A stretch of 35,797 bases of DNA, taken from the NCBI GenBank assembly GCA_026416585.1, contig JAOAEV010000095.1, positions 1 to 35,797 of the forward strand. The letters are read 5' to 3'. This DNA comes from Chlorobiota bacterium. Its GTDB lineage: Bacteria; Bacteroidota; Ignavibacteria; Kapaibacteriales; NICIL-2. Positions 1-35,797 of the stretch are shown here, piece by piece. The position numbers and the translations under genes were made by a program. The first letter of the stretch is position 1. Each line of letters begins with the position of its first letter. Under the pieces are notes generated by a model that saw only the letters and a program-made list of their open reading frames with translations, was not told where the DNA came from and did not search any database.

Positions 1-1
1 C

Positions 2-3000
2 GGAGGGACGACGCAGACTGCGCCGTTGAATGAGACGGGGGTATCGCCCACAAGTGGGGAGCCGACGGTTCGGTTGTTGAATGCGGATTTTGTGACATTC
101 AAGAACGTGACGATTAGTGCGACGGGGACAGGTGGATCGAACTGGGCGGTGTGTGCGGAGTTAATGGGGAACAGTAATAGCGATGGGTGCGACGGTGTGA
201 CGTTCGATGGGGTGGTGTTCAGCGGCCGGACAGCGACGGGCGTGGTGTTGAATGATGTGTTGCTGCTGTCGAATTCGGCGTACCATACGAATCTGGTGGT
301 TCAGAACTGCACGTTTCAGAACGGGAGTGTTGGGATGTATGTGTGGCGGACGACCACGCCGTTTATGCCTGGTCATCGGTACGAGGGGAACAAGTTTACG
401 AACTTTTTCGGAGGTGCGATATGGTCGAACGTGACCGATGGGTTGGTGGTGCGTCGGAATGTGATGAGCAGTGGGTCAAGTGGGATTAGTTCTGGGGTGA
501 ACATCGCCAACAACATTGGGGATTTTCGATTTGAGAAGAACCGGTTGAACTTGACGGGTAGTCCGACAAGTCAGGCGCCGGGGTTGTTTTTGCAGGCGCG
601 GTCGAGTGGGAATCCTGGAGCGCCGTTGGTGTCGAACAATTTCATACGGGTGAGTGGTTCGATGTGGGGGGTGCGGTGTGCGAATACGTCGAACACGAAG
701 TTTTTCCACAACACGGTGTATTCGAACGGAGCGGCCAGTGCCAATGTTGGGGTTCCGATCCGTGTCGATGGGAGCACGGTGGGGATGAGTTTCAACAACA
801 ACATTTTTTACGTCGCCAGTGGACAGAGTGCGGCGATGGACATGAACGCGACGGGTGCATTTGCGTCGTTGAATTACAACACGGTGTACACGCCTGGGAG
901 TGTGTTAGGGTACTGGGGGACAACGGGAGTGACCAAGGGGGGCAGTGGTAGCGAGTTGTCGTCGTGGCGGACGACCAGTGGTCGTGACCAGAACAGTCAG
1001 TTTGCGCCGATTGTGTTTGCGAACGTAGGGGCGGGGGACTTATCGTTGACGCAGGTGGACAGTCGGTTGTATGGGTTGGGATCGACATCGAACGGGACGT
1101 TCAACATGGGATTGCGCAATGATGTGCCGGACGACATATTTGGGAACACGCGGAATCGGAGCGAGGTGTACAACGGTGCGCATCAGATCATTCCGGTGAT
1201 TTCGTTCAATCCGCCGCCGCCGACGTCGGTGGTTGGCTGTCAAGGGACGACGATGACGATTATGGGAGCAGCGCAGGTGACATTTGGTGCGCAGTTGACG
1301 TATCAGTGGTTGCGCAATGGAGCGCCGTTGTTGGAAGGAGTCAATGGGTACAGTGGGACGCGGACGAATACGTTGGTGATAGCGAACACGGTTCAGTCGT
1401 TGCATGAGGGGGACTATGTGTTGTATGTGACGGCGACGGGCGGAGCAGATCCGTTGTCGAGCCCGGTGATCGCGGTGCGTGTGCATGCGCCGATCGAGAT
1501 AGTGCAGCAGCCATCGAGTCGGGTGATTTGTCGAGGTCAGGAGACGGCGTTGTCGGTGATTGCCAATGGGACGGTGTTGGGATATCAATGGCAGAAGGAT
1601 GGACGCGCGATTGGCGGTGCGACCAATCCGATCTTGGTGATACCGAATGTTGATGAGGGGAATGCGGGTCGGTACACGTGTTTGTTGTTTGGTACATGTG
1701 GGACAGATGTTATGGCGACCAAAGATGCGGTGGTGTACATAGCGCCGCAGACGTTGATAGCGCGGCAACCGGATCGTGTGGCGGTGTCGCTGGGCGGGAC
1801 GGCTCGGCTGGAAGTGGAGCCTGTGGGAGCGGAGATACCGGGTTACAGTCCGCAGTATCAGTGGTATCGTGGGACGGTGGCATTGCGGGATGATGGTCGG
1901 ATAACGGGTACGACGACGAGTCAGTTGACGATACGGAATGTTCGGCAGTCGGATATTGGGGAGGATTACTACTGTGTGGTGACGGGGTTGTGTGGGAGTC
2001 AGACGTCGCAGGTTGCGGGTTTGTATGTGGGACAGGTGACGATCGTGCAGGGTCCGCGGGATGTTCGCGTGTGTGCTGGTCAGGATGCGGTGATGAGCGT
2101 ACAGGCGACATCGAACATTGCGGGGGCGGTGTATAGTTATCGGTGGTATAAGGATGGTCAGGCGTTGGAGGACGGTGGTGTGTACAATGGGACGGGGACG
2201 AACGTATTACGGGTTGTTGGAGCAAGTAGTGCGGAGGCGGGTCAGTACACGGTGGAGGTGGTGGCCAATCCTGGGGGAGCGGTAGCCAGTGCCAGTGCGC
2301 AGGTATCGGTGGATCGGGCGCCGGAGATTACGGCGGAGCCGCAGGATGTAGCGGTGTGCGAAGGGCAGGTCGCGAGCATGAGTGTTGGTGCGCAGGGAGG
2401 AGGTCTTCGGTATCAGTGGTATGCAGGCGGTGCGGCGATTCCTGGTGCGACAGGAACGAGCGTTGAGCAGACGGTGGTTGCAGCGATGCATGGGATGCGG
2501 GTACGGTGTCAGGTGATCAATGATTGTGGTCAGGTCAGCAGTCGAGAGGCGGTTGTGACGGTGAAGACGAGACCGCAGATTGTCGAGCAGCCGCAGGGGG
2601 GTCAGGTGACGTCTGGTGGGACGGTGGTGTTGCGTGTTGTGGCGCAGGGAGAGGGCCTACGGTATCAGTGGAAGAAGGATGGGCAGGTGATTCCTGGGGC
2701 GACGGGGACGGAGTATCGGATCAGCAACTTTGGGTCAAGTGATGCTGGTCAGTATGTGGTGGAGGTGAGCAACGAGTGTGGGACGGTGAGTTCGAGTGAT
2801 GTGCAGGTGGTATTGTCGAGTGTGGAGGAGGATGCGCTTGCGGCGGGTTATTGGTTAGGAGTTCATCCGCAGCCAGTGGGCAGTGAGGGAGTCGTAGAGG
2901 TTCGAGGACCAGTGGGGTCAGCGGTCCGGGTAGAGGTTGTTGATGTATCTGGTCGAGTGGTTCTGGAGGTATGGCGTGGGGAGTTAGGGAGTGGTCAGCA

Positions 3001-3103
3001 GCAGGTTCGTTTGGATGCGACAGTGTTGGCATCGGGTGTCTATCGCTGTGTGCTCACAAACGGCCGATACCGCCTCTCCACACCAATCGTCGTCTTACGG
3101 TAA
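2..3103 (+). CDS. T9SS-secreted beta-helix/Ig-like repeat protein, 5' end cut by window
   Basis: The reading frame is open to the window edge, so the true start lies upstream; a TTG at 26 is only an internal codon. About the first 390 visible residues look like a right-handed parallel beta-helix, with repeated N-x-F/I and G-V-containing turns. Six Ig-like domains follow, each with a core W motif (YQWLRNG, YQWQKDG, YQWYRG, YRWYKDG, YQWYAGG, YQWKKDG), over about nt 1200-2818. The last ~90 residues form a T9SS type A sorting domain: HPQP near its start, then a VDVSGRVV strand and a YRCVLTNGRYRLS end. Known role of the family: cargo exported through the outer membrane and anchored or released after sorting-domain cleavage, often as an adhesin or glycan-binding surface protein; which applies here is unknown. 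The coding strand is strikingly rich in G and T until about nt 3040, where composition flips. A strong terminator follows the stop. Confidence 0.85.
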   Translation, partial: GGTTQTAPLNETGVSPTSGEPTVRLLNADFVTFKNVTISATGTGGSNWAVCAELMGNSNSDGCDGVTFDGVVFSGRTATGVVLNDVLLLSNSAYHTNLVVQNCTFQNGSVGMYVWRTTTPFMPGHRYEGNKFTNFFGGAIWSNVTDGLVVRRNVMSSGSSGISSGVNIANNIGDFRFEKNRLNLTGSPTSQAPGLFLQARSSGNPGAPLVSNNFIRVSGSMWGVRCANTSNTKFFHNTVYSNGAASANVGVPIRVDGSTVGMSFNNNIFYVASGQSAAMDMNATGAFASLNYNTVYTPGSVLGYWGTTGVTKGGSGSELSSWRTTSGRDQNSQFAPIVFANVGAGDLSLTQVDSRLYGLGSTSNGTFNMGLRNDVPDDIFGNTRNRSEVYNGAHQIIPVISFNPPPPTSVVGCQGTTMTIMGAAQVTFGAQLTYQWLRNGAPLLEGVNGYSGTRTNTLVIANTVQSLHEGDYVLYVTATGGADPLSSPVIAVRVHAPIEIVQQPSSRVICRGQETALSVIANGTVLGYQWQKDGRAIGGATNPILVIPNVDEGNAGRYTCLLFGTCGTDVMATKDAVVYIAPQTLIARQPDRVAVSLGGTARLEVEPVGAEIPGYSPQYQWYRGTVALRDDGRITGTTTSQLTIRNVRQSDIGEDYYCVVTGLCGSQTSQVAGLYVGQVTIVQGPRDVRVCAGQDAVMSVQATSNIAGAVYSYRWYKDGQALEDGGVYNGTGTNVLRVVGASSAEAGQYTVEVVANPGGAVASASAQVSVDRAPEITAEPQDVAVCEGQVASMSVGAQGGGLRYQWYAGGAAIPGATGTSVEQTVVAAMHGMRVRCQVINDCGQVSSREAVVTVKTRPQIVEQPQGGQVTSGGTVVLRVVAQGEGLRYQWKKDGQVIPGATGTEYRISNFGSSDAGQYVVEVSNECGTVSSSDVQVVLSSVEEDALAAGYWLGVHPQPVGSEGVVEVRGPVGSAVRVEVVDVSGRVVLEVWRGELGSGQQQVRLDATVLASGVYRCVLTNGRYRLSTPIVVLR

Positions 3104-3131
3104 AGCCTGTCGGTGCTCATATACGTTATGT

Positions 3132-3173
3132 TCAGCGGAGGAATCAGTGTGGTTCCTCCGCTGATCTTTTTCT
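3132..3173 (+). terminator. Intrinsic terminator after the first T9SS gene
   Basis: A perfect 12-bp stem (TCAGCGGAGGAA at 3132-3143 pairing with 3153-3164) closes a 9-nt loop and is followed by a T-rich run. A second, A/T-only 8-bp hairpin (3175-3182 with 3187-3194) sits directly behind it. Confidence 0.88.
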
Positions 3174-3195
3174 GAGAAAAATCAGAATTTTTCTG

Positions 3196-3227
3196 TTTGG
3201 TTTTTATAACATGAGTTTGTATTTTCG
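3196..3227 (+). promoter_or_regulatory. Candidate Bacteroidota-type promoter for the second T9SS gene
   Basis: TTTG at 3196-3199, a 20-nt gap, then TATTTTCG at 3220-3227, one base off the Bacteroidota -7 consensus TAnnTTTG. It would start transcription near 3231, just before the structured leader. A sigma70-like TATAAC at 3205-3210 overlaps but has no convincing -35. Confidence 0.35.
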
Positions 3228-3230
3228 AAA

Positions 3231-3445
3231 CAGTCATAGTCGCCCTACGCTCAGACTTATGAGGTGCGCGGTGCTCAGCCTGAGAGGGCGGCAGTTATAG
3301 ATGCAAATCACTAACACTTGATGCTGTAAGCATGAGGCGACTGTTCCCCAAAATAGTAGCTCTAGACGGGGTAGAAATACCCGCAACAAGTGTGACATTG
3401 CCTTTACAACAGTTCTCATTATGTTCCACTACTTTTCGGTGTATC
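3231..3445 (+). promoter_or_regulatory. Structured 5' leader before the second T9SS gene
   Basis: This gene-free stretch holds several nested complementary segments. CGCCCT-acg-CTCAG (3241-3254) pairs with CTGAGAGGGCG (3280-3290). ACACTTG (3314-3320) pairs with CAAGTGT (3387-3393) and encloses two hairpins: ATGCT-gta-AGCAT (3321-3333) and GGGTA-GAAA-TACCC (3369-3382), the latter with a GNRA tetraloop. AGTCGCC (3238-3244) could alternatively pair with GGCGACT (3336-3342), which would compete with the first hairpin. The arrangement resembles a multibranched regulatory leader, but I could not match it to a known riboswitch class. An in-frame ATG at 3332 lies inside it and is not taken as the start. 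Confidence 0.35.
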
Positions 3446-4630
3446 ATGAAACGCTTGTCTTCTGCGTTTGGCTCTGTGCCTGCAGTTTTGGTGCTTGGTC
3501 TGGTGAGCATGGGAGTTTTTCTTTTCGGTGTTCAGTCGTGGGCAACGGAATACCGTGTGACCATTACCCAACCACCACAGGATGTCACGGTATGCGAGGG
3601 ACAAACAGTGACATTGACGGTGCAAGCGACAACTAACTATCCAAATCCGCAATATGGTTTCCAGTGGCTCTACAACAATACTCCCATTAGTGACAACAGT
3701 ACCTATAGCGGTTCGACAACTAACACCCTGGTTATTAGCAACATATCCCAAAACGAGGGTGGACAATACACAGTTGTCGTTAGTGTCACAAATGGTACAG
3801 TGATCCCCGCTACAGCGGTGGTACAAGTCACCGTTGTACCAGCTCCAACGATCCAACAGCAACCCCAAGATGTCACAGTCTGCGAAGGGCAAATTGCTGC
3901 AATGTCAGTACAAGTCTCCGGCGGATTGAATGTGACTTATCAGTGGTATGCGAATGCGACTGCTGTGCCAGGGGCGACAACCTCGAGCATTTCGCAAACA
4001 GCTACAGCTCAAATGAATGGTCTGCAAGTGTATTGCCGAATCACAAGCGATTGCGGTGCAATCAATAGTAACACTGCGACACTCACGGTTCAAACCGCGC
4101 CGGTTATTACACAACAACCACAAGGAGGCACAGCAAACGTTGGTGGTTCATTCCAGCTCAACGTTCAAGCACAGGGCAACAATTTGCAATACCAGTGGTT
4201 CAAAAACAATCAGCCCATTAGTGGAGCGACATCCAGCACATATACCATTTCAAACATTACGGCGAATGACGCTGGCAACTATAAAGTCACTGTGACAAAC
4301 AATTGTGGCACCGTTGAGTCAAGTGTTATCACCATTACTGTTGCCTCTATTGAAGAGGAAACACTTGCAGCAGGCTATCGGCTTCATCTCAACCCACAAC
4401 CTGCAAATGATAACATCACAATTGTGGTCACAACACCGACGACAGAAGCAGTCAGCATTGATCTGCTGGATGTAAACGGGCGTACAGTCGGCACGGTGTG
4501 GAGTGGTATCATAGCTGGTTCCGAGCAAAAAATCAATGCGAGCGTCAGCACTGTTGCTGCCGGCCTCTATCGCTGCGTTCTTCGTAGCGGTGGCTATCGG
4601 TTGTCGGTGCCATTAGTGATCGTTCGCTAA
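3446..4630 (+). CDS. T9SS-secreted triple Ig-like domain protein
   Basis: The start was placed at the ATG that opens a clear signal peptide: MKR, then a hydrophobic run ending FGVQSWA, with predicted cleavage around residue 33. The mature part has three Ig-like domains, marked by FQWLYNN, YQWYANA and YQWFKNN, two of them opening with QPQDVTVCEGQ. A T9SS sorting domain follows (LNPQPAND, then VNGRTVG, ending YRLSVPLVIVR). Domain order and many residues match the last three Ig domains plus sorting domain of the upstream protein, so the two are paralogues. Unlike its neighbour this gene uses balanced codons, with many CAA, GTC and ACA. Secretion across the outer membrane by T9SS is expected from the family; the ligand is unknown. 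No Shine-Dalgarno sequence is visible before the ATG. Confidence 0.87.
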   Translation: MKRLSSAFGSVPAVLVLGLVSMGVFLFGVQSWATEYRVTITQPPQDVTVCEGQTVTLTVQATTNYPNPQYGFQWLYNNTPISDNSTYSGSTTNTLVISNISQNEGGQYTVVVSVTNGTVIPATAVVQVTVVPAPTIQQQPQDVTVCEGQIAAMSVQVSGGLNVTYQWYANATAVPGATTSSISQTATAQMNGLQVYCRITSDCGAINSNTATLTVQTAPVITQQPQGGTANVGGSFQLNVQAQGNNLQYQWFKNNQPISGATSSTYTISNITANDAGNYKVTVTNNCGTVESSVITITVASIEEETLAAGYRLHLNPQPANDNITIVVTTPTTEAVSIDLLDVNGRTVGTVWSGIIAGSEQKINASVSTVAAGLYRCVLRSGGYRLSVPLVIVR

Positions 4631-4655
4631 TAAGTTTTTCACGTGTGAAGAGAGG

Positions 4656-4696
4656 GCGTGGGAGTACCAAAACCCCGGTACTCCCGCGCTGTTTTT
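4656..4696 (+). terminator. Intrinsic terminator after the second T9SS gene
   Basis: A 13-bp stem (4656-4668 with 4677-4689, one G-T wobble) with loop AAAACCCC is followed by TGTTTTTA. The T run contains the stop codon of the convergent anmK, so the two genes share this 3' boundary. Confidence 0.85.
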
Positions 4697-5864
4697 ATGG
4701 GACAGGTGTAATAGAACCAAGGACGGCAGGTCGCATAGCGCCTGTAACAGATGGAATGCTCGAGGGCAAGCCACCAAGTGTTCGGTATGCCAGGTACGCC
4801 ATCAGTACAGCTTCCTTTGCATTTTCCGGTACGCCACAGTAGTCTAAAAGTCGTATGAGCCGAGCATTCGGTAGCTGACGCTCGAGTAGCGCAAGCACTG
4901 TTGCATTGTATGCCCCTCCGCCCGATACAACAATTGTCGTATCGTCTCTGGCATAGCGGCGAATATTTTCTGCAATGCTCCACGCGGTTAGCCACGTTAG
5001 AGTTGCGATGATGTCTTCGGCTGGAACCATCGCACCTTCGAGTGGGAGAAGAATCCTATCGAGTGCACGCTGCGAGAACAGCTCCCGTCCGGTTGTTTTC
5101 GGTGGTGGAGCTGTGAGAAATTCAATCTGTTTCAACTGTTCTGCCAGCGATTGAATGACCGAACCAGCCGCGGCAGTTCTTCCTCCATCATCATAGCGTT
5201 TTCCCCAGTAACGGTGCATTGCGGCATCAATCCAAACATTGCCCGGTCCAGTATCGAAAGCATAAATGTTATCGAGTGTTGCATTCGGGGGAATAACTGT
5301 AACATTTGCAATACCTCCGATATTCAGTGCAACGATCCACTTGCTCGTATGGCGTAGCAATTCCCAATCGAGAATTGGTACCAGTGGTGCACCTTCACCA
5401 CCCAGTGCAACGTCCGCACTACGGAAATCGCTGAGGACAGGCACACCAAAACGTGTGGCGACAATGGCTGGCACAGCAAGCTGAAACGTCGTTCGACACA
5501 TTATCCCGAAACGCTCGTGTGGCTGTGGTGCATGCCAAAGAGTCTGTCCGTGAATACCGATTGCCTCCGGTGTGACAGCGCTGGTTGTGATAGCTTCCTC
5601 GATAGCGTGATTGTAATAATGCATCAGCGCGCAACCAAGATCAGTTAACTCATCCACTGTAATCGGTTCCTCGGTGGCTCGCAGGAGCGCAGAACGAAAC
5701 TGCTGAGGAAACTCGATGCTGCCAGTACCCAGCAACTCAATTGAGATGCGGTGGTCTTGCTTGGTCAGGCGTACAATTGCAGCATCGACACCGTCGAGCG
5801 ATGTACCGCTCATCGCACCCGCGACGTAACGCGGACCCGAAAGCCATCTGCGTGTCGAATGCAT
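4695..5864 (-). CDS. anmK: Anhydro-N-acetylmuramic acid kinase
   Basis: At 389 residues this is close to the usual AnmK length (about 370). It shows the family signature GTSLDGVD (residues 20-27), then GIHGQT, FRSADVALGGEGAPLVP, NIGGIAN, FDTGPGN and VSGGG near the C-terminus. Known reaction: ATP-dependent ring opening and phosphorylation of 1,6-anhydro-MurNAc to MurNAc-6-phosphate, a cytoplasmic step that recycles murein fragments. The ATG is preceded by GGAG with a 5-nt gap, which supports this start. It is divergent from the PAP2 gene across 48 bp and convergent with the T9SS gene. No MurQ or permease lies beside it, so its partners would be elsewhere. Confidence 0.93.
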   Translation of the reverse strand: MHSTRRWLSGPRYVAGAMSGTSLDGVDAAIVRLTKQDHRISIELLGTGSIEFPQQFRSALLRATEEPITVDELTDLGCALMHYYNHAIEEAITTSAVTPEAIGIHGQTLWHAPQPHERFGIMCRTTFQLAVPAIVATRFGVPVLSDFRSADVALGGEGAPLVPILDWELLRHTSKWIVALNIGGIANVTVIPPNATLDNIYAFDTGPGNVWIDAAMHRYWGKRYDDGGRTAAAGSVIQSLAEQLKQIEFLTAPPPKTTGRELFSQRALDRILLPLEGAMVPAEDIIATLTWLTAWSIAENIRRYARDDTTIVVSGGGAYNATVLALLERQLPNARLIRLLDYCGVPENAKEAVLMAYLAYRTLGGLPSSIPSVTGAMRPAVLGSITPVP

Positions 5865-5876
5865 AGTGCTCCTATG

Positions 5877-5884
5877 TAAGTTTG
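5877..5884 (+). promoter_or_regulatory. Promoter -7 box (TAAGTTTG) for the PAP2 gene
   Basis: A perfect match to the Bacteroidota -7 box TAnnTTTG, 29 bp before the PAP2 ATG, in the short anmK/PAP2 divergent gap. No good -33 TTTG is found at the expected distance. Confidence 0.4.
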
Positions 5885-5912
5885 CTTGAAGCGAAATTAG
5901 TTTGCCTGCTCA

Positions 5913-6488
5913 ATGGACCACTTGCTTACGACGCTCGCGACATTCGATCAAATGGTATTCATCGCGATCAACACTGGTATAAACAGTGCCTTCATGGACC
6001 TTGCAATGCCACTGATAACAACGTTTCGTAATTGGATTCCTGTATTTGCTGGTGTCGTTTTATGGTTGATCATAAAAGGCGGGCCACGTGGGCGTTGGTG
6101 TGCTTTGGCATTGGTGATCGTAGTTTCATTGACGGATTTGTTGTGTAACCGAGCGATCAAGCCATGGGTGGAACGCCCGCGTCCCTGCCACGAGTTGTCG
6201 GGTGTAATTGTGCGTATTCCGTGCCCAGAGGGTCCGTCGTTTCCCTCGTCGCATGCATTGAATATGGCAGCGGTCGCGGTTGTGTTTTCTCGATTCTACC
6301 GGCGATGGTCGATTGTATGGTGGGTTGCTGCGGGGGTAGTCGGTTTTTCGCGTGTGTATGTTGGTGTGCATTATCCAATCGATGTCCTGGCTGGTTGGTT
6401 GATGGGGGCAATCTCTGCTCTTGGCTTTTTGTGGTGTGCAGAAAAAAGCGCCGCTTTCATGAGAAAGCGGCGCTTGCAGTGGTGGTGA
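5913..6488 (+). CDS. PAP2-family membrane phosphatase
   Basis: A 191-residue protein with about five hydrophobic segments and the complete PAP2 catalytic triad of motifs: K83-x6-R90-P91 (KPWVERPRP), PSSH at 111-114, and SRVYVGVHYPID with R147, H153 and D157. The family removes phosphate from lipid phosphates such as undecaprenyl pyrophosphate, phosphatidate or lipid A; the substrate here cannot be told. Undecaprenyl-pyrophosphate recycling would suit the neighbouring cell-wall gene anmK, but that is inference. The last ~16 codons contain a perfect inverted repeat that works as a terminator on the opposite strand, so coding and termination signals overlap. Confidence 0.9.
   Translation: MDHLLTTLATFDQMVFIAINTGINSAFMDLAMPLITTFRNWIPVFAGVVLWLIIKGGPRGRWCALALVIVVSLTDLLCNRAIKPWVERPRPCHELSGVIVRIPCPEGPSFPSSHALNMAAVAVVFSRFYRRWSIVWWVAAGVVGFSRVYVGVHYPIDVLAGWLMGAISALGFLWCAEKSAAFMRKRRLQWW
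6441..6475 (-). terminator. Reverse-strand intrinsic terminator inside the PAP2 3' end
   Basis: A perfect 13-bp inverted repeat (6446-6458 with 6463-6475) has a 4-nt loop. Read on the minus strand it is followed at once by a T6 run, giving a near-ideal intrinsic terminator; read on the plus strand there is no T run. No minus-strand gene is recognised upstream of it. Confidence 0.75.
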
Positions 6489-6660
6489 TGTCTCTCCTAC
6501 GCGCGGTAGGAGCCGGGGAGTGCCCCCGTAAAAGAAGCGCAACTTCCCTGCGCTGAAGGCAGTCGGTGATGGAAGCTGCGCCTGTGTGAGGGTACCATGA
6601 AACGCGCAGGCCACAAGACGCACGACACCGAAAAACATTTGAAGCTCTCAAAAAAAAATC
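6441..6660 (-). ncRNA. Candidate structured small RNA, about 220 nt
   Basis: This covers the gene-free gap between PAP2 and hslO (6489-6724). On the minus strand a promoter-like pair lies at one end and the strong terminator at the other. Between them are an 11-bp stem with one G-U pair (6571-6581 with 6537-6548), a 7-bp hairpin (CTCCTAC with GTAGGAG, 6494-6512) and a GGGG/CCCC hairpin around 6515-6526. The longest minus-strand reading frame here is a weak candidate with no ribosome-binding site. The size would suit 6S RNA or a housekeeping regulatory RNA, but I see no diagnostic sequence of 6S, SRP, tmRNA or RNase P RNA. The stems could also belong to the PAP2 3' untranslated region on the plus strand. 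Confidence 0.35.
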
Positions 6661-6666
6661 GTGGCA

Positions 6667-6695
6667 ATAATTCACCAGCTTATTCGCCTTTGCAA
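6667..6695 (-). promoter_or_regulatory. Possible promoter for the reverse-strand RNA
   Basis: On the minus strand TTGCAA (6695-6690) and AATTAT (6672-6667) are separated by exactly 17 nt, each matching the sigma70 hexamers at four of six positions. The start would fall near 6660. The Bacteroidota consensus is not matched. Confidence 0.25.
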
Positions 6696-6724
6696 ATAGT
6701 TTCTACCTCCCCGCTGGTGTTTTG

Positions 6725-9491
<2,767 letters not shown>

Positions 9492-9575
9492 CGGTTGCCG
9501 TATTCAAAAAGTGGAACTCTCTACGTTCGATAGCAATACATTGACGAAAAATGGGCCACTGATAGTGCTGTTAGT

Positions 9576-10625
9576 TTACTTGCCACGCTGGATTGTTCGG
9601 GGATCGAGTGCATCGCGCAAACCATCCCCAAATAGATTGATCGCGTACACTGCAAGAGCAATAGCGATCGAGGGGTACAGAACTAACCCTAACCCCTCAC
9701 CGACATATAGGTAGCCGCGTCCATCCTGAATCATACGTCCCCATGATGGCGTCGGCGGTTGGATGCCCAAGCCGAGAAAGCTCAGGCTTGCTTCTAAGAT
9801 GATTGCTGTGGCAAAACCTGCTGTACCGACAACAACGATCGGTCCGAGTGTGTTCGGTAACAGGTGACGAAGCATGATTCGCCACGAGCCGAAACCAAGC
9901 GCTCGTGCTGCTTGGACAAATTCGACGTTGCGTAAAGCCAGAAACTGTCCCCGAACAATGCGTGCAATGTCCACCCAGCTTGAAAGGCCAATAGCGACGA
10001 ATGTTTGCCACAATCCTTGCCCTAAGATTACGCTGAGCGCAATGACCAGCAAGACAGTTGGGAACGACCAGACGACATTGGTAAGCCACATCAGTACATC
10101 ATCAATCCAGCCACGGAAGTATCCCGCCAATGCTCCGACGATGACACCGATAGCAATTGCCAACGACTCGGCAATCAGTCCAACGAGCAGTGCTATACGG
10201 GCACCATAGACAAGCCGACTGAACACGTCGCGCCCGAAGTGATCGGTGCCAAGTATGTAAAGCGGTTCAGAGTGCCAGGTACGGGGACTGTCGCCCCACA
10301 GCTGCGCGCGGTGGATACAAAACGTGCGGTCGAGCAGGTCGGTGTATTCGACCGAATCACCTAAGATGCGGTATGACTCAATGGCGATCACGCTCGGTCT
10401 ATCCGGATGAACAGGATTTTTCCGCAGCAGAACGTTCCCGCGAAACATCGCGGGTTTGATGGCATATTCAAGCACTTGCACAGTTGGGTCCATCGGCGCT
10501 ATCATAGGTGCTGCGATAGCCAGCGTTACTAACAGGGAAATGATCGCTAATCCAACAAGCGCACCGCGATTACGCCGGAGTCGTTTCCATGCTAATGCTC
10601 GAAGTGATGTGTGGTGCTGTTGCAT
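9576..10625 (-). CDS. ABC transporter permease, OppC/DppC type
   Basis: Inner-membrane permease of the peptide/nickel importer family. A first membrane helix (residues ~22-40) is followed by a periplasmic stretch of about 85 residues. Then come the characteristic LGTDHFGRDVFSRLVYGARI, five further helices and the EAA loop that contacts the ATPase (AARALGFGSWRIMLRHLLPN). The protein ends GDGLRDALDPR. At 349 residues it is about 50 longer than a typical OppC, mostly in the periplasmic loop. Partner genes (OppB, ATPases, binding protein) are not adjacent on either side, which is unusual. Possible starts are GTG 10655, ATG 10637 and ATG 10625; the last was chosen because the family has a short cytoplasmic N-terminus. 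The substrate is not predictable. Confidence 0.87.
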   Translation of the reverse strand: MQQHHTSLRALAWKRLRRNRGALVGLAIISLLVTLAIAAPMIAPMDPTVQVLEYAIKPAMFRGNVLLRKNPVHPDRPSVIAIESYRILGDSVEYTDLLDRTFCIHRAQLWGDSPRTWHSEPLYILGTDHFGRDVFSRLVYGARIALLVGLIAESLAIAIGVIVGALAGYFRGWIDDVLMWLTNVVWSFPTVLLVIALSVILGQGLWQTFVAIGLSSWVDIARIVRGQFLALRNVEFVQAARALGFGSWRIMLRHLLPNTLGPIVVVGTAGFATAIILEASLSFLGLGIQPPTPSWGRMIQDGRGYLYVGEGLGLVLYPSIAIALAVYAINLFGDGLRDALDPRTIQRGK

Positions 10626-10707
10626 TGAGTACACCATATGGTGAACATTTGCCACCGAGTCAGGGGCAGGTCACTGAAATTTGCGCCTGTCCTGTCCGTT
10701 GTTGTGA

Positions 10708-10739
10708 TTTGAACATCGACAACGCTTCGAATATGTTCA
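10708..10739 (+). promoter_or_regulatory. Candidate promoter for rlmN
   Basis: TTTG at 10708-10711, a 20-nt gap, then TATGTTCA at 10732-10739, two bases off TAnnTTTG. The spacing is the same as in the candidate at 3196. If real, transcription starts about 10744, downstream of the ATG at 10733, which favours the ATG at 10757 as the start of rlmN. Confidence 0.25.
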
Positions 10740-10756
10740 AGCTCGGTCAAACAAAA

Positions 10757-11848
10757 ATGCGAAGATTGAACCCCGATGTGCTCGGTCATCGGCTTCTGCT
10801 CGGCAATTTGATGCCGGAGGAACTCGAAGCATTGATGCTTCAGTGGGAACAGCCACACTATCGCGCTGCGCAGATTCTGCATAGCTACTATGCCGAGCGC
10901 CGGCTTGATCCGATGGAAATGGCTACACTTCCTCTCGCGCTGCGGAACCGATGTGCAGAGATGCTCGTGACCATGCCGCTGCGATTGGTGACCAAAACCC
11001 GATCGAGCGACAGCACGGTCAAAATGCTCTTCGAGCTGCTCGATGGAAGCCGCATTGAATCAGTACTCATCCCGCGCGAAATGCATGATGGGAGAAGCCG
11101 CCGGACACTCTGCATTTCGACACAAGCGGGATGTCCGCTCGGGTGTGTCTTTTGCGCGACTGCTTCGCTAAAGCTGCGGCGCAATCTCGAAACAGCAGAA
11201 ATTATCGGTCAGATTCTCGCTGCCGAGCAAGTGCTCGGCGAGCGTATCACGAATGTTGTGTTTATGGGGATGGGTGAACCGCTGCTCAACTACGAGGCAG
11301 TCGCCCGTGCTATTCGGCTCATGACATGGGGGAAGCAACCACTTGTTGCACTGCGTCGAATCACAGTCTCGACAGCCGGTATTGTTCCAGCGATCGATCA
11401 ACTTGCTGCTGACAATCTCCGCGTCAAGCTCGCGCTGTCTCTCCACGCGACGACCGATACGCTGCGCCGCCAATTGATGCCGATTGCACGCCGGTGGAGT
11501 CTCGATGAGCTGCTGGCTGCGATGGAGAGATATTACCGTACTACCGGTCAGCCGGTGACATACGAGTACATTCTCTTCGATGGACTCAATGATACCGATG
11601 CTGACATTCGACGTTTACTCAAAATCGCTCGGCGGGTGCCGGCAAAGGTCAATGTTATTCCGTTTCACCCGATTGACTTCACACACCCCACAGGACTGGC
11701 GGCTGAGCTGCGCCCAACTTCATCGACACGAATCGCTGAATTTGTTGCTGCGTTACGACACCACGGTATTCCTACGATGGTGCGGACCTCGAGCGGGATC
11801 GAAATCGCGGCAGCGTGTGGGCAACTTGCGCTGGCAAACGCTCTCTAA
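10757..11848 (+). CDS. rlmN: Dual-specificity rRNA/tRNA adenine-C2 methyltransferase RlmN
   Basis: A 363-residue radical-SAM enzyme. The cluster-binding cysteines are C126, C130 and C133 in GCPLGCVFCAT. The two catalytic cysteines of the family are present at C119 (TLCISTQ) and C354 (AAACGQLA). FMGMGEPL, the SAM-contacting motif, and LSLHATTD are also seen. Known reaction: methylation of C2 of A2503 in 23S rRNA and A37 in some tRNAs, by a radical mechanism with a methyl-cysteine intermediate. The start at 10757 places these residues at nearly the E. coli positions; ATG 10733 is an alternative. It is divergent from the permease and convergent with the TonB receptor, sharing CTAA at 11845-11848. 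Confidence 0.95.
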   Translation: MRRLNPDVLGHRLLLGNLMPEELEALMLQWEQPHYRAAQILHSYYAERRLDPMEMATLPLALRNRCAEMLVTMPLRLVTKTRSSDSTVKMLFELLDGSRIESVLIPREMHDGRSRRTLCISTQAGCPLGCVFCATASLKLRRNLETAEIIGQILAAEQVLGERITNVVFMGMGEPLLNYEAVARAIRLMTWGKQPLVALRRITVSTAGIVPAIDQLAADNLRVKLALSLHATTDTLRRQLMPIARRWSLDELLAAMERYYRTTGQPVTYEYILFDGLNDTDADIRRLLKIARRVPAKVNVIPFHPIDFTHPTGLAAELRPTSSTRIAEFVAALRHHGIPTMVRTSSGIEIAAACGQLALANAL

Positions 11849-14421
11849 AATGTTACACTGAAGCCAATAGTTGGCAGAATCGGCAGCATTGTCGAGCGGC
11901 GCTCGATCATCTGGAGAGTTTCACGATTGATACGATAGAAGATGCCAACGACGTTCTGCCGATTGTACACATTGATGATGTCGAGATACCAGCTCCACTT
12001 CCACCCAAACCAATCGGTATAAGTCGTCACACGCACATCGAGTCGATGGTAGTCAGGTAGCCGCCCTTGATTGATGTTTGCAAGCCCACCACGATCAACA
12101 TCGAAGATGATACCACGCCAGTCTGTATCAATATTTGCGGTCATCTGACCCGTCGTGGTGTCTTTTACTTGGACGATGCGCGGTCTGAGACCCACTGGAT
12201 ACGTCCAGGGGAAACCAGAGCCGTAGGTGAACGTAACGCTCAGGTCAAGCTTTTCTGAAATCCGGTATCCTCCGACAATGCTGAGAGTATGCCGGCGGTC
12301 GAAGTTAAATGGAATTACCAAACCATCGCGGTACCGGTTTGCGAACGCAAATGAATATGCGATCCACCCATAAAATCCTTTGTTGCCTGCATTAGGGAAT
12401 TTTTGCAAAAACAGCTCGATACCATAGGAGGTGCCTGTTGCGCTATTAGCTGGAATTGTCGTGAGTGAATCTCCAAGTGTTGCGCTCGGTGCGGTCCACC
12501 CGTCACGGGTGCGATACACGGAGTCTGGCAGCCCAGGAATTTTTTCGACTTTCCACACCGTGCCCTGCACGACTTTCGGCAGAATCAGGTCGTCAAAGCC
12601 TTTGTAGTAGCTCTCGATACGGAACAGCCATTGCTGATTGAACTGATGCTCTATACCGATGATGTTGTGGATGGCACGTTCAGCACGAAGCGAGCTGACG
12701 TTGTCGCCAGTCAGATCGAGAAACACTTGCTGGTCGAATAGCTTTTCGTACCCTGGTGATTGATAGTACACACCCCATGCTGCACGGAGTGTCGTCTGAG
12801 GTGTCAGTGCATACGACGCGGAAATCCGCGGAGCGATATATGATTTCCCAATCAGAGCAAAATAATCGAATCGTGTGCCGAGTGTCAGTGTCAGGCGATC
12901 GAGTGCACGCCAGCGGTCCTGAGCGTAGATGCCGCTGCGAAAGTAGTTGATGCCGTCTTGGAGTGATTCAGGCAAGGGAGGTGCTGTCGGGTTTGCTGCC
13001 CGAAGCGCTTTCAGTCGAGGGTCGAAGTCTAAGTATGCAACAACACCGGTGTAGAGCCAGTCCTGCTGCAGACCGAACTCGAGCATATGAATTGAATCGA
13101 GCTGCCAGATGTTATCCACCTTGAGGGAGGTTTTCTGAAAGCGAAAACCTGTTTCCCCGCGCACGCTGAACAGTGTCGGTACATCGACGCCAGCTTGCCG
13201 AAGCGAATCCTGCAATCGCTTGAATTCGGACTGGCTGAGTGTCCCGCTATTAGGGTTGCTATTGAGTAGGGCAGAGCCACCGACTCCGCCGAAGCTGTTT
13301 GCACCATAATTGGCATAATATGAAAGCCCGACGTTTGTAACAAACCGCTGAGACGGTGTCCACTGCCACGCGATGCCGTATGCGTCATTATAGCTGCGGT
13401 CAACCAAGCTGATTGAATCGGCAGACTGTCTGTTTACACCAGAGGTAAACTCTGTATTATCGCGACTGGTAAGCACGTTCGCACTCAGCTTGTGTCCTTG
13501 CGCAGGCTGCATCGTTAGCTTCAGTTGCAGATCGCGGAAATTGGGAAAAGCAACGTCGCCATCAACTGCACCGGTGGCACGCACGATTGGTCCGACGATT
13601 AAGTCGTAGTAGGTTCGGCGTGTCGAAAGCAGCCAAGTGCCATTCCAGAATGGTAATGCTCCTTCAGTGACGATGTTAGCATTGGTGATGCTGACGTTGA
13701 GCTTACCTGCAAAGTAGCCATTTCCTGTAAAACCATCACGATTGCGTACATCGAGTACTGCCGAGAGCCGATCGGTGTACTGCGCTGGAAAACCGCCAGT
13801 CAGCAGTGTGATGCTACTGACTGTTTCGGGATTAAACAACGAAATGAAACCGTATAGTCGGTACGGATTGAAGAGTTCAATGTTGTCGAGGAGGATAAGG
13901 TTCTGATCCGGACCTGAACCGCGCACGATCAACTGCGACGAAAAGTCACTCGGTGCTGTGACACCAGGCAAATTTTGGAGCGTGCGGAAGACGTCTTCGA
14001 TACCACCTGCTTTGTACTTGGCTTCTCGTGGATCGACTGTGATCACACTTGTTCGCGTATCGCTTTGCTCCTGCAAACGGCGAGTAGCGGTGACTTCCAC
14101 TGCACTGGCTTCAATGCTCGATTGGCGAAGGAGAACTCCTAATCGCTCAGTTCTATCCGGTGTAACCGTGACGGTTAGCACCGATGGATCATAGCCGATT
14201 GCCGAGATTTCGACGCGGTAGGTGCCAGGAAGAATTTTCTCGATCACAAATGTTCCATCGCTCCGAGTCACAGTACCGCGCATGATTTGCGGGAGCTTGA
14301 CGGTTGCGCCGACGATGGGGGAGCGCTCACTGTCGTACACCGTACCAGTAAGACGTCCCCATTGCGCATACGCAACGGCAGCAGATAGAAGAAGGCAAAT
14401 AACTCGTATAAACAGCTTCAT
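11845..14421 (-). CDS. TonB-dependent receptor with carboxypeptidase-regulatory-like domain
   Basis: An 858-residue outer-membrane receptor. A signal peptide covers residues 1-20 and ends AVAYAQ. Residues ~22-95 are a carboxypeptidase-regulatory-like beta sandwich (LTGTVYDSERSPIVGATVKL, SDGTFVIEKILPGTYRVEI). The plug domain spans ~130-235 (FRTLQNLPGV, QLIVRGSGPDQNLILLDNI, LLTGGFPAQY), and a beta barrel runs to the C-terminal phenylalanine (PTIGFSVTF). Such receptors import siderophores, vitamin B12, glycans or peptides with TonB-ExbBD energy. No SusD-like lipoprotein lies beside it, so a Sus-type glycan system is not supported. The upstream divergent gene is the degenerate haloperoxidase lipoprotein. 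The ligand is unknown. Confidence 0.92.
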   Translation of the reverse strand: MKLFIRVICLLLSAAVAYAQWGRLTGTVYDSERSPIVGATVKLPQIMRGTVTRSDGTFVIEKILPGTYRVEISAIGYDPSVLTVTVTPDRTERLGVLLRQSSIEASAVEVTATRRLQEQSDTRTSVITVDPREAKYKAGGIEDVFRTLQNLPGVTAPSDFSSQLIVRGSGPDQNLILLDNIELFNPYRLYGFISLFNPETVSSITLLTGGFPAQYTDRLSAVLDVRNRDGFTGNGYFAGKLNVSITNANIVTEGALPFWNGTWLLSTRRTYYDLIVGPIVRATGAVDGDVAFPNFRDLQLKLTMQPAQGHKLSANVLTSRDNTEFTSGVNRQSADSISLVDRSYNDAYGIAWQWTPSQRFVTNVGLSYYANYGANSFGGVGGSALLNSNPNSGTLSQSEFKRLQDSLRQAGVDVPTLFSVRGETGFRFQKTSLKVDNIWQLDSIHMLEFGLQQDWLYTGVVAYLDFDPRLKALRAANPTAPPLPESLQDGINYFRSGIYAQDRWRALDRLTLTLGTRFDYFALIGKSYIAPRISASYALTPQTTLRAAWGVYYQSPGYEKLFDQQVFLDLTGDNVSSLRAERAIHNIIGIEHQFNQQWLFRIESYYKGFDDLILPKVVQGTVWKVEKIPGLPDSVYRTRDGWTAPSATLGDSLTTIPANSATGTSYGIELFLQKFPNAGNKGFYGWIAYSFAFANRYRDGLVIPFNFDRRHTLSIVGGYRISEKLDLSVTFTYGSGFPWTYPVGLRPRIVQVKDTTTGQMTANIDTDWRGIIFDVDRGGLANINQGRLPDYHRLDVRVTTYTDWFGWKWSWYLDIINVYNRQNVVGIFYRINRETLQMIERRSTMLPILPTIGFSVTF

Positions 14422-14462
14422 CGTAATAAGGTAGGGTCACATGTCCGGTGAGCTGATAGTGT

Positions 14463-14480
14463 GCAGAAACGCCTTTCTGC
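14463..14480. repeat. Short perfect hairpin in the TonB receptor / lipoprotein divergent region
   Basis: GCAGAAA-cgcc-TTTCTGC, a 7-bp perfect inverted repeat lying 42 bp from the TonB-receptor start and 121 bp from the lipoprotein start. It may be an operator or a leader hairpin; no promoter box could be assigned next to it. Nothing else was recognised in 14422-14600. Confidence 0.3.
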
Positions 14481-14600
14481 TGACAGAAGTTCCATTGATG
14501 TTCAAGCGTTGCCACACCTGCGCCGATAATGACGACTAGCGATGGAAGTGCGTGTAGCAGCCGGATGCTGCAATGGCTCAAGAATTTTATAGTGGCGCTC

Positions 14601-15950
14601 ATGTACTCGAGATTGGTCATTAGCGTGGTGCTTACTACTGCTGCCCTTGTTGGCTGTAGCGATCCGGTCGTTGTTCCTGATCCGTTCCCCACAGCATACG
14701 ATGGCGCGCGTTTCGATACAGACTTGCTCGCCACAACGTGGTATGATTGCGCGACTGAGTGCATCGAAAAGCACCCCAGTTTTGCAGACCCGATTGCTGC
14801 ACGAGTGTATGCATACATGGGAATCGCGCTGTATCAGTCGCTTGTGTGGGGGATGCCGGGGTATCGTTCCCTTGAAGGGCAGATTGCGGGGTTGAGTGTT
14901 TTGCCAACACCCGACACAGCCGGTAAACGGTTCTACTGGGCGCTTGTTGCGAACAGTGCAATGGCGGAGGTTCTACGTGGGTTGCTGCCATCAACGTCGC
15001 CTGCTGTGATACGCCGCATTGATTCACTTGAGTCTGCCAACATTGAAGAACGTTGGCTTGCCAATCGCGATACGGGAATGCTTCGGCGTTCGGTCGCCTA
15101 CGGAAAAGAGCTGGCACGACGAATTCTCGATATTGCCCGTAGCGACGGTGGAGATGCTGCGTGGATGAATCTGTTTCCACCTGATTACCAGCTTCCACCC
15201 ATGCCTGGTGTATGGAAGCCTACATCTCCGGTTCTTTCGCCCGTACCATTACTACCGCAGTGGGCATCGGTGCGAATGCTTGCATGCAATGATACGAGCG
15301 CTCCGTCTCCGCCAGAATATGCGACTGCACCGTCGAGCGCATTCTACGCAGCGGCTGATTCTGTGCGCCGGCGGATGGAACGAGCAACTGAGTTAGAGTT
15401 AGATGGCGCTCGATATTGGGCCGATCCGTTTGGGCAGGCGCCGACCTTCCCCGGTCACTTGATACGCATAGCGACGCAGCTTGTCCGCAGTGGTCCGTAC
15501 AGGATGGGATTCGGTGCAGTGCTGTATTTACGGCTCGGCCTGGCGATGCACGATGGATACGTGGTAGCCTGGAAGGCAAAGTATCGTTATCCACTGCTCC
15601 GCCCACAAACGTACATTGCTGCGTATCTGGACTCGCGGTATCGAGCATTGATCGAACCTCCACCGACGCCGGAGTACATTTCTGATCGGGTACTAGTTGC
15701 AACAGCGGTTGTGCGTATCCTGCAACAGGGTTTCGACATGGCATTCCCGCAGTTCGAGCGAATCACCGATCGCACCCACCAGCAGCGAGGCTTACTTCCG
15801 CGCGACTATCGCACACTTGATGCATTGCTTGCCGATATCATCGCTGCCGAACGGTGGAGCGGTACACAGTACGACTTCAGCATTGCTGCCGGTGCATCGC
15901 TCGGTGAACGCATCGCAGGAGACATTTTCGATCGCATTCGTATTCAGTGA
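14601..15950 (+). CDS. Lipoprotein with degenerate vanadium-haloperoxidase/PAP2 fold
   Basis: The start was placed at the ATG opening a lipoprotein signal (MYSRLVISV, lipobox LVGC). The 449-residue body follows the vanadium-dependent haloperoxidase-related layout: a long helical N-terminal half, then HDGYVVAWKAKYRYPLLRP, in which K327 and R334-P335 give the conserved K-x6-RP. The next two active-site elements are altered. The PSGH loop reads I-S-D-R (360-363), replacing the catalytic histidine by arginine, and the final G-V-H motif reads GTQYDFS (from 421), replacing histidine by glutamine. Catalysis by the known mechanism therefore looks lost, so it may be a binding or structural protein, unless the alignment is off. 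The protein should sit in the periplasm or outer membrane. It is divergent from the TonB receptor. Confidence 0.72.
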   Translation: MYSRLVISVVLTTAALVGCSDPVVVPDPFPTAYDGARFDTDLLATTWYDCATECIEKHPSFADPIAARVYAYMGIALYQSLVWGMPGYRSLEGQIAGLSVLPTPDTAGKRFYWALVANSAMAEVLRGLLPSTSPAVIRRIDSLESANIEERWLANRDTGMLRRSVAYGKELARRILDIARSDGGDAAWMNLFPPDYQLPPMPGVWKPTSPVLSPVPLLPQWASVRMLACNDTSAPSPPEYATAPSSAFYAAADSVRRRMERATELELDGARYWADPFGQAPTFPGHLIRIATQLVRSGPYRMGFGAVLYLRLGLAMHDGYVVAWKAKYRYPLLRPQTYIAAYLDSRYRALIEPPPTPEYISDRVLVATAVVRILQQGFDMAFPQFERITDRTHQQRGLLPRDYRTLDALLADIIAAERWSGTQYDFSIAAGASLGERIAGDIFDRIRIQ

Positions 15951-15962
15951 ACAACCGATGAC

Positions 15963-15991
15963 TATATTTGCCGCGTGCTCATAGTGAGCAC
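15963..15991 (+). promoter_or_regulatory. Promoter -7 box followed by a 17-bp palindrome
   Basis: TATATTTG (15963-15970) matches TAnnTTTG perfectly; a weak TTCG lies 22 nt upstream. Directly after it, at the expected transcription start, is GTGCTCA-tag-TGAGCAC (15975-15991), a perfect inverted repeat with 7-bp arms. This is a plausible operator or 5'-end stabilising hairpin for the STAS-thrS-18402 gene run. Confidence 0.45.
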
Positions 15992-16025
15992 ATTCGGTAT
16001 GTTCCACACCATGTGGGGACCGGTA

Positions 16026-16376
16026 ATGAAATTCACTGTCGAGCACGACGACAATGTCGTCATTTTTACGCTCAAAGAACCACGCCTGGATTCGAGTACA
16101 GCGCCCGAAATCAAGGCAGAGCTGCTCATTCTGTGTCAGCCCACGATAAGTGCGTTGATCGTGGATCTCTCTCGTGTAGAGTACGCCGATAGCAGTGGGC
16201 TGAGTGCATTGCTTTTGGCATATCGTCAATTGCGCGACTATAAAATTCCGGTCGCGCTTGTCGGAGTACGCGAAACGGTCCGGAATCTCTTTCGCATTTC
16301 GCAAATGGAGTGGCTCTTCGAGTTCTACCCGACAATCGCAACCGCTCTGGAAGAACTCCAGACGGAGGGGCAGTAA
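16026..16376 (+). CDS. STAS-domain anti-sigma factor antagonist
   Basis: A 116-residue single STAS domain of the SpoIIAA/RsbV type. The core strand-loop VDLSRVEYADSSGLSALLLA carries the phosphorylatable serine, most likely S57 of DSSG (residues 55-58). Known role: when unphosphorylated it binds an anti-sigma kinase of the RsbW/SpoIIAB type and frees a sigma factor; a PP2C phosphatase resets it. No partner kinase or phosphatase is in the window. An upstream in-frame GTG at 15975 would add 17 residues unlike the family and would translate the palindrome, so ATG 16026 was chosen. thrS follows after 76 bp on the same strand. Confidence 0.88.
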   Translation: MKFTVEHDDNVVIFTLKEPRLDSSTAPEIKAELLILCQPTISALIVDLSRVEYADSSGLSALLLAYRQLRDYKIPVALVGVRETVRNLFRISQMEWLFEFYPTIATALEELQTEGQ

Positions 16377-16392
16377 CATGCTGCTCCGTCTG
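16359..16392 (+). repeat. Hairpin spanning the STAS stop codon
   Basis: CAGACGGAG-ggg-CAG (16359-16373) pairs with CTGCTCCGTCTG (16381-16392): 12 bp with a 3-nt bulge, and the TAA stop in the loop. No T run follows, so it is not a standard intrinsic terminator; it may stabilise or attenuate the mRNA between this gene and thrS. Confidence 0.4.
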
Positions 16393-16452
16393 ATGTATCG
16401 CCGGAGCCCCACCAGACAGGCGTAATTTTGAATCGCCCGCTGCCAAGAGGCG

Positions 16453-18405
16453 ATGGGCAGACGCGTCACATTTGATTTTTCGACCATGCTTATCACATTC
16501 CCAGACGGTACCCAGCGTCAGTATCCGCCGGGCACAACCGGCTTGGAGATCGCGCGTTCGATTGGCGAAGGCTTGGCACGCGCAGCTCTCGGTATCGTTG
16601 TCAATGGCACAGTGTATGATTTGTCCCGCCCGATTACTGAAGATGCGACGATTCGTATTCTAACTTGGAATGATGACGATGCCAAGCGTATATTCTGGCA
16701 CTCGACGGCACACCTTATGGCAGAAGCACTCGAGGCGCTCTATCCAGGCATCAAGTTCGGCATCGGCCCACCAATCGAACAGGGGTTTTACTACGACGTG
16801 GATTTGCCTAACGGGCAGATGATTTCAAGCGATGATTTCCCACGTATCGAAGAAAAAATGCGGGAACTGGCCAAAGCCGACAATCCGTACCAGCGCATTG
16901 AGATTTCGTGGGAGGACGCCGTCGAATACTATCGCCGCAAAGGTGATGAATACAAGCTCGAACTGCTTGAGGAGCTACGTGGAGAGCCAATCACATTTTA
17001 CCGCCAAGGGAATTTTACGGATTTATGCCGCGGGACGCATGTCCCCTCGACAGGCTACTTGAAGTATCCCAAGCTCTTATCGGTCGCCGGTGCCTACTGG
17101 CGTGGCGATCATCGCCGCAAGCAACTGACGCGCATCTACGGCATTTCCTTTCCCAAAAAGGAAATGCTCGAGGAATTCTTGCGCCAGCGCGAGGAAGCCG
17201 AGCGGAGGGACCATCGTCGCTTGGGGCGCGAGTTGAAAATTTTCCTCATCACTCCGACTGTCGGTAGTGGTTTGCCCATCTGGTTACCGAACGGCACGAT
17301 CATTCGTCGGCGCTTGGAAGCCTTTCTACGCACCGAGCAAAAAAAACGTGGCTATCAGGAAGTTATCACACCGCACTTAGGAAATCTCGAGTTGTACAAA
17401 ACCAGCGGGCACTATCCATACTATGCTGATTCGCAGTTCCCGCCAATGACTGTGGAGGACGAGCAATATCTGCTCAAACCAATGAATTGCCCTCATCACC
17501 ACCAGATTTATGCAAGCGAACCGCGTTCGTATCGCGATCTGCCGCTGCGGCTTGCGGAATTCGGTACCGTGTATCGCTACGAGCAATCCGGTGAGCTGAC
17601 AGGTTTGGTTCGTGTGCGGGGCTTTACGCAGGATGACGCACACATTTATTGCACTCCTGAGCAGCTCAAGGACGAGGTCAAAGGCGTCATCGAGCTGACA
17701 CAGTTTGTGTTCCGCACTTTCGGTATGGAGGTCTCGACAAGACTATCATTCCGCGATAACAATGCTGACAAATATGGAGGTGATATCGCATTATGGGAGC
17801 GCGCCCAGCGTGAAATTCAAGAAGTTGCCGACGAAATGAATCTCGACTACACAATCGGTATTGGTGAAGCAGCGTTCTACGGTCCGAAAATTGATTTTAT
17901 CGTTCGTGATGCAATCGGCCGCCGCTGGCAGTTGGGTACCGTGCAAGTAGATTACGTCATGCCGGAACGCTTCCAGCTCGAATACACTGGTTCGGACAAT
18001 GCAAAACATCGGCCAGTCATCATTCATCGTGCGCCGTTCGGTTCGATGGAGCGGTTTATTGGAATACTCATCGAGCATTTTGCGGGGAACTTCCCGTTCT
18101 GGTTGGCACCAGTTCAAGTCAGCGTATTGCCGATCACCGATGCGCAACTGCCGTATGCACGACGTATTGGTGCATTGCTTGAGGAAAAAGGGTATCGTGT
18201 GGTTGTGGACGAACGCTCTGAAAAGGTTCAGCGTAAAATCGCAGAAAGCGAGCAGCGGAAAATCCCCTTTGCGCTTATTGTCGGTCGGAAAGAGGAAGAA
18301 AGCAACACCATCGCTCTGCGTGAGCACGGAAAAGGTGATCGCGGCACCATGTCTCTCGATGCCGTGGTGGAGCTATTTGCGACGCTCGACCAGCCAGGCG
18401 CATGA
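16453..18405 (+). CDS. thrS: Threonine--tRNA ligase
   Basis: A full-length 650-residue class II synthetase. The N-terminal TGS domain begins ITFPDGTQ. The editing domain has H83 and H87 (HSTAH) plus C192 and H196 (CRGTH), the spacing of 109 matching the E. coli enzyme. The catalytic core has MNCPHHH, where the cysteine near 346 binds the active-site zinc, then RYEQSGELTGLVRVRGFTQDDAH (motif 2) and HRAPFGSMERFIGILIEH (motif 3). A C-terminal anticodon-binding domain follows. It charges tRNA-Thr and clears Ser-tRNA-Thr. AGAGG lies only 2 nt from this ATG, so ATG 16486 remains possible, though it would trim the TGS domain. Its stop overlaps the next start as ATGA. Confidence 0.96.
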   Translation: MGRRVTFDFSTMLITFPDGTQRQYPPGTTGLEIARSIGEGLARAALGIVVNGTVYDLSRPITEDATIRILTWNDDDAKRIFWHSTAHLMAEALEALYPGIKFGIGPPIEQGFYYDVDLPNGQMISSDDFPRIEEKMRELAKADNPYQRIEISWEDAVEYYRRKGDEYKLELLEELRGEPITFYRQGNFTDLCRGTHVPSTGYLKYPKLLSVAGAYWRGDHRRKQLTRIYGISFPKKEMLEEFLRQREEAERRDHRRLGRELKIFLITPTVGSGLPIWLPNGTIIRRRLEAFLRTEQKKRGYQEVITPHLGNLELYKTSGHYPYYADSQFPPMTVEDEQYLLKPMNCPHHHQIYASEPRSYRDLPLRLAEFGTVYRYEQSGELTGLVRVRGFTQDDAHIYCTPEQLKDEVKGVIELTQFVFRTFGMEVSTRLSFRDNNADKYGGDIALWERAQREIQEVADEMNLDYTIGIGEAAFYGPKIDFIVRDAIGRRWQLGTVQVDYVMPERFQLEYTGSDNAKHRPVIIHRAPFGSMERFIGILIEHFAGNFPFWLAPVQVSVLPITDAQLPYARRIGALLEEKGYRVVVDERSEKVQRKIAESEQRKIPFALIVGRKEEESNTIALREHGKGDRGTMSLDAVVELFATLDQPGA

Positions 18406-19286
18406 AGACGATTGTTGCAGCGTTCTGCTGCGTCGTTGCTGCGGCAGCGGTGGATATCCCTGACGATTGGTTGGGCGCACTCGTCCTGGTTCGGCTGACG
18501 ACGGGTGATCAGCTCCGAGGAGAATTAGTCGGGCGTACCCAGCGCGACAGCATTGCGGCAATCAAAGTACGGACGGTGATTGGTACAGCAACGATTGACC
18601 TCGACCAGATTGTCGAAATCCGCCTACTAAACGAAAGTTATCGCCATGACTGGAGAACCCTCCTGATGCCGACTGCTGAACCGATTGGTGATAACCACAG
18701 CCTGATCAGCATGGAACTCATGACGCTCGGTGCAGCGCTCGGTGTCGGAGATGTTGTGAGTATCCTCGTGCTGCGAAGTATTGTGCCAGCGATCCCGTCG
18801 AGTCATCAGCTCAGTGTGGTCAATGTCAAAGCCACGGTGTTACAAGCAGACTATCAGCAGCTCGACGGTCACTTGTCGTTTGCTGTCGGGGGAAATCTCG
18901 CGTGGCTCAATGCGCCGAATCGGCTCCAACATCTATGGATCGCGGGCACGTTCACGCGGGTTCGCTCGCGGCTGACAGTGATGGCGTTTTACAACCTGTC
19001 GGACCGCGACGTGTACACCATCAATGCAGGCACTTTCGGTTCTGTCGCGATGCGATACGCATCCAATGCGGTTGGTTTCGGCTTAGGGTTGGACGTGCAC
19101 GTGCCAAGCCGTGATGACCTTCACGTTCTGGCTGAGCTGTGGAATAGCGATCTGGCGCGCCCGTACCAAACGATGCTTGTGTTGGGTATTCGGATGGCAA
19201 ACAGTGCTATTGCACTTGATGCAGGAGTTGCGGTCTCATCACAAGCAGTACTTCCGTTGGCAGCACTGAGCTGGACGCCATGGTGA
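18402..19286 (+). CDS. Secreted protein of unknown function, possible outer-membrane barrel
   Basis: Not recognised. The 294-residue product starts with a short signal-like segment (MKTIVAAFCCVVAAAAV). Residues ~25-75 form a small beta-rich unit (VLVRLTTGDQLRGELVGR, then IGTATIDLDQIVEIRL), reminiscent of SH3/Sm-like folds that sense or line a surface. The rest alternates hydrophobic and polar residues (LSFAVGGNLAWL, LWIAGTFTRVRSRLTVMAFYNL, VGFGLGLDVHV) and ends in tryptophan, as outer-membrane barrels often do. It is coupled to thrS by a 4-bp ATGA overlap and convergent, 4 bp apart, with the response-regulator gene. The coupling to thrS is probably positional rather than functional. Confidence 0.7.
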   Translation: MKTIVAAFCCVVAAAAVDIPDDWLGALVLVRLTTGDQLRGELVGRTQRDSIAAIKVRTVIGTATIDLDQIVEIRLLNESYRHDWRTLLMPTAEPIGDNHSLISMELMTLGAALGVGDVVSILVLRSIVPAIPSSHQLSVVNVKATVLQADYQQLDGHLSFAVGGNLAWLNAPNRLQHLWIAGTFTRVRSRLTVMAFYNLSDRDVYTINAGTFGSVAMRYASNAVGFGLGLDVHVPSRDDLHVLAELWNSDLARPYQTMLVLGIRMANSAIALDAGVAVSSQAVLPLAALSWTPW

Positions 19287-19290
19287 AAGA

Positions 19291-19833
19291 TCAAATCGAA
19301 TCGAGCCAACGGCGGAATTCTTCTTCGTCTTGTGCTGAAGGAAACTGCTTGTAGCGCGACAGCGCGGGCAGTGGATGAGGGGTGGTGTCCTCGTGTTCCT
19401 GCTGCTGTTGCGCTTTATTGCCAGTAAGGTGTGGGTCATCAGTTGAGACGACCTTCTGCGGAGACTCAAGTACCGCCCGAACTTTCTCGTAGATAGTCGA
19501 GCGAGTAAAAGGCTTGCGAATAAATCCTGCAGCGCCGCACTTCATTGCATCCATCAGAAGCTCGACTTCTGTTGCCACGCTCAAAATGAGCACAGGGATG
19601 TCTGCCGTTTGTGGCAGTCGTTTGAGCAATCGCAGTACCTGCATGCCAGTCAGATCTGGCATAATCAGATCGAGGATTACCGCATCGGGGATATGCTCGA
19701 GTGCACATGCGATGCCCTCGTACCCATCACGTGCGATGAGTGGTTCCCATCCGTAGCTGGCAACGATCTTGGCAACAATGCGCTGCATCCATGTGTTATC
19801 ATCTACGATGAGAATTAGCGGGGCATCGTTCAT
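19291..19833 (-). CDS. Single-domain response regulator with a low-complexity tail
   Basis: The 180-residue product begins with a CheY-like receiver domain (residues ~6-122) whose phosphorylation site is intact: acidic pair D11-D12, phospho-acceptor D55 in VILDLIMPD, S85 in LILSVA, and K107 in IRKPF. No DNA-binding or enzymatic output domain follows. The remaining ~55 residues are hydrophilic, with QQQQEHED, and lack a recognisable fold. It is the last gene of motB-fliW-csrA-regulator, so a role in motility signalling is likely by context. It starts 11 bp after the csrA stop; no partner kinase is adjacent. Confidence 0.85.
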   Translation of the reverse strand: MNDAPLILIVDDNTWMQRIVAKIVASYGWEPLIARDGYEGIACALEHIPDAVILDLIMPDLTGMQVLRLLKRLPQTADIPVLILSVATEVELLMDAMKCGAAGFIRKPFTRSTIYEKVRAVLESPQKVVSTDDPHLTGNKAQQQQEHEDTTPHPLPALSRYKQFPSAQDEEEFRRWLDSI

Positions 19834-19844
19834 CGCCGGTTGTA

Positions 19845-20111
19845 TTATAGGGGTGTTGTCTCTTTACTTGGTTGCTTCGGTGCATGCTGCTGCAAGCAGC
19901 CGAGCGCGCTTTTGAGCGTTTCCGGTGTGGCTTGTGTCGCTTGCCGATTGAGTTCAATGATGCGGTCGTACACTTCTTTGCGGTGTACTGGAACGTCTTT
20001 CGGTGCTTCGATTCCAACACGGACAATGCCGCGGTCGTAACTCAAGATGGTTATTCTGATCGAATTGCCGATCGTAATGACTTCACCAATTTTTCGTGAA
20101 AGTACTAGCAT
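19845..20111 (-). CDS. csrA: Translational regulator CsrA
   Basis: The start is the ATG of [10 protein letters not shown], the invariant CsrA N-terminus. RNA-contact residues L4 and R6 and the VHRKEVY segment with R44 are present. The core is about 57 residues; an additional ~30-residue tail (to PSKETTPL) makes it 88, longer than usual. CsrA is a dimer that binds GGA-containing hairpins in mRNA leaders and usually blocks translation; FliW antagonises it in flagellated bacteria. It begins one base after the fliW stop, so the pair is translationally linked. A TATAAT overlaps its stop but has no -35 and was not called. Confidence 0.95.
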
Positions 20112-20112
20112 A

Positions 20113-20583
20113 TTATTTCGTCGCCATTTGTTGAATACCAATGGGATGTGCCGTTGAGTACTTGTCCGACGGAATGATAATCTGGCTGCCGCGTTGCTCG
20201 CGAACGTCCAGAATGATAGGTGCTTTCAAGTTTACTGTCGCCCCGCCTGAGCCAAGTGTGAGAATGACCAGTGGAGTGTATTGCTGAAAGTCACTATACT
20301 CCTTGCCGGGAGAATAGTCTGGTACCAGAAAAAACGGGCTGATGACCGGAAAACTTAATTCCGGATGATCAACTGACAGCAGCCAACGGACAGGCTCGGT
20401 TCGATCGTCTCGGACGATGATGAACTGATGAAGATCGTCGAAACCAAGCAAACCATCGGCAAAGAGGAAGATGTGCCGTTCTTCCACGAGTATCTCACCG
20501 AACTGTTCAGTGGCGAGCTTGCGGATGCTTTTCGACGGTGTCGTTGCCGTCATTGATGCAGAATGGAGTGTTGCTGTGTCCAT
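20113..20583 (-). CDS. fliW: Flagellar assembly factor FliW
   Basis: The 156-residue product matches Fli[18 protein letters not shown] near residue 45, [24 protein letters not shown] in the middle, and [28 protein letters not shown] toward the end. Known role: FliW binds CsrA allosterically and also binds flagellin, so flagellin secretion frees FliW to relieve CsrA repression of flagellin translation. ATG 20583 was chosen over ATG 20595 because AAGGA abuts the latter and can only serve 20583, at 11 nt. That AAGGA lies in the loop of a predicted CsrA-binding hairpin. The gene lies between motB and csrA on one strand. Confidence 0.94.
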
Positions 20584-20586
20584 TAG

Positions 20587-20609
20587 ATGTACCATCCTTG
20601 GTTGTACAC
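20587..20609 (-). promoter_or_regulatory. Predicted CsrA-binding hairpin in the fliW leader
   Basis: Read on the minus strand, GUGUAC (20609-20604) pairs with GUACAU (20592-20587), six pairs with one terminal G-U. The 11-nt loop is AACCAAGGAUG. The loop contains CAAGGAUG, which matches the core CARGGAUG of the known CsrA SELEX consensus exactly, with GGA unpaired as CsrA requires. The same AAGGA is the only Shine-Dalgarno candidate for fliW, so CsrA binding would block fliW (and coupled csrA) translation. Confidence 0.6.
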
Positions 20610-20611
20610 GC

Positions 20612-21205
20612 TCAGCGATCGAGTGCGATCAGAATTTCGACACGACGATTTTTCGGCGATGCGGGGTCGGCAACAAGTGGCTTGCTTGCTCCGAAGCCTC
20701 GTACGACCACACGCGATTCCGGTACACCATTGTGTATGAGTGCAGAGGCTACGGCTGTGGCGCGTTCGACCGAGAGGGCGATATTGGTCATTCCGTTGCG
20801 TGGTGCTACTGCGTCGGTGTGTCCATCAACGGTAATTGTCGTGGTACCGTTCCGAAGAGCAGCTGCTAGCTCACCGAGTGCATGCTCTGCAGAAGCATCG
20901 AACCGGCTCGAACCGCGTTCGAAGAGCACTTCGTCAGCAAGCACGCAACGGAATGTTGTACTGTCGTGCTCGATGTCGGCAGGCGACAGCTTTGCCAGTG
21001 CTGCTTCGATCGGGAGCGTCGCGCCGACTGATGTATCGCTCGTATTGGTCGAACCGAATACCGACGCCGCTGCGCGTGCAAGCTGACGGTACCGATCCGC
21101 ATCCGCTCGAAATGTCGTTGAAAGAACCACGAACACACCCACCAGCAGCGTTACCATGTCGGCGTAACTGATCAAGTAGCGATTATCATCCTCGCGCTCG
21201 TGCAT
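20612..21205 (-). CDS. motB: MotB-like flagellar stator protein (OmpA domain)
   Basis: The 197-residue product has a short cytoplasmic N-terminus and one membrane helix (~11-30) with the MotB signature RYLISYADMVTLLVGVF, in which D16 aligns with the proton-carrying aspartate of stators. A C-terminal OmpA-like peptidoglycan-binding domain (~90-197) includes VDGHTDAVAP, LSVERATAVASAL and GVPESRVVVRGFG. It is shorter than E. coli MotB (about 308), with a reduced linker. MotA is not adjacent, though such genes are usually paired. It heads the motB-fliW-csrA-regulator run, supporting a flagellar role. A non-flagellar OmpA anchor is the alternative. Confidence 0.83.
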   Translation of the reverse strand: MHEREDDNRYLISYADMVTLLVGVFVVLSTTFRADADRYRQLARAAASVFGSTNTSDTSVGATLPIEAALAKLSPADIEHDSTTFRCVLADEVLFERGSSRFDASAEHALGELAAALRNGTTTITVDGHTDAVAPRNGMTNIALSVERATAVASALIHNGVPESRVVVRGFGASKPLVADPASPKNRRVEILIALDR

Positions 21206-21278
21206 GGCAACGGTCGTGTGACGTGTTCGTTTGGTGTTATCGGCAGCTCTTCGGAAAACTCAAGCGTTCCGTTGCAAG

Positions 21279-21286
21279 TAGTTTTG
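21279..21286 (+). promoter_or_regulatory. Promoter -7 box (TAGTTTTG) for murF
   Basis: A perfect TAnnTTTG match 25 bp upstream of the murF ATG in the motB/murF divergent gap. It has no good -33 element at the usual distance. Its position supports ATG 21311 over upstream in-frame starts. Confidence 0.4.
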
Positions 21287-21310
21287 CACATCATGTTTTG
21301 TCTCTGCATC

Positions 21311-22687
21311 ATGGCGCGTTTCACCGCTGAAGAATTACTCGCTGCAATCGAACCGGTCATCACCGACAATCCAAATGATGTTTGCGTCGAAGGCGTTTCG
21401 ACAGACACGCGAACACTTCAACCAGGCGAACTTTTCATTGCACTCAGAGGCGACTGCTTTGATGGCCACGACTTTGTCGAGACAGCGATCAAACGCGGTG
21501 CACGTGCGCTTGTGCTCGATCTGACGAGGCGGGGTAGTATAGACACGCATGGTGTGCCGACACTATGGGTACACTCGACACTCGATGCACTCGGCATGCT
21601 GGCACGATATCATCGTCGGAGATGTTCGATTCCGGTCATTGCTGTTGCCGGATCAGTTGGTAAGACGACAACCAAAGACATGGCAGCACATATTCTCAGC
21701 GAACGCTACGTGGTGCATAAAACTCCCGGCAATTGGAACAATGCGATTGGTGTGCCACTTGTATTGCTCGGCATCGCACCGCATCACACGGCAGCTGTTG
21801 TCGAACTGGGTACTAATCATCCGGGGGAGATTGCTGCGCTCTGCCGGATCGCCAAACCGACACATGGCGTTATCACTGCGGTTGCAGAAGAACACCTGGA
21901 GTTTCTGGGCGATCTCGATGGTGTTGAACGAGAGGAAACAGCGCTCTTTAATTGGCTATCAACAAGTGGAGGTATCGCGTGTGTCAATCTCGATGATGAA
22001 CGCTTGCGGCATTATGCGGCAGTCCTTCCAGCTGCAGTAACATTTGGAACGGTGGAGAATGCTGCTGTGCGGGCGACAGTGCACTTTGAAGCTGATACAC
22101 TCTTTCCTCTTGTGACGATCGATGTTGGCACGCAGCAAGCGATTGCCCGTGTGCAGCAACCAGGCTATGCAGCTGCTCAATGCGCGATCGCGGCGGCTGC
22201 AATTGCAGCAAGCGTTGGTCTTGACCCACGCACAATTGCCACAGCACTTTCCTCATACCTGCCAGAAAGAGGGCATGGCTACGGTCGAATGATTGTCCAG
22301 TGTACCTGCAGTGGTATTGTGATTTTGAATGACTGCTACAACGCAAATCCAGCATCGATGCGATCTGCGCTTGATACACTCGCTGCATATCCGACTGCTG
22401 GTCGGCGAATTGCTCTACTTGGTGATATGCGCGAGCTCGGTGCGGCAACTGCTCCTGCACACCGTGCAATCGTCCGTTATGCGGCTGAACGTGCCGATGT
22501 GATCATCGCAATCGGTGAAGCGATGGGGCATGCACTTGACAGAATTCCTTCTACTTATCATGCGCGAACGCATACCGATGCAGCTCTGTTGGTTCGCCAG
22601 TTCGCACAGGGCGGAGATGTGCTACTGGTGAAAGGTTCACGCTCGCTACGCCTGGAGACAGTTATTGCCATGCTTGATGCGCCGTAG
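21311..22687 (+). CDS. murF: UDP-MurNAc-tripeptide--D-alanyl-D-alanine ligase
   Basis: A 458-residue Mur ligase. The N-terminal domain binds the UDP-sugar (VSTDTRTLQPGELFIAL). The ATP-binding P-loop is AVAGSVGKTTTKDM. TPGNWNNAIGVPL and VVELGTNHPGEI are MurF hallmarks, followed by LNDCYNANPASMRSAL and RRIALLGDMRELG in the C-terminal domain. It adds D-Ala-D-Ala to the UDP-MurNAc-tripeptide, the last cytoplasmic step of the peptidoglycan monomer. ATG 21311 was chosen; an upstream in-frame start would overlap motB and precede the promoter box. Other mur genes are not adjacent, so it lies outside the usual dcw cluster. The thioesterase follows 34 bp later. Confidence 0.95.
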   Translation: MARFTAEELLAAIEPVITDNPNDVCVEGVSTDTRTLQPGELFIALRGDCFDGHDFVETAIKRGARALVLDLTRRGSIDTHGVPTLWVHSTLDALGMLARYHRRRCSIPVIAVAGSVGKTTTKDMAAHILSERYVVHKTPGNWNNAIGVPLVLLGIAPHHTAAVVELGTNHPGEIAALCRIAKPTHGVITAVAEEHLEFLGDLDGVEREETALFNWLSTSGGIACVNLDDERLRHYAAVLPAAVTFGTVENAAVRATVHFEADTLFPLVTIDVGTQQAIARVQQPGYAAAQCAIAAAAIAASVGLDPRTIATALSSYLPERGHGYGRMIVQCTCSGIVILNDCYNANPASMRSALDTLAAYPTAGRRIALLGDMRELGAATAPAHRAIVRYAAERADVIIAIGEAMGHALDRIPSTYHARTHTDAALLVRQFAQGGDVLLVKGSRSLRLETVIAMLDAP

Positions 22688-22721
22688 CTTTGTATGTCAA
22701 ATTCAATGCTCGTTTGTACCG

Positions 22722-23240
22722 ATGCAGCCAAAATGCCCTTCCGAATCTGCTATTGAAATGACCGAATTGGTCCTCCCTAACGATACAAACTATCTGGGCA
22801 ACTTGCTCGGTGGTCGCCTGATGCATTGGGTGGACATTGCCGCAGCATTGGCAGCGATGAAACACAGCGGACGCGTCTGCGTGACAGCATCAGTTGATAG
22901 CATCAGCTTTTTCGAACCGATCAAGCTTGGCCACGTTGTGCGTATTTATGCGATGGTCAATCGCGCATTCCGCACTTCGATGGAAGTTGGTGTTAAAGTG
23001 CTTCGGGAAGACCCGATCAATGGCTCCACTGCGCACGTTGCGACGGCATACTTGACCTTTGTTGCAATAGACCAGTATGGCAAACCGCTGTCGGTTCCAC
23101 CGATTCAGCCCCGCACATCGGAAGAACAACGTCGCTACGAAGCTGCTGAAATCCGTCGTCAGCACCGTCTGGAACAGCGTGAGCTTCTTCGGAAGCGGCA
23201 TGAAGAGGTGCAGTCGGAGCATCGCACTGGTGCATGTTGA
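22722..23240 (+). CDS. Acyl-CoA thioesterase, hotdog fold (YciA/BFIT type)
   Basis: The 172-residue product has one hotdog domain in its first ~125 residues: PNDTNYLGNLLGGRLMHWVDIAAALAA, where N27 and D38 fit the catalytic positions of the family, then TASVDSISFFEPIKLGHVV. The C-terminal ~45 residues are highly charged (RQHRLEQRELLRKRHEE), probably helical. The family hydrolyses acyl-CoA to free acid and CoA in the cytoplasm; chain-length preference cannot be read. The start was placed at ATG 22722; upstream in-frame starts at 22665 and 22677 would overlap the murF end. Its stop lies inside the first codons of tyrS, so these genes are coupled. Confidence 0.88.
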   Translation: MQPKCPSESAIEMTELVLPNDTNYLGNLLGGRLMHWVDIAAALAAMKHSGRVCVTASVDSISFFEPIKLGHVVRIYAMVNRAFRTSMEVGVKVLREDPINGSTAHVATAYLTFVAIDQYGKPLSVPPIQPRTSEEQRRYEAAEIRRQHRLEQRELLRKRHEEVQSEHRTGAC

Positions 23241-24475
23241 ACATGCTCAATGATGCGATGATGAGACTATCGGCACACGAGCAATTTCGCATACTCTCCG
23301 ACGGTGTTGCTGACATCATCCCTGAAGAAGAGTTCTTTGCAAAGCTTGAACATTCTGTGAAAACAGACACTCCGCTTCGTGTCAAGCTGGGATGTGACCC
23401 GTCACGGCCGGATCTTCATATCGGGCACGCAGTCGTGCTCGAAAAGTTACGGCAATTTCAACAGCTGGGACATCAGGTGATTTTCATCATCGGGGACTTT
23501 ACAGCGATGATTGGCGATCCCAGTGGACGATCGAAAGTACGCCCTGCACTGACGCTGGACGAAACGCAAATCAATGCACGCACCTACCTGGAGCAGGTCG
23601 GTATTGTGCTTGATGTTTCACAGGCAGAGATTCGACACAATTCCGAATGGCTTGCACGATTGACGTTTGCTGATGTTATTCGGTTGGCATCGCAAGTGAC
23701 GGTTTCGCAAATGCTCGAACGTGATGATTTCCATCAGCGGTTCGATGGCGAGCAACCAATAGCCCTCCACGAGTTTCTCTATCCTCTGGCGCAGGGAGTG
23801 GATTCTGTGCATGTCTGCGCAGATGTCGAAATTGGTGGCACAGACCAGCGATTCAACTTTTTACTTGCTCGCGAGCTGCAAAAACACGCTGGTCAGCAGC
23901 CACAAGCGATCGTCTTGATGCCCCTGCTCGAGGGAACTGATGGCGTGCAGAAAATGAGCAAGTCGCTGGGCAATTATATCGCTTTGCTTGACCCGCCACG
24001 AGAGATGTTCGGGAAGGTCATGTCAATACCTGATGAACTCATTGTTCGCTACTACCGATATGCTGCGTTTGCGTCGGCTGACGAGGCACACGCGATGGAA
24101 GAACAGCTGCGGAATGGTTCGCTTCATCCGCGGGATGCAAAAGCGTATGTTGCCGAGCGATTGGTAGCACGGTATCATGGTGAGGATGCAGCTCGCCACG
24201 CACGCGAGGAATTCGACAGAATGTTTCGTCAGAAAGAACTTCCTGACCAGATCGAAACCATCGAATTAGCGATTGCAGCACCAGTGCCATTAGTTGAAGT
24301 CCTTGTTGCTGCGGGACTGGTACCCTCAAAAAGTGAGGCCCGGCGGCTTATCGCAGGTGGTGGTGTGTATGTAGAGGCGCAGCGCATCAATGATCTGCAT
24401 GCCAGAATCGAGCGGGCTGGGGAGTACATCCTCAAGGTCGGCAAACGTCGGTTCGCGCGTGTGAGAGTGCAGTAG
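23234..24475 (+). CDS. tyrS: Tyrosine--tRNA ligase
   Basis: A 413-residue class I synthetase. HIGH is at 62-65 in PDLHIGHAVVLEKL. The KMSKS loop is exact at 240-244. GDFTAMIGDPSGRS and ADVEIGGTDQRFN line the tyrosine pocket. The C-terminal ~65 residues form an S4 RNA-binding domain (LVAAGLVPSKSEARRLIAGGGVYV). It charges tRNA-Tyr. The ATG overlaps the thioesterase stop by 7 bp, and further ATGs at 23243 and nearby are possible starts. It converges on the acyl-CoA dehydrogenase 16 bp away without an evident terminator. Confidence 0.96.
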   Translation: MLNMLNDAMMRLSAHEQFRILSDGVADIIPEEEFFAKLEHSVKTDTPLRVKLGCDPSRPDLHIGHAVVLEKLRQFQQLGHQVIFIIGDFTAMIGDPSGRSKVRPALTLDETQINARTYLEQVGIVLDVSQAEIRHNSEWLARLTFADVIRLASQVTVSQMLERDDFHQRFDGEQPIALHEFLYPLAQGVDSVHVCADVEIGGTDQRFNFLLARELQKHAGQQPQAIVLMPLLEGTDGVQKMSKSLGNYIALLDPPREMFGKVMSIPDELIVRYYRYAAFASADEAHAMEEQLRNGSLHPRDAKAYVAERLVARYHGEDAARHAREEFDRMFRQKELPDQIETIELAIAAPVPLVEVLVAAGLVPSKSEARRLIAGGGVYVEAQRINDLHARIERAGEYILKVGKRRFARVRVQ

Positions 24476-24491
24476 TTGTGTGTTACCTAAT

Positions 24492-25652
24492 TCAGACGTT
24501 ACCTACTAAGCTCCGCGCGATGACCATGCGTTGGATTTCGCTCGTTCCTTCGCCGATAGTCAGGAGCTTCGAGTCGCGCCAGTACTTTTCGACGGGGTAT
24601 TCCTTGATATAACCGTAGCCGCCGTGTATCTGCACAGCATCTTCGGCAGTACGAACGGCGACTTCACTGGCAAAAAGCTTGGCTTGCGATGCCTGGCGAC
24701 GGAATGGCTTACCATTATCTCGAAGCCATGCAGCGCGGTAAGTGAGCAAGCGTGCTGCTTCAATCTCCATGTTCATCCGTGCCAACTTCATTGCAATGCC
24801 TTGATGCTCGGCGATCGGTTTACCGAACTGGACGCGCTCTTGCGCGTACCGTATCGCTGCTTCGAAGGCGCCTTGTGCTAAACCTACCGAGAGTGCCGCT
24901 ATTGTAATACGTCCGCCGTCGAGTATTGCGAGCGCTTGTTGAAACCCGTCGCCTTCCTCGCCGAGCCGGTGCGATGCAGGTACCCGCACATCATCGAATG
25001 CAAGTGATGCAGTATCGCTGCAGCGCATGCCTACCTTGTTTTCCTTCTTACTTGCGTAGAATCCGGGCATGGTCTTGTCCACAACAAACGCACTAATACC
25101 ACGCTTGCCTTTATCTGGGTCGGTCAGTGCCATAACCACGGCAATTGAGCCGACATTACCGTGTGTGATGAAGTTTTTACTTCCGCGAATGATGTAGTAA
25201 TCGCCATTGCTGATTGCAACGGTTCGCATCGAGCCAGCATCGGAGCCGGAGCCGGGCTCTGTCAGTCCCCACGCACCGAGAGTTTCACCGCGTGATAGGG
25301 GCACTACATACGTGCGGCGAAGATCTTCACTGCCGTAGCGGTAGATGTGGTACGTGCACAGCCCGTTGTGTGCTGCGACACCGAGTGCGACTGCTGGACA
25401 AACGCGCGCAATTTCTTCGACGATGATTGCACAGTCGAGTGCACCTAATCCAGCGCCTCCGTACTCGGGTGGAATGAGAATACCGAGGAACCCAAGCTCG
25501 CCAAGCTTGCGGAAAATCTCGTGCGGAAATTCCTGCGTTTCGTCGAAATACGCAACGTGAGGGTGAATCTCCGTCTCGGCAAAGTCGCGTGCGAGTTGGC
25601 GAATCTGCTGTTGTTCTTGACTGAGTTCGAACGATATAGCTGAAGTGAACAT
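24492..25652 (-). CDS. Acyl-CoA dehydrogenase (short/medium-chain type)
   Basis: A 386-residue flavoprotein of the acyl-CoA dehydrogenase family, with the N-terminal helical domain ([20 protein letters not shown]), the FAD-contacting [15 protein letters not shown], the middle beta domain, and the C-terminal [18 protein letters not shown]. The likely catalytic base is E368 in [10 protein letters not shown], the position used by short- and medium-chain enzymes. It oxidises acyl-CoA to trans-2-enoyl-CoA and passes electrons to ETF. ATG 25652 was chosen; the in-frame start 11 codons upstream adds residues unlike the family. A perfect palindrome lies in its promoter region. No other beta-oxidation gene is adjacent, though the nearby thioesterase also acts on acyl-CoA. 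Confidence 0.93.
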
Positions 25653-25689
25653 AAAATTCAGGTGTCGTTTTGTGAACACAGACACTGCA

Positions 25690-25713
25690 TAAACGTACGA
25701 GCGGTGCCGCTCG
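25690..25713 (-). promoter_or_regulatory. Promoter box with overlapping operator-like palindrome (acyl-CoA dehydrogenase)
   Basis: On the minus strand CGAGCGG-ca-CCGCTCG (25713-25698) is a perfect palindrome with 7-bp arms. It is followed immediately by TACGTTTA (25697-25690), one base off TAnnTTTG, 38 bp before the dehydrogenase ATG. The placement between the -33 and -7 positions is typical of a repressor operator, for example of the TetR-type regulators of fatty-acid oxidation; the regulator is not in the window. Confidence 0.5.
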
Positions 25714-25778
25714 GTTTCGTGCCAAGCAAAGTTACGACCTACTGCACACGATGAAGTTCTACCGAAGAGTGTCGATAC

Positions 25779-25795
25779 TATGTGTGCGACACATA
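25779..25795. promoter_or_regulatory. Second perfect palindrome in the dehydrogenase / small-ORF gap
   Basis: TATGTGT-gcg-ACACATA, 7-bp perfect arms with a 3-bp centre, 14 bp before the small ORF. GTGTCG (25769-25774) can also pair with CGACAC (25787-25792). It could be an operator or a leader hairpin. Confidence 0.4.
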
Positions 25796-25809
25796 CACGT
25801 ACATCGGCA

Positions 25810-25956
25810 ATGCGTTTTGATCTGGATGCATATTTGGCGAGTCTGCCAGAGGATCAACGGTATGTGATGCTCGAGCAACTCTGGTTATGGGGCAGCACAG
25901 CAGCTGTTACCGGTGCTGTCCTGATAGCAACAGCACTGTGGCATCTTGTGCAATAG
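25810..25956 (+). CDS. Small single-span membrane protein, 48 residues, hypothetical
   Basis: An ATG-to-TAG frame encoding a compact two-part peptide. The N-terminal half is polar and amphipathic (MRFDLDAYLASLPEDQRYVM) and the C-terminal half is a hydrophobic helix with aromatic borders (LWLWGSTAAVTGAVLIATAL, ending WHLVQ). This is a common plan for small membrane proteins. An in-frame ATG at 25780 would add ten residues and cover the palindrome. No ribosome-binding site is clear. It sits alone between the divergent dehydrogenase and the downstream lipoprotein gene. Function is unknown; it could be a chance frame, but the well-formed membrane segment argues for a gene. Confidence 0.42.
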   Translation: MRFDLDAYLASLPEDQRYVMLEQLWLWGSTAAVTGAVLIATALWHLVQ

Positions 25957-25969
25957 AAGCAGAAGCCTG

Positions 25970-26005
25970 TGCTCGTTGCGAGCAGCTCGCAGTAAACCTA
26001 CTGCG
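25970..26005. repeat. Tandem hairpins between the small ORF and the lipoprotein gene
   Basis: Two adjacent inverted repeats: TGCTCG-ttg-CGAGCA (25970-25984) and CGCAGTA-aacc-TACTGCG (25988-26005), both perfect. No T run follows on either strand. They may end or protect the small-ORF transcript, or shape the leader of the lipoprotein mRNA. Confidence 0.4.
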
Positions 26006-26067
26006 CAGAGGGTAGAGATGCGTAGATTCGCACCTGTCATCAGTCAAACCAAACCGGAAGAAGCCAT

Positions 26068-27066
26068 ATGCATCAGCGCGTGGTGCTTGCCCTTGCTTTT
26101 CTGAGTGCGTGGATGATCGGATGCGCCAAGAAAGCCGAGCCTGTACCGATCGAACGATGGGAACGTTACACTGATCCAATTCGCAGATTTTCCATCGAGT
26201 ATCCTGCCAATTGGTCCCACCGTACCATCGCGGGTGAACAGTTCTACGCTATCTCGATTGCTGGTGCCGAACAGCGCTTCCTCGAATACGGAGAAGGACC
26301 ATCAGCAGCAAAGCTCGAAATGCGTGTGGTGAAGACAGCCACACCCCTGGAACAGTTTATCAAGGATGACAAAGTGTTTGCTGATGAAGCCTACATAACT
26401 GAACAAACCACCATTGCTGGTGTGCCTGCAACAAAGCTTTCGTACCAGTTCGAAGCACCCGATGGCAAATTCCAGGGATTCAAGGTTTATGCATCGAAAG
26501 ACAGCTTCATCACCACTATTGAATTTGCCGCATTCGGTGGTACGTTCGAATACTACAAGCCCGCCACTGAGCGAATACTTGCCTCAGTGATGTTGCCACA
26601 GCTACAGTCTGCACAGCCGGTGGACACCATGCCTAAAGGTCCTGAGCCACCATCGGCGACGTTCGCTCGTGCAAAAGGCAATGGATACAGCATCGAAATC
26701 CCGGACAATTTTCGCGTCAAAGGTATAAGAGCACAGGGTGCGATTGGTGGTTCGGAGTATCTCGGCAGTCGTCTTGATTGCACAATACGCGTGGATATTC
26801 TTGATGCATCGAAACAATCAAAGCTCGAGAAAATTGCCAGCGACAACCGTGCCTCGTTCGGTGGCGGTGAGCCTCAACGAGTCAAACTTGGTGGTGTCGA
26901 CGCCGTGCTATTTGCATATTCGCCGCAGAAGGGAATCGAGCGGCGAGTATACTTGGCAGTCAAAGACAACAAACTCTATCGTGTGTTCTTGACGTGGAAT
27001 AAGCAAGAGGAGTCAGTTTACAAGCCGATCTTCGATCGAGCCATTGCGTCGTTCAGATTCGAGTAA
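26068..27066 (+). CDS. Lipoprotein with two PsbP/DcrB-like domains
   Basis: The 332-residue product opens with a lipoprotein signal whose lipobox is MIGC, giving C19 as the acylated residue. Two similar halves follow. Residues ~35-175 (RRFSIEYPANWSHRTI, AKLEMRVVKTATPLEQFI, then FITTIEFAAFGGTFEYYKPATERILASV) resemble ~208-332 (NGYSIEIPDNFRVKGI, VYLAVKDNKLYRVFLTWNKQEESVYKPIFDRAIASF). Each half looks like the PsbP/DcrB (DUF1795) fold: a first strand read as YSIE-P, and a last helix ending IL/IASF. The domain is common in envelope lipoproteins of unknown role, so only localisation can be predicted. It converges on the barrel-protein gene across 72 bp with no visible terminator. Confidence 0.78.
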   Translation: MHQRVVLALAFLSAWMIGCAKKAEPVPIERWERYTDPIRRFSIEYPANWSHRTIAGEQFYAISIAGAEQRFLEYGEGPSAAKLEMRVVKTATPLEQFIKDDKVFADEAYITEQTTIAGVPATKLSYQFEAPDGKFQGFKVYASKDSFITTIEFAAFGGTFEYYKPATERILASVMLPQLQSAQPVDTMPKGPEPPSATFARAKGNGYSIEIPDNFRVKGIRAQGAIGGSEYLGSRLDCTIRVDILDASKQSKLEKIASDNRASFGGGEPQRVKLGGVDAVLFAYSPQKGIERRVYLAVKDNKLYRVFLTWNKQEESVYKPIFDRAIASFRFE

Positions 27067-27138
27067 AGATTGGTCTCAATTGATGTGAAACGAGGGACTA
27101 TCGCAAACAGCCGTAGTGGACGCTTCTTTGTGCTGCTG

Positions 27139-27834
27139 TTACCACCGGAACATGATACCGGCGAAAATGCGAATGTCGTTCGAATTGAGTGTTCCGAGCC
27201 GCTTGCCAAACGCTTGCAGTGATGACATATCCGACAGCGGGAATGTGTAACGTGCATCAGCAACAAGACTGAGAATACCGAGCGGTATTTCCAGTCCTGC
27301 ACCGATATCTGCAGCAGCGATGGTTGTTCGAGCGTTTGGCTTGACGTCGAGTGGTATCGAACCACCGACGCCAGCTGTATCGGTCTTCAGCGATGTGGTT
27401 GCCGACAGTTGAATGCGCACGTTCGGTCCAGCGAAAAAGTATGCGCGAATGCCACTTGTGCCGGTGGCGACTTTGAGCAGTACGGGGATTTCGACGGAGG
27501 TAATTTGATGTTCGAACTCGAGCGTCTGCGGCATAGTGGGGGGCAACGAGTCAGGCGCATACTGTGCCAGTGTGCTGCGGGGAATGTCGGTTGTTGTTGT
27601 GCGAACGCTATACGTTGGCTCTACCTGGATTGAAAAAACACCGCCGAGGGGGAATTCTTGCACTGCCGCGATTGTGAAGTTTGCCAGGCTGCCAGCCTGC
27701 AGACTCGCCGAGGAATCTGCAGTGTACTTCCAATTGGGCAGCGTCGCGCCGATTTTGATACCTGATGATTGCCCAAAGAGAACAGAAGACACTGCCAGGA
27801 TAACTGCAAGGTGCAGTAAGAGTTTCGCGTTCAC
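27139..27834 (-). CDS. Outer-membrane beta-barrel protein, PorT-like
   Basis: The 231-residue product has a signal peptide (MNAKLLLHLAVILAV, cleavage near FGQ). Its alternating strands are typical of the small eight-stranded outer-membrane barrels of Bacteroidota: SGIKIGATLPNWKY, FSIQVEPTYSVR, SVEIPVLLKVATG, RAYFFAGPNVRIQLS, AAADIGAGLEIPLG, LVADARYTFPLSDM, and a final IRIFAGIMFRW ending in an aromatic residue. SVEIPVLLK followed by the FFAGP element is the usual pattern of the PorT/OMP_b-brl_2 family. Some members serve T9SS assembly, but most are of unknown role, so PorT function is not claimed. It is divergent from the SRPBCC gene across 185 bp, in which only a degenerate TATTTTGG box was seen. 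Confidence 0.8.
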   Translation of the reverse strand: MNAKLLLHLAVILAVSSVLFGQSSGIKIGATLPNWKYTADSSASLQAGSLANFTIAAVQEFPLGGVFSIQVEPTYSVRTTTTDIPRSTLAQYAPDSLPPTMPQTLEFEHQITSVEIPVLLKVATGTSGIRAYFFAGPNVRIQLSATTSLKTDTAGVGGSIPLDVKPNARTTIAAADIGAGLEIPLGILSLVADARYTFPLSDMSSLQAFGKRLGTLNSNDIRIFAGIMFRW

Positions 27835-28019
27835 GACACTTTAGTGAGCAGTGGTAAAACAATTTTTGCCAAAATACAACACGAAACTCAGCACATGTTC
27901 GTTATTAGAGCTGTCACTCTTTTGTGCTACCCTGCCCTGGAGTCCTGCTACGTTAGGTTACCTGCTCGTGTAGTTCATTTCTGCTGACGACTGTTTTGTC
28001 TTTCTCTGATAGAGGACCG

Positions 28020-28469
28020 ATGAGTCTTCAACCTTGTCGTTTGGAAGCCAGCGATGAATGTTTCATCGCAGCACCGCCACATCGTGTATGGCAATTGCTT
28101 CGCCGTATTGAACAGTGGCCACAATGGAATCGGCATGTCCGAGTGCTGAGCGTGCGGTCACGGATCAACCCGATGCACTTTTGCTGGAAAGTCAGCGGTA
28201 TTCGCTTGCACAGTGATATCACTGCGGACCGTCCCACCCGCACGTTACAGTGGAAATCGGTCGGGCGTGGCATTCTTGCACGTCGTTCATGGATGCTGAT
28301 ACCAGAAGCCGGCGGCACACGTGTTATCACACATGCCGAGTTGGAAGGTCTGGCGGTTTGCATCCGCCCGATTGCAACCCAGCGATTGCTCCGTCTGCGA
28401 ACGCATCAAGTGCTCGTAGAGCTCCGCAATGCGGCGGAATCAGCGCACTCGAGTGTCCGGATGAATTAA
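28020..28469 (+). CDS. SRPBCC/polyketide-cyclase-like ligand-binding protein
   Basis: The 149-residue product matches the START-like SRPBCC superfamily: an opening strand (DECFIAAPPHRVWQLLRRIEQWPQWNRHV), central strands (FCWKVSGIRLHSDIT, RTLQWKSVGRGI), then GGTRVITHAELEG and a long C-terminal helix. These single-domain proteins bind hydrophobic ligands or act as cyclases or membrane-associated helpers; no catalytic residue identifies a reaction. ATG 28020 was chosen because AGAGGA lies 3-8 nt upstream; an upstream in-frame TTG at 27996 has no such support. It converges on the EF-G-like gene 8 bp away. Confidence 0.78.
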   Translation: MSLQPCRLEASDECFIAAPPHRVWQLLRRIEQWPQWNRHVRVLSVRSRINPMHFCWKVSGIRLHSDITADRPTRTLQWKSVGRGILARRSWMLIPEAGGTRVITHAELEGLAVCIRPIATQRLLRLRTHQVLVELRNAAESAHSSVRMN

Positions 28470-28477
28470 ATCTGCCT

Positions 28478-30613
28478 TTACACCTCCTCACCGTGTAATT
28501 GAGCTTGATATTCCTGCACGAGCTTTTGTTGCACGTGTGGAGGTACGGGGTGATATTCAGCAAATTCAGCTGTGTAGATGGCGCGTCCTTGCGTCATCGA
28601 GCGCAGAGCCGTGGAATAGCGATCGAGTTCTGCCAGCGGCATTCGTGCATAGATTTTCTGGTAATGGCCGTCCGAATCCATACCTAAAATGACGGCGCGT
28701 CGTGCCGGCAAATCGCTTATGACATCACCCATGTACTCGTCGGGTACGATGATGGTTACCGAGTAGATCGGCTCGAGTAACTTCGGATCGGCTTGAAGAA
28801 AAGCTTCCTTGAACGCCATCATTCCGGCAGTTTTGAATGCTGCTTCGTTGGAGTCAACAGGATGCATTTTTCCGTCGTACACCGACACACGGATATCGCG
28901 CGCGGGGTTGCCGGTTAGCGGGGCAGCGCTCATTTTTTCCATGATACCCTTGACGATCGCCGGCATAAAGCGCGTATCAATGACGCCTCCGACAATGCAA
29001 TTCAAGAACACAAGCTTGCCTCCCCACGGTAAGTCGTATTCTTCAGTTGCCCGAACAGTGAGCCCACTGGGAAGTGGCATCCCCTCGGTCCACGGCTCGA
29101 CAAGCATGTGAACTTCGGCGAATTGACCAGCGCCACCAGTTTGTTTTTTGTGGCGATACTGCGCACGTGCAGCACGTTGAATAGTCTCGCGATACGGAAT
29201 GCGTGGCTCGACGAAGCGAACATCCACTTTGTAACGGTTTTGCAAGCGCCATTTTGCAACCGTTAGATGTAGCTCGCCCTGCGCGTAGAGAATTGTTTGC
29301 TTGAGTTCCTGTGAATGCTCGACGATGAGGGTCGGATCTTCTTCGTGTAACTGGTGCAGGGCACTGCCGACTTTTTCTTCGTCGCCTTTGTTGACCGGTT
29401 CGACAGCAACACGAATTTTCGGCTTGGGAAATTCGATGGGTGGGACTACAACATCGCTTCCTTTCTCGCGAAGCGTGTTGTTGACATGAGTGTTCTTGAG
29501 CTTGACGACCGCACCAAGATCGCCGGCGACAAGCTCGCTGACTTCGCTGCGCTTTTTGCCGTCAACGATGTACACGTGTCCGATTGTTTCCGCGGTGCCT
29601 GTCTGTGCATTGATCAGCGTCATACCTGGTCGGAGTGTTCCCGAATAGACTTTGAAAAATGACATATCGCCGACATTCGGTTCGCTGATTGCTTTGAACA
29701 CAAAAAGCACCGTCGGTCCTGTCGGATCGCCCGGGATTGGCTTGCCATTTGTATCGAGTACCGGCGTAGGCAATTCGTTGGCGCTCGGTGCGACATTGTC
29801 TATGAACCCAAGGATACGTCCACTGCCCATGTTGTTTTTAGCTGACACGCAGAAGACAGGAAACAACTGGCGACGGATCATTGCGGTTTTGAGTCCGGTG
29901 CGCATTTCGTCTTCGTCGAGCGAGCCTTTCTCGAAGTAGCGATCCATGAGGGTTTCGTCATTTTCGGCGATTGCTTCGATGAGCTCATTGTGGAGTCGGT
30001 TGGCACGCTCACGTTCACTCTCCGGAATCGGCAGTTTTTGCGGTTTACCACCGTGTGAGGGAAATTGGTAGAGCGTCATTTTCAGTACATCCACGATCAC
30101 ATCGAAGCCCGGTCCCTGCCGGATGGGATACTGTACAACCGTGACGGCACGACCAAAGCGGTCACGTGCTTGCTCAACAGTGCGCTCAAAATCAGCGTTT
30201 TCGTGGTCGAGCTTATTGATAGCGAAAATCATCGGCGTGGAAAATTGCTCGGTGTAGCGCCAGATTAGTTCGGTGCCAACTTCGACGCCACTGGCAGCAT
30301 TGAGCACGAGGACACCGGTATCAGCGACGCGGAGGGCAGTAATGATCTCCCCGCAAAAGTCGTCGTAGCCAGGTGTGTCGAGCAAATTGATTTTGTAGCC
30401 GCGCCAGTCGAGGTGCATCAGTGTTGTAAAAACAGAGCTGCCGCGCTCATGCTCGATGTCGGTGTAGTCGGACACCGTGTTACGATCTTCGACGCTACCA
30501 CGCCTGGTAATTGCGCCTGCTTCGAAGAGCATCGCTTCAGCCAATGTCGTCTTACCCGATCCGGTGTGACCGAGAAGAGCGACGTTTTTGATGTGCTGAA
30601 CATCGTACTGCAT
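28478..30613 (-). CDS. Elongation factor G-like GTPase (EF-G paralogue)
   Basis: The 711-residue product has the full EF-G domain order. The G domain shows G1 GHTGSGKTT (15-23), G3 DTPGYDDF, G4 NKLD and G5 SAK. The switch-I motif reads ERGSSVFT where canonical EF-G has ERGITI, which marks the EF-G-like (FusA2-type) branch rather than the housekeeping factor. Domains II-V follow, with QTGGAGQFAEV in domain IV and IYSVTIIVPDEYMGDVISDLPARRA in domain V. Members have been linked to translocation-like or ribosome-associated roles, but activity varies. ATG 30613 was chosen because GGGAG precedes it by 9 nt. It is downstream of nadB with a promoter box in the 82-100 bp gap. Confidence 0.92.
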   Translation of the reverse strand: MQYDVQHIKNVALLGHTGSGKTTLAEAMLFEAGAITRRGSVEDRNTVSDYTDIEHERGSSVFTTLMHLDWRGYKINLLDTPGYDDFCGEIITALRVADTGVLVLNAASGVEVGTELIWRYTEQFSTPMIFAINKLDHENADFERTVEQARDRFGRAVTVVQYPIRQGPGFDVIVDVLKMTLYQFPSHGGKPQKLPIPESERERANRLHNELIEAIAENDETLMDRYFEKGSLDEDEMRTGLKTAMIRRQLFPVFCVSAKNNMGSGRILGFIDNVAPSANELPTPVLDTNGKPIPGDPTGPTVLFVFKAISEPNVGDMSFFKVYSGTLRPGMTLINAQTGTAETIGHVYIVDGKKRSEVSELVAGDLGAVVKLKNTHVNNTLREKGSDVVVPPIEFPKPKIRVAVEPVNKGDEEKVGSALHQLHEEDPTLIVEHSQELKQTILYAQGELHLTVAKWRLQNRYKVDVRFVEPRIPYRETIQRAARAQYRHKKQTGGAGQFAEVHMLVEPWTEGMPLPSGLTVRATEEYDLPWGGKLVFLNCIVGGVIDTRFMPAIVKGIMEKMSAAPLTGNPARDIRVSVYDGKMHPVDSNEAAFKTAGMMAFKEAFLQADPKLLEPIYSVTIIVPDEYMGDVISDLPARRAVILGMDSDGHYQKIYARMPLAELDRYSTALRSMTQGRAIYTAEFAEYHPVPPHVQQKLVQEYQAQLHGEEV

Positions 30614-30684
30614 AGGCAAATTCTCCCGCAAGTGGTGAAAAAAACAGCGCCTTGGGTCGCAGGAGGGCGACAGAAGGCTGCGTG

Positions 30685-30692
30685 CAAACTTA
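30685..30692 (-). promoter_or_regulatory. Promoter -7 box (TAAGTTTG) for the EF-G-like gene
   Basis: A perfect TAnnTTTG on the minus strand, 71 bp before the EF-G-like ATG, in the gap after nadB. A run of seven A on the plus strand (30638-30644, T7 on the minus strand) lies downstream with only a weak GC stem before it, so a nadB terminator is possible but not clear. Confidence 0.4.
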
Positions 30693-30713
30693 GAAAAACA
30701 CTGCCGGTATCTG

Positions 30714-32342
30714 TTACGGTAGTGAATGGCACTCGATGCGATCGCTCATAATAACGGTGTCACAGCGCCAGCGATCGTCATCGGTGTAGGGATAATCGCT
30801 CATCGTGTGAAGACCACGGCTTTCTTTGCGATGCATAGCGCTCCGTACAATCAGCCAAGCGACTGTTACCAAATTGCGCAATTCGATGAGATCAGCGGTG
30901 AGTCTTGTGCGCCGATAGAAATCCTCGATTTCCTCACGGAGAAGCTCGATCCGGCGCAATGCTCGCTGCAGTCGCAGTTCTGATCGGACAATACCGACGT
31001 AGTCCCACATAATGGTTTGCAGCTCTTGGCGGTCATGGGAAAGCAGTATCCACTCCTCGGCATTCTGCGTGCTGCTATCATCCCATGGTGGGATATTGTC
31101 GAATTCTGCGCCAATGTGCGGTGGAGGGTCAGAAGAAATGGATGCAAAAGCACGCTCGGCAAAGACGACGCCTTCGAGCAGCGAGTTGCTTGCCAGACGA
31201 TTCGCACCATGAACTCCGGTGCAGGCAACTTCGCCACAGGCATAGAGGCGTCGTATCGTTGTTCGCGCATCAAGATCGGTCTGCACTCCACCGCAGCAGT
31301 AGTGCGCTGCTGGCACGACAGGGATCATGTCGTGCGGAAGATGAATGCCCCGCTCTGCACACACAGCAACGATGGTTGGAAAACGCTCGCGGAAGCTTGC
31401 TTTGTCCAGATGACGCACATCGAGCCAGACAAAGCGGTCGCCACGTGTCTTGAGTTCGTTGTCTATGGCGCGGGCAACAATATCGCGCGGTGCTAATTCA
31501 GCACGTTCGTCGTAGCGAGGCATGAATCGCTCACCTGCACTGTTTCGCAAGATTGCACCGACACCGCGCACCGCTTCACTGATGAGAAACGCTGGTCCAG
31601 TTCGGTCGGATTCATAGAGCGCGGTGGGGTGAAACTGAATGAACTCCATGTTTGCGATTGCTGCTCCAGCACGATATGCCATTGCGATGCCGTCGCCAGT
31701 GGCTATTGTTGGGTTGGTTGTGTGTGCATATACTTGGCCACACCCACCAGTTGCCAATACTGTGGCACGGGCAAAAAATTGCTCAACAATGCCGCTTGCC
31801 GTCAAGGCATAGACGCCAAAACATGTCGGGACATTTGTTGGTTGATAGCACAGATGGTGTTCCGTCATCAATTCGACGGCAATGGCATGCTCAACGATAC
31901 GCACTGATGGTCGCTGGCTCAGCGCATCGAGAAGTGCACGTTCGATGGCAGCGCCAGTTGTATCTCGCGCATGAACGATGCGATGATGACTATGCCCACC
32001 TTCGCGACCAAGATCGAGGACCGTGCCCCGTCGGGTGAACTCAACACCGATGTTCAGTAGGGTTTTGATTACATGTGGGGCACGATGCACGATAAGTTCC
32101 ACTGCATCGCGATGGCACAGACCAGCGCCTGCCTGAATCGTGTCTTCACGATGGGATTCGGGCGAGTCATCCGGTCCGATGGCAGCGCTAATCCCGCCCT
32201 GAGCATAATTAGTGTTCGATTCGGCTCGCTGTTTCTTGGTCAGGACCGTTACACTACCCAGCTCAGAAGCGAGTAAGGCAAAGTACAAGCCTGCGATGCC
32301 ACTGCCAAGCACAAGAAAATCGGTCGAGTGCTTGGCGAACAT
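30714..32342 (-). CDS. nadB: L-aspartate oxidase
   Basis: A 542-residue FAD enzyme. The dinucleotide-binding motif is GSGIAGLYFALLA (13-25). NTNYAQGGISAAI follows, then GHSHHRIVHARDTTGAAIERAL with active-site histidine and arginine residues shared with succinate dehydrogenase/fumarate reductase flavoproteins. FIQFHPTALY and the GEVACTGVHGANRLASNSLLEG segment confirm NadB. Reaction: L-aspartate to iminoaspartate, the first step of de novo NAD synthesis; NadA and NadC are not adjacent. Its start overlaps the stop of the upstream coiled-coil gene as TGATG, a coupling arrangement. The C-terminal ~30 residues are variable. Confidence 0.95.
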   Translation of the reverse strand: MFAKHSTDFLVLGSGIAGLYFALLASELGSVTVLTKKQRAESNTNYAQGGISAAIGPDDSPESHREDTIQAGAGLCHRDAVELIVHRAPHVIKTLLNIGVEFTRRGTVLDLGREGGHSHHRIVHARDTTGAAIERALLDALSQRPSVRIVEHAIAVELMTEHHLCYQPTNVPTCFGVYALTASGIVEQFFARATVLATGGCGQVYAHTTNPTIATGDGIAMAYRAGAAIANMEFIQFHPTALYESDRTGPAFLISEAVRGVGAILRNSAGERFMPRYDERAELAPRDIVARAIDNELKTRGDRFVWLDVRHLDKASFRERFPTIVAVCAERGIHLPHDMIPVVPAAHYCCGGVQTDLDARTTIRRLYACGEVACTGVHGANRLASNSLLEGVVFAERAFASISSDPPPHIGAEFDNIPPWDDSSTQNAEEWILLSHDRQELQTIMWDYVGIVRSELRLQRALRRIELLREEIEDFYRRTRLTADLIELRNLVTVAWLIVRSAMHRKESRGLHTMSDYPYTDDDRWRCDTVIMSDRIECHSLP

Positions 32343-33079
32343 CAGCGATCCTGCTGCCAGCGTTCCATTCTACGCTGATACTGCTCAAGTTGCTGCTCCA
32401 ACACATCCAAGGCACGATAGAGTGTATCGGAGTAGCGCATAAGCTGATCGGCTGTCCGCTCGATGGCATTGAGTGTTGGTTCCATGCTTTTTAGCAATTG
32501 CTCAACCTGCTGGAGATCGAAGAGCAGGCGTGTACTGTCATTGACTCGGCTGGTTAGGTCTTCGAGCTGCGTCAATGCACGATTGAGTTGCTCAACGAAG
32601 GGATGGTTTTTTCCCTCAATGGACAGTGAGTCAACATCCGGCGTTGAAAACGTAGTGATATCGGGGGGCGAGGGCGGGAGCAATGGTTCAGTCGAACTCA
32701 ATGCATCGCTTTTTCTTTTGAGCAATTGTGCGTACTCGGTTGCCTTACGAGCGTAATGTTCTGCTTGCTTGGCGTAGCGTTCAGCAATACGTCTGTACTG
32801 CTCTGAATACTTGCGATGGCGTTCGGCAATGCGCTTCAGGTCACTATTGAGTTGGAACCACGTGCTATCACGTTTTGACAGACGGCGATTGGTAATGCTT
32901 TTATTGGTTGATTTCGGCACAATGATGATAGTGTCAAGTTTCCCGTTTGAGTAAAGCTCTATAATTGTTTTGTCGCGTTCTTCGTGTAAGCGTGCTTCGT
33001 TCGGTTTACCCTTATCAGCGGCTATTGACAAAGCCAATGCAGCAATCAAGGTAAGACCCATGCGCGCTACAGCGAACAT
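32342..33079 (-). CDS. Secreted coiled-coil protein, unknown function
   Basis: Not recognised. The 245-residue product was started at the ATG opening a signal-like segment (MFAVARMGLTLIAALALSIA). The remainder is charged and helical. Residues ~80-125 carry near-heptad repeats rich in R, Y, A and K (HRKYSEQYRRIAERYAKQ, then AEHYARKATEYAQLLKRK). A proline-rich spacer (LLPPSPPDI) follows, then a second coiled coil of ~100 residues ending QLEQYQRRMERWQQDR. A periplasmic structural or scaffold role is possible. It is translationally coupled to nadB (TGATG), although no functional tie is obvious. A 10-bp hairpin separates it from the upstream Gfo/Idh-fold gene. Confidence 0.72.
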   Translation of the reverse strand: MFAVARMGLTLIAALALSIAADKGKPNEARLHEERDKTIIELYSNGKLDTIIIVPKSTNKSITNRRLSKRDSTWFQLNSDLKRIAERHRKYSEQYRRIAERYAKQAEHYARKATEYAQLLKRKSDALSSTEPLLPPSPPDITTFSTPDVDSLSIEGKNHPFVEQLNRALTQLEDLTSRVNDSTRLLFDLQQVEQLLKSMEPTLNAIERTADQLMRYSDTLYRALDVLEQQLEQYQRRMERWQQDR

Positions 33080-33139
33080 AGCACAACCCTGAAGGATGGT
33101 GAAACACACTCAAAATTAGCATCGAGAGCCTTGAAAGCG

Positions 33140-33172
33140 TGCAGCCGCTATCCAACACGGACAGCGGCTGCA
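33140..33172 (-). terminator. Possible terminator after the Gfo/Idh-fold gene
   Basis: A perfect 10-bp stem (33140-33149 with 33163-33172) and a 13-nt loop, located between the Gfo/Idh-fold stop and the coiled-coil start. On the minus strand only CGCTTTC follows, so the T run is weak and rho-independent ending is uncertain. Confidence 0.45.
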
Positions 33173-33200
33173 TCGGAAGAGGGTTCTCCGGGAATTGACT

Positions 33201-34223
33201 CTATGCAGTGACGCAATCGCTGGACGTAAGATGTACCTCCGATTGTTGCAGCGCCGATTGATAGAGTGCTTCGAGCACAAGCATACGCTCGACGGCTTCC
33301 TCGGCGGTCGAGACAATAGGGACAAGTCCTTGGACACCCGCGACGAAATGCTTCAGCTCGGCTTCGTATGAGCGGGCATATGCCTCTACCTTTGATGCAT
33401 GCTGTACTGGCGAGTGAACCGACATGCTGCCATCAAGCTGCCGAACGACTTTGAATGGGTTGATGAACGCGCTGCCATGTTTGCCGTACACGTTACAGTA
33501 GAACAGGTCGTCGGGTCGAACCAACGACCAACTTGTTTCGATGGACGCAACGCTGCCATCAGCGAAATTGATGCTTGCGATCGCAACGTCTTCGATCGTT
33601 GGGTGGGTGTTGTAAAACAGTGATGCAGACACCGAACGGACTGGGGTGGCACGGAACAAGTAGAGAACTAGATCAAGCATCACCAACCCCAGCTCGAAGA
33701 GGACACCACGGCCGTGTTGTTCAGCCAGCAGCCGTAGACGGGCATCGCCGCTGTGGGGCTTGAGCCAGCCAGCTTTCGCGTAGTAAACACGTCCGAGCTG
33801 TTCTTGCTCGATGTAGTTTTTCATCAGCACAACGTCACTGCGAAAGCGGTGATTCATACCGACCATCAATTTGACTCCACGCGCGCGCGCTTTCTCTGCC
33901 AATAGTGCTGCTTCGTCGCTCGTGCGAGCCAGGGGGCGCTCGACCAGTACATTCATTCCCGCTTCGATACAGGCGCCGGCGATATCGGCGTGTGTATCGG
34001 TGCTGGTGCAGATATCCACTGCATCGAGTGGCAGGCTAAGTAATTCCTCGGTTGAGCGCACAGCGTGGGGGATTCCGAATCGCTCTGCGACTGCGCGTGC
34101 TTTCGAATAGTTGCGGTCGCATACAGCGATAAGTTCAACGTTCGGCAATCGCCGAAGAATCGGCAAATGCACGCTTTGCGCGATGTTCCCAGCGCCGACG
34201 ACGGCGAGGACTATTTTTTTCAT
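33201..34223 (-). CDS. Gfo/Idh/MocA-fold protein lacking the usual catalytic residues
   Basis: The 340-residue product has the N-terminal Rossmann fold of the family (VVGAGNIAQSVHLPILRRLP, then LIAVCDRN) and the C-terminal alpha/beta dehydratase-like domain. The family motif that supplies the catalytic lysine (EKP) reads VERP, with R96 instead of lysine. The DxGxH motif, which supplies the histidine, reads ELGLV (177-181), with glutamate for aspartate and valine for histidine. NAD(P) binding seems preserved, but normal sugar oxidoreduction looks unlikely, so a redox-dead or repurposed activity is inferred. GGAGG lies 7 nt before the ATG, a strong start. Neighbours (PNP upstream, coiled-coil protein downstream) give no pathway. 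Confidence 0.85.
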   Translation of the reverse strand: MKKIVLAVVGAGNIAQSVHLPILRRLPNVELIAVCDRNYSKARAVAERFGIPHAVRSTEELLSLPLDAVDICTSTDTHADIAGACIEAGMNVLVERPLARTSDEAALLAEKARARGVKLMVGMNHRFRSDVVLMKNYIEQEQLGRVYYAKAGWLKPHSGDARLRLLAEQHGRGVLFELGLVMLDLVLYLFRATPVRSVSASLFYNTHPTIEDVAIASINFADGSVASIETSWSLVRPDDLFYCNVYGKHGSAFINPFKVVRQLDGSMSVHSPVQHASKVEAYARSYEAELKHFVAGVQGLVPIVSTAEEAVERMLVLEALYQSALQQSEVHLTSSDCVTA

Positions 34224-34422
34224 GATTTGCCTCCGTTCGTTGTGATGGTGCGGCTCTAATGGTGCGGTGGCGAATACCGTGCCAGTTTATCAAAAGTTCC
34301 AGCGTTCATCGCACAATCGCTTCCGCACGCAGCAGTGATGTGCCACAGAAACGCTATCGGTTGAGATTTTGTTTCAGCCACCCCTTGCGCCTACTGTCAA
34401 CTGTTTGGTACACTGTTGGACT

Positions 34423-35253
34423 TCATTGACGATCAAGATGGGGGATCAGCGCTGAGATCAACTGTTCCAGTTTCGGTGCTGCCTCTTCGGCAGTAGCGAT
34501 AATCTCTTCAGCCGTGACAGGGCGAAGTGCATCAGGAAAGCATTCGTCGGTTAACATCGAGAATGCCACCACGTGCAGCCTGCTGTGTACAGCAGCGATA
34601 ACTTCCGGAACAGTGCTCATACCAACGGCATCAGCGCCGATGAGGCGAAGGAAACGGTACTCCGCACGCGTTTCGAGATTGGGTCCGTGCACTGCAACCA
34701 GTACACCTTCCCGCAAGGGAATGTGTTCGGTAAGTGCTGCTTGGCGTGCGAGGTCGCGCAGTGTGGCTGAGTATGCGTCACTCATGTCAGGAAAACGGTT
34801 GCCGAGTACATCGTCGTTCGGACCGATGAGTGGGCTGTCGCCCATCAGATTGATGTGATCAGCGATGAGCATCAGATCGCCACGGCGGAAGAGTGGGTTG
34901 AGCGCGCCAGCGGCATTGGTCAGCACAAGCGTGTGAACGCCCAGCGCTGCTAACAGTCGCACCCCGTAGGTCACCTGCTGCATTGTGTAGCCTTCGTAAT
35001 AGTGCACTCTGCCTTGCATGATCGCGACAGGTATACCCGACCACGTGCCCAGAAGTAATTGTCCTCGGTGACTCGGTGCTGTGGAACGCGGCATGTGGGG
35101 AATCTCGGTATAAGCAATTGCTTGCTCGACAGCGCAGCGCTCCGCAAGGTGCTGCAAACCAGTACCGAGCACAATCCCAACGCGTGGCTCCACGTCTGTC
35201 CGAGTGGTGACCGCTGCTCGGCTTTCTGCGAGCATTTCACGAAGGTGGTGCAT
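34423..35253 (-). CDS. Purine nucleoside phosphorylase, trimeric type
   Basis: The 276-residue product matches the trimeric (class II) purine nucleoside phosphorylases: GIVLGTGLQ near the N-terminus, PSHRGQLLLG, GRVHYYEGYT, LTNAAGALN, GDLMLIADHINLMGDSPL, and GPNLETRAEYRFLRLIGADAVGMSTVPEVI. Reaction: phosphorolysis of purine nucleosides to free base and ribose-1-phosphate, in cytoplasmic salvage. ATG 35253 was chosen; ATG 35235 is also possible and would begin just after the histidine-kinase stop. With the chosen start it overlaps that gene by 17 bp. Between this gene and the Gfo/Idh-fold gene, 34224-34422 holds no gene or clear signal beyond that gene's ribosome-binding site. Confidence 0.92.
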   Translation of the reverse strand: MHHLREMLAESRAAVTTRTDVEPRVGIVLGTGLQHLAERCAVEQAIAYTEIPHMPRSTAPSHRGQLLLGTWSGIPVAIMQGRVHYYEGYTMQQVTYGVRLLAALGVHTLVLTNAAGALNPLFRRGDLMLIADHINLMGDSPLIGPNDDVLGNRFPDMSDAYSATLRDLARQAALTEHIPLREGVLVAVHGPNLETRAEYRFLRLIGADAVGMSTVPEVIAAVHSRLHVVAFSMLTDECFPDALRPVTAEEIIATAEEAAPKLEQLISALIPHLDRQ

Positions 35254-35797
35254 AAGTGCCGATAGAAGGAGGTGGAACGTCCTCAGCTGATTGCAAGTGT
35301 GGCGGTACAACGGGGAGTCGGATGTGAAAAGTTGTGCCGACCCCTTCGGTGCTTTCGAGCGTAATCGTGCCGCCATGCGCATCGACAATCCAGCGTACAA
35401 TTGCTAATCCCAAACCTGTGCCCCCTACTGTGCGGGAGCGGGCTTTGTCAACGCGATAAAAGCGGTCAAAAATGTGGGGAATGTCCTCAGCGGGAATCCC
35501 AACACCGGTATCGCTAATTGACAAACAAACCCACGGTTGCTCAACCGAAAGCACCACACGAATCGTTCCGCCCGGTGGTGTGTACTTGATGGCGTTGTCG
35601 AGTAGGTTGATGAGAACTTGCCGAAGCCGTCCACGGTCGCCGATGATACGGACAAACTGTGGTATGTCGCTGACCAATCGGAGTCCCTGCTCGGCAGCTA
35701 ACAGTTCGAAATCTTCGCACACATCCGTGATCAATTGACTCAGATCCACAAGCTCGTGTTCGATCTCGACTTGACCAGATTCAGCACGCGACAGCTC
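35237..35797 (-). CDS. Sensor histidine kinase, C-terminal part only
   Basis: The frame is open to the window end, so the N-terminal sensor and most of the phospho-acceptor helix are missing. The visible 186 residues begin LSRAESGQVEIE, the tail of a PhoR/EnvZ-type dimerisation domain. The ATPase domain is complete: N box LINLLDNAIKYTPPGG, G1 box DTGVGIP, F box IFDRFYRVD and G2 box GGTGLGLAIV. The C-terminal ~25 residues are proline-rich. It phosphorylates a response regulator that must lie outside the window. Its stop overlaps the purine nucleoside phosphorylase start. Confidence 0.9.
   Translation of the reverse strand, partial: ELSRAESGQVEIEHELVDLSQLITDVCEDFELLAAEQGLRLVSDIPQFVRIIGDRGRLRQVLINLLDNAIKYTPPGGTIRVVLSVEQPWVCLSISDTGVGIPAEDIPHIFDRFYRVDKARSRTVGGTGLGLAIVRWIVDAHGGTITLESTEGVGTTFHIRLPVVPPHLQSAEDVPPPSIGTYAPPS

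Follow-up and report, generated by a model that had tools for sequence, protein, structure and literature searches.

FliW switches off CsrA, the regulator of flagellin. In Bacillus subtilis, the coupling of csrA to fliW is established, the two proteins are near equimolar and constant, and further systems restricting their abundance have been predicted (PMC6529632). The CsrA consensus reads RUACARGGAUGU (PMC8668096), and two CsrA sites in the hag or fliC leader, one of them over the Shine-Dalgarno (SD) sequence, are a known arrangement (PMC11898703). For the order related to Chlorobiota/Kapabacteria, no CsrA-FliW work was found in the open-access literature. The present analysis concerns a window, i.e. 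the whole stretch of 35,797 nucleotides studied, in which a CsrA-type element lies at the start of fliW; since such elements also occur ahead of the flagellin genes of the order, CsrA probably controls FliW, its own antagonist.

Homologues of fliW and csrA are encoded together in the window, as indicated by Pfam and structure matches, downstream of a motB-like gene:

19845-20111, minus strand: csrA (Pfam CsrA, E 4e-22)
20113-20583, minus strand: fliW (Pfam FliW, E 9e-25; match to FliW structure 5dmb_A, E 7e-14)
20612-21205, minus strand: motB-like gene upstream of fliW (Pfam MotB_plug and OmpA)
21238-21263, minus strand: candidate flagellar sigma-28-type promoter ahead of motB, TTGAG-N14-GCCGATA, found by pattern match

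The alignment of the CsrA product to solved CsrA/RsmE proteins includes the N-terminal MLVLSR and the VHR motif, and the structure matches of the two products include both the FliW and the CsrA chains of entry 5dmb. The order motB-fliW-csrA is the same in the genus members, whose FliW proteins are 68-85% identical, and the fliW stop codon is joined to the csrA start by a 1-nt junction. The promoter pattern has 5 matches in 475 kb and recurs ahead of motB in two genus members (G004 and G007); the candidate in the window (21263-21238 when read on the minus strand) resembles the TAAAG...GCCGATA sequence ahead of flagellin. Gene calls were simple longest open reading frames with deduced start codons. 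From the MD/ME beginning of the protein in all five genus species, we infer that fliW starts at the ATG at 20583. An in-frame ATG at 20595 was considered as an alternative start: it is ATG in three species, ACG in G005 and absent in G004, and 20583 was preferred because the upstream codon is missing in these two genus members while MD/ME is conserved at 20583.

Three overlapping or adjoining features are relevant to the control of this start:

20591-20602, minus strand: CsrA-type element ACC[AAGGAU]GGU, a 3-bp stem closing a hexaloop with GGA at 20597-20595, noted for its core conservation and its likeness to flagellin leaders
20579-20583, minus strand: AUGGA, formed by the fliW start codon and a second GGA, 16 nt downstream of the first and present in all five genus members
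20587-20609, minus strand: 6-bp stem pairing 20609-20604 with 20592-20587 around an 11-nt loop, overlapping and competing with the 3-bp element

The first GGA occupies positions -14 to -12 relative to the ATG at 20583, adjoining the start and ribosome-binding region, and the sequence CAAGGAUG at 20600-20593 agrees fully with CARGGAUG, the central part of the CsrA consensus. Among genes sampled in two genus members, 1 of 626 in the first and none of 381 in the second had CANGGATG within -25 to -1 of the start. The block ACCNNGGANGG is identical at 9-11 of its 11 positions in four of the five genus members, its flanks at only 4-7 of 15, and within it four of the five species share an almost unchanged ACC[ANGGAY]GG; the leader of G005 reads ACCACGGACGG, with the GGA present and two of the ACC/GGU pairs kept. 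The ACC/GGU stem can close around the ANGGAY hexaloop, is weak when taken alone (-1.1 kcal/mol), and displayed no covariation within the genus, being conserved but invariant. The 16-nt spacing between the first ANGGA and AUGGA is kept in all four species retaining the former. AUGGA also stands at the start of about 6-7% of genes, and at fliW it is a possible second contact of the CsrA dimer. As judged from these alignments, what exceeds chance at the fliW start is the sequence core.

The flagellin leaders of the order provide a yardstick for this core. Some 35-45 nt upstream they carry GGCAGGAUGCC or variants of it, and a further site, CANGGAGG, covers the ribosome-binding site; the stem of the upstream hairpin covaries by two-sided changes, appearing as GGC[..]GCC, UUC[..]GAA or UGC[..]GCA. 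The window genome's own flagellin (L159) has CsrA-type sites CACGGATGG at -37 and CACGGAGG at -13, its leader containing UUCACGGAUGGA and ACACGGAGG. A C[ANGGAN]G hairpin architecture occurs in 45 of 54 flagellin/FlgL leaders of the order and is shared by the fliW core. These leaders thus define the CsrA-type element of the clade as a 3-bp stem closing a loop of 5-6 nt; the fliW core fits this form better than the 6-bp stem does. They are likely two-site CsrA leaders in a group beyond those examined to date, the leaders L154-L173 and L294-L323 showing a covarying GGCAGGATGCC-type hairpin together with CANGGAGG at the ribosome-binding site.

The preliminary description of this DNA had instead centred on the 6-bp stem, proposed as a CsrA hairpin presenting the consensus core in its loop. 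Its reading of the letters was accurate: the minus strand from 20609 to 20587 is GUGUACAACCAAGGAUGGUACAU, i.e. GUGUAC-AACCAAGGAUG-GUACAU, with five Watson-Crick pairs, one G-U pair and an 11-nt loop that contains the match to the consensus core, and the hairpin lies between the motB-like gene and fliW, ending 3 nt ahead of the conserved ATG. The two possible stems at the GGA, of 3 and 6 bp, compete with each other. The isolated 23-mer folds into the longer one at -3.5 kcal/mol, but all six pairs together have a probability of 0.02-0.13 when 20-100 nt of flanking sequence are included, and the fliW leader folds no better than shuffled sequences (z from -0.6 to +0.4). In about 475 kb of the window genome, stems with 6 or more bp (counting G-U pairs, with loops of 4-12 nt) surround 300 of 2,806 ANGGA sites (10.7%) and 7 of 66 CANGGATG sites. 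One alternative is that the functional structure displaying GGA to CsrA is the GUGUAC/GUACAU hairpin, as pair columns 4-20 are paired in all four species, three columns bear two-sided changes, and G005 carries a 5-bp stem around the same GGA. Against this, 67% of cells paired and three two-sided changes in the genus alignment do not exceed what shuffles yield (143/500 on cells paired and 63/500 on the changes), and the 11-nt loop is unlike the 5-6-nt loops of the clade. Because of the low pairing in context, the frequency of such stems at ANGGA sites and the conservation matched by shuffles, the stem is no evidence by itself; we set it aside as unsupported in the role of functional element, consider the reading that depends on it very improbable, and note that the six-pair hairpin looks like a chance addition to the core.

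The 3-bp element was then sought across the order as NNC[A(N)GGAN]GN'N' with at least 3 pairs, within -70 to +30 of the start, a definition set after the flagellin leaders had been seen and applied identically to the controls. It was found at 45 of 54 flagellin/FlgL, 27 of 73 fliW, 20 of 46 csrA, 3 of 15 fliS-like and 3 of 291 other genes, the classes other than fliW being assigned by short sequence patterns. For fliW against the remaining genes of these loci, Fisher p = 4e-18, calculated on species that are related and not independent; 1.4 elements would be expected in same-strand windows drawn at random from the fliW loci. Looser definitions keep the excess (e.g. CA(N)GGANG in -30 to +15, 18/73 vs 6/291). 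The background, flagellins and fliW included, is 1.7% in about 0.5 Mb of the window genome and 1.1% in 0.8-1.6 Mb of G006. When 109 ortholog pairs from two genus members were compared, flagellin alone had CANGGA at the same offset in both, with fliW not scored at its 20583 start. By the chosen definition, 46 of the 73 order members have no fliW element, and fliW starts of Lachnospiraceae were not enriched (3/64 vs 48/505), so that the element is no general property of fliW.

Further observations concern the genes gathered in this survey. Small FliS-like genes near flagellin and an FlgL-like gene (L172, L294, the small gene of L302, L313) likewise have a CsrA-type element immediately before their start; Pfam searches with N-terminal pieces of 50-60 residues did not confirm the FliS and FlgL assignments. 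In several families (L092, L114, L116, L138, L140, L143, L152), fliW begins with ATGCAGGATGC, encoding MQDA, followed by a variable linker. The fliW-start 11-mer has few copies in most genomes, and its single copy in G104 is at fliW. The conserved MQDA N-terminus (AUGCAGGAUGCA, other families) may partly reflect protein-level constraint, because a similar N-terminus, MVMQDE or MVLQDE, is encoded in two genera of the window's family with CAAGAC and without any GGA. In G106-G112 (e.g. L091, L092, L114, L116), two tandem FliW domains lie within single open frames of 291-318 aa.

Since CsrA sites resemble SD sequences, the GGA string could simply be an SD-like ribosome-binding sequence whose likeness to a CsrA site follows from that resemblance. 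The preliminary description regarded AAGGA as the only plausible SD of fliW, and it is in fact the sole SD-like string ahead of the gene in the window, ending 11 nt before the ATG; AAGGGA or AAAGGA also occurs at -11 to -14 in two other genera of the family. The genus, however, is SD-poor, with GGAGG in 2.6-4.5% and AGGAG in 1.8-3.8% of start regions (-25 to -1), so AAGGA need not be an SD and a fliW lacking one would be normal. At the AAGGA position, three of the four core-bearing species have CACGGA instead, which makes a poor SD and does not look like SD conservation, and the ACC and GG flanks are conserved as well. Nor were GGAGG/AGGAG enriched at fliW starts across the order (4/73 vs 17/291 others). 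The 16S 3' end was sought in the assembly of the window and in 1.6 Mb of G006, with no match. An explanation by SD alone is judged weaker than a CsrA site, and we hold it to be improbable.

An element of the same kind occurs within csrA. In many order members, mostly of one large family, codons 5-7 of csrA read UCAAGGAAG, a candidate autoregulatory CsrA site inside the gene's own coding sequence; the AGG-AAG pair is used in 19 of 29 csrA genes, in loci where AAG accounts for 26% of the codons for Lys and AGG for 18% of those for Arg. The csrA genes of many loci among L088-L153, from AT-rich genomes, read TCAAGGAAG at these codons. Elements at fliW and at csrA tend to be mutually exclusive, csrA mostly having one where fliW has none: of 67 operons, 46 have at least one element, distributed as 3 with both, 24 with fliW only, 19 with csrA only and 21 with neither (p = 0.003, not corrected for relatedness). 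G004 exemplifies the alternation: among four relatives with the same gene order, in which loss of the stem and GGA would by the preliminary description speak against its reading, it is the one that has lost both the stem and the first GGA at fliW, the GGA being kept in the others, and it carries UCACGGAAG in csrA.

This loss, and the complementary distribution of the two elements, would also agree with feedback acting through another site, either the csrA coding start or flagellin only, and with a weak or vestigial fliW element in the window. The csrA start of the window, TCACGAAAAATT, nevertheless has no GGA, and four species conserve the fliW core more strongly than the sequence flanking it; we therefore give this alternative only a small chance. 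On the distribution of the elements, the FliW-CsrA module may be a direct CsrA target throughout the order, with a feedback element that is kept but changes place between the start of fliW and the beginning of the csrA coding sequence. It would form a double-negative, self-limiting circuit of a kind that has not been described in either B. subtilis or C. jejuni; we put this broader proposal forward tentatively, at slightly less than even confidence.

For the window itself, the favoured interpretation, held with some confidence, is that a CsrA site at the fliW start represses fliW, and csrA through coupling, giving feedback on the FliW-CsrA module. This preserves the earlier suggestion that CsrA feeds back on its antagonist, on grounds other than the stem and SD first cited, namely the GGA core in four of five genus members, its flagellin-like grammar and the enrichment at fliW. 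We infer binding, repression, coupling and the circuit as follows. The hexaloop of ACC[AAGGAU]GGU would offer its GGA to a CsrA dimer, which may also contact the second GGA, in the AUGGA 16 nt downstream; once bound, the dimer would block ribosome access to fliW and lower FliW, and across the 1-nt junction CsrA would probably be lowered too. Accumulated flagellin would hold FliW, leaving free CsrA to repress flagellin, FliW and itself, and on export of flagellin, free FliW would remove CsrA and the module would be made again. As FliW removes CsrA, such a loop would be double-negative for FliW and negative for CsrA, and, if real, would make the level of the entire module depend on the state of flagellin.

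The locus compares most closely with the CsrA-FliW-Hag module of B. subtilis, with which it shares matching FliW and CsrA families, a fliW upstream of and joined to csrA, and a flagellin leader with an upstream CsrA-type site and another over the SD. It differs in that the fliW (or csrA) start bears a CsrA-type element, for which no report was found in B. subtilis; more generally, no report of CsrA control of fliW was found in the main texts of the open-access literature. In the FliC-FliW-CsrA system of Clostridioides difficile, the fliC leader similarly has two predicted CsrA sites, of which one overlies the SD, but the published description used here concerns CsrA control of fliC and no CsrA site in fliW. 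The CsrA-FliW network of Campylobacter jejuni likewise involves ANGGA/AAGGA sites in hairpin loops, many of them in flagellar mRNAs (PMC4894983); a term search of the main text of that paper found no mention of fliW mRNA or feedback. If the proposal is true, the order related to Chlorobiota/Kapabacteria would have a CsrA regulon centred on flagellin and its chaperone together with fliW and csrA. Whether placed on fliW or instead on csrA, a CsrA site would act as an abundance-restricting system of the kind predicted for B. subtilis, and the element at the fliW or csrA start is, with partial support from the sequence comparisons, a variation on the known CsrA-FliW-flagellin circuit.
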